From assembly GCF_024228675.1 (NCBI RefSeq), contig NZ_CP100461.1, positions 868,001 to 932,000 of the forward strand: a DNA stretch of 64,000 nt, read 5' to 3'. How positions within the stretch are numbered: the first letter of the stretch is position 1; every line of letters starts with the position of its first letter. The notes beneath the pieces were generated by a model. It ran no database searches, was not told the DNA's origin, and saw only the letters and a program-made list of their open reading frames with translations. Shown here in pieces: positions 1 to 64,000 of this stretch. A program made the translations under genes and the position numbers. Source of the DNA: Salinigranum marinum. GTDB taxonomy: Archaea > Halobacteriota > Halobacteria > Halobacteriales > Haloferacaceae.

Positions 1-1
1 C

Positions 2-604
2 GACTCGACGTACTGGCTCCTCTTCGAGCTCATCTGGCGCGACTTCTTCCAGTTCCAGGTGGCGAAACACGGCGGGCAGTTCTTTTCCCGACCGGGCATC
101 CGCGAGCGACACGACATCGACTGGCGCGACGACGACCGCGCGTTCGATCTGTGGGCGCACGGCGAGACGGGGATCCCGTTCGTCGACGCGAACATGCGCG
201 AACTGAACGAGACGGGGTACATGTCCAATCGAGGGAGACAGAACGCCGCCTCGTTCCTGGCGAACAACCTCCGGATCGACTGGCGGCGCGGCGCGGCGTA
301 CTTCGAGACGCAACTGGTCGACTACGAGCCCTGCTCGAACTACGGTAACTGGGCGTACATCGCCGGCGTCGGCAACGACTCCCGCGACCGCTACTTCAAC
401 GTCGTGAAGCAGGCGCGGCAGTACGACGCCCGGGCGGAGTACGTCACGCACTGGCTTCCGGTGCTGGAGCCGCTCCCGCCGGAGTACGCCCACGAGCCCT
501 GGCGGCTGTCGGCGGACGAGCAGGCGGCGCACGGCGTCGAACTCGGCGTCGACTACCCCGAGCCGATGCTCGACCTGGACGCGTCGTACGAGAAGCTCCG
601 GTAG
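2..604 (+). CDS. DASH-type cryptochrome/photolyase, C-terminal part
   Basis: The frame is open from the first bases of the window, so the N-terminal (antenna chromophore) domain lies outside it. What remains is the helical FAD-binding domain. It contains a WLLFELIWRDFF segment, the run GIPFVDANMRELNETGYMSN, then RGRQNAASFLANN and CSNYGNWAYIAGVGND, which are typical of the cryptochrome-DASH branch of the photolyase family. These proteins bind FAD and either repair UV-induced pyrimidine dimers (mainly in single-stranded DNA) or act in light sensing. Residues after the FAD domain are few, so the C-terminus looks complete. It converges on the dsbB-like gene, 37 bp away. Family assignment is firm; repair versus sensory role cannot be told from this part. 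Confidence 0.9.
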   Translation, partial: DSTYWLLFELIWRDFFQFQVAKHGGQFFSRPGIRERHDIDWRDDDRAFDLWAHGETGIPFVDANMRELNETGYMSNRGRQNAASFLANNLRIDWRRGAAYFETQLVDYEPCSNYGNWAYIAGVGNDSRDRYFNVVKQARQYDARAEYVTHWLPVLEPLPPEYAHEPWRLSADEQAAHGVELGVDYPEPMLDLDASYEKLR

Positions 605-641
605 CTCGGCTCGATCGCACCACGCCGGCCACGCGCCACAC

Positions 642-1076
642 TCAGGCCCAGGGGTTCGTCGACTCGGCGCGGTCGGTAGCGGCGACGACGAGCGCGAGCG
701 CCGAGACGAGGAGGAACGCGACGAGTGACAGCCGCGGGATGGTGAGCAACCCGCCGGCAATCGGGTACTGCACCGCCGCACAGCTCTGGTCGATCCCGCA
801 GGTGCCGGCCGCCGCTGGGCGTAACTGAAGATAGACGTGGTAGGCCGCGACGGCGGTCCCCCCGAGCGAGAGCGGCAGAACCGTCCGCCAGACGTCCGCT
901 CTCGCCTCCACCGCCGCGACGCCGGCGACGACGACGAGGGGGTACATCAGGATCCGCTGGTACCAACAGAACGTACAGGGGACGAGCCCGAGTCCGAGGC
1001 TGAAGTAGAGGCTGCCGGCGGTGGCAACGCTCGCGACGAGGGTGACGGCCACGAGGAGCGGGCGGGCGTACGTCAT
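642..1076 (-). CDS. DsbB-family disulfide bond formation membrane protein
   Basis: A 144-residue protein with four hydrophobic segments (about residues 6-28, 42-58, 66-84 and 110-134). It has both DsbB cysteine pairs: C34/C37 in PCTFCWYQR after the first membrane segment, and C93/C99 in GTCGIDQSCA in the second outer loop. DsbB reoxidises a thiol oxidase on the outer face of the membrane and passes electrons to quinone. Length and cysteine spacing are normal for the short archaeal/Gram-positive DsbB/BdbC type. No DsbA-like partner is adjacent; the DCC-family thiol protein at 54.4-54.8 kb is far away. It converges on the photolyase gene and follows the HTH regulator on the same strand with a 49-bp gap. 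Confidence 0.88.
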   Translation of the reverse strand: MTYARPLLVAVTLVASVATAGSLYFSLGLGLVPCTFCWYQRILMYPLVVVAGVAAVEARADVWRTVLPLSLGGTAVAAYHVYLQLRPAAAGTCGIDQSCAAVQYPIAGGLLTIPRLSLVAFLLVSALALVVAATDRAESTNPWA

Positions 1077-1125
1077 CCGTTCGGGCCGGAGCCGGGCCCG
1101 AGACGGGCAGGGTTCGACCGGCGCA

Positions 1126-1713
1126 TCAGTCGTCTTTCCCGCCGCCCGACGTGCGGTCGCCCACGACCGGGAGCACCGAGCCGCCGTCGACCGTGTAGCT
1201 GTGAATCCCGGCGACGACGGCGACCGCGAACGCGATGGCCCCGGCGACGGCGACGTCGGGGATTCCGGGTGGGAGGAGGTCGGCGGTGGCGAGGAGGGTG
1301 GCGACCACGCCCGCCGTGGCGACGGCGAGGTAGATCCGGGGCCACGGGACCGACGGCGCGTCGGAGGCGGTGAGAAAGTCGTCGAGCGTCGCCGCGTGGT
1401 CCGTGAGCGCGACCGTGCCGCGGTCGCGGTCGTAGTCGATGACGTGGGCGTCGGCGAGTTTCGGGAGGTGGGTCTGGTGGAGCGACGTGTACACGCGCTT
1501 TCGCTGTTTGTACGTGACCTCCTCGACCGGAACCTCGTTCTCCCACGCGGCGATCCGCCGCGAGAGTTCGCGGATGTTCGACCCGTCCGGCTCGTCGCGG
1601 AGACACCGGAGGACCCGCCGCCGTCGCTGGTTACTCAACACCGAGAAGACGGTGTCTTTCGTCAACTGCTCGGGCTCCGGTTCGTCACCGACGAGCTGGG
1701 GGTGAGTAGCCAT
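1126..1713 (-). CDS. HTH regulator with DUF7344-like domain and two membrane helices
   Basis: 195 residues from the ATG at 1713. Residues 17-115 form a winged-helix-like domain with the haloarchaeal signature VFSVLSNQRRRRVLRCL followed by a basic KQRKRVYTSLHQTHLPKL helix, as in proteins annotated DUF7344. Residues 124-148 and 152-172 are hydrophobic, so the DNA-binding part is probably tethered to the membrane. The open frame extends to 1767, but a TATA-like box lies at 1758-1764, so translation should begin at 1713, about 20 nt into the message. Targets are unknown. The dsbB-like gene follows on the same strand 49 bp away and could be co-transcribed. Confidence 0.75.
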   Translation of the reverse strand: MATHPQLVGDEPEPEQLTKDTVFSVLSNQRRRRVLRCLRDEPDGSNIRELSRRIAAWENEVPVEEVTYKQRKRVYTSLHQTHLPKLADAHVIDYDRDRGTVALTDHAATLDDFLTASDAPSVPWPRIYLAVATAGVVATLLATADLLPPGIPDVAVAGAIAFAVAVVAGIHSYTVDGGSVLPVVGDRTSGGGKDD

Positions 1714-1744
1714 GCTGTGGGGGGCCTCCAGGGTACGTCTCGAC

Positions 1745-2011
1745 TCAGGAACCCGACGTATATACAACTACCCCATAATCACCACTCGTGAGAACCGGAC
1801 GAAACGATCGGTAACGTGTTTCGCTTCCGAAGCCGAGCGGGTTATCATGTGGAATATCTTCCGGCGGCCACGCAGGCCCGGTACATCCTGCAAGACCGAC
1901 CCCCAACGTGGTCACGCCTATTCCCCGTAGAAGTGTTCGGCGGCCATACTGACTGTCAAGATCTGTCCTTATCTCAACAACTTGGACGGCCATCAAGTTA
2001 GAACTCTGCAT
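1745..2011 (-). CDS. Truncated Tat-lipoprotein-like small ORF
   Basis: 88 residues with a recognisable twin-arginine lipoprotein signal: GRRTLLRGIGVTTLGVGLAGC, with the lipobox cysteine at about residue 43. Only about 45 residues follow the cysteine and they match no domain I know. The stop falls just before the promoter of the next gene, so the ORF looks like the 5' end of a larger lipoprotein gene cut short by a deletion. An alternative ATG lies at 1993. The signal peptide is a direct observation; truncation is inference. It could also be a genuine tiny secreted lipoprotein. It sits at the edge of the AT-richer accessory patch. Confidence 0.4.
   Translation of the reverse strand: MQSSNLMAVQVVEIRTDLDSQYGRRTLLRGIGVTTLGVGLAGCTGPAWPPEDIPHDNPLGFGSETRYRSFRPVLTSGDYGVVVYTSGS
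1758..1764 (-). promoter_or_regulatory. TATA box of the DUF7344-type regulator
   Basis: TATATAC on the minus strand. The predicted transcription start is about 25 nt downstream, near 1735, shortly before the ATG at 1713. It rules out the longer reading frame that starts at 1767. Confidence 0.5.
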
Positions 2012-2207
2012 CGAGTCGGAGATCTTGTTCTACACAAAATCAGAGAGTGAATCGTAGTGGTACTTCAAGCCTCGACTTGCGAGTTCATCCCTTCACCAGC
2101 GGGCAGATAGTATCACTTCTGACAGAAACAGCGTGCAAGACTCAGAGGGTATGCAGTAGGCCGGTATCTACAGGTGAGTTAGTTATTTTCGGTCAGTCGT
2201 CGGGACT

Positions 2208-2462
2208 TTACTCTTCGAGATTACCGAGTCCTCGCGCTTCCAGTTCCCGGTCAAGGAATGCCCCGATGACGACGAACAAGAACAATACTGTAATTGCAGT
2301 CCCCGCAATACCAACCATCATCATGCTGCCGATGGCCATTCCTTCGGAGCCGCTAATCCTGTCAGCCCAAGCCATTCCCATCAGGCCAGCGCTCCCAAAA
2401 GAGATGAGGATGACACCGGTGGCTCCGACGGAACCGAACTTGGCGGCCCGGGCGAGGTCCAT
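2208..2462 (-). CDS. Small two-helix membrane protein
   Basis: 84 residues. Two glycine- and methionine-rich hydrophobic segments (about residues 12-32 and 42-70) are followed by a short charged tail, LDRELEARGLGNLEE. I do not recognise the family. A TATA-like TTTTTAT on the minus strand around 2484-2491 lies about 25 nt before the ATG, which fits a leaderless transcript and supports the start. The gene stands alone about 100 bp from the left end of the cassette at 2562-4445. No catalytic or binding residues are visible, so no function is offered. Confidence 0.55.
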   Translation of the reverse strand: MDLARAAKFGSVGATGVILISFGSAGLMGMAWADRISGSEGMAIGSMMMVGIAGTAITVLFLFVVIGAFLDRELEARGLGNLEE

Positions 2463-2561
2463 ATCACGGCATCATATCGCTGGATAAAAATCTCTTCGCC
2501 GAGCAACTATGCCGGATACGCGCCCCACATCTTACACGCACCAAGAGAAACTATGTAATAT

Positions 2562-2581
2562 GGCTCTGTTGAAACCCTTAG
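2562..2581 (+). repeat. Left terminal inverted repeat of the cassette
   Basis: GGCTCTGTTGAAACCCTTAG, paired with the copy at 4426-4445 (19/20). Similarity continues weakly inward: GTTGATA here against GCTGATA at the other end. It is flanked on the outside by the 8-bp TGTAATAT. Confidence 0.8.
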
Positions 2582-2857
2582 AAGTTGATACAAACGGCGT
2601 GACCGATACAGAGCGTGAATGCAGAAGACGGGAAAACGGGACTCGTAGCGTTCTATACCGACAGTTGGCTGCGTTGCTCAGTACCTTTCACAGCTTCTGT
2701 GAATGAGTACTCCGCGTCGGTCTGACGCCCACGTCTCGGCGGGCGAGAGAATCTCACTGGGTAACTACAATCCTTGTTGGAGCCTTGGTACGGTCGACGG
2801 GGCGGGCAGGCTCAACGGTCCAGCTGCGGACCTGCATCCGCCTCACAAAAAAGCCCT
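2582..2857. other. Non-coding left arm of the cassette
   Basis: About 275 bp between the left terminal repeat and the cupin start. It is AT-richer than the surrounding chromosome. The ORFs in it have no family features. It probably holds the cupin promoter. I see no transposase remnant. Confidence 0.5.
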
Positions 2858-3352
2858 ATGTCGAACTACACTCCCGAATCCGATACCCGAACCACACCTG
2901 AACACTACCACGTCCTCGGCGCGAATCTGTCGATCACGGCGGACGCCGAAACGACCGACGGTGAGTACCTGGTGCTCGATATGCTGGTCCCGCCGATGTT
3001 CGAGAACGGGCTTCACACGCACGAACAGAGCGAGGTGTTCCACGTCATCGAAGGCGAGGCGCGGCTCCACGTCGACGGATGGGACCAGACGCTCGGCCCG
3101 GGCACGTCCGGCTACGTCCCGGGCGGTGAAGTACACGGCTTCGCCAACGAGGGCGACGAGGTCTGTCGTGTCATCGCGGTCATGACGCCAGGTGGTGCCG
3201 AGGGCTTCTTCAGGGATGTCGGCCAGCAGACCGACAACCGGTCGCTCCCTGAGCCCATCGAGCCGACCGAGGAGATGCTACAGTCGCTGTTCGCGACCGG
3301 TGAGCGATACGGCTTCGAATTCCTGGGCCCGCTCCCCGAACGGGCCGAATGA
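2858..3352 (+). CDS. Cupin-domain protein (cassette cargo)
   Basis: 164 residues from the ATG at 2858; the upstream open frame back to 2774 lacks family character. The single cupin barrel shows motif 1 as LHTHEQSEVFHVIEGEARLH (metal ligands His, His, Glu) and motif 2 as PGGEVHGFAN with the last histidine. All four expected metal ligands are therefore present, and a mononuclear metal site is likely. It resembles small quercetinase-like or sugar/polyketide-handling cupins, a group with very varied functions, so no substrate is assigned. The C-terminal 50 residues are an acidic extension. It lies inside the transposase-less cassette and is convergent with the HTH regulator, whose stop is 18 bp away. 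Confidence 0.8.
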   Translation: MSNYTPESDTRTTPEHYHVLGANLSITADAETTDGEYLVLDMLVPPMFENGLHTHEQSEVFHVIEGEARLHVDGWDQTLGPGTSGYVPGGEVHGFANEGDEVCRVIAVMTPGGAEGFFRDVGQQTDNRSLPEPIEPTEEMLQSLFATGERYGFEFLGPLPERAE

Positions 3353-3370
3353 GGTTGGTGGACTTACGGG

Positions 3371-4174
3371 TTACCCACCACCGTCGGCGGCCACTACTCG
3401 GGTGTCGATAGCCTTCGGAGTAAGCTGCTCTGCCCGCGCGAGGTAGTCGTCGACTGTCTCCTCGGCCCACGCTCGAATCACCTCGTCGTCGGTTACGATC
3501 AGCCCCCGGGGACTGCCATCGTCATCGACGGCGCCGATGATGACCTGCTCGTCTGCGATGGTCAAGACGAGGGGTACCGGTTCAGGGGCGATACTGATCC
3601 GCATCCCTCGTGAGAGGAGCTCTCGGAGGTGGTCTGCCGAGGCCGGGTCCTCGGAGAGTGAGCGGACGAGGGTCGAGTCCAAGACTCCCTCGAAGGACTG
3701 CCCCTCTTCGACGAAACACCGTCTATCAGCCGGGTCACCTTCCGGCAGAAAGGTGTATGTTACCATACGGATGTGGTCGGCCTCGTGGATGGTCTGCAAC
3801 ATCCGTCTGGTCGGCGCGAACGGATCAGTGCGGCCCGGCAGCGTGACCTCCGCGTCTCGCAGTCGGTCGAACTCGAAGTCGAACTCCGGGACCGGAAGCC
3901 ACGGCAAGATCTGCCCCAGCGTGGAGACGGTGTCCATGATCTCGAACGTTCGGCTGAACTCGGTGGCCGCGATTTTACCCACGGGAGTGAGCGTGAACGT
4001 CCCGTTCCGCTTCGTCACCAGCCCGGCGTCTCGGAGCGCTCGTAGCTGGCGGTGAATCGTCGGCCGCGAGACGCCGACCTGCTCCTGGAGGTCACGCCGG
4101 TCGAGTGGTCCCGCCCGCAGTACGTCGAGAACCGGCCAGCGTCGGCTGAAACCCACGAATTCGTCGATTTTCAT
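3371..4174 (-). CDS. HTH regulator with FilR1-like middle domain (cassette cargo)
   Basis: 267 residues. Residues 1-75 form a winged helix (LRAGPLDRRDLQEQVGVS then RPTIHRQLRALRDAGLV). The remainder looks like the archaeal FilR1/DUF1724 middle domain: TRRMLQTIHEADHIRMVTYT, FEGVLDSTLVRSL, then a beta-rich RISIAPEPVPLVLTIADEQ and a short helix. Haloarchaea carry many such regulators with largely unknown ligands. It is the second gene of the cassette and converges on the cupin gene; it may control the cupin or itself. The ATG at 4174 is preceded by AT-rich sequence that includes TATAATA on the minus strand. There is no frameshift or internal stop, so the cargo appears functional. Confidence 0.8.
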   Translation of the reverse strand: MKIDEFVGFSRRWPVLDVLRAGPLDRRDLQEQVGVSRPTIHRQLRALRDAGLVTKRNGTFTLTPVGKIAATEFSRTFEIMDTVSTLGQILPWLPVPEFDFEFDRLRDAEVTLPGRTDPFAPTRRMLQTIHEADHIRMVTYTFLPEGDPADRRCFVEEGQSFEGVLDSTLVRSLSEDPASADHLRELLSRGMRISIAPEPVPLVLTIADEQVIIGAVDDDGSPRGLIVTDDEVIRAWAEETVDDYLARAEQLTPKAIDTRVVAADGGG

Positions 4175-4425
4175 TATTGTGTTGATAGGTATTATACAGC
4201 ATTAAGATTGCTGTCCATTGGTCGAACGGTGCGGCAGCCAGGCGCTCGTGCGCTCGGGTCGTGCGGTCAAGGGATTCTGCTACAACTGCTGGCTATCTCC
4301 TACGGTGGTGGCTCCAGTTACCCTGCCCCTGGGGTCACTGGGTGGTTCCCGAGGCAGGTTCCAGGGTTCATCTCTCGACCGATTCGCGCTCTGTATTCAG
4401 CACGTCCTCGACAAACTATCAGCGG

Positions 4426-4445
4426 CTGAGGGTTTCAACAGAGCC
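4426..4445 (-). repeat. Right terminal inverted repeat of the cassette
   Basis: Reads GGCTCTGTTGAAACCCTCAG on the minus strand, one base different from the left copy. It is flanked outside by TCTAATAT at 4446-4453, which differs by one base from the left flank TGTAATAT. Confidence 0.8.
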
Positions 4446-4540
4446 TCTAATATGAAATAGGTGAGTTTGTGAAATGCGAACCCCTCAGAGGCCGTTATAC
4501 AATACGGCGGTCCGAAGTTTGCTGAACCGCTGTTCGTAGA

Positions 4541-5656
4541 CTATTCCATCCGCTCTAACGCCTCCCGCCGTTGCTCAACAGGCACGTTATCGTATTTCAT
4601 CGTCGTCTGCTCGCTCTTGTGACGGAGTTGGGCCTTCGCCGCCGCAAGGTCCCGCTCGTGACTCATTGCCGTTCCGACCGAGTGGCGAAGCGCGTACCAG
4701 CTCATCTTGCGGTTCTCGGTTGAAATGTCGGCGATGTCGCAGAGCTTGTGGATGAGACGTCGGAGACTCGTTGACTGGTACGGGTTGCCCTCTCGGGTCA
4801 ACCAAAGCTCGTCCCTGCCATTATAGCGGTCATACTGCTCCCGTTCATCAAGCCACCGCTCCAGTCCCTCCGCCGTTCTATCGGTCAGGCTGACGACCCA
4901 GTTGCCTTCGTTCTTCGCGGAGTCCTCTTTCGGGATGCGGAGAACCGCATTGTCCACATCGACCCAGCTGACCTTCGCTCGTTCTACCTCAACAGGCCGC
5001 AGGCCGGCATCGAGACTTGTCCACGCTATCGTCGTGAACTTCCAGCCGTTCGCTCGGTCCCAGTCTGCTGGGACGACCTCGCTCTTTGGCTTGTCGAAGC
5101 GTTGTGCGAGATGGGCCTTCCAGTTATCTCGTTCTTCTGGAGTGAGGTTGTTGTAGGCTGGAATCGAGCCGTACTCCAGTGCCGCTTCTCGAATCTTTTT
5201 CGGCTCTTCGATAGTCAGGTACTCTCGGGGGCCAGCATCCCCGGAGGAAGAACTGAAGGACCGGTCTGGTTCCACAGGTCACCGTTCTTCTCGTGGGTGA
5301 GGAATTTGAAGAACCGTTTGGTGGACTTCTGCGTGTTCCCCTTGTGCGAACTGGAGGTATCGGAGTACAGGAGGTCCTGCATATACTCGTTCGCGTGTGT
5401 GCGTGAGTGCCATCGTATAGCCACCTTCCTGCGACCAGACCCATCGGTTGAGTTGTTCCGTACGGTAGGCAGTTTTGTTGATGGTATCCCGACTGTACCC
5501 TTCAGCCATCTGGGGGTCCTTACCGAGGTAGATGAGCCAACGGATGAAATCTTCTCGTTGACTTCGGTAGTCGATGAGTTCCTTCTGATTCAGCATGTCT
5601 CGGCTCTTGCTGGTGGTTACGGCGAAATCTTCGACGTTGAGACTCACCGGGACCAC
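4541..5656 (-). pseudogene. Tyrosine recombinase/integrase broken by two frameshifts
   Basis: Three overlapping minus-strand frames join into one haloarchaeal phage-type integrase. The N-terminal SAM-like core-binding part is at 5656 to about 5420. A middle piece (SRTHANEYMQDLLYSDTSSS, then KRFFKFLTHEKNGDLW) runs about 5424-5275. The catalytic domain is 5275-4541. The catalytic part keeps the active-site set: Arg in DAGLRPVEVERAK, a YALRHSVGTAMS box, His in AQLRHKSEQTT and Tyr in MKYDNV. One shift lies near 5410-5425; a second, best explained by loss of one G, lies near 5272-5276. Its 5' end faces tRNA-Glu, the classic arrangement for an element integrated in a tRNA gene. Sequencing error at both sites is possible but less likely. 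Confidence 0.8.
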
Positions 5657-5782
5657 TCCGAAACATAAATTCGGCCTGACAAGAACCCCAATCGCATGAC
5701 GGCGGTGGGTGTGTGATTCCTTCTAATGTGTTCGGCTTTGGGCATGGTTCTGTCTTGCTCCATGCCACGGTTGAAAATCGCA

Positions 5783-5799
5783 CGACGGCTAAGCCGTCG
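5783..5799 (-). terminator. Perfect 8-bp hairpin just after tRNA-Glu
   Basis: CGACGGCT-A-AGCCGTCG, a near-continuous palindrome 3 bp beyond the tRNA 3' end, followed on the minus strand by CGATTTTCAA. It may help terminate or process the tRNA, or it may be part of the recombination site next to the broken integrase. Confidence 0.45.
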
Positions 5800-5801
5800 G
5801 A

Positions 5802-5876
<75 letters not shown>

Positions 5877-5948
5877 GGCACTCGATTGTGACCACGGAAT
5901 CAATTTAAGGGTTCCGTCTTCCCGTCGTTCCGCCCGTGCGAGGCGGGT

Positions 5949-7937
5949 TCACTCGCCGGTGAACTCCGGGTCGCGATCGGAGTCGAACGCGGCGATCCCC
6001 TCCGTCACGTCGTCGGTCCCGAAGACGTGGCCGAACCCCTGTGCCTCGGTTTCGAGCCCCGCCTCGGTGTCGTCGCGGCCGCGGAGGATCGCGCGCTTGG
6101 TGAACGCCTGGGCGACGGGCGGCCCGCGGGCCAGGTCGCGGGCGAGTTCGAACGCGCGGTCACAGATCGCGTCGTTCGCGACGACTTCGGTGACGAAGCC
6201 GTAGTCAGCCATCGTCTCGGCGTCGAACCGCTCGGCGGTGAGGATGATCTCCTTCGCGCGCCCTTCGCCGACGATGTGGCCGAGCCGCTGGGTGCCGCCC
6301 CAGCCCGGGGTCAGCCCGAGGTTGTGCTCGGGTTGCCCGAACGACGACCGCCGGGAGGCCACGCGGAGGTCCGCACAGGTCGCCAGTTCCATCCCGCCGC
6401 CGAGACAGAAGCCATCGATGGCGGCCACGACGGGCAGCGGCGACTCCTCGAAGCGGCCGAACGTGCGCTGGCCCTTGCGCGAGAGGTCGACGGCCGACAG
6501 CGAGTCGAGTTCGGCGACCATCCGCTGGACGTCCGCACCCGCCGAGAAGGCGCGGTCGCCGGCGCCCGACAGCAGGATCGCCCGGGTCTCGTCGTCGTCT
6601 TCCAGCCTGGTGACGGCGTCGTCGAGTTCGTCCAGCACCGTGGCGTCGATGCTGTTCATCCGGTGTGGACGGTCGAGGACGATCTGGCCGACTCCGTCGC
6701 GGCGTTCGACTGCGATGGTGTCGTAGTCGACCGTCTCCCCGTCCACGGTAGCGTGGAACCGTCCGCCCGCCGCGGCGAGGTCGCGGAGGTGATCGACGGC
6801 CACGTACCGCGCCGCGCCGGTCGCGTCGTGCAGCGAATCGAGGCGGTCGACGAGGTGGTCTAGCCCGGCGTCGTCGGCCAGTTTCGCCGGGCCGTCGGCG
6901 AAGCCCGCACCGAGCTTCATCGCGCGGTCGATCGCCGGAGCGTCGGCGACGTCGCCGGCGATCAGCCCGGCGACCTCGTTGGCCATCACCGCGAGCAGTC
7001 GCTCGCGGACGTCGTCGCGCACCCGGTCGTTCGGGATCACCGCACCGTCGCCGTCGGCGTAGTCGTAAAAGCCCGCGCCCGACTTCTTGCCGAAGTCGCC
7101 GGCGTCGACCTGCTCGGTGAGAAGCGGGCAGGGCTCGTAGACGTCGCCGAGTTCGTCGTGCATGTATTCGAGGACGTGCAGGGCGACGTCGAGACCGACC
7201 TGGTCGGCGAGTTCGAAGCTCCCCATCGGGAGGCCGAGGCCGTACGTCGTGGTCGAGTCGACCTCGGCGACGGTGGCGTCGCCGGCGTCGACGATCCAGG
7301 CGGCCTCGTTGAGAAGCGGGACGAGCACCCGATTGACGACGAAGCCCGGGCTGTCTTTTCTCACTCGAACCGGGGTCTTGCCCATCCGCTCGGCGAGCGA
7401 CTCGACCAGCGAGAGCGTCTCCGCGCTGGTGTCGGCCCCCGAGATGACCTCGACGAGCTGCATCCTGACGGGGGGATTGAAGAAGTGCATCCCGCAGAAC
7501 CGTTCCGGTCTCGTGGTCTCGCGCCCGAGTTCGGTGATCGATAGCGACGAGGTGTTGGTCACGAAGACGGCCCGGTCGGGGGCGTGTTCCTCGACGGCGG
7601 CGTAGACGTCCTTCTTGATGTCGGTCTTCTCGGGCACCACCTCGACGACGACGTCCGCGTCCTCGACCGCCGACGCGAGGTCGACGAGCGGCGTGATCCG
7701 CGCCAGCGCCGTGTCGGCCTCCTCACGCGAGACGTGGCCCTTCTCGGCGAGCTTCCCGAGGCTCCACTCGATCTCGTCGTACCCCTGGCCGACGAGCTCC
7801 TCGTCGATGTCGCGGAGGGTCACCTCGAACCCCGCGAGGGCGGCGACCTCGGCGATGCCGTGGCCCATGTTCCCCGCACCGAGGACCGCGACGGTCGTGA
7901 TGTCGTCGGCCGTGATCGGCTCCGAGTCTGCGTCCAT
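5949..7937 (-). CDS. Fused 3-hydroxyacyl-CoA dehydrogenase / enoyl-CoA hydratase
   Basis: 662 residues from the ATG at 7937; the frame upstream to 7994 is basic and unlike the family. Residues 1-185 are the NAD-binding domain (VAVLGAGNMGHGIAEVAALA). Residues 185-385 are the dehydrogenase C-terminal domain (FCGMHFFNPPVRM, KDSPGFVVNRVLVPLLNEAA). After a linker, residues 400-660 are a crotonase domain with the oxyanion-hole segments GDRAFSAGADVQRM and FCLGGGMELATCADLR. The protein hydrates enoyl-CoA and oxidises 3-hydroxyacyl-CoA in beta-oxidation or related acyl-CoA routes. The order, dehydrogenase first, is the haloarchaeal/archaeal one and opposite to bacterial FadB/FadJ. No thiolase is adjacent. 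Confidence 0.92.
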   Translation of the reverse strand: MDADSEPITADDITTVAVLGAGNMGHGIAEVAALAGFEVTLRDIDEELVGQGYDEIEWSLGKLAEKGHVSREEADTALARITPLVDLASAVEDADVVVEVVPEKTDIKKDVYAAVEEHAPDRAVFVTNTSSLSITELGRETTRPERFCGMHFFNPPVRMQLVEVISGADTSAETLSLVESLAERMGKTPVRVRKDSPGFVVNRVLVPLLNEAAWIVDAGDATVAEVDSTTTYGLGLPMGSFELADQVGLDVALHVLEYMHDELGDVYEPCPLLTEQVDAGDFGKKSGAGFYDYADGDGAVIPNDRVRDDVRERLLAVMANEVAGLIAGDVADAPAIDRAMKLGAGFADGPAKLADDAGLDHLVDRLDSLHDATGAARYVAVDHLRDLAAAGGRFHATVDGETVDYDTIAVERRDGVGQIVLDRPHRMNSIDATVLDELDDAVTRLEDDDETRAILLSGAGDRAFSAGADVQRMVAELDSLSAVDLSRKGQRTFGRFEESPLPVVAAIDGFCLGGGMELATCADLRVASRRSSFGQPEHNLGLTPGWGGTQRLGHIVGEGRAKEIILTAERFDAETMADYGFVTEVVANDAICDRAFELARDLARGPPVAQAFTKRAILRGRDDTEAGLETEAQGFGHVFGTDDVTEGIAAFDSDRDPEFTGE

Positions 7938-8044
7938 GCGCGGTCGTGGGCAGGTCGTCTGTTGAACCTTTCCCTCGTGTCCGTGAGTGGGCACGGCCTC
8001 TATGAACGACCTCTGACCTCTGGTCGTGTCGCGTTCGAGAGGGT

Positions 8045-8099
8045 GTGAGTGGAGCGGGACGGCCGTACTCGAGAGAGAGTGAGTAGAGCGGGACGGCCG
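8045..8099. repeat. 21-bp direct repeat, two copies
   Basis: GTGAGTGGAGCGGGACGGCCG at 8045-8065 and GTGAGTAGAGCGGGACGGCCG at 8079-8099 (20/21 identical), spaced 34 bp start to start. It lies between the HADH/crotonase gene and the glycosylase gene. Confidence 0.75.
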
Positions 8100-8188
8100 A
8101 ACAGTTCACGATGCGCGGCGAGAGGCCACGACCTCCCCAGCCGATTCCCTCACTCGCTCCGCTGGTTCGGTCATCCCTCGCGCGTGAG

Positions 8189-8209
8189 TCGCGCGGCTGA
8201 ACCGCGCGA
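8189..8209. repeat. GC hairpin TCGCGCGG-CTGAA-CCGCGCGA
   Basis: Perfect 8-bp stem with a 5-nt loop. It is too far from either gene to be an obvious terminator. Confidence 0.5.
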
Positions 8210-8286
8210 CGTCACGCGCCACCGCATCACCGAGGCAGTCGGCGCGCGGGAGCGATCGGGTGAAGCGAACCAAGGCGTGAAGGCTC

Positions 8287-8305
8287 GAAGCGGCTCTGCC
8301 GCTTC
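8287..8305. repeat. GC hairpin GAAGCGG-CTCTG-CCGCTTC
   Basis: Perfect 7-bp stem with a 5-nt loop, about 80 bp from the first hairpin and of the same design. Confidence 0.5.
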
Positions 8306-8467
8306 GGTGTTCGTGGCGTATCGTCGCGTCCGCGACCGTCTCCGTGCCGTTTCTACACCCCGCTTTTCGGCGCCGGATCCGATCGAGCCCACGAGACGAC
8401 AGCGGGACATCGCGACGCAACCGTGAGGGGACGAAACCGCTATTTCCCCGCCGCCGAACGTTCGGAC

Positions 8468-9085
8468 GTGACAGCGACGGACTCCCCCCACGACCACCTC
8501 CGCGCGGCCGACGAGGTGCTCGCGGCGCTCATCGACGACCACGGCGAACTCGGGATCGAACCCGCCGAGGACCTCTTCGAACGACTCGTCACCTCGATCC
8601 TCCGCCAGCAGGTGTCGATGGCTTCGGCCGCGGCGACCCGCGAGCGCCTCTTCGCGGCCGTCGACGTGACGCCCGCGGGCGTCCTCGCGGCCGACGAGAC
8701 GGTGCTGAAGGATGCCGGTCTCTCGCGGCAGAAGACACGCTACGTCCGGAACGTCGCCGAGGCCTTCGTCGAGCGCGACTACTCTCACGAACGCTTCAGC
8801 GGAATGGACGACGAGGCGGTCGTCGCGGAGCTCACGTCGATCACGGGGGTCGGGGACTGGACCGCTCGGATGCAGCTCATGTTCGCGCTGGGCCGCCCGG
8901 ACGTCTTCCCCGTCGGGGACCTCGGCATTCGAAAGGGGATGCGGACGCTGTACGGCGACCTCTCCCGCGAGGAGATGGTCGAGAAGGCGGAGGTGTGGCG
9001 GCCCTACCGGAGCTACGCGAGCCTCTACCTCTGGCGTTCGAAGGAGGACGTCGCCGAGTCGGTCGCGGAGGTCATCGAGCGGTAA
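8468..9085 (+). CDS. AlkA-type DNA-3-methyladenine glycosylase (HhH-GPD)
   Basis: 205 residues from the GTG at 8468, chosen because the preceding 15 codons of the open frame are basic and unlike the family. It carries the HhH-GPD core: LVTSILRQQVSMASAAATRE, then the helix-hairpin-helix LTSITGVGDWTARMQLMFAL, then VFPVGDLGIRKG with the catalytic aspartate. Such enzymes excise alkylated bases (3-methyladenine and related) to start base-excision repair. Length fits the single-domain archaeal/bacterial AlkA core without the N-terminal TBP-like extension of E. coli AlkA. It ends 14 bp before the convergent zinc-ribbon gene. Confidence 0.88.
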   Translation: MTATDSPHDHLRAADEVLAALIDDHGELGIEPAEDLFERLVTSILRQQVSMASAAATRERLFAAVDVTPAGVLAADETVLKDAGLSRQKTRYVRNVAEAFVERDYSHERFSGMDDEAVVAELTSITGVGDWTARMQLMFALGRPDVFPVGDLGIRKGMRTLYGDLSREEMVEKAEVWRPYRSYASLYLWRSKEDVAESVAEVIER

Positions 9086-9099
9086 CGCCCTCCGAGGCG

Positions 9100-9249
9100 T
9101 CAGTCACCCCCGCCCGGCAGCACCCTGGCTCCGTATTCCCCACATCGGTAGACACGCCGCCAGCCACCGCCGGTCTCGCGGCGCTCGCGGACGTCGCGTG
9201 CGCCACAGTCGGGGCAGCGGGTCGGCCCGCCACCGGGCGTGCCCCTCAC
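9100..9249 (-). CDS. Small zinc-ribbon-like protein coupled to the RimK fusion
   Basis: 49 residues starting at GTG 9249. The start overlaps the upstream stop as GTGA, so the two genes are translationally coupled. The protein has a CPDCG knuckle (Cys12, Cys15) and, 20 residues on, YRCGEYGARV, where a second CxxC would normally sit. Only the first of those two cysteines is present; a Tyr (TAC) stands where Cys (TGC) is expected. It therefore has three candidate ligands, or uses another residue. Haloarchaea encode many tiny CPxCG proteins, some shown to matter for growth or biofilms. A role alongside the ligase is inferred only from coupling. Confidence 0.65.
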   Translation of the reverse strand: MRGTPGGGPTRCPDCGARDVRERRETGGGWRRVYRCGEYGARVLPGGGD

Positions 9250-10601
9250 TCCAGCAGTTCTTCTTCCTCCTCGTCGAGGTTGCGGTCCTCGGCGTCGGAG
9301 CGCCGGCGGACGTCGACGCGGTAGTGCTGGAGGATGTCCCGTCCCAAGAGCACGGGGTAGTCCATGTGCGAGCGGTCCTCGACGCTCGCGGTGACGGTGT
9401 GCTGGCGGCCGCCGATTCCGATGACGAGGTCGACGACCGGCCGGGCCTTCCCACCCTTGACCGACCCGCTCTTGACGCGGGTCATGCTCTTGATCGGTCC
9501 CGCGCCGATCTCCGCGGCGAGCGACGTGTCGATGCTCGTCCGGGTCGCACCCGTGTCGGACTTGGCGAGCGTGGTCGTCGAGCCGCTGGTGCCCGAGACG
9601 ACGACGTCCTCGATGTAGCCGATGAGTGGCGTGTCCTCGCGCTGGGTCATCGCCGACCGCGGCTTACAGGAGGGCGTGGAGTCGTCGAGCGTCGAGGAGA
9701 GCTGTTCGACCCGGGCGTCGTCGACCGCGCCGCCGGCCGTCTCGATGGCGAGTTTGGCGATGTGCGGCGCGGCGCTGGTCCCCGTCGCCTGGTGGAGTCC
9801 CTTGAAGCCCGCGGTGGGGTTCACTTCGAGGACGAACCAGCCGTCGTCGCCCTCGACGAGGTCGACGCCGACGTAGTCGAGGCCCATGACCTCGGCGGCA
9901 TACAGCGCCGTCTCGCGCGCCTCGGTCGGCATGTCGTCCGTGGCGTCCTCGACCGCGCCGCCGAGGGCGACGTTTGTCCGCCAGTCCCCGTCGGGGGCGT
10001 AGCGGTACATCGCGCCGACGACCTCGCCGGCGACGATGTACACCCGGAGGTCGCGGTGCCGGGTCTCGTCGCGGTCGATGAGGCTCTGGAGGAACGCCTG
10101 CCGGTTGCCGACCTTCGGGTTGACGGGTTCGGTGAGGTCGACCTTCCACGTGCCGCCGCCATGAGTACCGATGGCGGTCTTGTAGACGCCGACGTCGCCG
10201 AACCGCTCTCTGCCCTGGTTGAGCCGTTCGTTCGACAGCGCGAGCAGGGCGTCCGGCACCTGGATGTTCCAGTTCGCCAGGGTCGCGGCCGTAGCGAACT
10301 TGTGGATCGCGGTGAGGACGGCGTCGGGTTCGTTCAGCATGGGGCGGATGCGGTTGAACGTCGTCGCCAGCCCCAGGAGCTCCGCGGGCTCTTCGGTGTT
10401 CGACAGGAGCAGGCGGTTCGCGATGATGTCCACCTCCGGTTCGACGGTCACCTCGCTCCCCTCGATGTTGATCGCGGCGTTCTCACGGCGGAGCCACACA
10501 GGCGTGTGGCCCAGGTCCTCGACAGCGTTCAGGATCGCCTTCGTCTCCTTGCTGTTGTGGAGGCTGAGAACACCCACCCGTACGTCGTCCGTTTCGGTCA
10601 T
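9246..10601 (-). CDS. RimK-type ATP-grasp ligase fused to a retropepsin-like protease domain
   Basis: 451 residues from the ATG at 10601; the longer frame to 10730 is rejected because it would read through the divergent promoter. Residues 1-300 are a RimK-family alpha-L-glutamate ligase, with ATP-grasp segments VYKTAIGTHGGGTWKV and the Mg-binding WFVLEVNPTAGFKG. Residues 325-430 are a DUF785/RimB-like domain with the aspartyl protease signature SDTGATRTSID (DTGA at 349-352) and the family ending PVLLGRDIL. RimK adds glutamate to protein or cofactor C-termini; RimB-like domains are predicted to trim such tails. The very C-terminus is itself EEEEELLE. The target could be a ribosomal protein, a small peptide or a cofactor such as F420. 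It is coupled to the zinc-ribbon gene and divergent from an amidohydrolase. Confidence 0.88.
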   Translation of the reverse strand: MTETDDVRVGVLSLHNSKETKAILNAVEDLGHTPVWLRRENAAINIEGSEVTVEPEVDIIANRLLLSNTEEPAELLGLATTFNRIRPMLNEPDAVLTAIHKFATAATLANWNIQVPDALLALSNERLNQGRERFGDVGVYKTAIGTHGGGTWKVDLTEPVNPKVGNRQAFLQSLIDRDETRHRDLRVYIVAGEVVGAMYRYAPDGDWRTNVALGGAVEDATDDMPTEARETALYAAEVMGLDYVGVDLVEGDDGWFVLEVNPTAGFKGLHQATGTSAAPHIAKLAIETAGGAVDDARVEQLSSTLDDSTPSCKPRSAMTQREDTPLIGYIEDVVVSGTSGSTTTLAKSDTGATRTSIDTSLAAEIGAGPIKSMTRVKSGSVKGGKARPVVDLVIGIGGRQHTVTASVEDRSHMDYPVLLGRDILQHYRVDVRRRSDAEDRNLDEEEEELLE

Positions 10602-10729
10602 GTCCTCGGGGTTTCGGACCGGTCGAAAAAGTGTTGACGGTTGCCGCCCCGCCGTGTGACTGACTCGCGCGCTCACGACACGTGTGGGAACGCACACGTC
10701 GATCGAGCGCAGGTTCCGGTGACTCACCA

Positions 10730-10737
10730 TTTAAATA
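10730..10737 (+). promoter_or_regulatory. TATA box of the aspartoacylase-like gene
   Basis: TTTAAATA, 24-31 nt before the ATG at 10761, which implies a leaderless message. The 159-bp gap to the RimK fusion start at 10601 also holds the palindrome-like GTGTGGGAACGCACAC at 10682-10697. Confidence 0.55.
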
Positions 10738-10760
10738 CGCGGGCGGTCAGTAGCGCATAT

Positions 10761-11786
10761 ATGACGAGCGACGGGGCGTTTACGTACAACGGGGGACGGG
10801 TCGATCCAGGCGAGACCCAGAACATCCGCTACGGCATCTCCGAGACGTATCTGGGTGACCCCGTTCGCATCCCGGTGACCATCATCAACGGCGAGCGCGA
10901 GGGACCGACGGTGTTTCTCACCGCCGCGGCCCACGGCGACGAACTCAATGGCATCGAGGTCGTCCGCGAAGTCGCCTTCGAGTGGGACCTCTCGAACCTC
11001 GCGGGGACGCTGGTCTGTATGCCCGTGTTGAACGTCCCCGCGTTCCTCGCCCAGCAGCGCTACCTCCCGATCTACGACCGCGACCTCAACCGGTCGTTCC
11101 CCGGCCACGAGGAGTCCACCTCGGCGAAGCGGATGGCCTACCGCATCTTCCAGAACTTCATCGAGCCCTGCGACTTCGGCCTCGACTTCCACACCTCGAC
11201 GCGGGGACGGACGAACATGCTGCACGTCCGCGCCGACATGACCCACAAGGGGGTCGCCCGGCTCGCCCGCGCGTTCGGCTCGAACGTCATCATCGACGGC
11301 GAGGGCCCCGACGGGACGCTGAGGGGAGAGGCGACGAAGGCCGGCGTGCCGACGATCACGGTCGAGATGGGCGAGGCCCACCGCTTCCAGCGGACGCTGA
11401 TCGACGACGCGCTCGCGGGCGCCGAATCCGTGTTCGCCGAGTACGGCCTCCGGGAGTCGACGCTCGTCCGGTGGCCCGGCTGGCGGACGGTCATCACGGA
11501 CGACAAGGAGAAGACCTGGATCCGCGCCGACGCCGGCGGGATCGTCGACATGCACTACGAGGTCGGCTCGCTCGTCCACGCCGGCGACCGGATCTGTACG
11601 ATCACCAACCCGTTCAAGAACGACAACACGTCCGTCGAGGCCCCGTTTACGGGCGTGCTCGTCGGGATCCTGGAGAACCCGGTCGTCTACCCGGGCAATC
11701 CCATCTGTCACCTCGTCGAACTCGACGACAAGACCCGGAGCGTCGTCGAGCAGCGGCAGTCACCCGACTACCACGCACACGTCTGA
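10761..11786 (+). CDS. Succinylglutamate desuccinylase/aspartoacylase-family zinc amidohydrolase
   Basis: 341 residues. Zinc ligands are visible as His and Glu in TAAAHGDELNGIEVVREV and His in DFGLDFHTSTRG, with the catalytic Glu in TVEMGEAH. The last 80 residues form the beta-rich domain of the family (GGIVDMHYEVGSLVHAGDRI). These enzymes cleave amide bonds of N-acyl amino acids or act as carboxypeptidases. The ATG at 10761 sits the right distance behind a TATA box. It is divergent from the RimK/RimB fusion. RimK, RimB-like and AstE-like genes are known to cluster, with the AstE member predicted to remove added residues, so a shared substrate is likely. The substrate is not known. Confidence 0.85.
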   Translation: MTSDGAFTYNGGRVDPGETQNIRYGISETYLGDPVRIPVTIINGEREGPTVFLTAAAHGDELNGIEVVREVAFEWDLSNLAGTLVCMPVLNVPAFLAQQRYLPIYDRDLNRSFPGHEESTSAKRMAYRIFQNFIEPCDFGLDFHTSTRGRTNMLHVRADMTHKGVARLARAFGSNVIIDGEGPDGTLRGEATKAGVPTITVEMGEAHRFQRTLIDDALAGAESVFAEYGLRESTLVRWPGWRTVITDDKEKTWIRADAGGIVDMHYEVGSLVHAGDRICTITNPFKNDNTSVEAPFTGVLVGILENPVVYPGNPICHLVELDDKTRSVVEQRQSPDYHAHV

Positions 11787-11849
11787 GGAGCCCCGCGCTC
11801 GGCGAACGCGTAACTTCTATACCACCCCGGTACAGAGCCACACAGGAGC

Positions 11850-12242
11850 ATGAGTAAGCATTACAATCGTGGTCTCGTCGAGGACTTCGGTCGGTGGCGG
11901 GAGTTCTCCGCGGGGATGTGGGCCTGGGTGTTCCACAAGTTCACGGGCTGGGTGCTCGTGGGCTATCTCTTCACCCATATCGCGGTGCTGTCGACCGCGC
12001 TGTCGGGTGCCGGGGCGTACACCGATACGATCCAGGCGCTCGAGAGCCTCCTCGTGGTGCGCATCCTCGAGGTCGGGCTGCTCGCCGTCGCGGTGTTCCA
12101 CATCCTCAACGGTCTCCGACTGTTGCTGGTGGATCTCGGCGTCGGGTTGGACGCGCAGGACAAGAGCTTCTACGCCTCGCTCGTGCTGACGGGCGCGATC
12201 GTCGTCGCGAGCGTGCCGACGTTCCTGGCGGGGGTGTTCTGA
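11850..12242 (+). CDS. sdhC: Succinate dehydrogenase cytochrome b subunit SdhC
   Basis: 130 residues, three membrane helices (about 30-50, 68-90 and 104-128), with [20 protein letters not shown] providing histidines for haem b or quinone binding. It is the first gene of sdhCDBA, anchoring the succinate:quinone oxidoreductase of the TCA cycle and respiratory chain. A TATA-like CTATACC lies near 11816. The start ATG at 11850 is 6 nt after CACAGGAGC. The next gene begins 3 nt after its stop, so the two anchor genes are coupled. Confidence 0.9.
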
Positions 12243-12244
12243 CG

Positions 12245-12616
12245 GTGGCCGAGCGCTACTCGTCGTTCAAGCCCGGCGGCCGTCGGTGGCTCTGGCAGCG
12301 CATCACGGCGGCGTTTCTCGTCATCGTGCTCGCGTTTCACTTCTTCCTGTTGCACTTCGTCAACCACGCCGACGAGGTGACGTTCGCGATGTCCTCCGCG
12401 AGGATGGAACAGCTCTCGTACTACTCGCTGATGATCCTGTTCCTCGTGACGGCGACGTTCCACGGCGTCAACGGCGTCTACAACGCCCTCGTCAACCAGG
12501 GGCTCACCGGCACGAAACTACAGGTCGTCAGAGGGGTGCTCCTCGTCGCCAGCGCCGTGTTGATCGTCCAGGGCATCCGGACGGCGAACGCGTGGGCGGG
12601 CTTCCCGACGTTCTAA
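12245..12616 (+). CDS. sdhD: Succinate dehydrogenase membrane anchor SdhD
   Basis: 123 residues from the GTG at 12245, 3 nt after the sdhC stop. The longer open frame back to 11894 overlaps all of sdhC and is rejected. Three hydrophobic helices: AAFLVIVLAFHFFLLHFV, LMILFLVTATFHGVNGVYNA and LLVASAVLIVQGIRTA. The histidines in the first and second helices are candidates for haem/quinone ligation. It is the second anchor subunit of complex II. sdhB begins 4 nt after its stop. Confidence 0.88.
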   Translation: MAERYSSFKPGGRRWLWQRITAAFLVIVLAFHFFLLHFVNHADEVTFAMSSARMEQLSYYSLMILFLVTATFHGVNGVYNALVNQGLTGTKLQVVRGVLLVASAVLIVQGIRTANAWAGFPTF

Positions 12617-12620
12617 CACC

Positions 12621-13505
12621 ATGAGTACGCAACTTCCCGAGACCGAGACGCAGGAGGCGGAACCGGAGACCGAACAGCCCTCGAAGGGCGACGAGCGGCG
12701 GGCGAAACGCCGACGGCGAGCGGCCGAACGCGAGCGCGAACGGCAGGCCGAGGAGGCCGAGCGCGCGCGTGAAGCCGAGGATACCGTCCAGCTGAAGGTG
12801 TTCCGCTACGACCCCGAGGTACCAGAGAAAGAGAAACCGCGCTTCGACGAGTTTCACGTCCCCTTCACGAAGGGGATGACCGTCCTCGACGCGCTGATGT
12901 ACGCGCGGGACACGTACGACTCGTCGCTCACCTTCAGGCACTCCTGTCGCCAGGCCATCTGTGGCTCCGACGCGCTGTTCGTCAACGGGCGACAGCGGCT
13001 CGGCTGCAAGACCCAGATCGCCGAGTTAGAGGAGCCGATCCGCGTCGAGCCGCTCCCCCACCAGGAGGTGGTGAAAGACCTCGTCGTGGACATGGAGCAC
13101 TTCTACGACCAGATGGAGGCCGTCGAGCCGTACTTCCAGACCAACTCCCTCCCGGAGGGTGAACTCGACGAACAACGGCAGACCAGGGAGAACCGCGAGA
13201 AGGTCAAGATGTCCACCCGGTGCATCTGGTGTGGCGCGTGTATGTCCTCCTGTAACATCGCCGCCGGCGACAACCAGTACCTCGGCCCGGCCGCGATCAA
13301 CAAGGCCTACCGGTTCGCGATGGACGAACGCGAGGGCGAGGACATCAAGCAACAGCGGCTGGAGATCATCGAGCAGGAACACGGCGTCTGGCGGTGTCAG
13401 ACGCAGTTCTCCTGCACCGAGGTCTGCCCGAAGGACATCCCCCTGACGGAGCACATCCAGGAACTCAAACGCGAAGCGGTCAAGAACAACCTGAAGTTCT
13501 GGTGA
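12621..13505 (+). CDS. sdhB: Succinate dehydrogenase iron-sulfur subunit SdhB
   Basis: 294 residues. Residues 1-55 are a charged, glutamate/arginine-rich extension typical of haloarchaeal SdhB. The 2Fe-2S ferredoxin domain follows, with CRQAICGSDALFVNGRQRLGC. The C-terminal domain has CIWCGACMSSCN and CQTQFSCTEVCPKD for the further clusters. It passes electrons from the flavoprotein to quinone. The operon order C-D-B-A is the usual haloarchaeal one. A 104-bp gap follows before sdhA. Confidence 0.94.
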   Translation: MSTQLPETETQEAEPETEQPSKGDERRAKRRRRAAERERERQAEEAERAREAEDTVQLKVFRYDPEVPEKEKPRFDEFHVPFTKGMTVLDALMYARDTYDSSLTFRHSCRQAICGSDALFVNGRQRLGCKTQIAELEEPIRVEPLPHQEVVKDLVVDMEHFYDQMEAVEPYFQTNSLPEGELDEQRQTRENREKVKMSTRCIWCGACMSSCNIAAGDNQYLGPAAINKAYRFAMDEREGEDIKQQRLEIIEQEHGVWRCQTQFSCTEVCPKDIPLTEHIQELKREAVKNNLKFW

Positions 13506-13569
13506 CAGAGGGGACGGCGGCGGAAACCCTCAAGTTCACCCGGTCCTAACCGGCACACACGGACGGACG

Positions 13570-13576
13570 TTTAAAA
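13570..13576 (+). promoter_or_regulatory. Possible internal promoter before sdhA
   Basis: TTTAAAA about 34-40 nt before the sdhA ATG, in the only sizeable gap of the sdh operon. It may allow extra expression of the flavoprotein. Confidence 0.4.
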
Positions 13577-13609
13577 GGAACGCGGGACACACGGACACTC
13601 ACTCACACA

Positions 13610-15514
13610 ATGTACGAACACGACGTCATCGTGGTCGGCGCGGGCGGTGCGGGCCTGCGTGCGGCCATCGCAGCACAGGAAGAAGGGGCCGACGTGGCCA
13701 TCGTCACGAAGCTCCACCCAGTCAGAAGCCACACGGGCGCGGCCGAGGGCGGCATCAACGCCGCGCTCCGCGAGGGCGACTCCTGGGAGGACCACGCCTA
13801 CGACACCATGAAGGGGTCGGACTACCTCGCCGACGCCCCGGCGGTGGAGGCGCTCTGTACCGAGAGCCCGAAGGAGACGATCCAGCTCGAACACTGGGGG
13901 ATGGCGTTCTCGCGCGACGAGGACGGCCGCGTCTCCCAGCGCCCGTTCGGCGGCCTCTCGTTCCCCCGGACGACGTACGCAGGAGCCGAGACCGGCCACC
14001 AGCTGCTCCACACGATGTACGAACAGCTGGTCAAACGCGGCATCGAGGTGTACGACGAGTGGTACGCCACCCGCCTCGCCGTGAGCGACGACGAGCGCCC
14101 CGAGGACCGAACCTGCCACGGCGTGGTCGCGTACGACATCCAGTCCGGCGAGATCGCCGGCTTCCGCGCCCGCAAGGGCGTCGTCCTCGCGACGGGCGGG
14201 CTGGGACAGGTGTTCGATCACACGACCAACGCCGTCTCCAACACCGGCGACGGCGTGGCGATGGCCTACCGTGCGGGCGTCCCCATCGAGGACATGGAGT
14301 TCATCCAGTTCCACCCGACGACGCTTCCGTCCACTGGTGTGCTCATCTCCGAGGGCGTCCGCGGCGAGGGCGGGATCCTCTACAACGCCGAGGGCGAGCG
14401 GTTCATGTACGAACACGGCTACGCGAACAACGCCGGGGAACTCGCCTCGCGGGACGTCGTCTCCCGCGCCGAACTCACGGAGGTGAACGAGGGGCGCGGA
14501 ATCGAAGACGAGTACGTCCACCTCGACATGCGTCACCTCGGCGAGGAGCGCATCATCGACCGCCTGGAGAACATCCTCCACCTCGCGGAGGACTTCGAGG
14601 GCGTCGACGGCCTCGACGAGCCGATGCCGGTCAAACCCGGCCAGCACTACGCCATGGGCGGCGTCGAGACCGACGAGAACGGCGAGACCTGCGTGGCGGG
14701 GCTGTACGCCGCGGGCGAGTGCGCCTGTGCCTCGGTCCACGGGGCCAACCGCCTGGGAGGCAACGCTCTGCCGGAACTCATCGTCTTCGGCAAGCGCGCC
14801 GGCCAGCACGCCGCCGGCCGTGATCTGGGGACGGCACGGATCGAGACGGGTAAGCGCGGCGAGTACGAGGTCGGCGAGGTCGACACCCCGGTCACGCCCG
14901 GGGAGGTCACCGGCCGTGAGCCGGGCGACGTCGCCGCCGACGGCGGAGCGGCACCCGACGGCGGTCACGAGCCGGACGGTTCGGGAGCACGTGAGACCAG
15001 GTCTGACGGCGGTGCCACCGCGGAACTTACCCCCGACGAGTGCGTCGAACGCGCGGTCACCGACGAACGGACCCGCGTCGACGCGCTCATGTCCCGCGAC
15101 GGGACGAACCACGCGAACATCCGCGCGGAAGTCCAGCAGTCGATGACCCGCTTCGTCAACGTCTTCCGCGAGGAAGAGGGGCTCAAGCAGGCGCTGCGCG
15201 ACATCCGCGACGCGCGCGAGGCGTACCAGGACGTCGCCGTCTCGGACCCGTCGCGGACGTTCAACACCGACCTGATCCAGACCATCGAGACGCGGAACAT
15301 CCTCGACATCGCGGAGGCGATCACCCTCGGCGCGCTCGTTCGCGACGAGTTCCGCGGCGCACACTGGCGCAAGGAGCATCAAGAACGCAAGGACGAGTCG
15401 TGGCTGAAGCACACGATGCTCTCGTGGAACGACGGTACCCCCGAGGTGTGGTTCCGTCCCGTCATCCTCGAAGGCGAGGAGAAGGCGTACGAACCGAAGA
15501 TCCGGAGCTACTGA
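13610..15514 (+). CDS. sdhA: Succinate dehydrogenase flavoprotein subunit SdhA
   Basis: 634 residues. FAD dinucleotide fold at the N-terminus (IVVGAGGAGLRAAIAAQEEG), the HTGAAEGGINAAL segment near the covalent-FAD histidine, and the active-site HPTTLP and HGANRLGGNALPEL motifs. The C-terminal helical domain begins near residue 470. Between about residues 405 and 475 lies a low-complexity linker rich in Gly, Asp, Ala and Pro, which bacterial enzymes lack. It oxidises succinate to fumarate at the inner membrane face with SdhB/C/D. The 674-residue open frame on the opposite strand is a shadow. Confidence 0.95.
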   Translation: MYEHDVIVVGAGGAGLRAAIAAQEEGADVAIVTKLHPVRSHTGAAEGGINAALREGDSWEDHAYDTMKGSDYLADAPAVEALCTESPKETIQLEHWGMAFSRDEDGRVSQRPFGGLSFPRTTYAGAETGHQLLHTMYEQLVKRGIEVYDEWYATRLAVSDDERPEDRTCHGVVAYDIQSGEIAGFRARKGVVLATGGLGQVFDHTTNAVSNTGDGVAMAYRAGVPIEDMEFIQFHPTTLPSTGVLISEGVRGEGGILYNAEGERFMYEHGYANNAGELASRDVVSRAELTEVNEGRGIEDEYVHLDMRHLGEERIIDRLENILHLAEDFEGVDGLDEPMPVKPGQHYAMGGVETDENGETCVAGLYAAGECACASVHGANRLGGNALPELIVFGKRAGQHAAGRDLGTARIETGKRGEYEVGEVDTPVTPGEVTGREPGDVAADGGAAPDGGHEPDGSGARETRSDGGATAELTPDECVERAVTDERTRVDALMSRDGTNHANIRAEVQQSMTRFVNVFREEEGLKQALRDIRDAREAYQDVAVSDPSRTFNTDLIQTIETRNILDIAEAITLGALVRDEFRGAHWRKEHQERKDESWLKHTMLSWNDGTPEVWFRPVILEGEEKAYEPKIRSY

Positions 15515-15598
15515 GTCGTCCCGTCCCGTCCCGCTTTTCCTCCTGTTGTTGACGGAGTCGCACGTTTCCACCGACTCGCTTCCCGTCGTCACCAACGG

Positions 15599-15606
15599 CT
15601 ATTTGA
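15599..15606 (+). promoter_or_regulatory. TATA box of the tRNA-like gene
   Basis: CTATTTGA, about 28 nt before 15630, the normal spacing for an archaeal promoter. It suggests the tRNA-like gene is transcribed. Confidence 0.45.
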
Positions 15607-15629
15607 CGCGGCCGGAACGATACCCACGT

Positions 15630-15720
15630 GGAAGGGTGGCTCAGTGGTAGAGCACGCCGGGCGACCCCGTGTCATCCGGCGAATATTTGGCTTCGCGTGG
15701 TTCGACTCCCGCCCCTTCCA
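15630..15720 (+). tRNA. tRNA-like gene of unresolved identity (91 nt)
   Basis: Acceptor strands GGAAGGG and CCCTTCC pair perfectly and are followed by A. The D arm GCTC-AGTGGTA-GAGC is perfect. The 3' part has the T loop TTCGACT and stem strand CCCGC, matched by GCG-T-GG with one bulged T. The middle is abnormal. CGCCGG/CCGGCG encloses a 15-nt loop that contains GTGTCAT (U33, GTC, A37, an Asp-like anticodon loop). Then 13 nt precede the T arm, within which GCGAA and TTCGC can pair. It may contain a small intron, or be a degenerate or atypical tRNA. The promoter is well placed. I could not derive a normal cloverleaf. Confidence 0.5.
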
Positions 15721-15817
15721 CTCCGTGATCCGTTCGATGGATACCCTCACCCGTCGCCCGGTTTTCGACGATCGTTGAATGAGGGTTTTAGTATCGTCGT
15801 ACCGTATCCGTGGAGCG

Positions 15818-16060
15818 ATGACAGCGCAGTCGACACACATCGAGGTGCCCGAGGGCGTTCAGTCGCCGCGAGCGAAACTCGTCTACCTCTACCTCGCGAC
15901 CGGGGGGTCGGCCACCGTCGGCGAACTGAAGACCGGGCTGGCGATGACGAAGCTGACACTCTACAGCGTTCTGCGGACCCTTTCGGAGCAGGGACTGGTG
16001 GAAAGAAAGCGAGGGCGGTACGCAGTCAGTTCGTGTTTCGCGGGGAACGAGCCTGCCTGA
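15818..16060 (+). CDS. Small winged-helix DNA-binding protein
   Basis: 80 residues from the ATG at 15818; the frame opens earlier, at 15779, but that ATG lies before a TATA-like TTTTAGTA. It is a compact MarR/TrmB-like winged helix: SPRAKLVYLYLATGGSATVG, then KTGLAMTKLTLYSVLRTLSE, then the wing GLVERKRGRYAVSS. It has no ligand domain. Its last 35 bp overlap the 3' end of the convergent zinc-ribbon gene, so the two transcripts are mutually antisense at their ends. Target genes are unknown. Confidence 0.8.
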   Translation: MTAQSTHIEVPEGVQSPRAKLVYLYLATGGSATVGELKTGLAMTKLTLYSVLRTLSEQGLVERKRGRYAVSSCFAGNEPA

Positions 16061-16187
16061 CGTCCGCTCCGTCGCGGACCATGTCCTCACAGCTCGGGCA
16101 GACACGGGGGTTTTCGACACCGTCGGGGGTGAAGACGCGGGCATACGCGGGGGTTACGAAAGAACCGCAGTTCTGGCACTCCGGCAT
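16026..16187 (-). CDS. Small DUF7563-type zinc-ribbon protein
   Basis: 53 residues from the ATG at 16187. Two knuckles, MPECQNCGSF and RVCPSCEDM, give the four cysteines of one zinc site, separated by the invariant-looking YARVFTPDGVENP. This is the haloarchaeal family annotated DUF7563. The longer frame back to 16427 overlaps the microprotein gene and lacks family character. It overlaps the convergent winged-helix gene by 35 bp. Function unknown; nucleic-acid or protein binding is plausible. Confidence 0.85.
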   Translation of the reverse strand: MPECQNCGSFVTPAYARVFTPDGVENPRVCPSCEDMVRDGADVRQARSPRNTN

Positions 16188-16288
16188 AACGTGACGGAGA
16201 TGTGAGACACGTATTGTAAACTTTTCCCCCGCCGTCGGACGGCGGTCTGACGGATTCGTGACGGTATCTCCGACTGTCTGCCGGACCG

Positions 16289-16375
16289 TCAAAGAACGCT
16301 GATGACGATGCCGACCACGATGAGCAGTAACAACAGGGTCGAGACGACGAGAAAGAACTGATCTGCGCCGTCCAT
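16289..16375 (-). CDS. 28-residue single-helix membrane microprotein
   Basis: Reads MDGADQFF, then a 19-residue run of Val, Leu, Ile, Ser, Thr and Gly, ending ISVL. It is a short acidic N-terminus followed by one membrane helix. The ATG at 16375 lies about 29 nt after a minus-strand TATA box (GTTTTAT at 16401-16407), exactly right for a leaderless message. That spacing and the clean hydrophobic run are the evidence that it is a gene. It lies between the DUF7563 gene and the four-helix membrane protein gene on the same strand. Function unknown; such peptides often bind membrane complexes. Confidence 0.6.
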   Translation of the reverse strand: MDGADQFFLVVSTLLLLLIVVGIVISVL

Positions 16376-16400
16376 ACACAGAGATAGGACCGTCTCGATG

Positions 16401-16407
16401 ATAAAAC
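16401..16407 (-). promoter_or_regulatory. TATA box of the 28-residue microprotein
   Basis: GTTTTAT on the minus strand, 26-32 nt before the ATG at 16375. Confidence 0.5.
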
Positions 16408-16423
16408 TGACCGCTCGATCCGC

Positions 16424-17062
16424 TCACTCGGCCGCGGCGAGCATCGCCCGGACGTGGAGATGAGCCGAGAGTACCTGGAGCGCGACGCCGCTCACGAGCG
16501 CCAGGACCGTCACCGTCCCGACGCTGACGCCGAGGTTCGAGGGGGCGAACGGGTTGCCGCCGCCGAGGGCGAGAAACGAGTCGAGGAGTCGCTCACCGCC
16601 GAAGCCCATGAGCACGAGCACGTACGTCGAGAGGGTGGCGAAGCCGCCGGTGCCGAAGCCGAGCATCGAACAGAGGGTCTCGAACGTCACGAGTTCCCGG
16701 GCCTGGTTCTCGTCGAGCGGCCGGAGGCGGAGCCGGACGTGTTCGACGATCGCGTGACCGACGCCGGTGCCGGCGACGAAGACAACCGCGACCAGCGCGA
16801 TGAACGCGACCTTCGGCGACGCGGCGGCCACGTCCGCGAAGTAGGCTCGGCGGAGGCCGGGCGGGAATACAGCGATGATCGGGAGCAGCGCCGCGAGCGC
16901 GAACAGCAGGTAGCTCTGGAGCGCGAGTTTTCGGTCGATCGGCTGGGCGAAGTAACTGAACTGGCGGGCCTGGAGGCGTTCGTACGGCGAATCGCTCAGA
17001 ACCCGCTTGGCGATCGGGTCATCGGGGCGCACATCAGTCGGTGCATCGTTCAGGGCTATCAA
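16424..17062 (-). CDS. Four-helix membrane protein of unknown function
   Basis: About 212 residues if translation begins at TTG 17062. That start lies about 28 nt after AATAAT (minus strand, 17088-17093), consistent with a leaderless message. The open frame extends beyond 17164, but those codons collide with the divergent gene's promoter. Four hydrophobic segments: LQSYLLFALAALLPIIAVF, VAFIALVAVVFVAGTGVGH, FGTGGFATLSTYVLVLMGF and SVGTVTVLALVSGVALQVL. An acidic N-terminus and a charged loop (VRLRLRPLDENQARELV) are predicted cytoplasmic. I recognise no family. Confidence 0.6.
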   Translation of the reverse strand: MIALNDAPTDVRPDDPIAKRVLSDSPYERLQARQFSYFAQPIDRKLALQSYLLFALAALLPIIAVFPPGLRRAYFADVAAASPKVAFIALVAVVFVAGTGVGHAIVEHVRLRLRPLDENQARELVTFETLCSMLGFGTGGFATLSTYVLVLMGFGGERLLDSFLALGGGNPFAPSNLGVSVGTVTVLALVSGVALQVLSAHLHVRAMLAAAE

Positions 17063-17144
17063 GCTAGCGCCTGTTATCTGTGGGTCGATTATTCGTTCTG
17101 AGAGATGGGTTCGACGCCCGAACGCGTCGCCCGGTGTTGCAACG

Positions 17145-17151
17145 TTTAAGA
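17145..17151 (+). promoter_or_regulatory. TATA box of the membrane-anchored regulator
   Basis: TTTAAGA, 27-33 nt before the ATG at 17178; it implies a leaderless message. Confidence 0.5.
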
Positions 17152-17177
17152 ACGCTCCGGCCATCGGACCGGACAGA

Positions 17178-18368
17178 ATGAGTCGTGGCCGCCGAGTCGT
17201 CGTCGTGTTCATCGCCGTGGCGCTCCTCGTCGGCGGCGGGGCGGCGTCCGGGGACGTGCGGGCGACCGACCACGGGTCAGGCGGCTTCGGGGCGACGCAG
17301 TTGGGTGACGCTGGAATCGAACCCGACGGCGTCCTGTTGGGCGTCGACCTTCGCGCGGACGGGAGCGCGCGCTGGACCGTCGAGTACCGGGTCCGACTGA
17401 ACGACGAGAACACGACGGCGGCGTTCGAGTCGCTCCGGACCGACATCGCGGCGAACGAGACGGCGTACACGGCGACGTTCGGCGAGCGGATGCGAGCGAC
17501 CGCCCGTGCGGCCGAGAACACGACCGGGCGGGAGATGGGCGTGCGGAACGTCACGATCGACACCGCCCGCCAGCAGCTCCCACAGGAGTACGGCGTCGTC
17601 ACGTACGGCTTCGAGTGGACGGGCTTCGCCGCCACGTCGGACGACGAGCTCCGGGCCGGCGACGCGCTCGCCGGCCTCTTCCTCGACCGCCAGACGACGC
17701 TCCTCGTCGCGTGGCCCGACGGCTACAGGCCGACCGCCGTCGATCCCTCACCCGACGAGCGCCGCGACGACGCCGTCGTCTGGGTCGGTCCGCTCGACTT
17801 CGACACGGGCCAGCCGGCTATCGTCCTGTCGGCGGCCGAGACGAAGACGGCGACAGCCGCCGGAGAGGGCGGTGACGGCGACGACGCCGGTCCCGACGAC
17901 GGCGACTCGGCCGCCGGCGAGTCCGCGGCTGGCGAGCCGGTGTCGCTACTCGTGGCCGTCGGGGTCGTCGCGATCGGCGTCCTCGCGGCGCTCGCCTGGC
18001 GACGCTCGCGAAGCGGTGGCGGCGCCGAGCCGGCCGACGGCTCCGACGGCGACGCGGGTTCGGTGGCTCCCGACAGCGGGCGCGACGCGAGCGCGGAACC
18101 GCACGACTCGGACGCCGAGACGCGTCACGGCGGAGACGAGCCGGCCGCCCCCTGGACCGACGAACTCCTCAGTAACGAGGAACGCGTGCTGGCGCTCCTC
18201 GAACACAACGACGGGCGGATGAAACAGCAGGCGATCGCCGCGGAGTTGGAGTGGTCGGACGCGAAGACGAGTCAGGTGATCGGGAAGATGCGCGACGCCG
18301 ACACGGTCGAGACGTTCCGGATCGGACGCGAGAACGTCGTCTCCTTCCCCGACGACGGCTTAGCGTGA
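17178..18368 (+). CDS. Membrane-anchored regulator: extracytoplasmic DUF7345-like domain plus winged helix
   Basis: 396 residues. Residues 1-24 are a signal peptide, and 45-225 an outer beta-rich domain with SARWTVEYRVRLNDENTTAA and several N-x-S/T glycosylation sites. An acidic linker follows, then a membrane helix at about 255-275 (SLLVAVGVVAIGVLAALAW). A cytoplasmic disordered stretch comes next, then a C-terminal winged helix (LLSNEERVLALLEHNDGRM, AIAAELEWSDAKTSQVIGKM). This is the layout of haloarchaeal DUF7345/DUF7343 proteins: an outside sensor joined to a DNA-binding domain in one chain. The signal is unknown. The DUF7096-like gene follows 112 bp downstream and is a likely partner. 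Confidence 0.8.
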   Translation: MSRGRRVVVVFIAVALLVGGGAASGDVRATDHGSGGFGATQLGDAGIEPDGVLLGVDLRADGSARWTVEYRVRLNDENTTAAFESLRTDIAANETAYTATFGERMRATARAAENTTGREMGVRNVTIDTARQQLPQEYGVVTYGFEWTGFAATSDDELRAGDALAGLFLDRQTTLLVAWPDGYRPTAVDPSPDERRDDAVVWVGPLDFDTGQPAIVLSAAETKTATAAGEGGDGDDAGPDDGDSAAGESAAGEPVSLLVAVGVVAIGVLAALAWRRSRSGGGAEPADGSDGDAGSVAPDSGRDASAEPHDSDAETRHGGDEPAAPWTDELLSNEERVLALLEHNDGRMKQQAIAAELEWSDAKTSQVIGKMRDADTVETFRIGRENVVSFPDDGLA

Positions 18369-18480
18369 CGTTATCGCTCGAACCGGACGACGGCACGGGG
18401 GTAAACCCGGATGAATCGGGGTTGATTCGCCGTGACGGTCGCGGGTGTATAAGCGGACGCCGCCCGAAGCGAGGAGCGAG

Positions 18481-19458
18481 ATGACACGCATCGGGACCGT
18501 CGTCGTGATCGTCGTCGCCCTCGTCGTCTTGGGGGCGCTCTCGTTTCCGGTCGTCGCGGTGGGCTCCGCGGCGTCGGTCGCGCCGACGGAAGCGACGGGC
18601 TGGGAACAGACGGAGCCGACGGACGATCCAAGCGAGAACGGAACCGAGACCGCACCGGGAACACGGCTGGCCGGCGCCGTCGGCGTCCAGGGGGCGGAAC
18701 TCGGCGGCGAGGTCGAGTCACGCTCGCTCGGCCACCAGCTGAACCGCTCGGCATCGGCCGACTCGAAAGCGGCGGTGCTCGCCCGACAGGCGAACCAGAG
18801 CCGGAGCCGGCTGGCGGCGCTCCGAACGGAGCTGACGCGACTCGACGCGGCCTACGAGAACGGGACGGTGAGCGAACGCGAGTACCGTGTCCGAACCGCA
18901 CAGCTGAGCGCGCAGGTCGTCACCGTCCAGCGGGTGACGGGTCGGGCGTCGACGACCGCGGCCGAACTCCCGGACGGAGCCCTCGGACGGAACGGGGTGA
19001 ACGTGACCGAGCTACGGTCGCTCCGTTCGGCGGCCGGAGCGCTCACCGGTCCCGAGCGGGCGGCCGTCGCCCGGTCGGTCGCCGGGCCAGCGGTCGGATC
19101 CGGGTTCGGTCCCGACCGCGCGGCGAACCGGAGCCGGGGAGCACCGGCCGGTCCGGCGGCCGATGCGCCCGGCCGGAGTGGCGACGGTGGCGCGGGTGAC
19201 TCACCGGGTGGCCCCCCTGACCAGGCGAACCGAAGCAGTCGAGACGACGGACAGGGTGCCCCGGCGAACGGCCCACCCGACCAGGCGGGGAGCGAGAACG
19301 CCACCGACGACGGCGGGCCGGTGGGAGAGGGACAGCCGAACGGGAGCGGCGACGAACGAGGCCGGGACGACGCGGGGAACGAGCAGGGATCGGACGGCAA
19401 CGGCGCTGACGGCCGCGACGACGCACCGGGACGGAGCGGCGAAGCACGCGGTGGGTGA
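18481..19458 (+). CDS. Secreted/anchored coiled protein with DUF7096-like domain
   Basis: 325 residues from the ATG at 18481. Signal peptide at 1-27. Residues 60-190 are helical, with LARQANQSRSRLAALRTELT and YENGTVSEREYRVRTAQLSA, as in haloarchaeal proteins annotated DUF7096. The rest is a long low-complexity tail rich in Gly, Asp, Asn, Pro and Ala (GGPPDQANRSSRDDGQG and similar), with many N-glycosylation sequons. The chain is predicted outside the membrane. It follows the membrane-anchored regulator in the same direction, so it may be its ligand-side partner or co-regulated. No enzyme motif is visible. Confidence 0.7.
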   Translation: MTRIGTVVVIVVALVVLGALSFPVVAVGSAASVAPTEATGWEQTEPTDDPSENGTETAPGTRLAGAVGVQGAELGGEVESRSLGHQLNRSASADSKAAVLARQANQSRSRLAALRTELTRLDAAYENGTVSEREYRVRTAQLSAQVVTVQRVTGRASTTAAELPDGALGRNGVNVTELRSLRSAAGALTGPERAAVARSVAGPAVGSGFGPDRAANRSRGAPAGPAADAPGRSGDGGAGDSPGGPPDQANRSSRDDGQGAPANGPPDQAGSENATDDGGPVGEGQPNGSGDERGRDDAGNEQGSDGNGADGRDDAPGRSGEARGG

Positions 19459-19556
19459 CCGCGATGGCCGGAACGCTCCCGGTTCGATCTGTCCGACTCC
19501 GTGTCAGTCAGTCACGCAGATACAATTAAATCGCTGCCGCCCGTTACCGGAAACGA

Positions 19557-19958
19557 ATGCAGACCGCGTTCGCGGTGGTAGCGCTCCCCGTCGGGCTCGT
19601 CCTCGTCGCGGTGAGCGTCGTCACCGCGGCGCTGTACACGCCGTACACCACCTCACGCGTCGACACCGCGATCACCGCCTTCATCGGTGTGACGCTCCAG
19701 CTCGGGAGCCTCGTCGCGACCGCCGCCGCCGTCCTCTTCGTCTTCGGTTCGCTGGGGATCGCGGGGCTCGAGGTCCCGTTGCTCGTCCAGGTCGTCCTCG
19801 CGTACGCCGCGAGCCACCTCACGATCTACGTCGCCTGCTTGAAGGTGACCTCGCTGCAGGAACGGCCGCTGGATCCGGGCGTCGTCCTCCAGTCGGGGCC
19901 ACTGCGGTTCCTCTCGGGGACGCCGGAAGCCACTGAATCGACGACTGAGGAGTCCTGA
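19557..19958 (+). CDS. Membrane protein of unknown function (133 residues)
   Basis: Three to four hydrophobic segments: VVALPVGLVLVAVSVVTAAL, AFIGVTLQLGSLVATAAAVL, then LEVPLLVQVVLAYAASHLTI. A polar tail, TPEATESTTEES, follows. A TATA box (ATTAAAT, 19525-19531) lies about 28 nt before the ATG, giving good support for a leaderless start. I recognise no family and no catalytic residues. It stands alone between the DUF7096-like gene and a small zinc-ribbon gene. Confidence 0.65.
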   Translation: MQTAFAVVALPVGLVLVAVSVVTAALYTPYTTSRVDTAITAFIGVTLQLGSLVATAAAVLFVFGSLGIAGLEVPLLVQVVLAYAASHLTIYVACLKVTSLQERPLDPGVVLQSGPLRFLSGTPEATESTTEES

Positions 19959-20212
19959 CCGCCATCTCGGCCGGGTTTCGTCCGACGAGCGTCTGACACA
20001 AGGTATTTATTCCAGTCGTCGGTACATTACGGCAGACCGAGGAGGTCCAGCGGCAGACTACGGGTAGGGGTACACGGATCTGACGCTGTCTCCCGGCGTA
20101 TTATCGGAGGAACCAACCGATCAGCGACCGCTCCGCCCGCCGATGCGCCCGCCGAGCGAGACGGCGATAGCTATTTGCCAGGATACATCATAGTCGTCCA
20201 TGGGGGAACACA

Positions 20213-20335
20213 ATGGCCACAACGACGATAGTCCACTGTCCGGGATGCGGGTGGACCGGCGAGAGACTCGAACTGGATGACGCACACGGGGGACCGGCCT
20301 GTCCGACCTGCGGAGCACGGGTCACGATCCGCTGA
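20213..20335 (+). CDS. 40-residue zinc-ribbon protein
   Basis: Reads ...TIVHCPGCGWTGERLELDD, then ACPTCGARVTIR. Two CPxCG knuckles supply four cysteines spaced as in a rubredoxin-like zinc ribbon. ATG at 20213, TGA at 20333. An alternative upstream ATG at 20200 is in another frame. It is one of the tiny CPxCG proteins frequent in haloarchaea, whose roles are mostly unknown. The nearest downstream gene is 300 bp away, so it is probably monocistronic. Confidence 0.75.
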   Translation: MATTTIVHCPGCGWTGERLELDDAHGGPACPTCGARVTIR

Positions 20336-20634
20336 CGTCGCGGAACAGACGGTTCGTCCCCGGTCGCGGACGCAGTCACGTACCGTCTCTGACCCTCGCA
20401 TCCGTCACGGCCGCATCTCGCCGGCCAGCCAACGACTCATTCGTTCTTTGTACCCGACCGGTGGAGTGGCTACTCGGTCGTCCGTCGGACGGGCCCGTCA
20501 CTCGCCGTTCCGGGACCGCCCCCGAAGCACGGCTCGGCGACCGTCGTCTCGACAGCCGCTCGATCGTACCGCGTCTCGCGCATCGACTCCGCCGCGGACA
20601 GGCTGATTACCGTTCAGTTCGTATCCAGATCCGT
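20336..20634. other. 299-bp gap, no gene seen
   Basis: GC-rich sequence with no ORF of protein-like character and no strong hairpin that I can see. It presumably carries the promoter of the PGF-CTERM protein. Confidence 0.4.
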
Positions 20635-21567
20635 ATGAACGTTCGTCTCCCCGTCCTGTTCGCTGTCGTTCTCCTCGTCGTCTCCGGCGTGGCCGGTGCC
20701 GTGGCGGCACCACGGGGCCAGCCGGTGGACACCGAACCGCCCGTCCGCGTCTTCGTCGGCGAGACGCTCAACGTCTCCGCGGTAGAGCTGACCGGCGGCG
20801 GGACCGTCGGCCCGGGTTCCGTGACGCTCGTCGGTGTCGCGGGCGATGCCGACGGCACCATCGAAGATCTCGGCGAGTCGACCGACGCCGACTTCGCCGG
20901 GCTGCCGACCGGCGCATACGACGTCCAGGTCGACGGCGACGACCGAGCGGACTTCTCGGTCGTCGAGCCGCGCGTGACCGAGGTCGTCGTCAGGAACCAG
21001 AACGGAGCCAACGTGACGAACGGCTGGGAGCCGACCGGCGAGCGCCTCACCGTCACCGTCGAGTACAATTTCGACGCGGCCGATCGACTCGACCTCACCG
21101 TCGACAGTCCCGACGGCCTGGACGTGACGAGCGCGGTCGCGTCCGGCGATCGGTTCACGACCAGCGGCGACTCGGTCACGCTCGATCTCTCCGACGAACC
21201 CGAGGGGACGTTCCGGATCACGGTCGAAGGGAGCGATCTGGAGGACGCGACGCAGACCGTGACCGTCCGGACGGGACCGCGCCGAACGGCGACCCCGCTT
21301 CCGCCGGCCGAACCGTCGACCGACACCCCGACGGCGACCCCCACCACGCCGACACCGACCGAGACGGCGACCGACAGCCCGACGCCAACCCCCACGACCA
21401 CGCCGACCCCGACCGAGACGGCGACTCCCACGACGACAGCGACCCCGACCGAGACGGCCTCGCCCACGGCCTCCCCGACGACGTCGACCGCCACACCCGG
21501 CTTCGGCCCGCTCGTCGTCCTCGGTGCCCTGATCGCGCTGCTCGCGCTCGCGCGGTGGCGATCCTGA
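20635..21567 (+). CDS. PGF-CTERM surface protein with Thr/Pro-rich stalk
   Basis: 310 residues from the ATG at 20635. Signal peptide at 1-24. Residues 30-220 are beta-rich, Ig-like (VRVFVGETLNVSAVELTGGG, LTVTVEYNFDAADRLDLTVD). Residues 221-285 are a Thr/Pro/Ser/Glu stalk of repeated TPTPTETATPT-like units, a likely O-glycosylated spacer. The C-terminus, TPGFGPLVVLGALIALLALA then RWRS, is a PGF-CTERM tripartite signal: the PGF motif, a helix and a basic end. Archaeosortase A is expected to cleave it and attach a lipid. A surface role is firm; binding partner unknown. Confidence 0.85.
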   Translation: MNVRLPVLFAVVLLVVSGVAGAVAAPRGQPVDTEPPVRVFVGETLNVSAVELTGGGTVGPGSVTLVGVAGDADGTIEDLGESTDADFAGLPTGAYDVQVDGDDRADFSVVEPRVTEVVVRNQNGANVTNGWEPTGERLTVTVEYNFDAADRLDLTVDSPDGLDVTSAVASGDRFTTSGDSVTLDLSDEPEGTFRITVEGSDLEDATQTVTVRTGPRRTATPLPPAEPSTDTPTATPTTPTPTETATDSPTPTPTTTPTPTETATPTTTATPTETASPTASPTTSTATPGFGPLVVLGALIALLALARWRS

Positions 21568-21716
21568 CGAGCCGGTCGACGACCACTGGACGTCCGGGAC
21601 CGACGCTATCGCGTCGCGCCGGACTGTCGGCCGGACCGTCGGGTCGGGCAGAGTATCGCAGTTGAGAGCCGGGGCGTGAGCTACTTGTGTGCCAGCGGCG
21701 TCCGTTCGTTCAGTAG

Positions 21717-21974
21717 ATGGGAACAGTGAGGCTGAAACCCGGACCGCTGTCGGCGCAGGCGTTCAACCTCGGCTCGATCGTCGCGGTGCTCCTCGCGTGT
21801 GCGGCGTTCGGTGCGTGTCTCTGGTACGGCGTGTTCCGACCGCTCGAAGCGTTGGCCCTGGCGGTCGTCGTCGTCCCCCCGTATCTTCTCCTCGTCGCCT
21901 GCGGCCTCAGCGTCTGGCTGGGCTTCGACCGCGACGCGAGAGCTCGCGGGAGAGCGCCCGGACGGGAGATCTGA
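21717..21974 (+). CDS. Small two-helix membrane protein
   Basis: 85 residues from the ATG at 21717. Two helices, NLGSIVAVLLACAAFGACLW and LEALALAVVVVPPYLLLVAC, then a positively charged tail (DRDARARGRAPGREI) that should stay in the cytoplasm. No recognised family. It lies 150 bp after the PGF-CTERM gene and 89 bp before the end of tRNA-Thr on the other strand. Confidence 0.6.
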   Translation: MGTVRLKPGPLSAQAFNLGSIVAVLLACAAFGACLWYGVFRPLEALALAVVVVPPYLLLVACGLSVWLGFDRDARARGRAPGREI

Positions 21975-22062
21975 TCGGCTACCGGCAGGTGGTTCTCGGG
22001 GCGTCTCGTCGCTCACCCGATGGCACTACCGAGGAGACGGACGGGAGTTCACGCGCAGAAAG

Positions 22063-22136
22063 AGCCAGGGACGGGATTCGAACCCGTGAAGTCTCGATTA
22101 CAAGTCGAGTGCATGAACCGCCCATGCTCCCCTGGC
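22063..22136 (-). tRNA. tRNA-Thr (TGT)
   Basis: 74 nt on the minus strand. Acceptor GCCAGGG/CCCTGGC plus discriminator T. The anticodon stem CTCGA/TCGAG encloses the loop CTTGTAA with anticodon TGT. The T arm is ACGGG-TTCGAAT-CCCGT. CCA is not encoded. It begins 11 bp after the stop of the GNAT gene on the same strand, so it may be processed from the same transcript. Confidence 0.93.
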
Positions 22137-22147
22137 GCGCTTTCGAG

Positions 22148-22648
22148 TTATCCGTCCTCCTTTGAGTGTGTATCGCTTCGGGCCGGTTTCTCCAGTTCCA
22201 CCCGGTGTGGTCGGTAGCCGTGTCGCTCGTAGAACCGTCGGGCGCGCTCGTTCGCCGCCATCGCTTCAAGCGAGACCACGTCGGCACCGGCGCGAACGAG
22301 CGCCGACTCCGCCGCCCCGAGCAACGCGCTCCCGACGCCCTGACCGCGAGACCCCGGAACGACGAAGAGGTTGTGGACGACGCCGCGGGTGACCGTCTGC
22401 TCGTAGTCGCCCTGTTCGAGCCCGAACATGACGAACCCGACGATGCTGTCGGCCCGCGCGACGCGCACCCCGTCGGTGACGACGTGCTGTGCGAGCGCTT
22501 CGCGGACGGGCGTCCGGTTCGCCTCGCCCGCGAGGTGTGAGTCGTACGCACGCTGGTCGCGCGCGAGTTCGACCCAGAGGTCGACGAGGGGGTCGACATC
22601 GGTCAGCGTTGCCGGTTCGATGTGCGTTTCGGGGTCAGGTGCGCCCAT
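22148..22648 (-). CDS. GNAT-family N-acetyltransferase
   Basis: 166 residues. Core GNAT features: strand beta4 VVHNLFVVPGSRGQGVGSAL, with the acetyl-CoA pyrophosphate loop G-S-R-G-Q-G-V-G-S, then the helix, then SLEAMAANERARRFYERHGY. The acetyl acceptor is unknown. The gene lies directly upstream of tRNA-Thr on the same strand. It is divergent from livH with a 131-bp gap. Confidence 0.87.
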   Translation of the reverse strand: MGAPDPETHIEPATLTDVDPLVDLWVELARDQRAYDSHLAGEANRTPVREALAQHVVTDGVRVARADSIVGFVMFGLEQGDYEQTVTRGVVHNLFVVPGSRGQGVGSALLGAAESALVRAGADVVSLEAMAANERARRFYERHGYRPHRVELEKPARSDTHSKEDG

Positions 22649-22751
22649 AACTGTGCATTCTCTTACGATAACTGGACGTACGTTTAGATCCGTCTCGTTC
22701 CGGCCGGAGACACTGTCGTTCGGTTGAAGGAAACGTCCGTGGGAAGAAAGG

Positions 22752-22760
22752 TTTATGCAT
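22752..22760 (+). promoter_or_regulatory. TATA box of the liv operon
   Basis: TTTATGCAT, 20-28 nt before ATG 22780. The spacing favours the start at 22780 over the in-frame ATG at 22798. Confidence 0.5.
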
Positions 22761-22779
22761 ATTTGACGACCGCAGGACC

Positions 22780-23904
22780 ATGAGGACAGTTATCATCATG
22801 GGCATCGCTGACACCTATTCCCGCGGCCGACAGATCGCGATCGAGCGCCCTGGTGTGCTCCTGATCGCGCTCGTCGCCGTCGTGCTGGTCTTCGACCTGT
22901 TTCGACAGTTCAGCACCGGCGACGTACAGGTCCACGACATCGGGTCACTCGTCTGGGACGGCCTGATGCGTGGGCTCGTAATCGGCCTCGCCGGAATCGG
23001 GCTGTCGATGACGTACAGTATCTTGAACTTCGCGAACTTCTCACACGGGGATTACATCACGGCCGGCGCGTTCTCCGGCTGGGCGACGACGTACCTGATC
23101 GCTGGACTCGGACGCTCCGACGTCGGATCGCTCCTGCTCGTCGGGGCGGGTGGCTCGGTGTTCGGCGGCGCGCTCGGGATCAGCGTGCTCGGGACGCCAC
23201 TGGCCGTCCTTCTCGGCCTGGTGATCGCCGGCGGATTCACGATCCTCCTCGCGCTCGGCGTCGACCGGTTCATCTACAAGCCGATCCGGAACGAGGACGG
23301 TATCACCCTTCTCATCACCAGTATCGGAGTCGCCTTCGCGCTTCGCTACATGATGCAGTTCATTTTCGGGTCGGACGTCCGCGGGACGACGGCACAGCCC
23401 CCACAGATCGGACCGTACCTCTGGGACGGTCAGGTGTTCATCTCGGCGCACGACATCGCGCTCGTCGTCGTCGCCGGGGGGCTGATGCTCGGCGTCCACG
23501 TCCTGTTGCAGACGACGAAACTCGGCAAGGCGATGCGCGCGATGGCCGACAACGAGGACCTCGCGCGGATCACGGGGATCCCGACCGAACGCGTCGTCCG
23601 GTCGACGTGGATCATCGGCGGCGGCCTCACCGGGGTGGCGGGCTACATGTTCGTCCTCTGGAAGGGGACGCTCGGCTTCAACGACGGCTGGCTCCTCTTG
23701 CTCCTCATCTTCGCGGCGGTGATCCTCGGCGGAATCGGCTCCATCTACGGCGCGATCGCCGGCGGGCTCATCATCGGTCTCACCGCGTCGATGTCGGTCA
23801 TCTGGATCCCGTCGGCGTTCGCCCGCGCCGCGGCGTTCGTCGTCATGATCGTCATCCTCCTCGTGAAACCGCAGGGCATCTTCGCCGGGAGGGCAACCGC
23901 ATGA
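22780..23904 (+). CDS. livH: Branched-chain amino-acid-type ABC permease LivH
   Basis: 374 residues with about eight to nine membrane helices. The LivH signature is present: GLAGIGLSMTYSILNFANFS followed by HGDYITAGAF, then ITLLITSIGVAFALRYMMQF, and the cytoplasmic MRAMADNEDLARITGIPTE coupling segment that meets the ATPase. It is the first gene of livHMGF. The stop overlaps the livM start (ATGA). The transported substrate could be branched-chain amino acids, urea, amides or short acids, since this permease class is shared. No binding-protein gene is adjacent. Confidence 0.9.
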   Translation: MRTVIIMGIADTYSRGRQIAIERPGVLLIALVAVVLVFDLFRQFSTGDVQVHDIGSLVWDGLMRGLVIGLAGIGLSMTYSILNFANFSHGDYITAGAFSGWATTYLIAGLGRSDVGSLLLVGAGGSVFGGALGISVLGTPLAVLLGLVIAGGFTILLALGVDRFIYKPIRNEDGITLLITSIGVAFALRYMMQFIFGSDVRGTTAQPPQIGPYLWDGQVFISAHDIALVVVAGGLMLGVHVLLQTTKLGKAMRAMADNEDLARITGIPTERVVRSTWIIGGGLTGVAGYMFVLWKGTLGFNDGWLLLLLIFAAVILGGIGSIYGAIAGGLIIGLTASMSVIWIPSAFARAAAFVVMIVILLVKPQGIFAGRATA

Positions 23905-25223
23905 GCGTCGACGTCGATCGGTTCACCGAACGCGTTCCGGGCGGGGACGCGGGACTGATCCTCCTGCTCCTCGCAGTGCTCTACCTCGCGTACATCGTCA
24001 GCGGGGTCGTCCTCGGCTTCTCGCTCCGCGGCCAACTGAACTCGCTCGCCGTGTTGACCTTCTTCATCGGCGTGTTCGCGATGCTGGCGCTCGCGCTGAA
24101 CCTCCACTGGGGGTACACCGGACTGTTCAACATCGGCATCGTCGGCTTCATGGCCGTCGGGATCTACGTCATGGCACTCGTCTCGAAGCCGATCTACCAG
24201 CCCGGCAGCGCCGCACAGGTCGGTGGGCTGGGGCTTCCGCTCATCGTCGGCATCATCGCTGGGATGGTCGCGTCGGCCCTTCTCGGGCTGGTTGTCGCCC
24301 TCCCGGCGTTGCGTTTGCGGGCAGACTACCTCGCGATCGTCACCATCGCGATGTCCGAGATCGTCCGCTTTACCTTCCTCTCCTCGCAGTTCCAGCAGTT
24401 CCAGCTCTTCGGGAGGAGAGTCGGCTTCGGCGGCGGTTCGGGCGTCATTCTCAACTACCAGGACCCGCTGGCGGCGTTCTTCTCGGCGCTCGGGCTCTGG
24501 GACGCGTACCTGGGAGTCGTCGAGGCGTCGAGGGCGATCATTCCCACCAACCCCAAGCCCGTCGTCGACGGACTCGTCTACGGGCTCGTCCTCTTGATCT
24601 TCGTCGCGGGGTACTTTTGGTTGCTGAAGCGCACGGGCGAGTCACCGTTCGGCCGAGTGCTCAAGGCTATCCGCGAGGACGAGGACGTCGCCAACTCGCT
24701 CGGGAAGGACACCAACGGCTTCAAGATCAAGTCGTTCATGCTCGGCTGTGCGCTCATGGGCCTGGCGGGGATCCTCTGGTTCATGGGGCAGGGCGCGGTG
24801 ACGCCGAATACGTTCCGGCCGCGCATCACCTTCTTCGTCTGGATCGCGCTCATCATCGGCGGCGCGGGGTCGAACACCGGCAGCATCGTCGGCGGGGCGG
24901 TGTTCGCGGCGGTGCTCTACCAGGGGCCGCGCTACCTGAAGAACGTGCTCGAGGAGATCCTCCCGTCGGCGGACGCGCCCGGCTCGTTCGGGCCGGCCAT
25001 CTCGCCGCTCATCTCACAGGCGGATCCTCTGCCGTTCATCTGGTACACGCTCGACAGCGTCCGCCAGCTCCAGCTCGTCATCATGGGTGTCGTGCTCATC
25101 TGGCTGATGCACAACCGTCCCGAAGGCTTACTCGGTCACCGGAAGGAGACGGCAGCGAGCATCGATCTCTCGGCCAGACGCGGCCGTGCAGCCGTCGCCG
25201 ACGGGGGTGAGGAAGATGAGTGA
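23901..25223 (+). CDS. livM: Branched-chain amino-acid-type ABC permease LivM
   Basis: 440 residues from the ATG at 23901, which overlaps the livH stop; the longer open frame to 23607 lies wholly inside livH and is rejected. Membrane helices throughout. LivM landmarks: LALNLHWGYTGLFNIGIVGF, PALRLRADYLAIVTIAMSEI and the cytoplasmic FGRVLKAIREDEDVANSLGK loop. Compared with bacterial LivM it has an extra loop near residues 170-215. It forms the membrane channel with LivH. It overlaps livG by 8 bp. Confidence 0.9.
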   Translation: MSVDVDRFTERVPGGDAGLILLLLAVLYLAYIVSGVVLGFSLRGQLNSLAVLTFFIGVFAMLALALNLHWGYTGLFNIGIVGFMAVGIYVMALVSKPIYQPGSAAQVGGLGLPLIVGIIAGMVASALLGLVVALPALRLRADYLAIVTIAMSEIVRFTFLSSQFQQFQLFGRRVGFGGGSGVILNYQDPLAAFFSALGLWDAYLGVVEASRAIIPTNPKPVVDGLVYGLVLLIFVAGYFWLLKRTGESPFGRVLKAIREDEDVANSLGKDTNGFKIKSFMLGCALMGLAGILWFMGQGAVTPNTFRPRITFFVWIALIIGGAGSNTGSIVGGAVFAAVLYQGPRYLKNVLEEILPSADAPGSFGPAISPLISQADPLPFIWYTLDSVRQLQLVIMGVVLIWLMHNRPEGLLGHRKETAASIDLSARRGRAAVADGGEEDE

Positions 25224-26094
25224 GGCCACGGACACCGAGTCGAGCCCCGACGGTGGTGGCAAGGGCGCGCCGGACGACGTCGACGCCCCGGAGGCGCTCG
25301 CGACCGAAGGGGTCGACATCGACGACGAGTATCCGCTCGTGGTCGAGGACCTCCACAAGTCGTTCGGCGGCATCACGGCGGTCGACGGCGCGAGCTTCGA
25401 CGTCGAACACGGCTCGCTGACCGGGCTCATCGGGCCGAACGGGGCCGGCAAGTCGACGACGTTCAACCTCATCACGGGGATGTACACCCCCGACTCCGGC
25501 ACCGTGACGTTCAACGGCGAGGACATCACGAAGCTCGAACCGCACCAGGTGGCGAACCGGGGGCTCGTCCGGACGTTCCAGATCGCGCGCGAACTCAAGG
25601 AGATGACCGTCCTGGAGAACATGATGTTGGCCCCGAAGAGCCAGATCGGCGAGAGCCTCTGGCGGTCCGTGACGCCCGGCATGCGAGGGAGCGTCATCAA
25701 ACAGGAGGAAGAACTCCTCGAACGGGCGTGGGAGACGCTCGAGTTCTTCGAGATCGACCACATCGCCGAGGAGGAGGCCGGCAACCTCTCGGGCGGCCAG
25801 CGAAAGCTGCTGGAGATGGCACGGGCGCTGTTGACGGACCCCGACATGCTGTTGCTCGACGAACCCTTCGCCGGTGTCAACCCGTCACTGGAGAAGCGGC
25901 TGCTCGAACACATCCACGAGCTCCGCGAGCAGGGGTACACGTTCCTGCTCGTCGAACACGACATGGACCTCATCATGAACAACTGTGAGCACGTCATCGT
26001 CCTCCACCAGGGGAAGGTGCTCACGGAGGGGACGCCGGCGGACATCAAGGCGAACGAGGAAGTCATCGAGGCGTACCTCGGGGGGAACGTATGA
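25216..26094 (+). CDS. livG: ABC transporter ATPase LivG
   Basis: 292 residues from the ATG at 25216. It has a 45-residue acidic N-terminal extension. Then the ATPase: Walker A GPNGAGKSTTF, Q-loop RTFQIARELKEMTV, signature LSGGQRKLLEMARAL, Walker B MLLLDEP, and the switch histidine in LVEHDMDL. The run EDITKLEPHQVANRGLVRTF is typical of LivG. It powers uptake through LivH/LivM together with LivF. Overlaps livM by 8 bp and livF by 4 bp. Confidence 0.93.
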   Translation: MSEATDTESSPDGGGKGAPDDVDAPEALATEGVDIDDEYPLVVEDLHKSFGGITAVDGASFDVEHGSLTGLIGPNGAGKSTTFNLITGMYTPDSGTVTFNGEDITKLEPHQVANRGLVRTFQIARELKEMTVLENMMLAPKSQIGESLWRSVTPGMRGSVIKQEEELLERAWETLEFFEIDHIAEEEAGNLSGGQRKLLEMARALLTDPDMLLLDEPFAGVNPSLEKRLLEHIHELREQGYTFLLVEHDMDLIMNNCEHVIVLHQGKVLTEGTPADIKANEEVIEAYLGGNV

Positions 26095-26795
26095 GTCTGC
26101 TCGACGTCGAGAGCCTCGACGCCGGCTACGGCGACCTGCAGATCCTGACGGACGTCGACATGTTCGTCGAGAACGGGGAGTACGTCACCATCGTCGGCCC
26201 GAACGGAGCAGGAAAGTCGACGCTCATGAAGAGCGTCTTCGGCCTCACCGCCCACATGGGCGGCACGGTGACCTTCGACGGCGAGGACATCACCGGCCTC
26301 ATTCCCGAGCAGATCATCCACGAGGGGATCGGCTACGTCCCGCAGAACGACAACACGTTTACGTCTCTTTCGGTCCAGGAGAACCTCGAAATGGGGGCGT
26401 ACATCCTCGACGAGGTGCCCGAAGACGCCCTCGAAGCGGTGTTCGACCGGTTCCCGATCCTCCGCGAGCGGAAAGAACAGAAGGCCGGAACCATGTCAGG
26501 GGGCCAACAGCAGATGCTCGCGATGGGACGGGCGCTGATGCTCGAACCGGCGCTCTTGCTCCTCGACGAACCGTCGGCCGGGTTGGCCCCCGACCTCGTC
26601 GACGACATGTTCGACCGCATCGACGCGATCAACGACGACGGCACGGCCATCCTGATGGTCGAACAGAACGCCAAGGAAGCGCTCCGCCGCTGTGACCGCG
26701 GCTACGTGCTCGCGAACGGCGAGAACCGCTACGTCGACTCCGGCGACGCCCTCTTGAACGACCCGCAGGTCCGCCAGGACTTCCTCGGCGGCTGA
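26091..26795 (+). CDS. livF: ABC transporter ATPase LivF
   Basis: 234 residues. Walker A VGPNGAGKSTLMKS, Q-loop VPQNDNTFTSLSVQENL, signature MSGGQQQMLAMGRALM, Walker B LLLLDEPSAGLAP, and H-loop region AILMVEQNAKEAL, where Gln replaces the switch His as usual in LivF. Last gene of the operon; its start overlaps livG as ATGA. The operon is complete for permeases and ATPases but carries no periplasmic-type binding protein. Confidence 0.93.
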   Translation: MSLLDVESLDAGYGDLQILTDVDMFVENGEYVTIVGPNGAGKSTLMKSVFGLTAHMGGTVTFDGEDITGLIPEQIIHEGIGYVPQNDNTFTSLSVQENLEMGAYILDEVPEDALEAVFDRFPILRERKEQKAGTMSGGQQQMLAMGRALMLEPALLLLDEPSAGLAPDLVDDMFDRIDAINDDGTAILMVEQNAKEALRRCDRGYVLANGENRYVDSGDALLNDPQVRQDFLGG

Positions 26796-26917
26796 CGGGC
26801 GGGCTCCGTTCTCCGGCCGACCGGCGGCTTCACGTCCGTGTCGGGACCGTCGGGACTCCGTTTACGCCGCCGATCGACGAGGACAGGGTTTTGGTAGCCG
26901 GGCGCGAGAGCCCCGGT

Positions 26918-28159
26918 ATGACTCTCGACCGCGTCCACGTCGACGGCATCGCGCGCCTGGCGAGCGCCATCGCCAACGCCGTCGACGACTCGGACCACGG
27001 CGACCTCGCAACGCAGGTCTGGGAGGGCTTTCTCGACCCGCTTCGGGACGGCTCCCGCGTCGTCGTCGAACCCGTCGACGAGAAGCGCCGCCGGTCGGTC
27101 GCCATCGAGGACGTCGCCCTCGCCGACCCGCCGTTCGAGTCGGTCCACGGGCTCGACTCGGGGACGATCAACCCGACGACGTTCAAGAACGGGCTGGTGC
27201 TCGACGTGGCGCAGGCGGCGATGGCCGGCGTCCCCTCCGACCTCGACCTCCACCGCGCGCGGACGCTCGTCGTGACCGTCCACGCCAACGACCCGACCGT
27301 CGACTGCGAGACGGACTGGATTGTCGACGACGAGGGGTATTCGAGGAGAAAGGTGCTCCACGCCCCCCGCGTCGACCGCTACGCGGAGGGCGTCGTCCAC
27401 GCGCTCTCGCTGTACCTGGCGGAGGGTGAACACGCGCTCTTGCAAGCCGACGCCGTCGACGACCTGCTCGTGCTCGACGGTCCCGTCTACCCGATGGAGG
27501 TGTTCACCTGGCAGGACGGCGACGCGACCCTGCGCGACCTCGCGAGCGAGGCCACACCCAGGAAAGTCGTCGAGAACTACGTCCGGCTCGTCGAACGGTT
27601 CGCCGAGCGCGACATCCCCCTCGTCGGCTTCGTGAAGAACCCCGCGTCGCGGGGGATCGTCCAGACACTCAGGAAGAAGGGGGTCGAAGCCCCCTGGAGC
27701 GACGACACGGCGCTTTTCACCCGGCTCTTGGAGCGGTGGGACGACGAGGCGGGCGAGCGCCGGACCGACTGTCTCACTTTCACCGACTGGTTCGTCTCCC
27801 GCGGCGGCACCGATCGGACGATGGCCGCCGGCGGCGACGCGCTCGGGGTCGACCGCGAACTCGACCCGACGGCGTACGAGGTCGCCTTCTTCCCGATCTA
27901 CGACCCTCGGACGGACGTCTGCTACCGCGTCGAGTCCCCGGCCGTGTTCGTCCGCGACGACGAGACGCGAGAACGGCTCACCCAGCAGTTGCTCCACGAC
28001 GTCGCGGTCACCCGCGGCCCGCCGCCGGCCGTCGGGAAGGCTGACGAACTCGCCCGGGTCAGCCAGGGGGAGAAGGCGGCGCTTCGCCGGAAACTCGAGG
28101 AGTACCTCGACTCCGATGCCGTTCGCCGGTACGACGAGGAGCGCTGGGGGGTGATGTAG
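26918..28159 (+). CDS. nurA: NurA-domain 5'-3' nuclease
   Basis: 413 residues from the ATG at 26918; an upstream TTG at 26891 is in frame but unlikely. Features of NurA: the metal-binding VHGLDSGTINPTTFKNGLVL region near residue 70, the central LLVLDGPVYPMEVFTW, LVGFVKNPASRGIVQTLRKK, and the late FFPIYDPRTDVCYRVESPAV. NurA works with the HerA ATPase in DNA end resection. HerA is encoded 0.5 kb downstream on the same strand with one antisense gene between. It is longer than hyperthermophile NurA (about 330-340 residues), as usual in haloarchaea. Confidence 0.85.
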   Translation: MTLDRVHVDGIARLASAIANAVDDSDHGDLATQVWEGFLDPLRDGSRVVVEPVDEKRRRSVAIEDVALADPPFESVHGLDSGTINPTTFKNGLVLDVAQAAMAGVPSDLDLHRARTLVVTVHANDPTVDCETDWIVDDEGYSRRKVLHAPRVDRYAEGVVHALSLYLAEGEHALLQADAVDDLLVLDGPVYPMEVFTWQDGDATLRDLASEATPRKVVENYVRLVERFAERDIPLVGFVKNPASRGIVQTLRKKGVEAPWSDDTALFTRLLERWDDEAGERRTDCLTFTDWFVSRGGTDRTMAAGGDALGVDRELDPTAYEVAFFPIYDPRTDVCYRVESPAVFVRDDETRERLTQQLLHDVAVTRGPPPAVGKADELARVSQGEKAALRRKLEEYLDSDAVRRYDEERWGVM

Positions 28160-28170
28160 CGTCGAGCAGG

Positions 28171-28503
28171 TCAGGGCTCGGTGTGCTCGACCTCGATCCG
28201 GACCTCGGTGGCGGGGACGCCGACCCGAGCGAACTGCGTGCGGACGTGTTCTTCCGCCGCGGCGAGCGCCTGTTCTTTGGTCTCGAACCCACGGGGCATC
28301 GGCGACTCGAACGCGACGTGGATCTCTTGGCCGTCGATCGTCGTCACGGAGCCGCCGCTTTCGACCTCGTAGAACTCGTCGCAGACCCAGACGTACGGCG
28401 CTTTCTCGTTCGGCGCGCCTCTGAACGTCGGCGGCGTCTCGCCGCGCTCGTACAGCGTCCCGGTGAGCGCCGTGCCGCCGCCGTGACCGGAGATCAACAA
28501 CAT
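28171..28503 (-). CDS. DUF7113-like small protein between nurA and herA
   Basis: 110 residues, read against its neighbours. N-terminal MLLISGHGGGTALTGTLYER, then APYVWVCDEFYEVESGGSVT and IHVAFESPMPRGFETKEQAL, then an acidic helix-strand ending. It resembles the haloarchaeal family annotated DUF7113. No catalytic motif is visible. It sits tail-to-tail with nurA (11-bp gap) and head-to-head with herA (165 bp), so its promoter region is shared with herA. Confidence 0.65.
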   Translation of the reverse strand: MLLISGHGGGTALTGTLYERGETPPTFRGAPNEKAPYVWVCDEFYEVESGGSVTTIDGQEIHVAFESPMPRGFETKEQALAAAEEHVRTQFARVGVPATEVRIEVEHTEP

Positions 28504-28639
28504 AGCGTCGGTAGGGGCTCCGACGGGTAAACGCTGTCCGTCGCGGCGGGATCGGCACCCCGTCCGGTCGCGTCACCCGGGACCGATCGACCGTTCGCCA
28601 CCGTCGTGTCACGGCGCGTGACCGTGGGTGGGGAAAGGG

Positions 28640-28646
28640 ATTTATT
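28640..28646 (+). promoter_or_regulatory. TATA box of herA
   Basis: ATTTATT, 23-29 nt before the ATG at 28669. Confidence 0.5.
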
Positions 28647-28668
28647 CGCGGGTCTCCCTGCCTGAGAC

Positions 28669-30525
28669 ATGTCCGACCTCGGTGACTTCACCGACTTCGA
28701 CGGCTCGTCCACGGCGTCCGACCCCGACACCGAGGGCGGCGACGGGGAGCCGGCCGGTCGGCCCGCGTCGACCGCGACAGCCGACGGGGACGATGCGGTC
28801 GCCGACCGCGGCGACGAGTCGAGCTTCGAGTCGTACGACGTGACGCCCGCCGGGGAGGACCGCGGCGTCGGCGTTGTCTCCGTCTCCCGGGGGCTCAGGG
28901 TCGCCGAGGACGGCGACGAGACCGCGATGGAGGCGTTCATCACGACCGGGAACCGCGAGTCGGTCCGGCTAGGGAAGTATCTCCTCGTTCCCTACCCCGA
29001 CCGCGAACTGCTCTTCTGTCGGATCACCGCTCTCGAGTACGCCCAGGAGTTTCACGAGGACGACGCGACCGAGATCGCCGCCCGGCGGGCGATGCGCCGC
29101 GACGGCTTCGAGGAGCGCGACTACAAGTTCGTCGCCGAACTCGCCCCCGTCGCCGTCCTGTTTTACGATTCGAGCGACGACGAGTGGAAGCGCCGGATGA
29201 CCGACCGCGTCCCCAAGCCGGGCGCCGTCGTGCAGGAGGCGACAGACGCAGCCCAGATCAAGGCGGGCCTGAAGATCCCGCGCGAGGGGATCTTCCTCGG
29301 CCACCTCTCCGTCGGCGGCGAGAAGGTCCGAACGGCCGCGTCGCCCCCGACGATCGACTACCGGCTGAAGAACGACTACGCCGACGGCGACCCGCTCGTC
29401 TTCCGGCATACCCTCGTCGCCGGCGGCACCGGTTCCGGCAAGACACACGCCTCGAAAAACGTCCTCCGGCAGTTCCTCGACACCCGGTACGAGATGGACG
29501 ACGGCCGCAAGGTCGCCCCCGCCGTCGTGCAGTTCGACCCCCAGGACGAGTACGCCCAGATGCACGACGACAACGCGAGCCTCTCCGCGGAGGCGGCTCG
29601 ACGCCTCGACCGCGAGGGCGTCGCCCACGGCGGCCACGACGACACCGTGGCGTTCGTCCCCGAGGTGGCCGGGTCGTCGTACCCCGGCGAGGGCCACCGG
29701 GCCGAACAGGCCTCGTTCACCGTTCCTTTCTCGATGACACGGGCGCGGCCGTGGCTGGTCGCCGGCGCGGCGCTCAACGACAACCAGTACAACGCCCTGG
29801 AGAACCTCATCCACCGGTTCTTCCGGCAGGCCGGGGACGGGGGTACGTACGATCAGTTCACGACCTTCCTCGACGACCCCGGCCTCAAGGAGGAGCTCCA
29901 CGAGACTGGCCGGGTCCACGAGGCGACCTTCGACGCGGTCAAGCGGCGGGTCCGTTCTGCGACGTTCGGTCGGGTGTTCGACCAGTCCGCCCGGCCCATC
30001 ACCGAACAGATCCACGAGTTCGTCCGACCGGGCGGCCTGACCGTGGTGCCCACGTACCACATCAACGACTCCCGGGCGACGGTGACGGTCGTGCTCGCCG
30101 TGGCGAGCCTCCTCGTCGACGAGAAGCTCTCGAACGACCCCTCCTACGACCGGATCAAGCGGACCCCGCTCGTCGTCGGCATGGACGAGGCGCACAACTT
30201 CCTCGCCGACGCCGACTCCGTCCAGGCCCGAAAGGTCGTCCGGACGTTCACCGAGGCGGCAAAACAGGGCCGAAAGGAACGGCTCGGGCTCTTTCTCATC
30301 ACCCAGGATCCACAGGACATCGCCGACCCGGTGTTCAAACAGGTGAACACGAAGCTCGTGCTCAACCTCGGCGACGAGGACGCCATCAAGTCGGTGAACA
30401 TCCCGTCGACCCTGGAGGACAAGGTGCCGTATATGGAGAAAGGCCAGATGGTGATCTACTCGCCCGACAACTCTGAACCGGTCGAACTGACGGGACTGTC
30501 GGCCTGCGTGACCCGCCACGGCTGA
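28669..30525 (+). CDS. herA: HerA-type hexameric DNA helicase/translocase
   Basis: 618 residues. The acidic N-terminal 55 residues are poorly conserved. The HerA beta-barrel (HAS) domain spans about 60-200. The RecA-like ATPase begins with Walker A VAGGTGSGKTHASKN near residue 250 and Walker B TPLVVGMDEAHNFLAD near 505. The later run FTEAAKQGRKERLGLFLITQ and VNTKLVLNLGDEDAIKSV contain the sensor and arginine-finger regions. HerA forms a ring with NurA that resects DNA ends before RadA loading; Mre11-Rad50 are not in this window. It has its own promoter. Confidence 0.9.
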   Translation: MSDLGDFTDFDGSSTASDPDTEGGDGEPAGRPASTATADGDDAVADRGDESSFESYDVTPAGEDRGVGVVSVSRGLRVAEDGDETAMEAFITTGNRESVRLGKYLLVPYPDRELLFCRITALEYAQEFHEDDATEIAARRAMRRDGFEERDYKFVAELAPVAVLFYDSSDDEWKRRMTDRVPKPGAVVQEATDAAQIKAGLKIPREGIFLGHLSVGGEKVRTAASPPTIDYRLKNDYADGDPLVFRHTLVAGGTGSGKTHASKNVLRQFLDTRYEMDDGRKVAPAVVQFDPQDEYAQMHDDNASLSAEAARRLDREGVAHGGHDDTVAFVPEVAGSSYPGEGHRAEQASFTVPFSMTRARPWLVAGAALNDNQYNALENLIHRFFRQAGDGGTYDQFTTFLDDPGLKEELHETGRVHEATFDAVKRRVRSATFGRVFDQSARPITEQIHEFVRPGGLTVVPTYHINDSRATVTVVLAVASLLVDEKLSNDPSYDRIKRTPLVVGMDEAHNFLADADSVQARKVVRTFTEAAKQGRKERLGLFLITQDPQDIADPVFKQVNTKLVLNLGDEDAIKSVNIPSTLEDKVPYMEKGQMVIYSPDNSEPVELTGLSACVTRHG

Positions 30526-30761
30526 CTGCGCGTTCGACCGTCGGCGACGAACGTTTTTGTCCGAAGACGCGGCCACCGGTCGGCGTGTCCTGACCGGTGC
30601 CGCGGAGCTGCTCGCGGGAGCGTGGTGCGCCGCTCCGCGGAGCGGATGCACCGCCTGCTCGCCGGACTGACGGAGCCACGTCTCTGCCGAAGCCCACCGA
30701 CACCGCGCAATCGACGCGCCCCGGCCGATGATTCTTGCAGTCCCCCCGCGTATCGATCGGT

Positions 30762-31172
30762 ATGGCGAAGCGTATACTCGTCCCCGTCGACGGGTCGCCC
30801 CAGTCCGCGGCCGCACTCCGGTTCGCCACCGAGGAGTGGCCCGGCGCCGACTTCGTCCTGTTGAACGTCATCAACCCCGCCAACTCGGGCGGGAGACGGA
30901 GCGTCCTCCCCACCGCGGCCGAGGACTGGTACGACCGTGCCCGGGACGATGCCCGAGAGACGTTCGCGGAACTGGCGGCCGAAACCGGAATCGATCCCGA
31001 CACCATCATCACGGTCGGCCGGATCGCACCGAGTATCGTCGACGCCGCCGCCGACGCCGACCACGTCGTCATGGGGAGTCACGGACGAACGGGTGTGTCG
31101 CGGGTCGTCCTCGGGAGCGTCGCCGAGGCGGTCGTCAGACACTCGCCGGTGCCCGTGACGATCGTCCGGTAG
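30762..31172 (+). CDS. Universal stress protein (UspA family)
   Basis: 136 residues from the ATG at 30762. N-terminal KRILVPVDGSPQSAAALRFA and C-terminal HVVMGSHGRTGVSRVVLGSV then AEAVVRHSPVPVTIV match the ATP-binding Usp class with G-2x-G-9x-G-S/T. It probably binds ATP and dimerises. Haloarchaea have many Usp genes, most with no known partner. It stands alone downstream of herA. Confidence 0.9.
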   Translation: MAKRILVPVDGSPQSAAALRFATEEWPGADFVLLNVINPANSGGRRSVLPTAAEDWYDRARDDARETFAELAAETGIDPDTIITVGRIAPSIVDAAADADHVVMGSHGRTGVSRVVLGSVAEAVVRHSPVPVTIVR

Positions 31173-31299
31173 GACGCCGACGGCGGGAGAGCGTCGCAAC
31201 GCACGGCGGTTGGCGGGAAGCCACGGCAGGGTCAGCGGTCAGAGCCGCCCGTCCGTCGGCGTCGTCGTGACGTTCGCCGTGTCGATCCCGGAAACGGGA

Positions 31300-32355
31300 C
31301 TAGAAGAGGTTCGCCTGCTGGTGGACGCTGATCCCGTCGTTCGTGATCTCGTACGGCTTCGGCTGTCGGGAGTGGTTGGCGTCGCGGATCTTCTGGATCT
31401 CGATGGCGAGCCGCGTCTCTTGGAAGCTGTTCGAGCGCACGTACTGGAGGATGAAGACTGCGTCGGCGAGGTACTCGATGATGCCGTGCCGGGACGCGAA
31501 CGGATCGGCGTCGCTCGCCTCGCTCGTGACGAGCGTCGTCACGCCCGCCTGCTTGAGTGCCCGCGTGAACTGAAACACCTCACTGCGGCGGCGGGCGGGA
31601 TGGTCGTACATCATCTCCAGCAGCGAGACCGAGTCGAGAACGAGTCGCTCGGCGTCGAACTCCTCGATGAGCCTGGTCAGGTCGTTGCGGATGCTCGCCA
31701 GCGAGTTGGCCATCTCGACGGGGTCGAGGTCGACGACAGCGAGCGATCCATCCGCCTCGTACCCCCTGAAGTCCCATCCCTTCTCGGCCGCCGTACTGAG
31801 CACGCGGTCGCGGCTCTCCTCCAGCGTGATGTAGACCCCGCGATCACCCTGTTGGAGCCCCGTGTGCAGGAACTGCATCCCGACGGTCGTCTTACCCGTC
31901 CCGGCGCTGCCGATCGCGGCGATCAGCGAACGGCTCGGGACCCCCCCGAGGATCATGTTGTCGAGGCCTTCGATGCCGATGTCGAGTCGGTCGAGGTCCG
32001 AGTCGAACTCCGCCTCGTTGAACTCCGCGCTGGAGAACCCGACGTCCTCTTGCCCACCGAACGCGTCCGCCTCTGCCTGCCCGTTCGGAGCCATCCCCGG
32101 GCCGGCTGCCGATCCGTCGTCTTCGAAGACGCCGTCCGGTACGGGGGCGCTGTTGAACGCCTCCGAGAAGTCCTCCCCGAAGGGCGATCGGGCGTCCTGG
32201 TCACCCTCGCCGTCCGGTGGATCGAACGGTGAATCCGTCGCCGCCACGTCGGCGGGGTGGTCCGGTTCGGTCGACTCGTCCGACTCAGTGGAGTCCTCGC
32301 CCTCGTCGGCGTCGTCCGAGAACGCGCGCTCGAACCAGTCGTCGTCGCTACTCAC
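31300..32355 (-). CDS. KaiC/RadA-like ATPase with acidic N-terminal tail
   Basis: 351 residues. Residues 1-120 are disordered and extremely acidic (Asp, Glu, Ser). Residues 125-350 form one KaiC-like RecA-fold domain: DIGIEGLDNMILGGVPSRSL, Walker A GSAGTGKTTVGMQF, Walker B ERLVLDSVSLLEMMYD, then LKQAGVTTLVTSEASDADPF and a C-terminal EIQKIRDANHSRQPKPYEI. Archaeal single-domain KaiC proteins act in signalling and motility complexes or are uncharacterised. No partner is adjacent. It is divergent from NAD kinase with a 175-bp gap. Confidence 0.85.
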   Translation of the reverse strand: MSSDDDWFERAFSDDADEGEDSTESDESTEPDHPADVAATDSPFDPPDGEGDQDARSPFGEDFSEAFNSAPVPDGVFEDDGSAAGPGMAPNGQAEADAFGGQEDVGFSSAEFNEAEFDSDLDRLDIGIEGLDNMILGGVPSRSLIAAIGSAGTGKTTVGMQFLHTGLQQGDRGVYITLEESRDRVLSTAAEKGWDFRGYEADGSLAVVDLDPVEMANSLASIRNDLTRLIEEFDAERLVLDSVSLLEMMYDHPARRRSEVFQFTRALKQAGVTTLVTSEASDADPFASRHGIIEYLADAVFILQYVRSNSFQETRLAIEIQKIRDANHSRQPKPYEITNDGISVHQQANLF

Positions 32356-32530
32356 GGAGGCCCCCTCCGTAGCGGACGTCGACAGAAGGGACTGGAGCCG
32401 CCATTACCATCATTGAGACCCCACCAGTAATGAATGTTGTCGCGTTAGAATCGATTGTGAGTCTTGGTGTGATCGGAGCTGGCGACGGCGGTGACGGTGG
32501 GCTTTTCTCACCCCCCGAACAACGCGGGGT

Positions 32531-33358
32531 ATGGAAGTCGGGATCGTCGCCCAACGGGACAACGAACGGGCCGCATCGCTGGCTCGGACGCTCGGCGAGC
32601 GCCTCGGGGAGAGCGACGTCACGGTTCGGTTCGACGCGACGACCGCCGCCACGCTCGGACGTGCCGACGCGGGTCGGCCGGTGGACACGTTCGATGCCTG
32701 CGACCTCGTGGTGAGCATCGGCGGCGACGGCACGTTCCTCTTCACCGCCCGCGAGGCGAACAGGACGCCGATCCTCGGTGTGAACCTCGGCGAGGTCGGC
32801 TTTCTGAACGCCGTGGGTCCCGACGAGGCGGAGGCGGCCGTCCAGCGCGAGGTCGACGCCTACCGACGGGGCGAACTCACCGTTCAGGAGGTCCCGAGGA
32901 TCGCCGCCCGGACCGACGGGTGGCGGGGAGAGCCAGCGATGAACGAGGTGGTCGTCCAGGGGCCGCGTCGCGGACGTGGGGGCGGCGGTCAGATCGAGGT
33001 CCGCGTCGACGGGTCGACGTACGGCGCGGGTCCCGGAGACGGGGTGCTCGTCGCGACACCGACCGGGTCGACCGCGTACAACCTGAGCGAACGCGGCCCA
33101 CTCGTCCACCCGGACGTTGGCGGACTCGTCATCAACGAGATGGCCGCGCGCGACGGGATGCCACCGCTCATAGTCCCGCTCGACCGCGACGTGACCGTGA
33201 CCGTCAGCGGTGTCGAGTACGCCGTCGTGGTGAGCGACGGACGCGCCAGACGCGAGATCGACGCCGGCACGACCGTCCACGTCGGGCTGGCCGACCAGCC
33301 CGTCCGACTGGCCGGTCCAGCGGCTGACTTCTTCGAGGCGCTCGGAAAACTCGACTGA
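32531..33358 (+). CDS. nadK: NAD kinase
   Basis: 275 residues. The signature GGDGT occurs in DLVVSIGGDGTFLFTAREAN, followed by PILGVNLGEVGFLNAV. The second conserved region is DGVLVATPTGSTAYNLSERG. The enzyme phosphorylates NAD (or NADH) to give NADP. A gap-filling GRGGGGQ loop precedes the beta-rich domain. Start ATG at 32531 shortly after an AT-poor stretch. It converges on carB. Confidence 0.93.
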   Translation: MEVGIVAQRDNERAASLARTLGERLGESDVTVRFDATTAATLGRADAGRPVDTFDACDLVVSIGGDGTFLFTAREANRTPILGVNLGEVGFLNAVGPDEAEAAVQREVDAYRRGELTVQEVPRIAARTDGWRGEPAMNEVVVQGPRRGRGGGGQIEVRVDGSTYGAGPGDGVLVATPTGSTAYNLSERGPLVHPDVGGLVINEMAARDGMPPLIVPLDRDVTVTVSGVEYAVVVSDGRARREIDAGTTVHVGLADQPVRLAGPAADFFEALGKLD

Positions 33359-33427
33359 AGTTCGGGGTGGGAGACCGGCGAGGTCAGCCGGAGCCGATCT
33401 CGCGGGCGAGGTTCGGCGACGGGCGCG

Positions 33428-36400
33428 TTACCGGCCCCACTCGGCGGTTCGCTTCGCCCGGTCGGTCACCGCGACGACGTCGAGGTCGTCGTCGTGGTGA
33501 CGGCGGGCCTCGAGAGCCGCGCGCGCCGACGCGTGCGTCGAGAAGTAGGTGACCTCCTCCTCGACGGCCACTTCGAGGGCGTCACGGTTGCGCGAGACGA
33601 TGAGGTCGACCGCTCCCCGCCGAATGGCCTCGCGGAACGCCTCGTCGGAGTCGAACTCGGCGAGGGCGTAGAAGTCGGCGAAGGCGTCGACGAGCGCCTG
33701 GCCCTCCGCGGAGTCGGGATCGGGGAACTCCTCGGCCGAGAGATCGACGACGGCGGTCCCCGCCGTCGGAATGGGCTTGCCCGTCGCGGACTGAGCTTTC
33801 TCGTAGGCCTTGCCGAACGTCGACGCCGTGCCCATCACCTCGCCGGTCGACTTCATCTCGGGGCCGAGCCGGGGGTCGCTCCCCTCCAGCCGGTCGAACG
33901 GGAGGACGACCTCCTTCACCGAGATCTGCTCCGGGATCTGCTCGTGTGCGTCGAGGTCGTCGAGGTCGTTGCCGGCCATCACCTTCGCCGCGAGCTTCGC
34001 GATGGGGACGCCAGTGGTCTTCGAGACGAAGGGGACCGTCCGCGAGGAGCGGGGGTTCGCTTCTAAGACATAGACTGCGCCGTCCTTCACGGCGAGTTGG
34101 ACGTTGAGCAGGCCGACGGTGTCGAGCGCCCGTGCGATGTCCAGGGTGACGTCGCGGACGCGCCCCAGCACGTCGTCGTCGAGCGAGCGCGGCGGGATCA
34201 GACAGGCGGAGTCCCCCGAGTGGACGCCCGCGCTCTCGACGTGTTCCATCACGCCGCCGATCAGCACGCGGGAGCCGTCGGAAACGGCGTCGACGTCGAG
34301 TTCGATCGCGTCGGCGAGGAACTCGTCGACGAGGATCGGCTTGTCGGGCGAGACGCGGACCGCCTCCTCGATGTACTCTTTGAGCTCGGAGTCGGAGTGG
34401 ACGACCTGCATCGCGCGGCCGCCGAGCACGTACGACGGCCGGACGAGCACCGGGTAGCCGATGTCGCGGGCGAGCGCGAGTGCCTCGTCTTCGGACGTTG
34501 CCGAGCCGCCCTCGGGCTGGGCGATGCCGAGGTCGTCCATCAGCCGGTTGAACCGGTCGCGGTCCTCCGCGAGGTCCATCGCGTCTACGGACGTCCCCAT
34601 GATTGAACAGTCGAGCCCGCGGCGTTCGATCTCCGCTTCGACCTCGTGGCCGATGTTGACGGAGGTCTGGCCGCCGAACTGGACCATCACCCCGTCGGCG
34701 CCAGTCGCCTCGACGACGTCGGCGACCTCCTCGGCCGTGATCGGCTCGAAGAAGAGGCCGTCGGAGGTGTCGTAGTCCGTCGAGACGGTCTCGGGGTTGT
34801 TGTTGACGACGTGGGCGTCGATCCCTAACTCTCGGAGCGCCTGGATCGCGTGGACGGAGCAGTAGTCGAACTCGACGCCCTGGCCGATCCGGATGGGCCC
34901 CCCGCCGACGACGACGACGCTCTCGACGTCGCGGTCGACGCGGAGTTCGCCCGCGGCGGCGTCCCCCTTCAGGGGGCCGCTGAAGTACTCTGTCTGCCGC
35001 GAGGAGTAGTAGTACGGCGTGCGGGCGGCGAACTCGCCGGCGCAGGTGTCGACCTGTTTGTACGTCCGGCCGGGGACCTGCGTCTCGACGGTGTCGACTT
35101 CCGACCCCGTCGCGGTGGCGATCGAGGCGTTCGTGTGGCCGGCGATGGCCGCGGCGGTGAAGTCACCGTCCTGTGCGGCCGCCACCGAGTCGGTGACCCG
35201 CTTGTACCGCTCGACGTACCACGTCTCGATGTCGGTCAGCTCCGCGACCTCCTCCATTGAGTAGCCGCGCTCGAACGCCTCGAACATCGCGTACGGGCGG
35301 TCCGGCGTCGGCTTCGCGAGGTACTCCGCCTCGAGTTCCGCGTCGCTCACGTCGGCCCAGTCGGCGGCGGGTTCGTACTCCGACGACCGGAGCGCCTTCA
35401 ACAGCGACTCCTCGAAGCTCCGGCCGATCGCCATCGCTTCGCCCGTCGACTTCATCGCCGTCCCGAGCGTGAAGTCGACGTCGCCGAACTTGTCCTTGGG
35501 CCACCTCGGGACCTTGGTGACGACGTAGTCGATCGCGGGCTCGAACGCCGCGGTCGTCTCCCCGGTAATCTCGTTTTCGATCTCGTGGAGGCGCTTGCCG
35601 AGGGCGACCTTCGCCGTCACGCGGGCGATCGGGTAGCCCGTCGCCTTCGACGCCAGCGCAGAGGAGCGCGAGACGCGGGGGTTCACCTCGACGACCCGGT
35701 ACTCGCCGCCGGGCGTGCCGTCGTCGCGCCACGCGAACTGGATGTTACACCCGCCCTGAATGCCGAGCTCGCGGATGACGCCGAGGGCGGCGTCGCGCAT
35801 CTCCTGGTGACCCTTGTCGGGGATCACCTGTGACGGCGTGACGACGATCGACTCGCCCGTGTGGATGCCCATCGGGTCGATGTTCTCCATGTTACAGATG
35901 ATGATACAGGAGTCGTCGGCGTCGCGCATCACCTCGTACTCGAGTTCGACCCACCCGGAGATCGACTCGGTGATCAGCACCTCGCTGTTGCGCGACAGCC
36001 GCAGTCCCTTCCGGACGCGCTCGCGGAGTTCCTCGAAGTCGTCGACGACGCCCGACCCCGACCCGCCAAGGGTGTACGTCGTGCGGGCGATGACGGGGAG
36101 CCCGCCCACCTCCTCGACGGCGGCCTTGATCTTCGCCGTCAGCGCGTCGCGATCGAAGTCGGTGACCGACTCGCCCTCGTCGAGCGAGATGGTCGTCGAT
36201 CGGGGGACCGGCTGGCCGATCTTCTCCATTCTCTTTCTGAACAGATCGCGGTCTTCCGTCGCGTAGATGGTGTCGAGCGGCGTCCCCATGATCTCGACGT
36301 CGTACTCGTCGAGGACGCCCTCCTCGGCGAGCGCGGCCGTGACGTTTAAGCCAGTTTGCCCGCCGAGGCCGGCGATGACGCCGTCGGGCCGCTCTTTTCT

Positions 36401-36661
36401 GATCACCTCGGCGATGGCCTCGGTCGTGATCGGTTCGATGTACACCCGATCGGCCATATCGGGGTCGGTCATGATGGTCGCGGGGTTAGAGTTGACGAGG
36501 ACCACTCGTGCGCCCTCCTCCTGGAGTGCGCGACAGGCCTGTGCGCCGGAGTAGTCGAACTCCGCGGCCTGTCCGATCTGGATCGGACCGCTCCCGATGA
36601 GGAGGATCGTTCTGTTCTCCGAGTCTGTCTCGGATTCGCTCGGTGACGCCTCGTCGCTCAT
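33428..36661 (-). CDS. carB: Carbamoyl-phosphate synthase large subunit
   Basis: 1,077 residues, full length. Two homologous ATP-grasp halves: ILLIGSGPIQIGQAAEFDYS at the N-terminus, and VVVVGGGPIRIGQGVEFDYC near residue 560. The C-terminal MGS-like allosteric domain is at about 935-1077. It joins ammonia (from the CarA glutaminase), bicarbonate and two ATP to make carbamoyl phosphate for arginine and pyrimidines. carA is not adjacent. A minus-strand TATA box (CTTATTA, 36686-36692) lies about 28 nt before the ATG, so the message is leaderless. Confidence 0.97.
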   Translation of the reverse strand: MSDEASPSESETDSENRTILLIGSGPIQIGQAAEFDYSGAQACRALQEEGARVVLVNSNPATIMTDPDMADRVYIEPITTEAIAEVIRKERPDGVIAGLGGQTGLNVTAALAEEGVLDEYDVEIMGTPLDTIYATEDRDLFRKRMEKIGQPVPRSTTISLDEGESVTDFDRDALTAKIKAAVEEVGGLPVIARTTYTLGGSGSGVVDDFEELRERVRKGLRLSRNSEVLITESISGWVELEYEVMRDADDSCIIICNMENIDPMGIHTGESIVVTPSQVIPDKGHQEMRDAALGVIRELGIQGGCNIQFAWRDDGTPGGEYRVVEVNPRVSRSSALASKATGYPIARVTAKVALGKRLHEIENEITGETTAAFEPAIDYVVTKVPRWPKDKFGDVDFTLGTAMKSTGEAMAIGRSFEESLLKALRSSEYEPAADWADVSDAELEAEYLAKPTPDRPYAMFEAFERGYSMEEVAELTDIETWYVERYKRVTDSVAAAQDGDFTAAAIAGHTNASIATATGSEVDTVETQVPGRTYKQVDTCAGEFAARTPYYYSSRQTEYFSGPLKGDAAAGELRVDRDVESVVVVGGGPIRIGQGVEFDYCSVHAIQALRELGIDAHVVNNNPETVSTDYDTSDGLFFEPITAEEVADVVEATGADGVMVQFGGQTSVNIGHEVEAEIERRGLDCSIMGTSVDAMDLAEDRDRFNRLMDDLGIAQPEGGSATSEDEALALARDIGYPVLVRPSYVLGGRAMQVVHSDSELKEYIEEAVRVSPDKPILVDEFLADAIELDVDAVSDGSRVLIGGVMEHVESAGVHSGDSACLIPPRSLDDDVLGRVRDVTLDIARALDTVGLLNVQLAVKDGAVYVLEANPRSSRTVPFVSKTTGVPIAKLAAKVMAGNDLDDLDAHEQIPEQISVKEVVLPFDRLEGSDPRLGPEMKSTGEVMGTASTFGKAYEKAQSATGKPIPTAGTAVVDLSAEEFPDPDSAEGQALVDAFADFYALAEFDSDEAFREAIRRGAVDLIVSRNRDALEVAVEEEVTYFSTHASARAALEARRHHDDDLDVVAVTDRAKRTAEWGR

Positions 36662-36685
36662 TATCGGGTGGGAGCCGGTTCATCG

Positions 36686-36692
36686 TAATAAG
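36686..36692 (-). promoter_or_regulatory. TATA box of carB
   Basis: CTTATTA on the minus strand, 25-31 nt before the ATG at 36661. Confidence 0.5.
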
Positions 36693-36813
36693 CGCGACGA
36701 ATTTCTACGAGAAGCGCAAACGAGTTTCGAAATTCGTAAAGCGTCTGGGCCCTCCCTCGACTCTCGGGTCGAGACACCGCTCTCGCCGCGGCGTCGAGGC
36801 GTGCTCGGCCGGT

Positions 36814-37029
36814 TTACGAGGACGAGGAGAGTCGGTAGCGGTACGGGCTCTCCCGGAGGACCTCCACCTCGCCCCGCTGTGCCCAGCGCCCGAGCACGGT
36901 GGCGACTCTGTGTGCGCTCTCGAACTCGTCGTGCTCGTCGAGGAGCGACAGGATCTCGCGCGCGGTGAGCGGCTCGTCGGCCTCGGAGAGCACACCCCTG
37001 AGGGGTTCGAAGTCCGTCTGGGGGTGCAT
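36814..37029 (-). CDS. Small winged-helix protein
   Basis: 71 residues from the ATG at 37029 (an earlier in-frame ATG at 37050 adds 7 residues). Reads as one winged helix: LSEADEPLTAREILSLLDEH, then SAHRVATVLGRWAQRGEVEV and a short strand SPYRYRL. It likely binds DNA, but no targets or ligand domain are visible. It lies on the same strand between carB and the DUF5815-like gene. Confidence 0.7.
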   Translation of the reverse strand: MHPQTDFEPLRGVLSEADEPLTAREILSLLDEHDEFESAHRVATVLGRWAQRGEVEVLRESPYRYRLSSSS

Positions 37030-37092
37030 CGTCACGTCATACGTACACACGGGGACGACTTAGCGTTCAGTGAGACGGGAGTCCGACAACCG

Positions 37093-37626
37093 TCAGACGA
37101 AGACGTCTTCCTCGGAGAGATCGCGCTGGGCGCGGTACTCGTCGACGAACGCCGAAACGTCGAAATCGAGCATCTGTGACTCGAACTCCGTGAGCAGGGA
37201 GTCGTCTTCCGCGTGACTGACGGCGTGTTCCATCAGTTCGACGACGAGTTCGACGACCACCTCGTGGAGTCGACGCGCGTCGAAGTCGGTCACCCAGACG
37301 ATCCCGCAGCCGATCTCGCCGTCGTCGCTGACGTCGGCGGTGGCAACGGCGTCAGGAAACTCCTCGGTGACGATCCCCATGAGGTGCGGCGTTCCGAACT
37401 CGGGCATCTCCTCGCTGGTCGTCTCGATCGCCTCCCGGAGGACCTCGACGAGAAACTCCGGGAGGAACCGCTCGGATGGGTGGACGTCCATCACCGTGGC
37501 GTGCGTGTCGCCGCAGGGACAGTCGAACTCCCGCATCCCCAGGTCGATGGTCCGGACGCGCCGCGTCCGTCCACAGGGGAGTTCGAGTTCCGCCCCGCGG
37601 CCGCCGGGGACGCGCGGTTCGGTCAT
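37093..37626 (-). CDS. DUF5815-family protein
   Basis: 177 residues. A beta-rich N-terminus has the cysteine pair REFDCPCGDTHATVMDVHP and an earlier LPCGRTRRV, suggesting a metal site. The rest is acidic and alpha/beta: GIVTEEFPDAVATADVSDDG, GIVWVTDFDARRLHEVVVEL, ending LSEEDVFV. It corresponds to the haloarchaeal family annotated DUF5815, of unknown function. It precedes the small winged-helix gene by 63 bp on the same strand, possibly one transcript. Confidence 0.75.
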   Translation of the reverse strand: MTEPRVPGGRGAELELPCGRTRRVRTIDLGMREFDCPCGDTHATVMDVHPSERFLPEFLVEVLREAIETTSEEMPEFGTPHLMGIVTEEFPDAVATADVSDDGEIGCGIVWVTDFDARRLHEVVVELVVELMEHAVSHAEDDSLLTEFESQMLDFDVSAFVDEYRAQRDLSEEDVFV

Positions 37627-37745
37627 AGGCGAGGTTGGGCGCGTCGTCGCTTAAAGCTCGCGCTCTCGGTCGGGAGCGAGAGAGGAGCACAACGCGGCGG
37701 GCGGTTCCGTGGCCCGGGGGTCCCCAGGAGGGTACTAGCGGCCGT

Positions 37746-37997
37746 TCAGGCGTTCGCCGTGACGTACAGCAGGGGGCCGACGACGACGAGCACGATGCCG
37801 AGGAACAGGTAGTGCGTCGGGACGAGCGCCTGCGGCGTCAACAGGAAGACGACGCCGAACCCGATGACGTGCAGCGAGAGCAGTTTCTGCGACTTCAGCG
37901 GCACGATGGAGAGTGCCCCCAGGACGAAGACGAGCAACAGCGCCTGCCCGACGTTGTAGTTGAGCAGGAAGCTGTCGATGAGCTGGAGCGGAACCAT
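37746..37997 (-). CDS. Small membrane protein (83 residues)
   Basis: Three hydrophobic segments: NVGQALLLVFVLGALSIVPL, LSLHVIGFGVVFLLTPQAL and HYLFLGIVLVVVGPLLYVTA. The connecting loop KSQKL is short. AATTAAAG-like AT-rich sequence near 38020-38028 may hold the promoter. A family of haloarchaeal small membrane proteins of unknown function; I cannot name it. Confidence 0.65.
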   Translation of the reverse strand: MVPLQLIDSFLLNYNVGQALLLVFVLGALSIVPLKSQKLLSLHVIGFGVVFLLTPQALVPTHYLFLGIVLVVVGPLLYVTANA

Positions 37998-38246
37998 GTT
38001 CGGCAGTCCGAACGAATCGGCAATTAAAGTTCCGTTCTTCGGTCCGCGCGGCGCGGGGGCACTGTCCGGCCGGCCGACGTTGGAGAGGCGGTCACGGGGA
38101 TCACGGCGTCGCTCTGGGACCGCCGGTGTGTAACGATTCGACGAGTGTAACGACTGGACGTGTTCCGGGTGCGCGAACCGGCCCGAGACGCGGCCATCGC
38201 TGGCTCGCGGGCTCCATGGCCGACGTGAAACGAGAAGCGTTCGAGT
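37998..38246. other. 249-bp gap, no gene seen
   Basis: No protein-like ORF. It holds ACGATTCGACGAGTGTAACGACTGG-type short repeats of no clear meaning, and the promoter side of the small membrane protein. Confidence 0.35.
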
Positions 38247-38534
38247 TCAGGCGATCGCGGCTTCCTCTTCCTCGTCGGTGTAGCGCTCGACGATGTCGTT
38301 GATGAGGATGACGTCGCCGACGGCGCGGACCCATCGGTACGGAACCATGACGCCTTTGCCGGGTTCGATGCGGCCGTGGAACAGTTCGTTGTTGAGGTCG
38401 CGCAGCGCGAGCTCCGTGACGGTCTGTCGCTCGAAGTCGAGGTGGACGTCGCGCACTTCGCCGACGAACACGCCGTTGTTCGAGTAGACCTCGCGGCCGA
38501 CTAAGTTCGTGATCTCCTGGGGCGTCCCATCCAT
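38247..38534 (-). CDS. PRC-barrel domain protein
   Basis: 95 residues from the ATG at 38534. It is almost only a PRC barrel: TPQEITNLVGREVYSNNGVF, VGEVRDVHLDFERQTVTELA, then PGKGVMVPYRWVRAVGDVIL and an acidic tail. PRC barrels mediate protein contacts. In haloarchaea, small PRC-barrel proteins (CdpB1/CdpB2) organise the SepF-FtsZ division machinery, and this protein has the right size and shape. Which of several PRC paralogues it is cannot be settled without an alignment. It is monocistronic. Confidence 0.8.
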   Translation of the reverse strand: MDGTPQEITNLVGREVYSNNGVFVGEVRDVHLDFERQTVTELALRDLNNELFHGRIEPGKGVMVPYRWVRAVGDVILINDIVERYTDEEEEAAIA

Positions 38535-38625
38535 ACCTCGTCTCACGATTTCGGCCCTCTTAATTACGTATCAGACGGGCGTCTGACGCCAGTCAGACCG
38601 CGGGACACGAGGGGAACGCGGGCGG

Positions 38626-40839
38626 TCAGTTCTCACCGGGTGCGACCAGCTGCACCGGGTGTCGCGACGGCCGTGCGAGCAACGAGTCGAGCTGCTCGAG
38701 ACAGGAGGTCCCCGACGCGACGACGGTTCGATGACGCGTCTCTCGGGTCGAGAACTGCGCTTCGAGCTCGCTCCCGACGTCCATGCTGAGCTCGTAGTAC
38801 TCGGACTTGTAGCCGAACGAGCCGGCCATCCCGCAACACTCGACGTCGGAGGTGACCACGTCGTAGCCGAGGTCGCCGAGGACGGCCTCGGTGTACCCCG
38901 CCAGCCCGAGCGTCCGTTGCTGACAGTGTGCGTGGTAGGCGACGCCTGGGTCCGTCGCCGGTGGCCCCCGAAGCGCGTCGGGGTCGGCCCCGTTCTCGAG
39001 GAGGCCGTAGAGGTACTCCATCACCTCGTAACTCCCCTCCGAGAGCCGTTCGTGAGAGCGAGGCGCGAGGAACTTCTCGTACTCGCGGTCGAACATCGCG
39101 AGGTCCGACGGTTCGATCACGACCACGTCGCGTCCCGCGTCGATGTGTTCGGCGAGCGCGGCATACAGGTCGTGCGCGTGTTCCTCGGCGGTGGCGAGCA
39201 TCCCCTGCGAGAGCGGTGCGCGGCCCGACGACGGCACGTCGGGGACGCGCACGTGGACGCCGAGGGCTTCGAGCGCCCGCACCGCGGCCTTCCCACGGTC
39301 GACCATCGCGTGGTTCGTGTAGACGTCCGGGTAGAGCACGGCCTCGCGGGCGGCCTCGCTCGCGGACACCCGCGGCCCGCGCGACTCGAACCAGTCGACG
39401 AGCGTCTCGCGCTCGAACGACGGGAGGTCGCGGCGGGCGTCGACGCCGAGCGTCGACGCCAGGAGGCGGCGCGACACGTCGGTCGACGCCACCCAGTTCG
39501 AGAGCGGCGCGAGCGCGCTTCCCACGCTGGCGACGGTCGAGAAGTTGCCGAAGAAGCGCTTCTGGAGGTCGACGCCCTCGGCCTCGGCGTCGGGCGTCAG
39601 CCCGTCGACCAGCCAGTCGAACTCGTGGTCCGTCCCGCGATTGATCCTGTCTCGGACCACCGTGTTGATCCACGGGATGTCGATCTTCACGGGGCAGGCG
39701 TCGACACACCGGCTACAGCCCGTACAGAGGTCGTTGAACTCGCCCGCGGTGTCGAGCCCTTCGATCCCCGCCTCCCAGCCGGTGGCGATCCCCCCGGAGT
39801 ACGTCTCGCCGCCGAAGGCGTGCCCGCCGACCGACTGGAAGTTGGCGCAGACGTTCGAGCACGCCGAACACCGGATGCAGTACAGCGTCTCTTTCAACTG
39901 TTCGTCCTCGCGCATGTCGAACCGACCGTTGTCGATAAGCACGAGGTGGAAGTCGCGGTCCCCGTCGGCGGCGATGGGCGTGTCGGGGTCGTCGAAGTCC
40001 ACCGTCGGTGAGTCGACCGGCGGGGTCAACAGCGAGACGTACGAGGTAATGTCCTGGCCGGTCCCCGAGCGGCCGATGAGTTCGACGAACGGCTGGAGGT
40101 CCTCGACGGCGGGGATCACCTTCTCCACGCCGGCGACGGCGACGTGCGTCTCGGGGACCACTGCGGACTTCCGGGCGTTGCCCTCGCTGGTGACGAGCGC
40201 GATCGTCCCGGTGTCGGCGGTGACGAAGTTCGCGCCCGTCATGCCGACGTCTGCCCCTTTGATCTTCTCGAGCAACCGCTCGCGGGCGAACATCGTCAGC
40301 TCCTTAGCGGTCTCTAGCTCGTCGTCGGGGTCGAACGTCTCGTTGAACAGCCGTGCGATCCCCTCGCGGGACTTGTGGATAGCTGGCGCGACGATGTGGG
40401 AGGGTGACTCGTCGGCCACCTGCAACACCCACTCGCCGAGGTCCGTCTCGACGACCTCGATCCCGTCGGCTTCGAGAAACTCGTTGACCTCGATCTCCTC
40501 GGAGGTCATCGACTTGGACTTCACGACCCGGTCTGCGTCTTTCTCCCGGCAGACCTCGCGGACGTAGCGGTTCGCGTCCGCTGCGTCGTCGGCGACGTAG
40601 ACGGTGCCGCCGTTTTCCTCGATCGTCTGGGTCAGTTCGTCGATGAGTTCGGGGAGTCGCTCGATCGCGTCCTCCTTGATGGCCCGCGCGCGGTCTTTTA
40701 GTTCCTCGTACGACTCCAGCTTCGCGACCGAGTCGTAGCGCCCCTGGTTGAAGCCGCGGGTGTTGCTCTTGACCGCCTCGCCCTCCGTATCGAGGAGTCG
40801 CCGGATGCGAGCGGCCTTGTCCGCGCGCGACTTACTCAT
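38626..40839 (-). CDS. LutB-type LUD/ferredoxin protein fused to a LutA/GlpC-type CCG module
   Basis: 737 residues. Residues 60-300 are a LUD domain (SKSMTSEEIEVNEFLEADGI, GMTGANFVTADTGTIALVTS). Residues 330-400 carry two 4Fe-4S motifs, CIRCSACSNVC and CTGCSRCVDACPVK. The C-terminal half (about 480-737) is a Cys-rich CCG module with YHAHCQQRTLG and VECCGMAGSFGYKSE. Bacteria encode these as separate LutB and LutA; here they are one chain. LutABC oxidises L-lactate to pyruvate. It overlaps the LutC gene by 8 bp. It is divergent from lctP, forming a lactate locus. The CCG half is clearly related to that of the D-lactate dehydrogenase at 43.7-46.8 kb. Confidence 0.88.
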   Translation of the reverse strand: MSKSRADKAARIRRLLDTEGEAVKSNTRGFNQGRYDSVAKLESYEELKDRARAIKEDAIERLPELIDELTQTIEENGGTVYVADDAADANRYVREVCREKDADRVVKSKSMTSEEIEVNEFLEADGIEVVETDLGEWVLQVADESPSHIVAPAIHKSREGIARLFNETFDPDDELETAKELTMFARERLLEKIKGADVGMTGANFVTADTGTIALVTSEGNARKSAVVPETHVAVAGVEKVIPAVEDLQPFVELIGRSGTGQDITSYVSLLTPPVDSPTVDFDDPDTPIAADGDRDFHLVLIDNGRFDMREDEQLKETLYCIRCSACSNVCANFQSVGGHAFGGETYSGGIATGWEAGIEGLDTAGEFNDLCTGCSRCVDACPVKIDIPWINTVVRDRINRGTDHEFDWLVDGLTPDAEAEGVDLQKRFFGNFSTVASVGSALAPLSNWVASTDVSRRLLASTLGVDARRDLPSFERETLVDWFESRGPRVSASEAAREAVLYPDVYTNHAMVDRGKAAVRALEALGVHVRVPDVPSSGRAPLSQGMLATAEEHAHDLYAALAEHIDAGRDVVVIEPSDLAMFDREYEKFLAPRSHERLSEGSYEVMEYLYGLLENGADPDALRGPPATDPGVAYHAHCQQRTLGLAGYTEAVLGDLGYDVVTSDVECCGMAGSFGYKSEYYELSMDVGSELEAQFSTRETRHRTVVASGTSCLEQLDSLLARPSRHPVQLVAPGEN

Positions 40840-41335
40840 CGAGCATCACCACGTGAACCGCTTTGGGGCCGTGTGCGCCCGTCACCAGCTCCCCCATGTC
40901 GGCGGTGGCGCTCGGGCCGGTCGCGATGATCGCCGAGGAGTGGTCACCCTCTCTGAACTCCGGACCGAACCATTCGAACGCCTCGGGCATCCCGGGAACA
41001 ACGTCGCTCGTGCGGACGACGGCGACGTGGAGGTCGGGGAACAGCGACACCGGCTCCCCGCCCGCGGTCGTCGACGGGAGGACGACGCTCCCGTACGACG
41101 CGATCCCGAGCGCCGCGGCGGTCACCCCCGTCGTCGCCTCGTCGAGATCCGCCGGGGTCGGCGTTGTGTTCACCCAGTCGGGGAGCGCGACGTCGAACGG
41201 GAGCGGCGTCCCGACCGCTGGCTCCGTCGCGACGTCGGCGAGCACGGATTCGAACTCGTCGGTCGTCGCGTGCGTCCAGCCCACGTCGAGACGGTCCAGC
41301 GACGCCTCGAACCTCGTGACCGTGCCAGTTGCCAT
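40832..41335 (-). CDS. LutC-type LUD-domain protein
   Basis: 167 residues from the ATG at 41335; the upstream frame to 41461 is not family-like. LUD-domain features: GIASYGSVVLPSTTAGGEPV, SLFPDLHVAVVRTSDVV, and the phosphate-binding-like IIATGPSATADMGELVTGAH, then GPKAVHVVMLDE. It is the third component of the L-lactate oxidation complex, short like other archaeal LutC. It is transcribed first, overlapping the LutB/A fusion by 8 bp, so translation is coupled. Confidence 0.87.
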   Translation of the reverse strand: MATGTVTRFEASLDRLDVGWTHATTDEFESVLADVATEPAVGTPLPFDVALPDWVNTTPTPADLDEATTGVTAAALGIASYGSVVLPSTTAGGEPVSLFPDLHVAVVRTSDVVPGMPEAFEWFGPEFREGDHSSAIIATGPSATADMGELVTGAHGPKAVHVVMLDE

Positions 41336-41843
41336 ACGATCCCTTACCACAGGACTCTCAAAGTTCCTTTGGCTTGCACGGGTTGAGGGGGGCAGAAACG
41401 CTCGGATCAGGCCGTCTCTCCCGACGATGGGGAGGCGCGCGCGGTTCCGGTTCCCGCTCACCGCTGCGCGACCACGTTTCGACGCCCATCGAGCAGACGA
41501 GTACGGACGAAAGACGCTCTCAGTACGATTCGATATTGCTTTCTTCAGTATTGGGGCGATACAAGATACTGTTCTTTCGAGGGAACTGGTATGTACACAC
41601 GAGAGTAACGGCCACGGCCCACGACTGAAGTGGTCTCGATCACGGACGTCACACTCGGGATTCGGCGATTCTGGAGGGATTTACTCGGGAGAGAATAACG
41701 CTCTGACCGCGTCGAAACACCCGTTCTCGCCAATTCCCTCGAATATAGTGGACTCCTACCGATCCCCCGGGGAGAAGTGACTCTTCGACGATGTAACTGA
41801 ACGATCGGCAGGTATATACTGGTGGCATCCTGGCCTGGCGACC
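41336..41843. other. 508-bp divergent regulatory region of the lactate locus
   Basis: No convincing gene. It is AT-richer than the flanks, for example 41520-41580. It must hold the lutC promoter on one side and the lctP promoter (TATA 41812-41819) on the other. Long gaps like this often carry several regulator sites. Confidence 0.5.
41812..41819 (+). promoter_or_regulatory. TATA box of the lctP leader transcript
   Basis: GTATATAC. The predicted transcription start, about 26-28 nt downstream, coincides with the ATG of the leader ORF at 41844. Confidence 0.55.
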
Positions 41844-41850
41844 ATGCCAC
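41822..41850. promoter_or_regulatory. Inverted repeat GTGGCAT-N15-ATGCCAC at the lctP transcription start
   Basis: Perfect 7-bp arms that flank the predicted start point between the TATA box and the leader ATG. A third related half-site GGCATGG occurs at 41871-41877. It could be an operator for a lactate-responsive regulator or an RNA hairpin at the leader start. Confidence 0.4.
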
Positions 41851-41927
41851 AAGGAATCGAGAACGGCTCTGGCATGGATCGGGCACTGGGTTGCACAGAC
41901 ACGCCGTGGGGGGTGAGCCATGGCTAG
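41844..41927 (+). CDS. 27-residue leader peptide overlapping the lctP start
   Basis: Reads [20 protein letters not shown] followed by PWGVSHG. Its ATG is where a leaderless transcript from the TATA box at 41812-41819 should begin. Its stop (TAG, 41925-41927) lies 3 codons inside lctP, overlapping the lctP ATG at 41920. GGGGTGAG just before that ATG resembles a Shine-Dalgarno sequence. Translation of the leader would thus deliver ribosomes to the lctP start. The coupling is inferred from geometry; the peptide itself shows no motif. Confidence 0.5.
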
Positions 41928-43647
41928 CACCGCCGACGCGCTCGTCGCGTTGCTCCCGCTCGCGACGATCGCGTTCCTCATGGTCGGGCGGTACTGGCCG
42001 GCGACGCGAGCGATGCCGGTCGCCTGGCTCGTCGCCGTCGGCGCGGGCGTCGTCGGGTGGGGGATGTCCGCTCGGTGGATCGCCGCCGCCTCGATTGTGG
42101 GGTTCATCACCGCGGCGAACATCCTCTACATCGTCTTCGGGGCGATCCTGCTGCTCTACACGCTCAAGCGCACGGGAGCGTTCGACGTGATCAATCAGGG
42201 ATTCGCCTCCGTGAGCGAAGACAGACGGGTGCAGGTCGTCCTGCTCGTCTTCCTCATGGGTTCGTTCATCGAAGCCGCGGCCGGCTTCGGGACGCCGGCG
42301 GCGATCGTCGGCCCGCTCTTAGTCGGGCTCGGCTTCCCGCCACTCGCCGCGGTCGTCGTCGCCCTCACGGGCAACCTGATGGCGATCACCTTCGGCGCGG
42401 TGGGGACGCCGCTCATCATCGGGATGATCGACGTCTTCGGGTCGGTCGACACCGTCTCGTCGGCGGTGTCCGCGCAGGGACTGACCATCGAGGCGTGGGT
42501 GGCCGAGATCGCGGTCTGGGCGGCGACGTACCACGTCGTCGTGGGGATCGTCCTGCCCTTCATCGGCGTCGCGATGATGACGCGCTTCTTCGGCGAGGAG
42601 CGCTCGATCAAGCCCGCGCTGGAGGTGCTGCCGCTGACGCTGTTCGCGTGGGCTTCCTTCGCGGTCCCGTACTGGCTCACCGCCTACTTCCTCGGGCCGG
42701 AATTCCCCGGCCTCATCGGGGCGATGGTCGGGCTGTTCGTCACGGTCGGCGTGCTGAAAGCCGGCTTCTTCCACCCCGACGAGGAGTGGGACTTCGGGCC
42801 GCAGGAGGCGTGGCCCGACCACTGGATCGGCGACATCCAGCCCGGCGAGGGCGGCGTCGCCGCCGGCACCTCGGGCGACGGGTCCGTGACCGCCGACGGC
42901 GGGGCCGTGCAGATGCCGCTCTGGAAGGCGTGGATGCCGTACGCGCTCGTGGCCGTCCTGCTCGTCGTCACGCGGGTGTACGACCCCGTGAACGCCTTCG
43001 TCACGCAGGACCTCTTCACCCTCGCGTGGACCGACATCCTCGGCACCGGCCTCGGCGACAGTTTCGCCGTGCTCTACCTGCCGGGGGCGGTGTTCGTCGC
43101 GGTTCACCTGCTGACGATCCCGCTCCACGACATGCGGACCGACGAGATCACCGCGGCGTGGTCCGAGACGATCGAGAAGGTCACGCCAGCGGTCGTTGCC
43201 CTGCTGTTCGCGGTCGCGACGGTCCAGATCATGCTCCAGTCGGGGACGGCGACGGGGACCGACAGCATGCTCATCGTCCTGTCGGACGGGATGGCCTCGC
43301 TCGCCGGCGGCGTCTACCCGTTCTTCGCGGCGTACGTGGGCGCGTTCGGCGCGTTCCTCGCCGGCTCGAACACCGTCTCGGACATCCTCTTCGGGACGTT
43401 CCAGTACGGCGTGGCCGACCAGATCGGCACGTCGAAGACGCTGATGCTCGGCGCACAGGCCGTCGGCGGCGCGATCGGCAACCTCATCGCCGTCCACAAC
43501 GTCGTCGCCGCGCTGGCCGTCGTCGGCCTCGTCGGCGAGGAGGGCCGCGTCATCCGGTTAGAACTCATCCCGCTCGTGTACTACGGGACCGCCACCGGAC
43601 TCCTGACGCTGGTGTTCAGTTACGTCCTCTTCCCCGGGGTGTTCTGA
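41920..43647 (+). CDS. lctP: L-lactate permease (LctP family)
   Basis: 575 residues with about 13 membrane helices. Family landmarks: the early [40 protein letters not shown], and the late [20 protein letters not shown] followed by [20 protein letters not shown]. LctP takes up lactate, and often glycolate, with protons. A cytoplasmic loop near residue 320 has the Gly/Asp-rich [20 protein letters not shown]. It is preceded by a leader ORF and followed by D-lactate dehydrogenase, with lut genes divergent, so its role in lactate uptake is well supported. Confidence 0.93.
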
Positions 43648-43742
43648 GCCCGATGTCGACCGCGCGCACCGCTGACCGAGCCCGCCGCCGGACCGCGTGA
43701 TGTCCGGCATTTATTATCGACGACCCAAAGAAGTGAGCAACG

Positions 43743-46700
43743 ATGGCGAGTAACACGGACAGCACCGGATCGCCGGCCGGCGATCCACGGGAGGGGGCGA
43801 ACTTCGACTACGTCTCCGACGACGTGGCTCGACCGGCGCTGGTCGAGGACCTCGAAGGGATCGTCGAGGGAGACGTCCGGTTCGACTCCTACACACGACA
43901 GCTGTACGCGACCGACGCCTCGGCGTACGAGCGCACGCCGATCGGCGTGGTGATGCCGCGGTCGACGGACGACGTCGCCGCGGTGATGCGCTACTGTGCC
44001 CGGCGCGAGATCCCCGTGCTGCCCCGCGGCGGCGGAACCTCGCTGGCGGGGCAGACGGTGAACGAGGCGGTCGTCCTCGACTTCACCAGGCACATGAACG
44101 CGGTCGTCGATGTCGATCTCGACGCCGAGACCGCGCGGGCGCAGGCCGGCACCTACCTCGGCGACCTCAACCGGGAACTCGAACCGTACGGGCTGAAGTT
44201 CGCGCCCGATCCGGCGTGGGGCGACAAGAGCGCGCTCGGGGGGGCCATCGGCAACAACTCCACCGGTGCGCACTCGCTGAAGTACGGCAAGACGGACTAC
44301 TACATCGAGGAGTGCACGGCCGTGCTCGCCGACGGGAGCATCGAGCGGTTCGGCGAGATGGCGGTGGAGGAACTCCGCGAGCGCGCCGAGGCCGACAGCG
44401 ACGAGATCCTGCCCCGCGTCTACGCGCAGGTCGTCCGGATCCTCGACGACGAGGCCGACGAGATCGAATCGAGATACCCCGACCTGAAGCGCAACGTCTC
44501 GGGGTACAACCTCGACATGCTCGTCGACGAGGCCCGCGGGGAGCGACGGACGGCCGACGACACGGGGATCGACCCCGATTCGGAGCCCGGAACCGTGAAC
44601 CTCGCGCGCCTCCTCGCGGGGAGCGAGGGGACGCTCGCGATCGTCACCGAGGCGACCGTCTCGCTCGCGCCCGTCCCGAACACGGCGTCTGTCGCGCTGC
44701 TCACCTACGACAGCGTCCTCGACGCGATGGAGGACGTCGCGCCCATCCTCGACCACGACCCGGCCGCGGTCGAGGTGATGGACGACGTGCTGCTCGATCT
44801 GGCCCGCGACACCGCGGAGTTCCGCGACGTCGTGGGGCTGCTCCCGGAGGGGACCAGTTCGGTCCTCCTCGTGGAGTTCTACGCCGAGGACGACGCCGAC
44901 GGCAGACAGCAGGTGGCTGACCTCGTCGCGGACCGCGTCCCCGACGGAGACTCGGTGGCGACGCCGAGCGAGGAGGCCGCGGAGACGACCGCGAAGCCGA
45001 AGACGGCCGTGGGGGCGATGGAGGCACACGACGCCGAGACGCGCGCGAAGTTCTGGAAGATGCGCAAGTCGGGCCTGCCGATCCTCCTCTCGCGGACCAC
45101 CGACGAGAAACACATCGCCTACATCGAAGACACGGCCATCCCCGCGGAGAACCTCCCGGCGTACGTCGCGGAGTTCCAGGAGATCCTCGCGGAGCACGAC
45201 ACGTTCGCCAGCTACTACGCCCACGCGGGCCCCGGCGTGCTCCACATTCGCCCGCTAATCAACACCAAGACCGCGGCGGGCGTCGAGACGTTCGAGGCCA
45301 TCGCCGACGCCGTGACCGACCTCGTCGTGAAGTACGGCGGATCGGTGTCGGGCGAACACGGCGACGGTCGCGCCCGCACCCAGTGGAACCGGAAGCTGTA
45401 CGGCGACCGCCTCTGGGGCGTGTTCCGCGACCTGAAGTCGGCGTTCGACCCCGACTGGCTCCTCAACCCCGGCAACGTCTGCGGCGACCACGACATGACC
45501 GAACACCTCCGCTTCTCGCCCGACTACGAGTTCGACGCCGGCTTCGATACGGCGTTGAACTGGGAGAACGAGAACGGCTTTCAGGGGATGGCGGAGCTCT
45601 GTCACGGCTGTGCGGGCTGTCGCGGGCCACAGGAGACCACGGGCGGCGTGATGTGTCCGACGTTCCGCGCCGCGGAAGAAGAGATCCAGTCCACCAGAGG
45701 GAGGGCGAACATGCTCCGGCAGGCCATGTCGGGCGCGTTCGACGACGACGAGATCTTCACTGACGAGTTCGTCCACGAGGTGCTTGACCTCTGTATCGGC
45801 TGTAAGGGCTGTTCGAAGGACTGCCCCTCGGAGGTGGACATGGCGAAGATGAAAGCCGAGGTGACCCACGAGTACCACCAGCGCAACGGGTCGAGCCTCC
45901 GCGACAGGGTGTTCGCCAACGTCGAGACCCTCTCGAAGCTCGGGAGCGCGTTCGCGCCCGTCTCGAACCTGGCGACGAAGCTCCCCGGATCGGGGTGGCT
46001 GATGGAAAAGACGCTCGGGATCGCCGCCGAGCGCTCGCTTCCCGCCTTCGCCTCTGAGTCGCTCGAGACCTGGTTCGAAAAGCGAGGGGGCGCGACGGTC
46101 CCCGCCGACGAGGCGGTCCGTCGGGCGCTGTTGTTCCCCGACACGTACACGAACTACAACCACCCCGAGGCGGGGAAAGCAGCGGTGCGGGCGCTCGAAG
46201 CCGCGGGGGTCCACGTCCGAATCCCCGACGGCGTCGCCGGCAGCGGACGACCGCCGCACTCGAAGGGCTTTCTCGACCGCGCCCGCGAAGACGCCGAACG
46301 GAACGTCGAGGTGCTCGCGCCGCTCGTCGGCGACGGCTGGGACGTCGTGGTCGTCGAGCCCTCCGACGCCGTGATGTTCCAGTCGGACTACCTCGACCTG
46401 CTCTCGGGGAGCGAGGTAGAAGCGGTCGCCGCGAACAGCTACGGTGTGATGGAGTACGTCGACACGTTCTCGCTCCTCGACGGGGTAGGAACCGTCGATC
46501 CGGGGGAGTCGCTGACCTACCACGGCCACTGTCACCAGAAGTCGACTAACAAGGACCACCACGCCGTCGGCGTCCTCCGCCGGGCCGGGTACGAGGTCGA
46601 CCCGCTCGACTCCACGTGCTGTGGGATGGCTGGCTCGTTCGGCTACGAGGCCGAACACTACGCGATGTCGAAAGCCATCGCGTCGATCCTCTACGAGCAG

Positions 46701-46823
46701 GTCGACGCGAGCGCGGGCGAGACCGTCGTCGCGCCCGGTGCATCGTGTCGCTCGCAACTCGGCGACCACGAGGGGCGGGAGCCGCCACATCCGGTCGAGA
46801 AACTGGCGGCGGCGCTCGCGTGA
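43743..46823 (+). CDS. FAD-linked D-lactate dehydrogenase fused to Fe-S/CCG module
   Basis: 1,026 residues. Residues 15-270 are an FAD-binding type 4 domain (EIPVLPRGGGTSLAGQTVNE, LGGAIGNNSTGAHSLKYG). Residues 280-585 are the FAD-oxidase C-terminal domain (SVSGEHGDGRARTQWNRKLY). Then two 4Fe-4S motifs follow: CHGCAGCRG and CIGCKGCSKDC. The last 250 residues are a Cys-rich CCG module with YHGHCHQKSTN and CCGMAGSFGYEAEHYAMSK. It combines in one chain what bacteria split into GlcD/GlcF-like subunits. It should oxidise D-lactate (or glycolate) to the keto acid and pass electrons to quinone. It lies 95 bp after lctP. Confidence 0.93.
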   Translation: MASNTDSTGSPAGDPREGANFDYVSDDVARPALVEDLEGIVEGDVRFDSYTRQLYATDASAYERTPIGVVMPRSTDDVAAVMRYCARREIPVLPRGGGTSLAGQTVNEAVVLDFTRHMNAVVDVDLDAETARAQAGTYLGDLNRELEPYGLKFAPDPAWGDKSALGGAIGNNSTGAHSLKYGKTDYYIEECTAVLADGSIERFGEMAVEELRERAEADSDEILPRVYAQVVRILDDEADEIESRYPDLKRNVSGYNLDMLVDEARGERRTADDTGIDPDSEPGTVNLARLLAGSEGTLAIVTEATVSLAPVPNTASVALLTYDSVLDAMEDVAPILDHDPAAVEVMDDVLLDLARDTAEFRDVVGLLPEGTSSVLLVEFYAEDDADGRQQVADLVADRVPDGDSVATPSEEAAETTAKPKTAVGAMEAHDAETRAKFWKMRKSGLPILLSRTTDEKHIAYIEDTAIPAENLPAYVAEFQEILAEHDTFASYYAHAGPGVLHIRPLINTKTAAGVETFEAIADAVTDLVVKYGGSVSGEHGDGRARTQWNRKLYGDRLWGVFRDLKSAFDPDWLLNPGNVCGDHDMTEHLRFSPDYEFDAGFDTALNWENENGFQGMAELCHGCAGCRGPQETTGGVMCPTFRAAEEEIQSTRGRANMLRQAMSGAFDDDEIFTDEFVHEVLDLCIGCKGCSKDCPSEVDMAKMKAEVTHEYHQRNGSSLRDRVFANVETLSKLGSAFAPVSNLATKLPGSGWLMEKTLGIAAERSLPAFASESLETWFEKRGGATVPADEAVRRALLFPDTYTNYNHPEAGKAAVRALEAAGVHVRIPDGVAGSGRPPHSKGFLDRAREDAERNVEVLAPLVGDGWDVVVVEPSDAVMFQSDYLDLLSGSEVEAVAANSYGVMEYVDTFSLLDGVGTVDPGESLTYHGHCHQKSTNKDHHAVGVLRRAGYEVDPLDSTCCGMAGSFGYEAEHYAMSKAIASILYEQVDASAGETVVAPGASCRSQLGDHEGREPPHPVEKLAAALA

Positions 46824-46826
46824 GCG

Positions 46827-47093
46827 GTGTCACCCGACGGTGACGGTCCTCGGCCGCGATCGGACGCCGACGCCGGCCCCGACGCGGACCGGGCCGCCGA
46901 CCGACCCGTCCGTCGCGGCACCGTCGACCTCCGGACCGCAAGCGGTGAACTGATCCACCACGACGAGGCGTTCGTCCGCTACGACCGCGACGCCTTCGTC
47001 GTCTCGACCGACCCGTCGTTCCCGCCCGACGCGATCGAGACGTACGAGAAGGACGCCGTCGCGTGGATCGAGGTGCGGCATCCGCGTCGGTGA
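46827..47093 (+). CDS. Hypothetical small beta-rich protein
   Basis: 88 residues from GTG at 46827, 3 nt after the D-lactate dehydrogenase stop. The first 30 residues are Asp/Pro-rich and may not be translated; a later start is possible. The rest is short strands: RGTVDLRTASGELIHHDEAF, VRYDRDAFVVSTDPSFPPDA, then YEKDAVAWIEVRHPRR. No family recognised. It is convergent with the 47107-47559 gene. Proximity suggests it could be read through from the lactate genes. Confidence 0.5.
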   Translation: MSPDGDGPRPRSDADAGPDADRAADRPVRRGTVDLRTASGELIHHDEAFVRYDRDAFVVSTDPSFPPDAIETYEKDAVAWIEVRHPRR

Positions 47094-47106
47094 CTCCCGC
47101 GACGGC

Positions 47107-47559
47107 TCAGAACAGCCCACTCCCTTCGACGCGTTCGACGCGGACCGCGCCGTCGACCAGCGCTTCGAGTGCGTCGGCCACCGCGTCGACGTCGACGTCG
47201 TGGAGGCGCACCGCCCGGTCGGGTGCGTCCCCACGGGCCTCGATCGTCAGCTTCGGGCGGGCGACCAGCCCGCCGTCGTGGAGTGTGACGCGGTCGATCG
47301 TCCCGACGGCGAGCCACCGAACCGTGTCGGCGCAGGCGAGGAGCCCGTCGATCCCGTGGTCGTCGTAGACGGCGTCCACGGCGGCCGCCCGCCGGGTGTG
47401 TTTGCCGCTCGACAGCCCGAACAGCGGGGTGAACGCGCCGCACTCGAGGACGTAACAACCCGCGGGTTCGAAGACGAACTCGAACAGCTGGAGGGGGACC
47501 GACCCCGACATGCCGTAGTGGACGCGGACGCGGGGAGCGTCGCCGCCCCCGTCAGTCAT
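47107..47559 (-). CDS. Hypothetical protein, third gene of the Nramp-like operon
   Basis: 150 residues from the ATG at 47559, which overlaps the previous gene by 8 bp. N-terminal VRVHYGMSGSVPLQLFEFVF, EPAGCYVLECGAFTPLFGL, then RWLAVGTIDRVTLHDGGLVA, and a C-terminal helix-strand DVDAVADALEALVDGAVRVE. It looks like a mixed PH-like fold. I do not recognise the family. Tight overlap with the membrane protein and transporter genes suggests co-expression. Confidence 0.65.
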   Translation of the reverse strand: MTDGGGDAPRVRVHYGMSGSVPLQLFEFVFEPAGCYVLECGAFTPLFGLSSGKHTRRAAAVDAVYDDHGIDGLLACADTVRWLAVGTIDRVTLHDGGLVARPKLTIEARGDAPDRAVRLHDVDVDAVADALEALVDGAVRVERVEGSGLF

Positions 47560-47923
47560 CGCCGTCTCCGGTGGCCGCGCGGAAGAAGAGGACGCCGCCA
47601 AGGACGAACAGGGCCCCGCCGACGCGGTGCACCGCGACCAGCACGTAGGTCCCGACAGCGACGCCCGCGACGGCGACCGCGGTGACGACCGCCTCGCCGC
47701 GGACGACGCCTGCCCGACCGTGGAGCTCGGCGAGGTAGGTCACACACATCGCGGTCAGGGCGGCGACGACGAGCGGGGTTCGTGTCCACGCGGGCGCGAC
47801 CGTCGACGCGGCGACGACGACGGCGAGGCCGCCGAGGTAGACGGCGTATCTCCCGGCACGGAGCGTGGCGAACGTCCGGTGGACGAGCCCCGCGGAGCTG
47901 TTCGACGCCCGTGGGGGACTCAT
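47552..47923 (-). CDS. Small membrane protein, second gene of the Nramp-like operon
   Basis: 123 residues from the ATG at 47923, overlapping the transporter stop as ATGA; the longer frame to 48673 lies inside the transporter gene. About four membrane helices: RYAVYLGGLAVVVAASTVA, PLVVAALTAMCVTYLAEL, EAVVTAVAVAGVAVGTYVLV and GGALFVLGGVLFFRAA. No family recognised. It may be an accessory subunit of the transporter. Confidence 0.7.
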   Translation of the reverse strand: MSPPRASNSSAGLVHRTFATLRAGRYAVYLGGLAVVVAASTVAPAWTRTPLVVAALTAMCVTYLAELHGRAGVVRGEAVVTAVAVAGVAVGTYVLVAVHRVGGALFVLGGVLFFRAATGDGDD

Positions 47924-49638
47924 GAGAGCCACCCGCGGGCGGCCTCGCGTTCGGCGTCGTCGAGTTCTGTCTCGCGGTCTTTCGCCTGGAGTGTCCGGAT
48001 CACCGTGTACGTCTGGACGGCCAGGAAACCGGCCCAGAGCACGTAGCCGCCCGGCGCGCTCCCGAGGATCGTCGGGGCCGTCTCGAAGACGCCGACGCCG
48101 AAGTCGCGGGCGAGCGTCCGCCCGATGAGGAGCGTGCTGAAGTAGCCGAAGAAGCCCGTCGCCCACCACATCGCCACGATCCGGAGCCACCCCGGCTGGA
48201 GGTGTCTGGGCAGACGCGCAGTGTTGATGACGAGCGTGAGCGCGATGTAGGGCCACATCATCACGCCCGACATCGCGGCACCGACGACGAGCAAGAAGAA
48301 CGGCTGTTCGAAGGGGAGGAGGATGATCGCGATCCCCCAGAGGGTAAAGGCGGTAAGCGTGACGAGGAAGATGGTCGGGAGCTCCCAGCCGGCCTGTCGA
48401 CCGTGGCTCTCGTAGATGATGTCGGCGCTGTTGCGGACGAACGACTCGACGATGGCGTACTCCGTGGTGAACAGCGCGACGAACAGGACGACCGGGATGA
48501 GGACCGCCCCGACTCCGGACAGCTGGGGGAAGACGACCCGGAGCCACATATCGATCCCGGTCGTGGCGGTCCCCGACGCGTACTCCGCGGCGACCGTCAT
48601 CAACACCGTGGCCACGACGAGCAGACCGACGACGAACGTGAGGAGGTGTTCGAGCTGGACGATCCGCCACCACCCGCGCCAGCGCCGGAGGTTCTGCCCC
48701 GTCGGCTGGAAGACGAAGCCGTCGCGCTGGACGGGTTCGGGGTCGTCACCGATGAGCGGGTTCTTCAGCCGCCCCTGGTAGTTGCCCATACCGTACCCCT
48801 TCTCGCGGGCCCACAGCGACTGCGAGAGGTTGAGGTAGCCCCCCGCGCCCGCGAACGCGAGTCCGCCGAGGAACACCGCGAGGTCGGTTCCCGCGGGGAC
48901 GGTGCCGACGGCGAGCGCGCCCGCGGGGAGGTTCGTCAACTGTCCGATCGAGCCGGTGACGACGGCGAGCGCGACCGCACCGACGACCGACGTCACCACG
49001 AGGACGAACTGCGCCCCCTCGACGACGTTGTACATCACGGGCGAGAGCTGGTACGAGACGAAGATGAGCAGCATGAGTCCGACCCCGAACGGTTTCCAGT
49101 CGGCGACCCCGAACGCCCACGCCCCGATCTGGGCGGCGCTCGCGGCCCACCCGGGCCAGCCGAGACTCACGAACCCCGCCAGGAGGAAAAACAGCGGCCA
49201 GAGGCGATGGACGCGCCCGAACGCACGGAAGATGCTCTCGCCGGTCGCCAGAGTCCACCGCTGGAGTTCGGTGTTGACGAAGAACTGGGTGAGGACGCCG
49301 ATCCAGAACGCCCAGTACAGCGTCCACCCGCCCTGGGCGACGAGCACCGGCCAGAAGAGCGTCTCACCGCTCCCGAGGCTCGCACCGAGCATGATCGCCG
49401 AGGGACCGACGACGTGACTGAGTTTCGGGACGCGCGGGAGGTCGAGCAGTTTGAACCCGCCGCCCTCGCCGCGGTCGGGGTAGTCGGTCGCGGCGGGGGC
49501 GTCGTTGAGGTCGTCGTACGGCATCGGCATGTACGACGTGCCGCGGTACTGCCGTCCCTCGACCTCGGACGCGTAGACGTCGTACTCCTCGTCCGTCTTC
49601 TCGTCCGTCTCTTCGTGCGTCTCGTCAGGTGTGTGCAT
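47920..49638 (-). CDS. Nramp-related transporter without the metal-binding DPGN motif
   Basis: 572 residues. An acidic 60-residue N-terminus is followed by about 12-13 membrane helices. It aligns to the Nramp family in outline, with KLSHVVGPSAIMLGASLGSG then ETLFWPVLVAQGGWTLYWAF and late PFEQPFFLLVVGAAMSGVMM. At the position where true Nramp proteins have DPGN (metal ligands in helix 1), this sequence has GASLGSGE. The helix 6 MPH-type motif is also not evident. The substrate is therefore probably not a transition metal; Mg2+ or an organic substrate are alternatives. It heads a three-gene overlapping operon with its own TATA box. Confidence 0.75.
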   Translation of the reverse strand: MHTPDETHEETDEKTDEEYDVYASEVEGRQYRGTSYMPMPYDDLNDAPAATDYPDRGEGGGFKLLDLPRVPKLSHVVGPSAIMLGASLGSGETLFWPVLVAQGGWTLYWAFWIGVLTQFFVNTELQRWTLATGESIFRAFGRVHRLWPLFFLLAGFVSLGWPGWAASAAQIGAWAFGVADWKPFGVGLMLLIFVSYQLSPVMYNVVEGAQFVLVVTSVVGAVALAVVTGSIGQLTNLPAGALAVGTVPAGTDLAVFLGGLAFAGAGGYLNLSQSLWAREKGYGMGNYQGRLKNPLIGDDPEPVQRDGFVFQPTGQNLRRWRGWWRIVQLEHLLTFVVGLLVVATVLMTVAAEYASGTATTGIDMWLRVVFPQLSGVGAVLIPVVLFVALFTTEYAIVESFVRNSADIIYESHGRQAGWELPTIFLVTLTAFTLWGIAIILLPFEQPFFLLVVGAAMSGVMMWPYIALTLVINTARLPRHLQPGWLRIVAMWWATGFFGYFSTLLIGRTLARDFGVGVFETAPTILGSAPGGYVLWAGFLAVQTYTVIRTLQAKDRETELDDAEREAARGWLS

Positions 49639-49663
49639 GCCACCGTTCCCTGGGTCTCTCGAT

Positions 49664-49676
49664 GGTGTGTGACACC
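49664..49676. promoter_or_regulatory. Palindrome GGTGT-GTG-ACACC at the Nramp-like promoter
   Basis: Perfect 5-bp arms, 3-nt spacer. It lies between the TATA box (49689-49696) and the ATG at 49638, about at the predicted transcription start. A bound repressor there would block initiation; the HTH regulator encoded next door (49728-50288) is a candidate. Confidence 0.4.
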
Positions 49677-49688
49677 GGAGCCCGTGCC

Positions 49689-49696
49689 TTTATAAA
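49689..49696 (-). promoter_or_regulatory. TATA box of the Nramp-like operon
   Basis: TTTATAAA (self-complementary), about 25 nt before the predicted start near 49664; the leader is about 25 nt. Confidence 0.5.
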
Positions 49697-49727
49697 CCTG
49701 TACGTCCGCGTCCGTGACAGCTCCGGG

Positions 49728-50288
49728 TCAGCCGCCGAGGTAGTGCCAGATATGTCCCCGCTCCTTCGGCGGGTCGACGCCGGGCATCTCCCGCAGGGCG
49801 GGCTGGATCGCGTTCCACCAGCCCTCGGCGGACTCGAACTCCGCGCTGTGGTCGGGGTAGACGTCGCGGAGGAAGTCGGCCTTCTTTGCTTCGGGGTGAT
49901 CGCTCAGGTAGTCGTACGCCGCGAGCAACGCCTCCCGCCGCCGTTCGAGGATATCTCCCGAACCCGGGAGTTCGACGTCGTACGCCGCGTCCGTCGCGGC
50001 TGGGCGCCGTTCCACGTCGTCGCGGTCCTCCGACGCGTCGAGCGGCGTCCACCAGACGCGGCTGCGCGCGCCGACCTTCCGGGTGCGGAGCAGGCCGCGT
50101 TCGGTGAGTTCGCCCAGTTTGTTGTGGGCCGTCCGCCGCGAGCAGTCCAGCGCGTCGGCGATGTCGCCGGCCGTCAGCGGTCGCGCGCGGTCCTCGCGCG
50201 CCTCGAACACGGACAGCGCCTCCTCCGGCGGGATACGGTCGGCGAACTGACCGTGTTCGTTGCGATCGCGGTCGCCGGCGTCGGACAT
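49728..50288 (-). CDS. HTH transcriptional regulator next to the Nramp-like operon
   Basis: 186 residues from the ATG at 50288; the extended frame to 50414 is not protein-like. Winged helix at about 25-75: PLTAGDIADALDCSRRTAHN, KLGELTERGLLRTRKVGARS. The C-terminal half, with YDYLSDHPEAKKADFLRDVY and AEGWWNAIQPALREMPGVD, is a haloarchaeal module of unknown ligand. It lies 90 bp upstream of the transporter on the same strand, so it may regulate that operon. Confidence 0.75.
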   Translation of the reverse strand: MSDAGDRDRNEHGQFADRIPPEEALSVFEAREDRARPLTAGDIADALDCSRRTAHNKLGELTERGLLRTRKVGARSRVWWTPLDASEDRDDVERRPAATDAAYDVELPGSGDILERRREALLAAYDYLSDHPEAKKADFLRDVYPDHSAEFESAEGWWNAIQPALREMPGVDPPKERGHIWHYLGG

Positions 50289-50620
50289 ACCTGACGGGAG
50301 TGAGCGAACCGTGATAAACCTATTCACTGGTGTGCAGAAACCTGTGTACACGAGCGAACCGGATGACAACACGTGTGAAGAGGCCAATACACGCGGATGA
50401 TCCGGATACCTCACTCGTCGTGACTCACCACGCGCGATGAACGTGTGAGACCTTCTCAGACATTACCTCGCTTCGGACGCCTTTCGAATCCACATTTCAC
50501 CAGTATCTACGTGGAATATGGTTTCAAACTGTCCATTAATCACGTCGCCTTCCCTGCCCGAATCCTTCACGGTCATTAAAAATTATTAGTTATTCATGCC
50601 ACTATTCGTACCACAAATCC
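50289..50620. other. 332-bp AT-rich gap before the decayed liv operon
   Basis: No gene. It contains several ACGTGTG words (for example 50371-50376 and 50440-50446) and an AT-rich promoter-like stretch ATTAAAAATTATTAGTTATT at 50575-50594, 27 nt before the ATG of the binding-protein pseudogene. Confidence 0.45.
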
Positions 50621-51963
50621 ATGCCAGAAGATGGCAGGAACGTGGCAGGGCTGGATCGACGTGGATACCTGAAAGCACTCGGTGTGGCCGGCGCGGTGGG
50701 GCTCGCGGGCTGTACCGGCGGCGGTGGCTCCGGCGGATCGACGACGTCGGAGAGCTCCGGTGGGTCGACCGATACCGGGGGGTCGACTGACTCAGGAGGA
50801 TCGACCGAGACGGGGGAAGCGGGTCAAACAGCATCACGGTCGGAAACCTCTCGCCGTTCAGCGGCGGGCTGGGCTGGATCGGCCCCGACGCACGGCGAGC
50901 GATCAACACGGCCCTCGAAGGCGAAGGCGGCGTGAACCAGGCGATGGGGCTGGGCCGCACGGTCGAAATCGCCGAACAGGACACCGAAACCAAGCCGCAG
51001 CCGGCGATCAGCGGCTTCAAGACGCTCGACAGTCAGGGCGTCCCGGCGAGGGTCGGGCCGTCGAGCACCGTGACGCCGAGCCTGGTCGATCCGGCGCAGA
51101 GCTCCGGCCTGGCGTTCGTTTCGCCGATGATGGGTACCATCCAGCTCGACGACGTCGGTGGCGAGTACGTCTGGCGGACGGTCCCCTCGGACAGCATCGG
51201 GGCGGGCTGTCAGGCGCAGTACGCCTACGAGGAGGAGGGCCACCGCACGATGGGGCTGGCGTACAAGGACGACAAGGGGTCACAGAGTTTCTCGAAGGCG
51301 TCCGGGGAGTAGTTCAAGAACCTCGGCGGCGAAGTCGCCACCGAGGTCGCCCTCGACCCTACGGCCAGCAGCTACCGGAGCGAGGTCCAGACGCTCCAAG
51401 ACTCCGACGTGGAGGTCGTCTCGATGACCACCGGAACCGAGGTGTCGTCGCTGTTCTTCAAGAACTACGTCGAAGCCGGCGCGGCCGAGGAGTTCCAGCT
51501 TCTGCTCGGCAACGACGTGCTCACGCCCGACTTCATCGAGGAGGTCGGCTCGGACGTCATCGAGGGTGCTGTCGGTTAGCCACCCGCTCCAGGCCCCTCG
51601 TACGACCAGTTCGCCGAGAAACACCAGAACGTCAATGATAAAAAGCCCGGTGCGTTCGCCGCCGCGGCCTACGACGCGATGAACCTCATCGCGCTCTCGT
51701 TCGTCAAGGAGGGCGAGGCGAACCGTCAGGCCGTCCCGAACGACCTCAGCGACCACGGCAACCCGCCCGGCGAGGAGGTGAGTTCGTTCGCCGCCGGCAA
51801 GGAGGTCCTCGAGAACGGGGGCGAGATCAACTACCAGGGCGCGTCGAACCCACAGAACTTCGACGACACCGGCGACCCGCTCGGCCCGTTCGCGGCCCTG
51901 CAAGCGCAGGACGGCGAGTGATCCGAGGTCATCACGTACTCGGCCGAGGAACTGGCCGAGTAG
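50621..51963 (+). pseudogene. Broken Liv-type substrate-binding lipoprotein
   Basis: The ATG at 50621 opens a Tat/lipobox lipoprotein (RRGYLKALGVAGAVGLAGC) with a Gly/Ser/Thr linker. A frameshift in the GGGGG run near 50812 leads into the type 1 periplasmic-binding domain in another frame (NSITVGNLSPFSGGLGWIGP, then DARRAINTALEGEGGVNQAM). That frame is cut by TAG at 51310, TAG at 51577 and TGA at 51919 before the natural-looking end EVITYSAEELAE (TAG 51961). The text between stops is well conserved, so decay is recent. The intact protein would bind a branched-chain amino acid, amide or similar ligand. Confidence 0.85.
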
Positions 51964-53237
51964 CGGCCACGGCGGCATCTTCGACGCCGACGGTCGTCGT
52001 CGGGCTGATCGCGGCGACCGTGCTGGCGGCCGCCGTGGGGGTGGTCATCGCGCTCACCAGCGTCCGGCTCGAAGGCGACTACCTCGCGATGGTGACGCTG
52101 AGTTCGGCCGAGTTCATTCGGCTCGTCATCACGAACGAGTCGTGGCTGACGAGCGGCGCACAGGGAATCAACCAGATCCCGCGGCCGGCGTCGGGGGCGT
52201 TCCCGATGGAACTCGGGGGCGTCGTCGTCGGCTACGACCTGTTCTACCTGGGCCTCTCGGTCGCCCTCCTCGGGGGCTGTTTCGCCGTCTTCACCCGGCT
52301 GTCGTCCAGCCCGTTCGGCCGGGTCCTCCACGGCATCCGCGAGGACGACAACGTCCCCCGGGCGCTCGGGAAGCGGACTCCCGTCTTCAAGCTCAAGTCG
52401 GTCGGCCTCGGGTCCGGCGTCGCCGGTCTCGCTGGGGGGCTCTGGGCGCAGTTCTTCTTCGCCATCCTCGACTTCATCAACATCGCCTACGGCGAGTACA
52501 TGGCGCTGGGTGCGTTCATCGCCTTCGGGCTGAACACCCAGGTGGGCCTCCCCATCATCGTCTCCGGCGTCGTCGCCGTCGCGGTCATGGGGCCCGTCGC
52601 GGTCGCCCTGGACAGAGCCGTCTTCCAGCACTTCCGAAACCGGTCGGCGATCCTCCTCCTGGTCGTCTCCATCGGGCTCTCGTTCGTGCTGCGAAATGTC
52701 ATCCGCGTCGTCTGGGGGAGCGGCTCCCAGCGGTTCGACGTCCCCATCGAGGAGGCACCCACGTACCTGGGGATCCAGATCCTCCCGGATCAGGTCGCGA
52801 TCGTCTTCCTGAGCCTGGCGGTGCTCGGCCTCACGTTCGTCCTCCTGCGGAAGACCGACATCGGGGTCGCCATGCGCGCGGCCTCCGACGACACGGACCT
52901 CGCGCGCATCCGCGGCGTCGACACCGAGCGCCTGGTGCTGTACGTCTGGCTCGTCGGCGGCGTCATCGCCGCCATCGCGGGCGTGATGCTCGGGCTCGGC
53001 TCCCAGTTGCGGCCGACGATGGGCTTTCTCACGCTCATCCCCATCTTCGCGGCCGTCATCCTCGGCGGGATCGGCGACCCGGTCGGCGCGGTCGTCGGCG
53101 GGTACGCCATCGGCTTGCTCCAGGAGGTGAGCGTCGTCGTCATCCCGTCGGAGTACAAGCCGCTGGTCGGCCTCGCGCTGCTCGTGGTCGGCCTGCTGAC
53201 GCGTCCGGACGGCCTGTTCGGGGAGGCGACGCGATGA
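51964..53237 (+). pseudogene. In-frame chimera of LivM (C-terminal part) and LivH
   Basis: One open frame joins two permeases. The first part, from TVVVGLIAATVLAAAVGVVI to GVAGLAGGLWAQFFFA, matches LivM from its middle onward (ALTSVRLEGDYLAMVTLSSA, FGRVLHGIREDDNVPRALGK) and lacks about 115 N-terminal residues. Near 52460-52468 it passes into LivH at ILDFINIAYGEYMALGAF and runs to the LivH end (MRAASDDTDLARIRGVDTE, then RPDGLFGEATR). It has no good start codon of its own: the frame begins at GTG 51918 inside the upstream pseudogene. It ends 4 bp past the livG start. Probably two deletions in a decaying operon. Confidence 0.8.
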
Positions 53238-53554
53238 GGGCCGACCCCATCCTCCGCGTCGAGGGCCTCCGCAAGTCGTTCGGCGGCCTCGTCGCCGTCG
53301 ACGACGCGTCGTTCGAGGTCGAACGAGGCACCGTCGTCGGACTCATCGGGCCCAACGGCGCGGGGAAGTCGACGACGTTCAACCTCGTCACGGGCTTCCA
53401 CGAGGCCGACGACGGCGACGTCTACCTCCACGGCGAGAACGTCGTCGATCGCCCGCCCGAGGAACGATCGCGACGGGGCATGGTCCGAACGTTCCAGATC
53501 ACCCGCGAACTCACCGGGATGAAGGTCCGACAGAACATGCTCCTCGGCACCTGA
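53234..53554 (+). pseudogene. LivG ATPase truncated after about 106 residues
   Basis: Starts normally (ATG 53234 overlapping the permease stop) with ILRVEGLRKSFGGLVAVDDA, Walker A LIGPNGAGKSTTFNLVTGFH and Q-loop RTFQITRELTGMKVRQNMLL, then stops at GT. The signature LSGGQ, Walker B and H-loop are missing. No livF follows; the sequence after 53555 is unrelated. It cannot hydrolyse ATP. Confidence 0.88.
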
Positions 53555-53883
53555 ACGGCCCACCCCACCCCGGACAGGGCGGCCCGGTCCCACCCAACGT
53601 ATTATTGGATTGTCTGTTCGGTACTGTCGAACGGAACCGCGAGAGATATATAAATAAACGAAATGTTTATATTTGACTTTTCAAGCCGTGGATGAGTGCA
53701 CAGGGGGTGAGGTAAAGACGTTGTACCGTCAAGGACAGACGCCGGGATGCCTCTGACAGGCCGGCTCACCGGAACGACCCGGCTTCCGGTGTGGGCCACT
53801 GGTCCACCAGTCGGCAACCCTACACGCGGCGTCGATGCCCACGCCGCCGCGTCGACGGGGGGAACACCCCTTTCGAGGGCTGT
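53555..53883. other. 329-bp gap at the end of the decayed operon
   Basis: No gene. An AT-rich segment at 53640-53690 (GAGATATATAAATAAACG and ATGTTTATATTTG) stands out in the GC-rich surroundings. GTTCG-N7-CGAAC at 53616-53632 is a short inverted repeat. This is probably the right edge of the deletion that removed livF. Confidence 0.4.
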
Positions 53884-54384
53884 TCAGCGGTCGATTACTG
53901 CGGAACGAATCGTGCCGATGAGAGCCGTCAGGTCTCGTTCCGTGGCGTCTCGTGTCTCCACTGACAGGTGTGACCGACAGTCGCAGTCCGACGAGCCGAA
54001 GCCGTCGATCGGGCCGGACGGCAGTCGGCGTGCGATCGCACACTCGACGTCCCGGGAGGGCACGAGCAGGGCGGCGACGAACGACGTCTCGGGGAGTGTC
54101 GTCAACGCGTCGACGTGCCAGTGGACGGTCCCGTCGTCCTCGTCGAGGTGACGGCGGTGGCGTTCGGCACGGCCGAACCCGCCGGGACCGAAGGCGCTAC
54201 CCATGTAGGCGTAGTCGCCGGCGGCTAGCTCGTGGGTGCCGAGCGCGCCGACCTCGACCGACGTTCGTCTCGCGAGTTCGAAGACGACGACGTACGTCCC
54301 GCCGACGGCCGGGTCGTCGAGGACCGAACCGAGCGCGTCGTCGGGGCCGTACCGGACGACCCCCGGCGAAGCTCGTTCGCTCAC
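53884..54384 (-). CDS. DUF123/GIY-YIG-like protein
   Basis: 166 residues from GTG 54384, whose GTGA overlaps the stop of the DCC-family gene. The DUF123 domain is clear: GGTYVVVFELARRTSVEVGA, ELAAGDYAYMGSAFGPGGFG, RHRRHLDEDDGTVHWHVDAL, VECAIARRL and FGSSDCDCRSHL. DUF123 is related to GIY-YIG nucleases and in some archaea is fused to endonuclease III. It ends with a haloarchaeal tail. It may act in DNA repair. It is coupled to the thiol-oxidoreductase gene. Confidence 0.85.
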   Translation of the reverse strand: MSERASPGVVRYGPDDALGSVLDDPAVGGTYVVVFELARRTSVEVGALGTHELAAGDYAYMGSAFGPGGFGRAERHRRHLDEDDGTVHWHVDALTTLPETSFVAALLVPSRDVECAIARRLPSGPIDGFGSSDCDCRSHLSVETRDATERDLTALIGTIRSAVIDR

Positions 54385-54809
54385 GCCTGCGCGGCCGTCC
54401 CGTCGGCCGCGGCGGCGACCAACCCGTCGAACAGCCCCGCGGCGTCCTCGGCGAGGGGGTAGATCGCGTGGTAGTCGTCGGGGTCGCGGCCGCGACCGCT
54501 CGCCACGCCCACGAGCCGCGCGATGTCGTCGTAGCGGTCGCGGACGAGCGAGCCGACGATCTCGGGTGTCCCCGCGCGCTCGGCCAGTTCCTCGGCGGCC
54601 GACCGGCCGGCGTACACCCGTTCTCGCCGTCTGTCGACGAGGACCATCGCAAAGGGCGTCTCGCCGAACTGCGCGGCCAGGAAGCGCTGTGCCTCGTCGT
54701 CGTACCACGAGAGTGACCCGATCGACCGGAGCCGACGGAGCGCGACGGCGGCGACCGAACAGTAGGGACACTCGCCGTCGTAGATGAGGACGGCGTCGTA
54801 CTGTGACAT
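54381..54809 (-). CDS. DCC-family thiol-disulfide oxidoreductase (DUF393)
   Basis: 142 residues. The DCC start AVLIYDGECPYCSVAAVAL has the D-G-x-C-x-x-C motif. The rest is a thioredoxin-like fold (FGETPFAMVLVDRRRERVYA, GRSAAEELAERAG). Function of the family is not established. It is first in a two-gene unit with the DUF123 gene and is divergent from the helicase. Confidence 0.87.
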   Translation of the reverse strand: MSQYDAVLIYDGECPYCSVAAVALRRLRSIGSLSWYDDEAQRFLAAQFGETPFAMVLVDRRRERVYAGRSAAEELAERAGTPEIVGSLVRDRYDDIARLVGVASGRGRDPDDYHAIYPLAEDAAGLFDGLVAAAADGTAAQA

Positions 54810-54995
54810 GTTCGGCTTACGGACGAGACGAGCAAAACCTTGCCGGCGACGCGACGGGGGCGTGGGGACGGACCGCCGCTCGCGGGTCGTTGCGGGTACG
54901 CCGGGCGAGCGTCGACCCGTGTGTTCGACCCGAGCCGGCCGGGAGTCGGTTTCATCGACCAGAACCGTTAGGCTCTACGCCTCCCGAGAGCCCCC

Positions 54996-57314
54996 GTGGA
55001 CGAACTCGTCGAGTGGCTGCGCGATCGGCCGTACTACCGGGGACAGCTCCGCGACCACCGCCGCGTCCCCGGTCGCGAGCCCTCCTTTTCGTCCGTCGAC
55101 CTCGAACCGCGGCTGGCGTCGGCGCTCTCGAAGGGGGGGATCGACCGGCTGTACGACCACCAGGCGCGGGCCGTCGAGGCGGTCCGCGACGGAAAGAACG
55201 TCGTCCTCGCCACGCAGACCGCCTCAGGCAAGAGTCTCGCGTACACCGTGCCGGCGTTCGAGCGCGCGATGGACCACGGCGGTCGAACCCTCTATCTCGG
55301 CCCGCAGAACGCGCTCATCGCCGACCAGACGGAGACGCTGTCGGACCTCGCCCACGGGCTCGGCTTCGGCTCCCGCGTCTCGGTCGACCAGTACACGGGA
55401 CGGCTCTCGAAGCGCGAGAAGCGCGACGTGCGCGACCGCCGCCCCACGGTCATCCTCTCGAACCCCGACATGGTCCACTACGCGCTGTTGCCCCACGCGG
55501 GCCGGCTGTGGGAGTGGTTCTTCTCCTCGCTGGAACTCGTGGTCGTCGACGAGGTCCACCAGTACCGCGGCGTCTTCGGCAGTCACGTCGCGCTCGTGCT
55601 CCGCCGACTGGCGCGGGCGTGCGAACGGTTCGGATCGACCCCGTCGTTCGTCTGCTGCTCGGCCACCATCGGCAACCCGGTCGAGCACGCCGCGCGGGTG
55701 ACCGGCCAGCCCGAGGCGTCGTACGTCCTCGTCGACGAGGACACCTCCGGGACGGGCCCCCGCCACTGGCTGTTCTGGAACCCGCCGGAGTACGAGGACG
55801 AGGAGGGGAGCGGCCGTCGTCGCTCCTCACACGTCGAGACCAAGAACCTCCTCGTCGACCTCGTCGCCCGGGGCCACCAGACGCTCGCGTTCACCCGGGC
55901 GCGACAGACCGCCGAGCGCTACGCCACGGAGAGCGCGTCGGCCCTCAGGGAACGCGGCGAGCCCGACCTCGCCGGGAAGGTCGCGGCGTACCAGGCAGCG
56001 CTCACGCACGACCGTCGACGCGACCTCGAATCCGAGCTCCACGGCGGCGACCTCCGGGGAGTGTGGTCGACGAACGCGCTGGAGGTCGGCGTGGACGTCG
56101 GCGGACTCGACGCGGTGTTGCTCGATGGCTACCCCGGGACGCGGATGTCGACCCACCAGCGCGCCGGGCGGGCCGGGCGCGGCGACGACCCCGCGCTCGT
56201 CGTCCTCGTCGGCGGCGAGGACCAGCTCGATCAGTACCTCATGGCCGAGCCCGACGACTTCTTCGACGGCGACCCTGAGCGTGCCGTGACCGACCCCGAG
56301 AACGACTACCTCCTCGCCGATCACGTCGAAAGCGCCGCCGCGGAGGGGTGGCTGTCGCCCGCCGACGAGGAACGCTTCGGCGAGCGGTTTCCCGACGTCG
56401 TCGCCGACCTCACCGAGGCGGGCCGGCTGGAGCGCCGGACGACGCCCGACGGGATGCGGTGGATCCACGCGGGGGACGGCAGCCCCCAACACGAGATGAG
56501 CCTCCGCACCATCTCGGACCGGGAGATCGACCTGCTCGACGCGCGCTCGAACGAGGTCGTCGCCTCGCTCCCGTTCGAGGACGCCCTGCGGGACGCACAC
56601 CCGGGGGCGATCTACCACCACCAGGGGACGACGTACGAGGTCGCCGACCTGGATCTCGGCCGCGACGTCGCCGAACTCCAGCGGACCTGGGCCGACTACT
56701 ACACCCGGGTCCTCCACGACAAGGAGATCACCGTCGAACGGGATCACACGTCCAAGCCGCTCTCGGCGCGGCCCGACACCGACGTGGTTTTCGCCGAGGT
56801 GACGATGCGCAAGCGGATCACCGGCTTCGAGCGCCGGGACGCCCGGCGCGGGGCGACGCTGGGGCGGGAGTCGCTGGACCTCCCGGAGACGACGCTCCGG
56901 ACCAAGGCGTTCTACTTCACCGTCCCGCTCGACGTCGAGGGGCGGATGCGCGACCTCGGGGGAGACCCAGAGTTCAACGGCGGCATCCACGCGGCCGAAC
57001 ACGGGATGATCTCGCTGTTCCCGCTCCAGTTGCTCTGTGATCGTGCGGATATCGGCGGGCTGTCGACGCCGTACCACCCACACACCGACCGGTCGACGAT
57101 CTTCATCTACGACGGTCACCCCGGCGGCGTGGGGCTGACCGAGAGCGGCTACGACTCCGTCGAGGAACTGATGCGGCGGACGGCACGGCTCATCGAGGGG
57201 TGTGGCTGTCACGACGGCTGTCCGGCCTGCGTCCAGTCCCCACACTGCGGCAACGCGAACGAGCCGCTGGCGACGGAGCCGGCGGTGTTGCTCCTCGACG
57301 CGTTGACCGACTGA
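54996..57314 (+). CDS. MrfA/Hrq1-type DEAH helicase with DUF1998 cysteine domain
   Basis: 772 residues from GTG 54996. Helicase motifs in order: VEAVRDGKNVVLATQTASGK (motif I), RTLYLGPQNALIADQTET (Ia), VILSNPDMVHYALLPH, VVVDEVHQYRGVFG (motif II, DEVH), CCSATIGNP (III), then HQTLAFTRARQTAERYATES, VWSTNALEVGVDVGGLDAVL and HQRAGRAGRGDDPALVVL (VI). The C-terminal DUF1998 zinc domain has CGCHDGCPACVQSPHC. MrfA (bacteria) and Hrq1 (yeast) are 3'-5' helicases in repair of cross-links and mitomycin damage. It is slightly longer than bacterial MrfA. Confidence 0.92.
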   Translation: MDELVEWLRDRPYYRGQLRDHRRVPGREPSFSSVDLEPRLASALSKGGIDRLYDHQARAVEAVRDGKNVVLATQTASGKSLAYTVPAFERAMDHGGRTLYLGPQNALIADQTETLSDLAHGLGFGSRVSVDQYTGRLSKREKRDVRDRRPTVILSNPDMVHYALLPHAGRLWEWFFSSLELVVVDEVHQYRGVFGSHVALVLRRLARACERFGSTPSFVCCSATIGNPVEHAARVTGQPEASYVLVDEDTSGTGPRHWLFWNPPEYEDEEGSGRRRSSHVETKNLLVDLVARGHQTLAFTRARQTAERYATESASALRERGEPDLAGKVAAYQAALTHDRRRDLESELHGGDLRGVWSTNALEVGVDVGGLDAVLLDGYPGTRMSTHQRAGRAGRGDDPALVVLVGGEDQLDQYLMAEPDDFFDGDPERAVTDPENDYLLADHVESAAAEGWLSPADEERFGERFPDVVADLTEAGRLERRTTPDGMRWIHAGDGSPQHEMSLRTISDREIDLLDARSNEVVASLPFEDALRDAHPGAIYHHQGTTYEVADLDLGRDVAELQRTWADYYTRVLHDKEITVERDHTSKPLSARPDTDVVFAEVTMRKRITGFERRDARRGATLGRESLDLPETTLRTKAFYFTVPLDVEGRMRDLGGDPEFNGGIHAAEHGMISLFPLQLLCDRADIGGLSTPYHPHTDRSTIFIYDGHPGGVGLTESGYDSVEELMRRTARLIEGCGCHDGCPACVQSPHCGNANEPLATEPAVLLLDALTD

Positions 57315-57515
57315 CCCGGCCGATTGGGTTCGGGCGAGTGAGAACCCGCTGGGTGTCCGCGCCGGACGCAGCGGATCGGACGGACGCTCGAACCCCATCG
57401 GCTGGGTCCGGGTTGGCTCCTACCTCGCCCGATTTTTAGATGTGTCAGAGTCGATACCGCCGGCCGGCACAGTCCATCCGTGCGCCCATGCGGATCGGTG
57501 GTCGGTTCGAAGACG

Positions 57516-58007
57516 ATGAGTACTGACTGTTTATTCGGGGATGAGACGGCGTCGATCGGACAGGGCGGGGCCGAAGCAGACGACGGTGCCGCAGCCCTCG
57601 AATCGTAGCAGCGGACCGGCGACGTCGTCGAGAGCATCCGCGAGGCGAACGCGGAGGTCGACGAGGGTGCCGACGCCGTCGAGGGATCCGTCGAGACGCT
57701 CGAATCCATCCGGGTGCACGCGACGGCGACCGACACCGGCCTTGAGGAGATCGCCGACGCCGTCGAAACGCAGGCGCCCGACACCGAAGAGGTGTCGTCC
57801 GTCGTCGAGGAGACGACCGCACTGGCCGAGGAAATGAGCGCGTCGGTCCAGCAGATCTCCGCCGGAATCGACGAGCAGACGCGGGCGACCGACGAGATCG
57901 CGTCGACGGCCGTCTGCCTCTCCGACCGGAGCGAGGTCCTCCACGCGGCGGTCGACCGATTCAAAGTCGCGGACGACGAGCGGGCGGCGCTCGGATCCGG
58001 GCCGTGA
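57516..58007 (+). pseudogene. Halobacterial transducer (MCP) remnant with internal stop
   Basis: ATG 57516 opens MSTDCLFGDETASIGQGGAE, but an in-frame TAG at 57606 interrupts it. The same frame continues with ESIREANAEVDEGADAVEGS and then the conserved end of a methyl-accepting signalling domain: VSSVVEETTALAEEMSASVQ, QISAGIDEQTRATDEIASTA. It ends in a typical Htr tail. The sensor, HAMP and the receptor-tip hairpin are missing. It is a 5'-deleted, nonsense-containing fragment of a chemotaxis or phototaxis transducer. Confidence 0.8.
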
Positions 58008-58078
58008 CCGACCTGGTGCGCTCTCGGGAACGCCCGTCGGGTCTCGGCACGTCGCTCGCGCACGCGCTCGATCAATAG

Positions 58079-58086
58079 TTATTTTA
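58079..58086 (+). promoter_or_regulatory. TATA box of the RGP-family gene
   Basis: TTATTTTA, 25-32 nt before ATG 58111 (leaderless). Its right half lies within the palindrome 58082-58099. Confidence 0.55.
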
Positions 58087-58099
58087 GGGCGGCCTAAAA
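58082..58099. promoter_or_regulatory. Iron-type operator TTTTAGG-GCGG-CCTAAAA before the RGP gene
   Basis: Perfect 7-bp inverted repeat with a 4-nt spacer, overlapping the TATA box. The same site (TTTAGG-N4-CCTAAA) precedes the ferric ABC operon at 59298-59313. It resembles DtxR/IdeR-family operators (TTAGG...CCTAA), the iron regulators of haloarchaea. A bound metal-loaded repressor would block TBP access. Confidence 0.7.
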
Positions 58100-58110
58100 A
58101 CTCGTGAGCC

Positions 58111-59274
58111 ATGACCCACGACGTCTGCGTCGTCGTTCCCACCATCAGGGAGTACGAATGCGTCAGAGCCTACGTCGAGAACGCCCGTTCTCACGGCTTC
58201 GACACCGATCGCCTCTTTTTCGTCCTCGTGACCGAGGACTTCTGCGACAGCCGGGAGATGGAACGGATGCTCCGCGACCTCGGCGTGGCGGGCGAGGTGT
58301 TCGACGGTACCCGTCGTGAGGAGTGGTTCGAGGCGAACGAGATTGCCGAGTTCTCGCACCTCGTTCCGGCGGCGAGCCACGCCCAGACCAGTTTCGGCCT
58401 GCTGTACCTGTGGGCCAACGGGTTCGACTACGGGGTGTTCATCGACGACGACACGCTCCCGCACGACGAGTGGGACTTCTTCGGTCGGCACATGGAGAAC
58501 CTGGCGTTCGAGGGGCCGATCGAGTCCGTCCGGTCGGACGAGCGGTGGGTGAACGTTCTCTATCAGGCGTTCGACGACCACGGCCTCTACCCGCGGGGCT
58601 ACCCGTACGCCGCGATGGACGAGACGGTCGAGACCAGTCGGAGGGCAGTCGACCACGTCGTCGCCTCGCAGGGGCTGTGGACGAACGTCCCCGACCTGGA
58701 CGCCGTCCGCATCCTGATGGACGGCGACCTGCAGGGCCAAGCACAGACCCGCACGTCGGTCGCGGACTTCACCGGCGACTTCGTCGTCGACCCCGGCCAG
58801 TACCTCACCGTCTGTTCGATGAACCTCGCGTTCCGCCGCGAGGTCGTCCCCGCGTTTTACCAGTTGCCGATGGACGACAACGAGTGGGACGTCGGGCGGT
58901 TCGACGACATCTGGTCGGGCGTCTTCCTCAAGCGCGCCGCCGACCTCCTCGGCCACGACGTCCTCACGGGCGACCCGCTCTGTGAACACAACAAGGCCCC
59001 GCGCCCGACGTTCGACGACTTGAACAACGAGGTGCCCGGGCTCGAACTCAACGAACACCTCTGGGAGTACGTCGACGAGGTCGGAGGGGACGCAGAGACG
59101 TACGCCGAGGCGTTCGCCGCGATGGCCGACCGGCTCGCGGAGGGCGACTTCGCCGAACTGAACAACGGTGCCTTCCTGAACCACGTCGGCGAGTACATGC
59201 GCGACTGGCTCGACTGTCTCGACGCTCTCGCCGGCCTCGACGCGGAGCCACAGCCCGTTCCGGCCGACGACTAG
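58111..59274 (+). CDS. RGP/GT75-family glycosyltransferase or sugar mutase
   Basis: 387 residues. N-terminal VCVVVPTIREYECVRAYVEN, a metal-binding-like FDYGVFIDDDTLPHDEWDFF (DDD), then RGYPYAAMDETVETSRRAVD, MNLAFRREVVPAFYQLPMD and WSGVFLKRAADLLGHDV. This is the reversibly glycosylated polypeptide family (GT75). In plants it works as a UDP-arabinopyranose mutase; archaeal members are uncharacterised. It sits behind an iron-type operator shared with the next operon and is monocistronic. Its link to iron could be through a secreted glycan or siderophore-like product; that is speculation. Confidence 0.8.
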   Translation: MTHDVCVVVPTIREYECVRAYVENARSHGFDTDRLFFVLVTEDFCDSREMERMLRDLGVAGEVFDGTRREEWFEANEIAEFSHLVPAASHAQTSFGLLYLWANGFDYGVFIDDDTLPHDEWDFFGRHMENLAFEGPIESVRSDERWVNVLYQAFDDHGLYPRGYPYAAMDETVETSRRAVDHVVASQGLWTNVPDLDAVRILMDGDLQGQAQTRTSVADFTGDFVVDPGQYLTVCSMNLAFRREVVPAFYQLPMDDNEWDVGRFDDIWSGVFLKRAADLLGHDVLTGDPLCEHNKAPRPTFDDLNNEVPGLELNEHLWEYVDEVGGDAETYAEAFAAMADRLAEGDFAELNNGAFLNHVGEYMRDWLDCLDALAGLDAEPQPVPADD

Positions 59275-59287
59275 ACCGAACCGGTAG

Positions 59288-59295
59288 GTATTTAG
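59288..59295 (+). promoter_or_regulatory. TATA box of the ferric ABC operon
   Basis: GTATTTAG, 26-33 nt before ATG 59321 (leaderless). It overlaps an extra TTTAGG half-site at 59291-59296. Confidence 0.5.
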
Positions 59296-59313
59296 GTTTT
59301 AGGCGGGCCTAAA
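59291..59313. promoter_or_regulatory. Iron-type operator before the ferric ABC operon
   Basis: TTTAGG-CGGG-CCTAAA at 59298-59313, with a further direct half-site TTTAGG at 59291-59296 and a T between. It lies between the TATA box and the transcription start. It matches the site at 58082-58099 in arm sequence and spacing; only the spacer differs. Confidence 0.7.
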
Positions 59314-59320
59314 TCAATGT

Positions 59321-60517
59321 ATGAGCGATGATCCGCGTGGGAGGAGTCGACGACGGTTCCTCCAGGCCGCGACGGCCGCTGGCGTCACGGTAGTGGCAGG
59401 GTGTGGCGGACAGACGGGCGGAACCGAAACCGCCGGTGACGGCGGCACCGACAGCAGCGGCGGTAGCGGGGGCGGCGACAGCGCCGACGACGACGCGGCC
59501 GTCGGACAGATCGGCTCCGGCCGCTCGCCGTTCGGGGACCGGAGCCTCGCGGGAGGGATGTCGATGCGCGAGATGCCCGACCTCTCGGGCGAACTCACGC
59601 TGTACTCCGGCCGCGGCGAGGCGCTCGTCGGCGAACTGATCGGCTTCATCGAGGAACTCTACCCCGACTTCACCGTCCGCCCGCGCTACAACGCGGCGGC
59701 GGACCTCGTGAACCAGATCCAGACCGAGGGCGGTAACTCCCCCGCCGACGCATTCTTCTCTGTCAACGCCGGGGCGCTGGGCGCGCTGAAGGACGCCGGG
59801 CGCACCGTCGAACTGCCGCAAGAGGTGCTTGACATGGTCCGCGCGGAGTTCCACGACCCCGACGGCCAGTGGGTCGGCACCTCTGGCAGGGCCCGGACGA
59901 TCCCGTACAACACTCAGTCCCTCTCTGCCGGCGAGGTGCCGACCGACATCTTCGCGTTCCCCGAGACCGAGGCCCTCCGCGACTCGATCGGCTGGGCACC
60001 GACGTACTCGTCGTTCCAGGCGTTCGTCACCGCGATGCGCGTGCTGAACGGCGACGACGCCACCCGGGAGTGGCTCGAAGGGATGCAGGCACTGGGCGTC
60101 CAGGAGTTCTCCGACGAGTTCCTCGTCTCGCAGGCCGTCGCCGACGGCGAGATCACCGCGGGCTTCGCGAACCACTACTACATCCAGCGGGTGCTCGCGG
60201 GGCGGCCGAACGCCCCCATCGCCACGGCCTTCACCGAGGGCGACGCCGGGGCCATCTTCAACGTCGCCGGCGCGCTCGTCCTCGATACGGCCGAGGACCG
60301 CACGCTGGCGTCGAACTTCGTCCGGCACCTCCTCTCGGCGGAGGCGCAGGACTACTTCGCGCGGACGACGTTCGAGTACCCACTCGTCCCCGGCGTCGAC
60401 CCCATCGGGGAGTTGCCGAGTATCGATGAATTGAACCCACCCGGGGGGTTAGACCTGACACAGTTGTCCGACCTCGAAGGCACGGTGCGGCTGATGCGCG
60501 ACGTGGGCGTCCTCTAA
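59321..60517 (+). CDS. Ferric-iron-type ABC substrate-binding lipoprotein
   Basis: 398 residues. Tat/lipobox signal SRRRFLQAATAAGVTVVAGC then a Gly/Ser/Asp linker. The type 2 binding domain has GELTLYSGRGEALVGELIGF, SPADAFFSVNAGALGALKDA, WVGTSGRARTIPYNTQSL, and FANHYYIQRVLAGRP with the paired tyrosines used by FbpA/FutA proteins to hold Fe3+. Thiamine-type proteins are similar, but the Tyr pair and the operator favour iron. It is first in a three-gene operon. Confidence 0.87.
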   Translation: MSDDPRGRSRRRFLQAATAAGVTVVAGCGGQTGGTETAGDGGTDSSGGSGGGDSADDDAAVGQIGSGRSPFGDRSLAGGMSMREMPDLSGELTLYSGRGEALVGELIGFIEELYPDFTVRPRYNAAADLVNQIQTEGGNSPADAFFSVNAGALGALKDAGRTVELPQEVLDMVRAEFHDPDGQWVGTSGRARTIPYNTQSLSAGEVPTDIFAFPETEALRDSIGWAPTYSSFQAFVTAMRVLNGDDATREWLEGMQALGVQEFSDEFLVSQAVADGEITAGFANHYYIQRVLAGRPNAPIATAFTEGDAGAIFNVAGALVLDTAEDRTLASNFVRHLLSAEAQDYFARTTFEYPLVPGVDPIGELPSIDELNPPGGLDLTQLSDLEGTVRLMRDVGVL

Positions 60518-60550
60518 CGGACCCCCCGACAGACGGGAGACCACACACGG

Positions 60551-62143
60551 ATGGCGACTGACCAGGGAACCACGCAGGAGACGGCCGACGACCCGCTCCC
60601 GCTCGGCCTCACGGCCGCGGCGGTGGCGGTCGCAGTAGCCGTGCTCCTGCCCCTGGTCTGGCTCTTCCGGACGGCGCTGGGCGTCGGTGTCGCCGAGGCG
60701 ATCGCGCTGCTCACGCGCCCGACCACGGTCGAGGTGTTCGTCAACAGCGCGCTGCTCGTCGCCGGGGTCACCGCCGGGTCGATCCTCTTGGGGGTGCCGC
60801 TGGCGTATCTCACCGTCCGGACGGACCTCCCATTCGCGCGGTTTTGGACTGTCGCGGTGTCGCTCCCGCTCGTCATCCCGAGCTACATCGGCGCGTTCGC
60901 GTTCGTCTCGGCGTTCGGCCCGCAGGGGGCGTTTCAACGGTTGCTCGCCCCGCTGGGCGTGGAGTCGCTGCCCGAGATCTACGGCTTCCACGGCGCGGTG
61001 CTCGTGCTCACGCTGTACACCTACCCGTACGTCTACATCACGACGCGGGCGGCGCTGAAGTCGCTCGACACGACCCTCATCGACGCCGCCCGCACGCTCA
61101 GACACTCCCGGCGGGAGGCGTTCCGCCACGTGACTCTTCCCCATATCCGTCCGGCGGTCGCGGCGGGGTCGCTTCTGGTGGCGCTGTACGCGCTGTCGGA
61201 CTTCGGCACCCCTGCGATCATGCAGTTCGACGCCTTCACGCGGGTGATCTACGTGGAGTTCAACGCCTTCGGCCGCGACACCGCGACGCTCTTGTCGCTC
61301 CAACTCGTGGCGCTGACGGTGTTCATCCTCGCGCTCGAGTCGAAAGTCAGCGGGAACGAACGCACCGCGGCCGGCGGCCGGTCGGGCGACGTGGTCGCGC
61401 TCGGCGGGTGGGTCGTCCCCGCGCTCGTGCTCTGTGCTGCGGTGGCCGGCCTCGCGCTCGTCGTCCCGCTCGGCATCCTGCTCACCTGGCTCGGCGACAC
61501 GAGCGCGGTGGGACAGGGGCTCGCCTTCCGCCCGGAGTACGCGCTGAACTCCGTCGGCGTCGCTGCCGCCGCGGCGCTCGTCGCGACCGTCGCCGGCCTC
61601 CCCGTGGCGTATCTGGCGGCGACGCGTGACTCGAAAATCGCCACTCTCTCCGAGCGAGCGACGTACGTCGGCTACGCCGTCCCCGGGGTCGTGTTGGGCC
61701 TCGCGCTCGTCTTCCTCGGCACCACGGTGGCGACGCCGATCTACCAGACGACGTTCCTCCTCGTGTTCGCCTACGTCGTCCGCTTTCTCCCCCAGGCCGT
61801 GGGTTCGCTCCGGGCGTCGTTCTTGCGCGTCGACCCCGCGCTCCCCGAGGCGGCCCGCACCCTGGGACGGACGCCGGTCGGCGCGTTCCGCGCGGTGACG
61901 CTCCCGCTCGTCGCGCCCGGCTTGCTCGGCGGGGCGGCGCTCGTCTTCCTGACGACGATGAAGGAACTCCCGGCGACCTTGCTGCTCAGGCCGTCGGGGT
62001 TCAAGACGCTCGTCGTCCACATCTGGACCGCCTACGCGGCCGGATACTTCGGTCAGGCCGCGGTCCCGGCGCTGATTCTCCTCGGCGTGTCGGGGCTGTC
62101 GATGCTGGTCATCCTCTCACAGGAGGGTTACGATGTCAGATAG
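60551..62143 (+). CDS. Ferric-type ABC permease (two fused halves)
   Basis: 530 residues with about 12 membrane helices in two repeats, as in FbpB. Each half carries an EAA-type loop: LIDAARTLRHSRREAFRHVT then LPHIRPA, and LPEAARTLGRTPVGAFRAVT then LPLVAPG. They couple to the ATPase. The gene starts 33 nt after the binding-protein stop and overlaps the ATPase gene by 11 bp. Confidence 0.9.
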   Translation: MATDQGTTQETADDPLPLGLTAAAVAVAVAVLLPLVWLFRTALGVGVAEAIALLTRPTTVEVFVNSALLVAGVTAGSILLGVPLAYLTVRTDLPFARFWTVAVSLPLVIPSYIGAFAFVSAFGPQGAFQRLLAPLGVESLPEIYGFHGAVLVLTLYTYPYVYITTRAALKSLDTTLIDAARTLRHSRREAFRHVTLPHIRPAVAAGSLLVALYALSDFGTPAIMQFDAFTRVIYVEFNAFGRDTATLLSLQLVALTVFILALESKVSGNERTAAGGRSGDVVALGGWVVPALVLCAAVAGLALVVPLGILLTWLGDTSAVGQGLAFRPEYALNSVGVAAAAALVATVAGLPVAYLAATRDSKIATLSERATYVGYAVPGVVLGLALVFLGTTVATPIYQTTFLLVFAYVVRFLPQAVGSLRASFLRVDPALPEAARTLGRTPVGAFRAVTLPLVAPGLLGGAALVFLTTMKELPATLLLRPSGFKTLVVHIWTAYAAGYFGQAAVPALILLGVSGLSMLVILSQEGYDVR

Positions 62144-63332
62144 TGTACTCTCACACGGCGACGGACGAACCGACACCGAACCGACGACGCGGGCCGAGCC
62201 GCCGGTGTTAGAGCTCGACGACGTCGCGAAACGCTACGGCGACGAGCCGGTCATCGCGGACCTGTCGCTGTCGGTCAACGAGGGAGAGATCCTCACGTTG
62301 CTCGGTCCGTCGGGCTGTGGCAAGACCACCACGCTTCGACTCATCGCCGGGCTCGACCGTCCCGACGCGGGGACGATCCGGCTCAACGGCGACCCCGTCT
62401 CCGGCGACGGCGCGTTCGTCGCGCCCGAACGGCGCGGCGTCGGCGTCGTCTTCCAGGAGTTCGCGCTCTTCCCGCACCTGACCGCCGCCGAGAACGTCGC
62501 GTTCGGGCTGAAGGAGGCTTCGACGGCCGAGACGGACGCCCGCGTGCGGGAACTGCTCGACCTCGTCGGCCTCGAAGCGCAGGCCGACTCCTACCCCGAC
62601 GAGCTCTCCGGCGGGCAGCAACAGCGGGTCGCGCTCGCTCGATCGCTCGCGCCCGAACCGGAGATCCTCCTCCTCGACGAGCCATTCTCGAACCTCGACG
62701 TCGACCTCCGCGTGGCGATGCGCGAGGAGGTCCGTGACATCATCAAGGAGGCCGGCGTGACGGCCGTGTCGGTCACCCACGACCAGGAGGAGGCGATGAG
62801 CATCTCGGACAGAGTAGCCGTCGTCAACGACGGCCGAATCGAACAGATCGGCGAGCCCGAGCAGGTGTTTCAGCACCCCGAATCCCGGTTCGTCGCCGGG
62901 TTCTTGGGGTACGCCTCGTTCATCCCGGGCCACGTCGACGGCGACGTCGTCAGGACCGACCTGGGATCGGTACCGCGCGACCAGATCCACGGGCTCGCCC
63001 CCGAGTACGACGACACCGCGATCGATATCCTCGTTCGCCCCGACGACGTCCGCGCCATGCGGCCGTCGCGGGCCGACGCGAACCACGGGAACGACGTCGG
63101 CAACGCCCACGTGGTGACGAAGCGCTACCTCGGGCCGACGATCCTCTACGAGGTCGCCCTCGACGACGGGACCCGAATCCAGTGTATGCACAACCACGAC
63201 GAGCAGGTGCCGCTCGACGAACGCGTCGAACTGACGCTCCAAGCGGATCACGAACTCGCGTGGTTCCCGGGCGAACAGCGCCCCGCACTCGACTCGCGCG
63301 AGGACCAACTCCGCCACGGCGCCGACGACTGA
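62133..63332 (+). CDS. Ferric-type ABC ATPase (FbpC/PotA class)
   Basis: 399 residues. Walker A LLGPSGCGKTTTLRLIAG, Q-loop VGVVFQEFALFPHLTAAENV, signature LSGGQQQRVALARSLAPEPE, Walker B ILLLDEPFSNLD, H-loop VSVTHDQEEAMSI. The C-terminal 150 residues are a TOBE/OB regulatory domain (IDILVRPDDVRAMRPSRADA, LGPTILYEVALDDGTRIQ), in which some FbpC proteins sense iron. It completes the iron uptake operon. Confidence 0.92.
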   Translation: MSDSVLSHGDGRTDTEPTTRAEPPVLELDDVAKRYGDEPVIADLSLSVNEGEILTLLGPSGCGKTTTLRLIAGLDRPDAGTIRLNGDPVSGDGAFVAPERRGVGVVFQEFALFPHLTAAENVAFGLKEASTAETDARVRELLDLVGLEAQADSYPDELSGGQQQRVALARSLAPEPEILLLDEPFSNLDVDLRVAMREEVRDIIKEAGVTAVSVTHDQEEAMSISDRVAVVNDGRIEQIGEPEQVFQHPESRFVAGFLGYASFIPGHVDGDVVRTDLGSVPRDQIHGLAPEYDDTAIDILVRPDDVRAMRPSRADANHGNDVGNAHVVTKRYLGPTILYEVALDDGTRIQCMHNHDEQVPLDERVELTLQADHELAWFPGEQRPALDSREDQLRHGADD

Positions 63333-63344
63333 GACCGACTCGAC

Positions 63345-64000
63345 GTGGTCCCGACTCCGACGCCGCCGCCCGACCTCCTCGACCGCCTCCGCACGCGACT
63401 CCGCGGCGTGCATCCGCTCGACGCGCTCGGCCTCGCGCTCGCGTTCGCCGCCGGCGTCGTCGTCTTTCTCGTCGCGACCGACCTCTTCGCGTACCACTCC
63501 GTCAACGACGACGAGGGCGTCTACCTCCTCCAGGCCGCGATGCTTCTCGACGGCCAGGTCGCGCTCCACCCGCCGGCGGCCATCGCCGACCTCGTCCATC
63601 CGTGGTTCTTCATCGAGGAGTCGACGCCGACGGGCCCGGTCATGTACCCCAAGTACGCGCCGGTCCCCGCCGCCGTCTTCGCCGTCGGGACCCTCGCCGG
63701 CGACGCACACCTCTCGCTCGCGGGCGTCGCCAGTCTCTCCGCGCTCTTCGTGTTCCTCCTCGGCCGGGAGGTCGCCGACCGCCCCACCGGCGTCGTCGCC
63801 GTCTGCCTCCTCGTGACGGCCCCGCTGTTTCTCCTCTCCTCGTCGGTGTTCCTCCCGTACGCGCAGACGACGATGTGGAACCTCGCGTTCGCGGTCGCGT
63901 ACCTCCGCGCCGTCGGCCGTGACTCGCTCGGCTACGCGCTCGCGGCGGGCGTCGCCGTCGGCGTCGCATTCTTCGGCCGGCCGTACACCGCCGTGCTGTT
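63345..64000 (+). CDS. GT39-like membrane glycosyltransferase, N-terminal part
   Basis: Open from GTG 63345 to the window end (218 codons). Residue 25 onward shows membrane helices, and the first outer loop has VNDDEGVYLLQAAMLLDGQV, where a conserved Asp/Glu pair in GT39/ArnT-type transferases binds the sugar-lipid donor; then VMYPKYAPVPAAVFAVG. GT39-like enzymes move sugars from dolichyl-phosphate carriers to proteins or lipids. It starts 12 bp after the iron operon and may be in it. The C-terminus is outside the window. Confidence 0.75.
   Translation, partial: MVPTPTPPPDLLDRLRTRLRGVHPLDALGLALAFAAGVVVFLVATDLFAYHSVNDDEGVYLLQAAMLLDGQVALHPPAAIADLVHPWFFIEESTPTGPVMYPKYAPVPAAVFAVGTLAGDAHLSLAGVASLSALFVFLLGREVADRPTGVVAVCLLVTAPLFLLSSSVFLPYAQTTMWNLAFAVAYLRAVGRDSLGYALAAGVAVGVAFFGRPYTAVL

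Follow-up and report, generated by a model that had tools for sequence, protein, structure and literature searches.

The pairing of a glutamate ligase with a retropepsin-like protease is already known from bacteria, even in the form of a hybrid protein (PMC11957791). Pseudomonas RimK-RimB (Little et al. 2025, PMC11957791) comprises an ATP-grasp alpha-L-glutamate ligase and a retropepsin-like protease that removes poly-Glu, two separate proteins working on bacterial S6; RimB cleaves poly-Glu tails, requires about five to six consecutive Glu in Pseudomonas, and stimulates the synthesis of poly-alpha-Glu by RimK. In the RimBK hybrid of Desulfotalea psychrophila, ligase and protease share one chain with RimB at the N-terminus, and the protease is active on poly-Glu (PMC11957791). 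The accessible portion of this report, which surveyed 5959 bacterial accessions, does not contain the word "archaea", mentions neither AstE nor succinylglutamate for the Pseudomonas pair, and describes no tail on these enzymes themselves. A PF05618-type retropepsin and an ATP-grasp protein also share one operon with a link to osmotic stress in Pseudomonas aeruginosa (RloA-RloB-RloC, PMC12239564), whose products, as far as the accessible text goes, are unfused and include secreted proteases and a membrane protein.

In methanogens, the same three families as in the locus described below occur side by side, but as separate genes: of four examined loci that encode full-length RimB, three (L132, L133 and L137) have RimB, RimK and AstE next to one another, with RimK ending in GKG, RimB ending in K, D or E, and no Glu-Glu end; methanogen locus L131 is without AstE. 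A 2009 amidoligase survey by Iyer et al. reportedly described gene neighbourhoods of RimK, retropepsin and AstE. The cyanophycin cycle, made up of the ATP-grasp synthetase CphA, the peptidase CphB and the dipeptide hydrolase CphZ, offers a further likeness, since ATP-grasp polymer synthesis is followed there by endo-cleavage and an AstE-like dipeptide hydrolase, but the polymer is another one and the endopeptidase is unrelated to the retropepsin considered here. The open-access literature yielded no archaeal fusion whose domain order is reversed relative to the bacterial hybrid and which is accompanied by AstE and ends in a conserved Glu-Glu, and the new observation of this study is the fusion's own conserved Glu-Glu C-terminus.

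The locus lies in a 64,000-nucleotide stretch of the Salinigranum marinum genome (hereafter the window), where a minus-strand gene (9246..10601, ATG at 10601, stop TGA) encodes a protein of 451 residues. Pfam searches and homologues divide it into a RimK-type ATP-grasp ligase part (residues 7-291, 9729..10583) and a C-terminal retropepsin part of the RimB/PF05618 type (residues 326-434, 9300..9626), an order in which RimK precedes RimB, unlike that of the bacterial RimBK hybrid. The initial annotation had proposed a RimK-retropepsin fusion with intact DTGA, placing writer and eraser in one chain, and both domain content and conserved catalytic residues bear this out. PF08443 (RimK) matched with 89.9 bits against a cut-off of 21, PF05618 with 35.9 bits against a cut-off of 27 over profile positions 69-132 only, and KSDTGAT is intact at residues 347-353 (DTGA at 349-352, 9546..9557). 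Both domains were present in 45/45 diverse members of the fusion family (PF05618 at E<=1e-3), with D349, G351 and A352 invariant throughout, and K101, K141, R63, D184, R186, R208, N210, E259 and N261 are invariant among the fusion, E. coli RimK and methanogen RimK. The curated RimK subfamily TIGR00768 gave 141.8 bits (cut-off 143.4). An identity as the F420 ligase CofF or as MptN was ruled out, the window fusion scoring far below cut-off for both (54.7 and 113 bits, respectively).

The cleft of Pseudomonas RimK contacts oligo-Glu by S7, R8, S14, R64, S68, R189 and N262 (PMC10092738). S7, R64, R189 and N262 correspond to the identical S13, R63, R186 and N261 of the fusion, R8 is replaced by Leu in the window protein, and the counterparts of S14 and S68 fall in gapped alignment. 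Both domains were formed in the AlphaFold model (pLDDT 78, pTM 0.71), with a disordered tail (residues 439-451, pLDDT < 50) and three poor internal segments, the low-confidence regions including parts of the ATP-grasp and retropepsin loops. RimK structures headed the VIA-align list (Z about 25, residues 7-291 with 270 residues aligned, rmsd 2.8-3.0). The whole-chain structure search returned ATP-grasp matches only, which filled the lists, so that the absence of retropepsin matches is uninformative; the retropepsin part has sequence matches to the PF05618-type structures 9g59 and 9g58. As judged from its sequence, the fusion is a real joining of a RimK-type ligase to a RimB/PF05618 retropepsin, a predicted writer and eraser of glutamate.

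A search of 195 genomes of the order recovered the fusion with E below 1e-100 in 165 (counted by hand). Across the phylum (246 genomes), every PF05618 match in an open frame longer than 400 residues came from the same order, and the matches outside the haloarchaea lay in frames of at most 305 residues. Matches were also obtained in 40 plasmid records, 10 of which reached a query coverage of 80% or more, all of them haloarchaeal. Within the genomes and plasmids searched, the RimK-then-RimB fusion is thus haloarchaeal. The genome of Haloferax volcanii likewise contains a match to the family. One genome (G072) carries a second fusion copy with its own AstE copy adjoining (L143).

The divergent AstE-like hydrolase of the initial annotation was likewise recovered. 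It is a putative AstE/AspA-fold metallohydrolase of 341 residues (10761..11786, plus strand), matches PF24827 with 157 bits (cut-off 25), and is separated from the fusion by 159 bp (10602..10760), presumably a divergent promoter region; a TATA-like TTTAAATA at 10730-10737, 24 bp upstream of the hydrolase ATG, has a spacing that would suit a leaderless transcript. Residues H58, E61, H144 and E202 (H-x-x-E...H, E), which we take from the family to be zinc ligands and catalytic residues, are invariant in 35 sequences. Fold and residue pattern are shared with DoeB, AstE and aspartoacylase, and the best Foldseek matches of the model (pLDDT 83) were DoeB and its relatives, followed by CphZ. The equivalog scores were far below both cut-offs (89.3 vs 402.7 bits for DoeB, 15.9 vs 305.65 for AstE), and a substrate other than that of AstE or DoeB is therefore likely. 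By analogy only, the likeness to CphZ suggests that the hydrolase may complete the breakdown of peptides set free by the endopeptidase.

Among 117 fusion loci, AstE was divergent within 500 bp in 81 and located at 0.5-5 kb in 26; it was not found in the examined flank of the other 10, a flank of at least 4 kb in eight of them. With a presence cut of E 1e-100 applied to both proteins in the same 195 genomes, 163 had both and 27 neither (190/195 concordant), two had only the fusion (G030 and G139, each with a completeness below 80%) and three only AstE (G002, G133 and G167). Of the 167 genomes with a completeness of 90% or more, 149 had both, 17 neither, one AstE only and none the fusion only. 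The region upstream of sdhA was inspected in nine genomes that lack an intact fusion: in G064, sdhC adjoins a glycosylase gene normally found beyond the fusion, in G172 AstE is reduced to 70 residues, and in G167 the fusion is reduced to its first 70 residues beside an intact AstE. Since joint absence is thus partly explained by single deletions, it is the weaker evidence of coupling. Better evidence comes from the genomes in which both are retained though distant or on separate contigs (G188, G128, G063, G094, G026 and G038) and from the methanogen trio of separate genes. Given the divergent neighbourhood, the genome-wide co-occurrence and this trio, the proposal that the hydrolase belongs to the unit held, and by these genomic patterns it is a true partner of the fusion.

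The same could not be said for the zinc ribbon, which had been annotated as a fourth component. The small zinc-ribbon-like ORF of 49 residues (9100..9249, minus strand) does overlap the TGA of the fusion with its GTG, as had been described, and a ribbon gene with CxxC...CxxC lies behind the fusion in three other Salinigranum sequences (L004, L124 and L125), so that a four-part module with the ribbon as an added working subunit has some local appeal. Against this, the window copy (CPDC...RCGEY) holds three of the four cysteines, with Tyr at the fourth ligand site, and no Pfam zinc-ribbon model scored above its cut-off; among the 117 fusion loci the ribbon adjoins the fusion in L004 alone, and its relatives in other genera (L126-L130) had no adjoining fusion within the roughly 3 kb examined. 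With a placement restricted to Salinigranum, which fails the conservation test set by the initial annotation itself, and a cysteine lost in the window copy, a working subunit was ruled out and the ORF is regarded as a passenger, the four-part arrangement being very improbable. Of the layout initially proposed, the fusion, the overlap and the divergent hydrolase were therefore upheld as observations, and the writer-eraser fusion with its hydrolase as a conserved unit; the intact ribbon, and its conservation outside Salinigranum, were not. The initial annotation had passed over the genes directly behind the hydrolase (11850..15514, plus strand), which we take from family features and tblastn homology across loci to be sdhC, sdhD, sdhB and sdhA. 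Their linkage to the fusion-AstE pair is common but not obligatory, many Halorubrum loci keeping the pair with no sdh in the examined flank. A conserved Glu end was not found in the SdhA, SdhB and SdhC proteins of the fusion loci, by which succinate dehydrogenase was ruled out as a glutamylation target and the linkage taken as synteny.

Past the last retropepsin strand, the fusions carry a tail of 6 to 23 residues that is variable in sequence and nearly always ends in Glu-Glu. The window tail (residues 435-451, 9249..9299, minus strand; disordered in the model) reads ...DEEEEELLE, a Glu-rich end that had also been passed over, and belongs to the minority ending in Leu-Glu rather than Glu-Glu; other exceptions end in Leu (L102 and L120), Gly (L105) or Gln (L021), and three more (L155, L182 and L186) have other ends than Glu-Glu. 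Among 113 distinct gene-called fusions, 109 end in Glu and 93 in Glu-Glu, whereas the other distinct proteins encoded in these loci, 1550 in all, give 226 and 30 (1.9% Glu-Glu); fusion models derived by tblastn gave nearly the same figures as the gene-called fusions (110 and 95 of 114 distinct). When the 15 ortholog clusters that occur in 12 loci or more were compared, the fusion had Glu-Glu in 82%, and such a conserved end was found in none of the 14 others (maximum 12%). The constraint sits at the very end. In 45 diverse fusions, Glu occupies position -1 in 43 and position -2 in 38, with Asp in none (Glu/Asp 0.96/0.00 and 0.84/0.00), and the fractions fall to 0.27/0.04 at -3 (12 Glu) and 0.36/0.09 at -4. 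Shuffling residues within each tail, which preserves its acidity, produced a mean of 4.3 Glu-Glu ends and a maximum of 14 in 20,000 trials, compared with 36 observed (n=45). The end is kept on tails of just 6-8 residues, e.g. SRTVEE in paralogues, and 14 of the 15 paralogues analysed (about 50-60% identical; four more had been dropped, three with other ends and one broken) possess it, while RimK-family proteins lacking the retropepsin domain do so in 0/22.

To our knowledge, bacterial-type S6 is absent from Archaea. The initial annotation had left the haloarchaeal target unnamed and overlooked a candidate, namely the conserved Glu-Glu at which the fusion itself ends. The classic acceptor of RimK, S6 of E. 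coli, has the C-terminus GDSEE, and the resemblance of the fusion's end to this modified end makes it a candidate self-acceptor; in addition, Glu and never Asp is fixed at exactly the terminal positions, as would suit the acceptor of a RimK-type ligase. We therefore give a probability of about one half to the reading that writer, eraser and primary acceptor are one chain, which would glutamylate and trim itself while AstE recycles glutamyl peptides. It is grounded in the domains, the catalytic residues, the conserved Glu-Glu end and the co-occurrence and clustering with AstE. The RimK part would add glutamates with ATP, primarily to the Glu-Glu C-terminus of its own chain or of a neighbour in an oligomer; the retropepsin part, which would be active only when paired with a second copy, would trim a sufficiently long tail; and the divergent hydrolase would degrade or recycle the glutamyl peptides set free. 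The length of the tail could then report on the state of glutamate, ATP or salt, or, alternatively, the tail could serve as a primer for building poly-alpha-glutamate. We infer these reactions, their occurrence on the fusion itself, the substrate of the hydrolase and the purpose in the cell alike. The more specific form, in which a single chain extends its own conserved Glu-Glu end into a poly-alpha-glutamate tail and shortens it again while a dedicated hydrolase recycles the product, is held tentatively, the odds being somewhat against it.

A protein end may be conserved for recognition alone and never be lengthened, and the Desulfotalea RimBK hybrid failed to glutamylate Pseudomonas RpsF (PMC11957791), which counts against self-modification. 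So do the Leu-Leu-Glu end of the window copy, the fusions with other ends and the Leu that replaces RimK contact R8. The main rival is that the fusion adds glutamate tails to, and removes them from, another protein or a small molecule, such as a translation factor, a ribosomal protein or an F420- or pterin-type coenzyme, and that the Glu-Glu at its own C-terminus mimics this substrate for regulation. Bacterial RimK acts on S6 and Methanocaldococcus RimK homologues on coenzymes (PMC11957791), and the MptN and CofF scores, though far below cut-off, point the same way. A coenzyme substrate would leave the fixed Glu-Glu at the fusion's own end unexplained, and no second family with a comparable end appeared in the fusion loci or in 20 S10/spc ribosomal-protein regions, where 25 clusters (those in at least 15/20 loci, some of them shadow ORFs) reached at most 25% Glu-Glu, by which these ribosomal proteins were ruled out as targets. 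Because the search covered a small part of the proteome, a target in trans is retained as the main rival, but we consider it unlikely.

It is less probable still that the Glu-Glu end is an unmodified inhibitor or docking peptide, held within the molecule in the ligase or protease cleft and displaced by substrate. Such a peptide would draw on the same sequence evidence, being Glu-specific, terminal and present on very short tails, but it would not need the extreme C-terminal placement, with -1 and -2 fixed and -3 and -4 free. Far more remote is the explanation of the acidic end as general halophile acidity or a by-product of DNA signals at the gene end. Haloarchaeal proteins are acidic, and the last Glu codon is GAG in 103/110 fusions, vs 77% in the gene interior; but Asp, absent from the last two positions, is common upstream, and the other proteins of the same loci rarely end in this way. 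The Glu-Glu end also persists in 44/56 fusions with a convergent downstream neighbour, so that it is not the ribosome-binding site of the next gene, which was ruled out as the source of the terminal GAG codons.

The self-acceptor reading makes an unusual claim, directly testable, about what is as yet a candidate acceptor: the conserved Glu-Glu end is a concrete site, amenable to mass spectrometry on a single protein of a haloarchaeon with established genetics. If the reading holds, the fusion would be a first archaeal system of protein alpha-glutamylation and a rare example of writer, eraser and substrate sharing one polypeptide, and a widespread, uncharacterised hydrolase of the AstE family would be given a role. 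Haloarchaea would then possess a self-primed amino-acid polymer system comparable to glycogenin, or a self-timing gauge of glutamate or salt.

Two further copies of the ligase–retropepsin fusion were found in the genome to which the window itself belongs (G000), of which one (locus L116, contig C1, about 585.3–586.6 kb) is intact, about 60% identical and ends in DEDTEE, and the other (L117, contig C2, about 280.3–281.3 kb) is broken and spread across several frames. In the genome G167, the fusion is reduced to its first 70 residues (L194, 4319–4528) and the adjoining AstE gene is intact; here the fusion alone has been lost, and recently.

A second, weaker PF05618 family could be found in other archaea of the phylum (loci L134–L136 and L138–L140), in frames mostly of 170–220 aa that matched profile positions 25–138, and neither RimK nor AstE was matched near its members at the thresholds used. 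The RimK proteins of methanogens (L131, L132, L133 and L137) all have basic C-termini (...RGKG), the opposite of the acidic end in haloarchaea. Relatives of the small zinc-ribbon-like ORF in other genera (L126–L130) belong to a haloarchaeal family whose proteins are very small and carry the motif CxxCGxxDSxxxRYxTGGGWRxxYRCxECG, and which is dispersed among other gene contexts.

Near a fusion paralogue on a Haladaptatus plasmid (L152, 1–7308) lie an AstE-family gene and also a gene of the glutamate–cysteine ligase family. Since universal stress protein genes occur within a few genes of the divergent fusion paralogues on haloarchaeal megaplasmids (L149, L148 and L150), their neighborhoods suggest a stress-related role for this paralogue clade.

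Follow-up and report, generated by a model that had tools for sequence, protein, structure and literature searches.

The locus described here raises the question of why one palindrome should precede two neighbouring genes of Salinigranum marinum, one for a glycosyltransferase of the GT75 (RGP) family and the other for the first component of a ferric-type ABC system. Within the 64-kb window (the whole stretch of DNA that was analysed), TTTTAGGGCGGCCTAAAA is an exact palindrome at positions 58082-58099, and TTTAGGCGGGCCTAAA is an exact palindrome at positions 59298-59313. The putative operator within the first, TTTAGG-GCGG-CCTAAA (58083..58098, no strand assigned), lies in the GT75 promoter and ends 12 nt before the ATG at 58111. 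The second, TTTAGG-CGGG-CCTAAA (59298..59313, likewise without strand), ends 7 nt before the ATG of the SBP gene at 59321. The initial annotation had reported two sites with the same arms and spacer length, and this description is exact at these coordinates; the window holds no further match to TTTAGG-N4-CCTAAA with up to two mismatches. When the motif scan was applied to dinucleotide shuffles of the window, again with up to two mismatches allowed, 0.13 matches were obtained versus the two real ones, and in a permuted-arm control no other member of a set of 60 palindromes of the same composition reached two matches at up to one mismatch. Both sites had been placed at the TATA box or the transcription start of a leaderless gene. 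The GT75 site indeed occupies the expected TATA box position, and the SBP site is more accurately described as lying closer to its gene start.

A scan of the whole genome, which had been proposed as a check, gave a divided answer. The exact 16-mer is rare, with six copies in 4.9 Mb: the two described above, a cluster of three that precedes a DUF5059/plastocyanin gene, and a single copy next to a small ORF. At a tolerance of one or two mismatches, this genome has more matches to the reversed control pattern than to the motif itself, and therefore loose genome-wide counts are uninformative. The case for an operator is carried instead by position and conservation.

Some of the other sites in this genome and in that of Haloferax denitrificans can be described briefly. 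The three clustered operators (C1:3009873-3009958, locus L020) are located between the minus-strand gene encoding the DUF5059 and plastocyanin domains and a short plus-strand ORF, and H. denitrificans (L255) carries, behind one exact site, a DUF5059-like gene whose family is judged by its resemblance to the Pfam-tested S. marinum gene. A one-mismatch operator is found upstream of a small Tat-type gene at C1:1240552 (L022), and an exact one precedes a small Tat-type gene in H. denitrificans (L249), where a GMC oxidoreductase-like frame comes next. Genes related to the L022/L249 type that lie near GT75 in other genomes match Gluconate_2-dh3 and GMC. One-mismatch, operator-like sites also stand before genes for a class-V (cysteine-desulfurase-like) aminotransferase and a ZIP transporter (C1:3311297 and C1:1723243). 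Two DtxR-family genes are present in the S. marinum genome, and their products are candidate binders.

Conservation was assessed with a sample of 60 orthologous GT75 loci representing 48 genera and 11 families. TTAGGN4CCTAA is present without mismatch upstream of GT75 in 57 of these loci, an SBP gene lies downstream of GT75 in 58, and at least 40 of the 58 SBP-bearing loci carry another exact site close to where the SBP gene begins. Among 80 named genomes, the exact 16-mer is found at GT75 in 68 and a one-mismatch version in 10 more (78 of 80 at zero or one mismatch); the two exceptions, one of which is Halocatena marina, have two and three mismatches. Salinigranum salinum (88% identity) is a near relative. 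Across 627 kb of GT75 loci there are 145 exact sites, compared with approximately zero expected under a first-order Markov model, and most of them sit at the starts of GT75, SBP or GT2 genes. An alignment of 58 sites exhibits fixed arms and a free 4-nt spacer, of which the informative part is the spacer freedom, given that the sites were selected by arm match. The suggestion that a GT75 member belongs to an iron-type regulon is thus supported for the class as a whole.

A few loci imperfectly reflect this arrangement. Four Halocatena-type loci (L087, L089, L196 and L205) have GT75 without the operator, and two of them (L087 and L089, both from genus g69) also lack an adjoining SBP gene; therefore, the sugar genes are separable from the link to iron. 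In one further locus (L128), sites are located only downstream of GT75.

The assignment of the motif to iron regulation, which the initial annotation had based on its resemblance to DtxR/IdeR operators, is reinforced by two lines of evidence. The proposed one-dimer IdeR/DtxR consensus is the 14-bp TTAGGNNNNCCTAA (PMC8464063), and both window sites match this inverted repeat exactly. In its canonical form the IdeR operator spans 19 bp and accommodates two dimers (PMC8464063), whereas the haloarchaeal operator corresponds to the 14-bp one-dimer form. Moreover, H. denitrificans carries 25 exact sites compared with no matches to the reversed control. These sites precede at least six siderophore-type SBP genes (Peripla_BP_2) and a class-III aminotransferase gene, lie around a DtxR-family gene and the nearby dpsA, and also occur at a GT75 locus. 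In H. marinum, there are just six exact sites versus four control matches.

A haloarchaeal iron regulon under ferR/Idr/TroR has reportedly been described by Leyn and Rodionov in 2015 and by Martinez Pastor in 2024 (both cited in PMC11349517), and some of the operator sites discussed here may already figure in published regulon papers. The similarity to IdeR/DtxR systems and to this regulon lies in TTAGG-N4-CCTAA at siderophore-binding-protein genes, at a DtxR-family gene and at dpsA. Unlike in those systems, the operator described here also precedes GT75 and GT2 genes. Published evidence indicates that fhu genes bear the ferR regulon signal (PMC11349517). The cluster genes are not named in the searched text of an iron-starvation proteome paper, and a literature search on the neighbours of HVO_1705 returned no direct iron response in the text that was searchable. 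In the iron-starvation paper, HVO_0655 (GalE family) and HVO_1859 (UPF0104) are more than 10-fold up, and these two proteins resemble, at the level of family, those often encoded upstream of GT75.

The GT75 gene (58111..59274, plus strand) codes for a protein of 387 aa that is predicted to be a Mn-dependent NDP-pyranose mutase of the RGP/MtdL type on the basis of PF03214, its match to MtdL and its fold. Its PF03214 score is 66.3 bits (gathering cut-off 23.8), and it matches the Marinactinospora NDP-pyranose mutase MtdL (PMC9937993) at E 2e-30. A structural model, for which 30 orthologues were used and which has a mean pLDDT of 78, aligns with MtdL over 355 residues (Z 37.4, rmsd 2.7) and with rice OsUAM2 (PDB 8cid) at Z 27.7, and judged by this modelled fold the haloarchaeal protein is a full-length MtdL-type member. 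The family placement made in the initial annotation is therefore retained, and its emphasis on plant enzymes is weakened: plant RGP/UAM proteins share family and fold, but they are more distant than the bacterial mutase and differ in substrate and context.

The characterised GT75 enzymes use Mn2+ (PMC9937993), and the corresponding active-site residues are largely preserved. D112-D114 (DDD), H293 and R162 are invariant in 30 GT75 sequences, and Asp195, Ser236, Arg263 and Asp266 are also conserved, such that MtdL Asp109-111, Arg159, Asp195, Ser228, Arg257, Asp260 and His287, which include the Mn-binding DDD and His and the reactive Arg, Ser and Arg, all map to conserved positions. Identity to MtdL is 26%. 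The MtdL sugar contacts Asp87 and Gln229, which define its substrate subgroup, give way to His90 and Met237, each of them invariant, and with these substitutions the substrate, and perhaps the reaction, should differ from those of MtdL. Context differs as well, since MtdL belongs to an antibiotic cluster and haloarchaeal GT75 to an iron-type regulon. PF03214 is found in 48 of 345 genomes of the phylum, with all matches listed falling within the class Halobacteria; Haloferax volcanii, included among the controls, is positive. One haloarchaeal genome encodes a second PF03214 protein (G010:C2:1525556-1526527) that scores 452 bits, far above the iron-linked type, and the class therefore contains a canonical RGP as well.

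The second operator precedes the gene for a ferric-binding SBP lipoprotein of the FbpA type with a Tat signal (59321..60517, plus strand; SBP_bac_6/8 and TAT_signal_seq). It is followed on the same strand by genes for an ABC permease (60551..62143; PF00528, BPD_transp_1, in two stretches) and an ABC ATPase with TOBE_2 (62133..63332; PF00005 and PF08402). The best PDB match of the SBP is the ferric-binding protein 7w3w (E 5.8e-65), and similarity to FbpA proteins (7w3w, 3wae) extends throughout the mature domain with the tandem Tyr kept. By these alignments the SBP is of the ferric type, and on this evidence the idea that the ABC system imports sugar was dropped. FbpA systems differ in that many haloarchaeal loci are without the downstream permease and ATPase genes. 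Coupling of the SBP to GT75 is also less tight than that among the sugar genes: at E 1e-60 the SBP is listed for 356 genomes, and weaker matches occur in genomes without GT75. On the other side of GT75, a short ORF at 57714-58007 has a sub-cut-off match to MCP signalling and is perhaps the remnant of a transducer gene.

At the end of the window begins a gene for a GT-C-like membrane glycosyltransferase (63345..64000, plus strand), which extends past the window end (full gene C1:931345-933471). Its product has a marginal PMT_2 score (28.5 bits, gathering cut-off 26.1; 36.3 bits in the protein of one relative) and a DUF7846 score of 185 bits, and it has no sequence match in the PDB up to E 1. 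Clustering of neighbouring genes revealed that this PMT_2/DUF7846 gene recurs in 52 of 61 loci. In 24 GT75 loci there is a GT2 gene, with an exact operator at 19, and proteins seen in subsets of loci include an LPG_synthase_TM protein, an NAD epimerase and a GMC oxidoreductase. Where the GT2 gene is located far from GT75, the operator is nevertheless found upstream of it in 20 of 20 genomes (10 exact, nine with one mismatch and one with two); that of S. marinum has one mismatch.

Comparison of gene content shows that the three genes are inherited together: of 391 haloarchaeal genomes, 306 have all three of GT75, GT2 and PMT_2/DUF7846 and the other 85 have none of them, the identity of the three 306-genome lists being judged by eye. 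By inspection, 18 genera include both genomes that have the set and genomes that lack it, which indicates many concerted gains or losses. The GT2 partner, a predicted dolichyl-phosphate hexose transferase, scores 407 bits against NF041391, the haloarchaeal NCBIfam model for such enzymes (curated cut-off 375). What distinguishes it from other haloarchaeal DolP hexose transferases (NF041391; compare HVO_1613 and AepG, PMC9943897) is that inheritance and the operator tie it to GT75 and PMT_2/DUF7846. AepG was considered as the GT2 partner and rejected, as the paper describes it as a different, membrane-anchored enzyme.

Genome comparison thus shows an association of the operator with GT75, the ferric SBP and the distant GT2 gene, and strongly suggests that these genes are regulated through it. 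We consider it probable that both palindromes are DtxR-family iron operators that govern ferric uptake and a lipid-linked sugar pathway. When Fe(II) is ample, a DtxR-family regulator, presumably acting as a repressor, would bind near the TATA box of GT75 and the transcription start of the SBP gene and hold these genes down; at low iron, it would come off and release them. One arm of the response would be ferric uptake by the FbpA-type SBP, the permease and the ATPase. In the other, as the families involved would predict, GT75 would convert the ring form of an NDP-hexose from pyranose to furanose, GT2 would load the hexose onto dolichyl phosphate, and the sugar would then be passed to a surface acceptor outside the cell by the PMT_2/DUF7846 membrane protein. 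The product could be a surface glycan or an iron-binding compound, as had been proposed, and the arrangement suggests that these salt-loving archaea alter their surface sugar coat under iron shortage. More doubtful, and advanced here tentatively, is a version in which most haloarchaea would have a glycosylation pathway dedicated to iron starvation: NDP-hexofuranose from GT75 would be loaded by GT2 onto dolichyl phosphate and placed by PMT_2/DUF7846 on a surface acceptor, for instance the ferric-binding lipoprotein or a ferric-chelating glycan, the decoration being part of iron capture.

Several other explanations were weighed against these proposals. The operators could be real and the sugar genes could represent a general route for surface glycosylation or exopolysaccharide that has no role in iron acquisition, with iron acting only as a signal of growth or stress that prompts remodelling of the envelope. 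This is a serious possibility, although not one we would bet on, given that Halocatena-type genomes keep the set without the operator or adjoining SBP gene, that GT2 is unlinked in many genomes, and that related DolP glycosyltransferases from haloarchaea function in exopolysaccharide production (PMC9943897). It accounts less readily for the SBP gene following GT75 directly in 58 of 60 loci, where it often separates GT75 from the PMT_2 gene.

The cognate metal might instead be manganese or another divalent metal, with a DtxR-family regulator that resembles MntR/SirR. Siderophore-binding-protein genes dominate the H. denitrificans regulon and the linked SBP is of the ferric type, and we therefore judge this improbable despite the Mn2+ requirement of characterised GT75 enzymes (PMC9937993) and the one-mismatch site upstream of the S. 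marinum ZIP transporter gene. Finally, AT-rich arms at the expected TATA position of GT75, together with the abundance of reversed control patterns at one or two mismatches in the S. marinum genome, might be taken to mean that the palindromes are core promoter elements or arose by chance, with no regulator involved. That view is very hard to reconcile with fixed arms around a free spacer in 58 sites, with 145 exact sites where almost none are expected, and with an operator at every one of the 20 unlinked GT2 genes; a chance origin was rejected on the grounds of conservation and the excess of exact sites.

GT75 mutases are known in connection with plant cell walls and with antibiotic clusters, and here a member of the family is found class-wide in haloarchaea with an iron-type operator. 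Its strict inheritance with two other glycosylation genes provides a likely pathway for an orphan family of dolichyl-phosphate hexose transferases. Gene-deletion tests are feasible, since the group is tractable and includes the PF03214-positive Haloferax volcanii. If the favoured reading of the operators is correct, surface glycosylation would thereby be linked to iron limitation in archaea.
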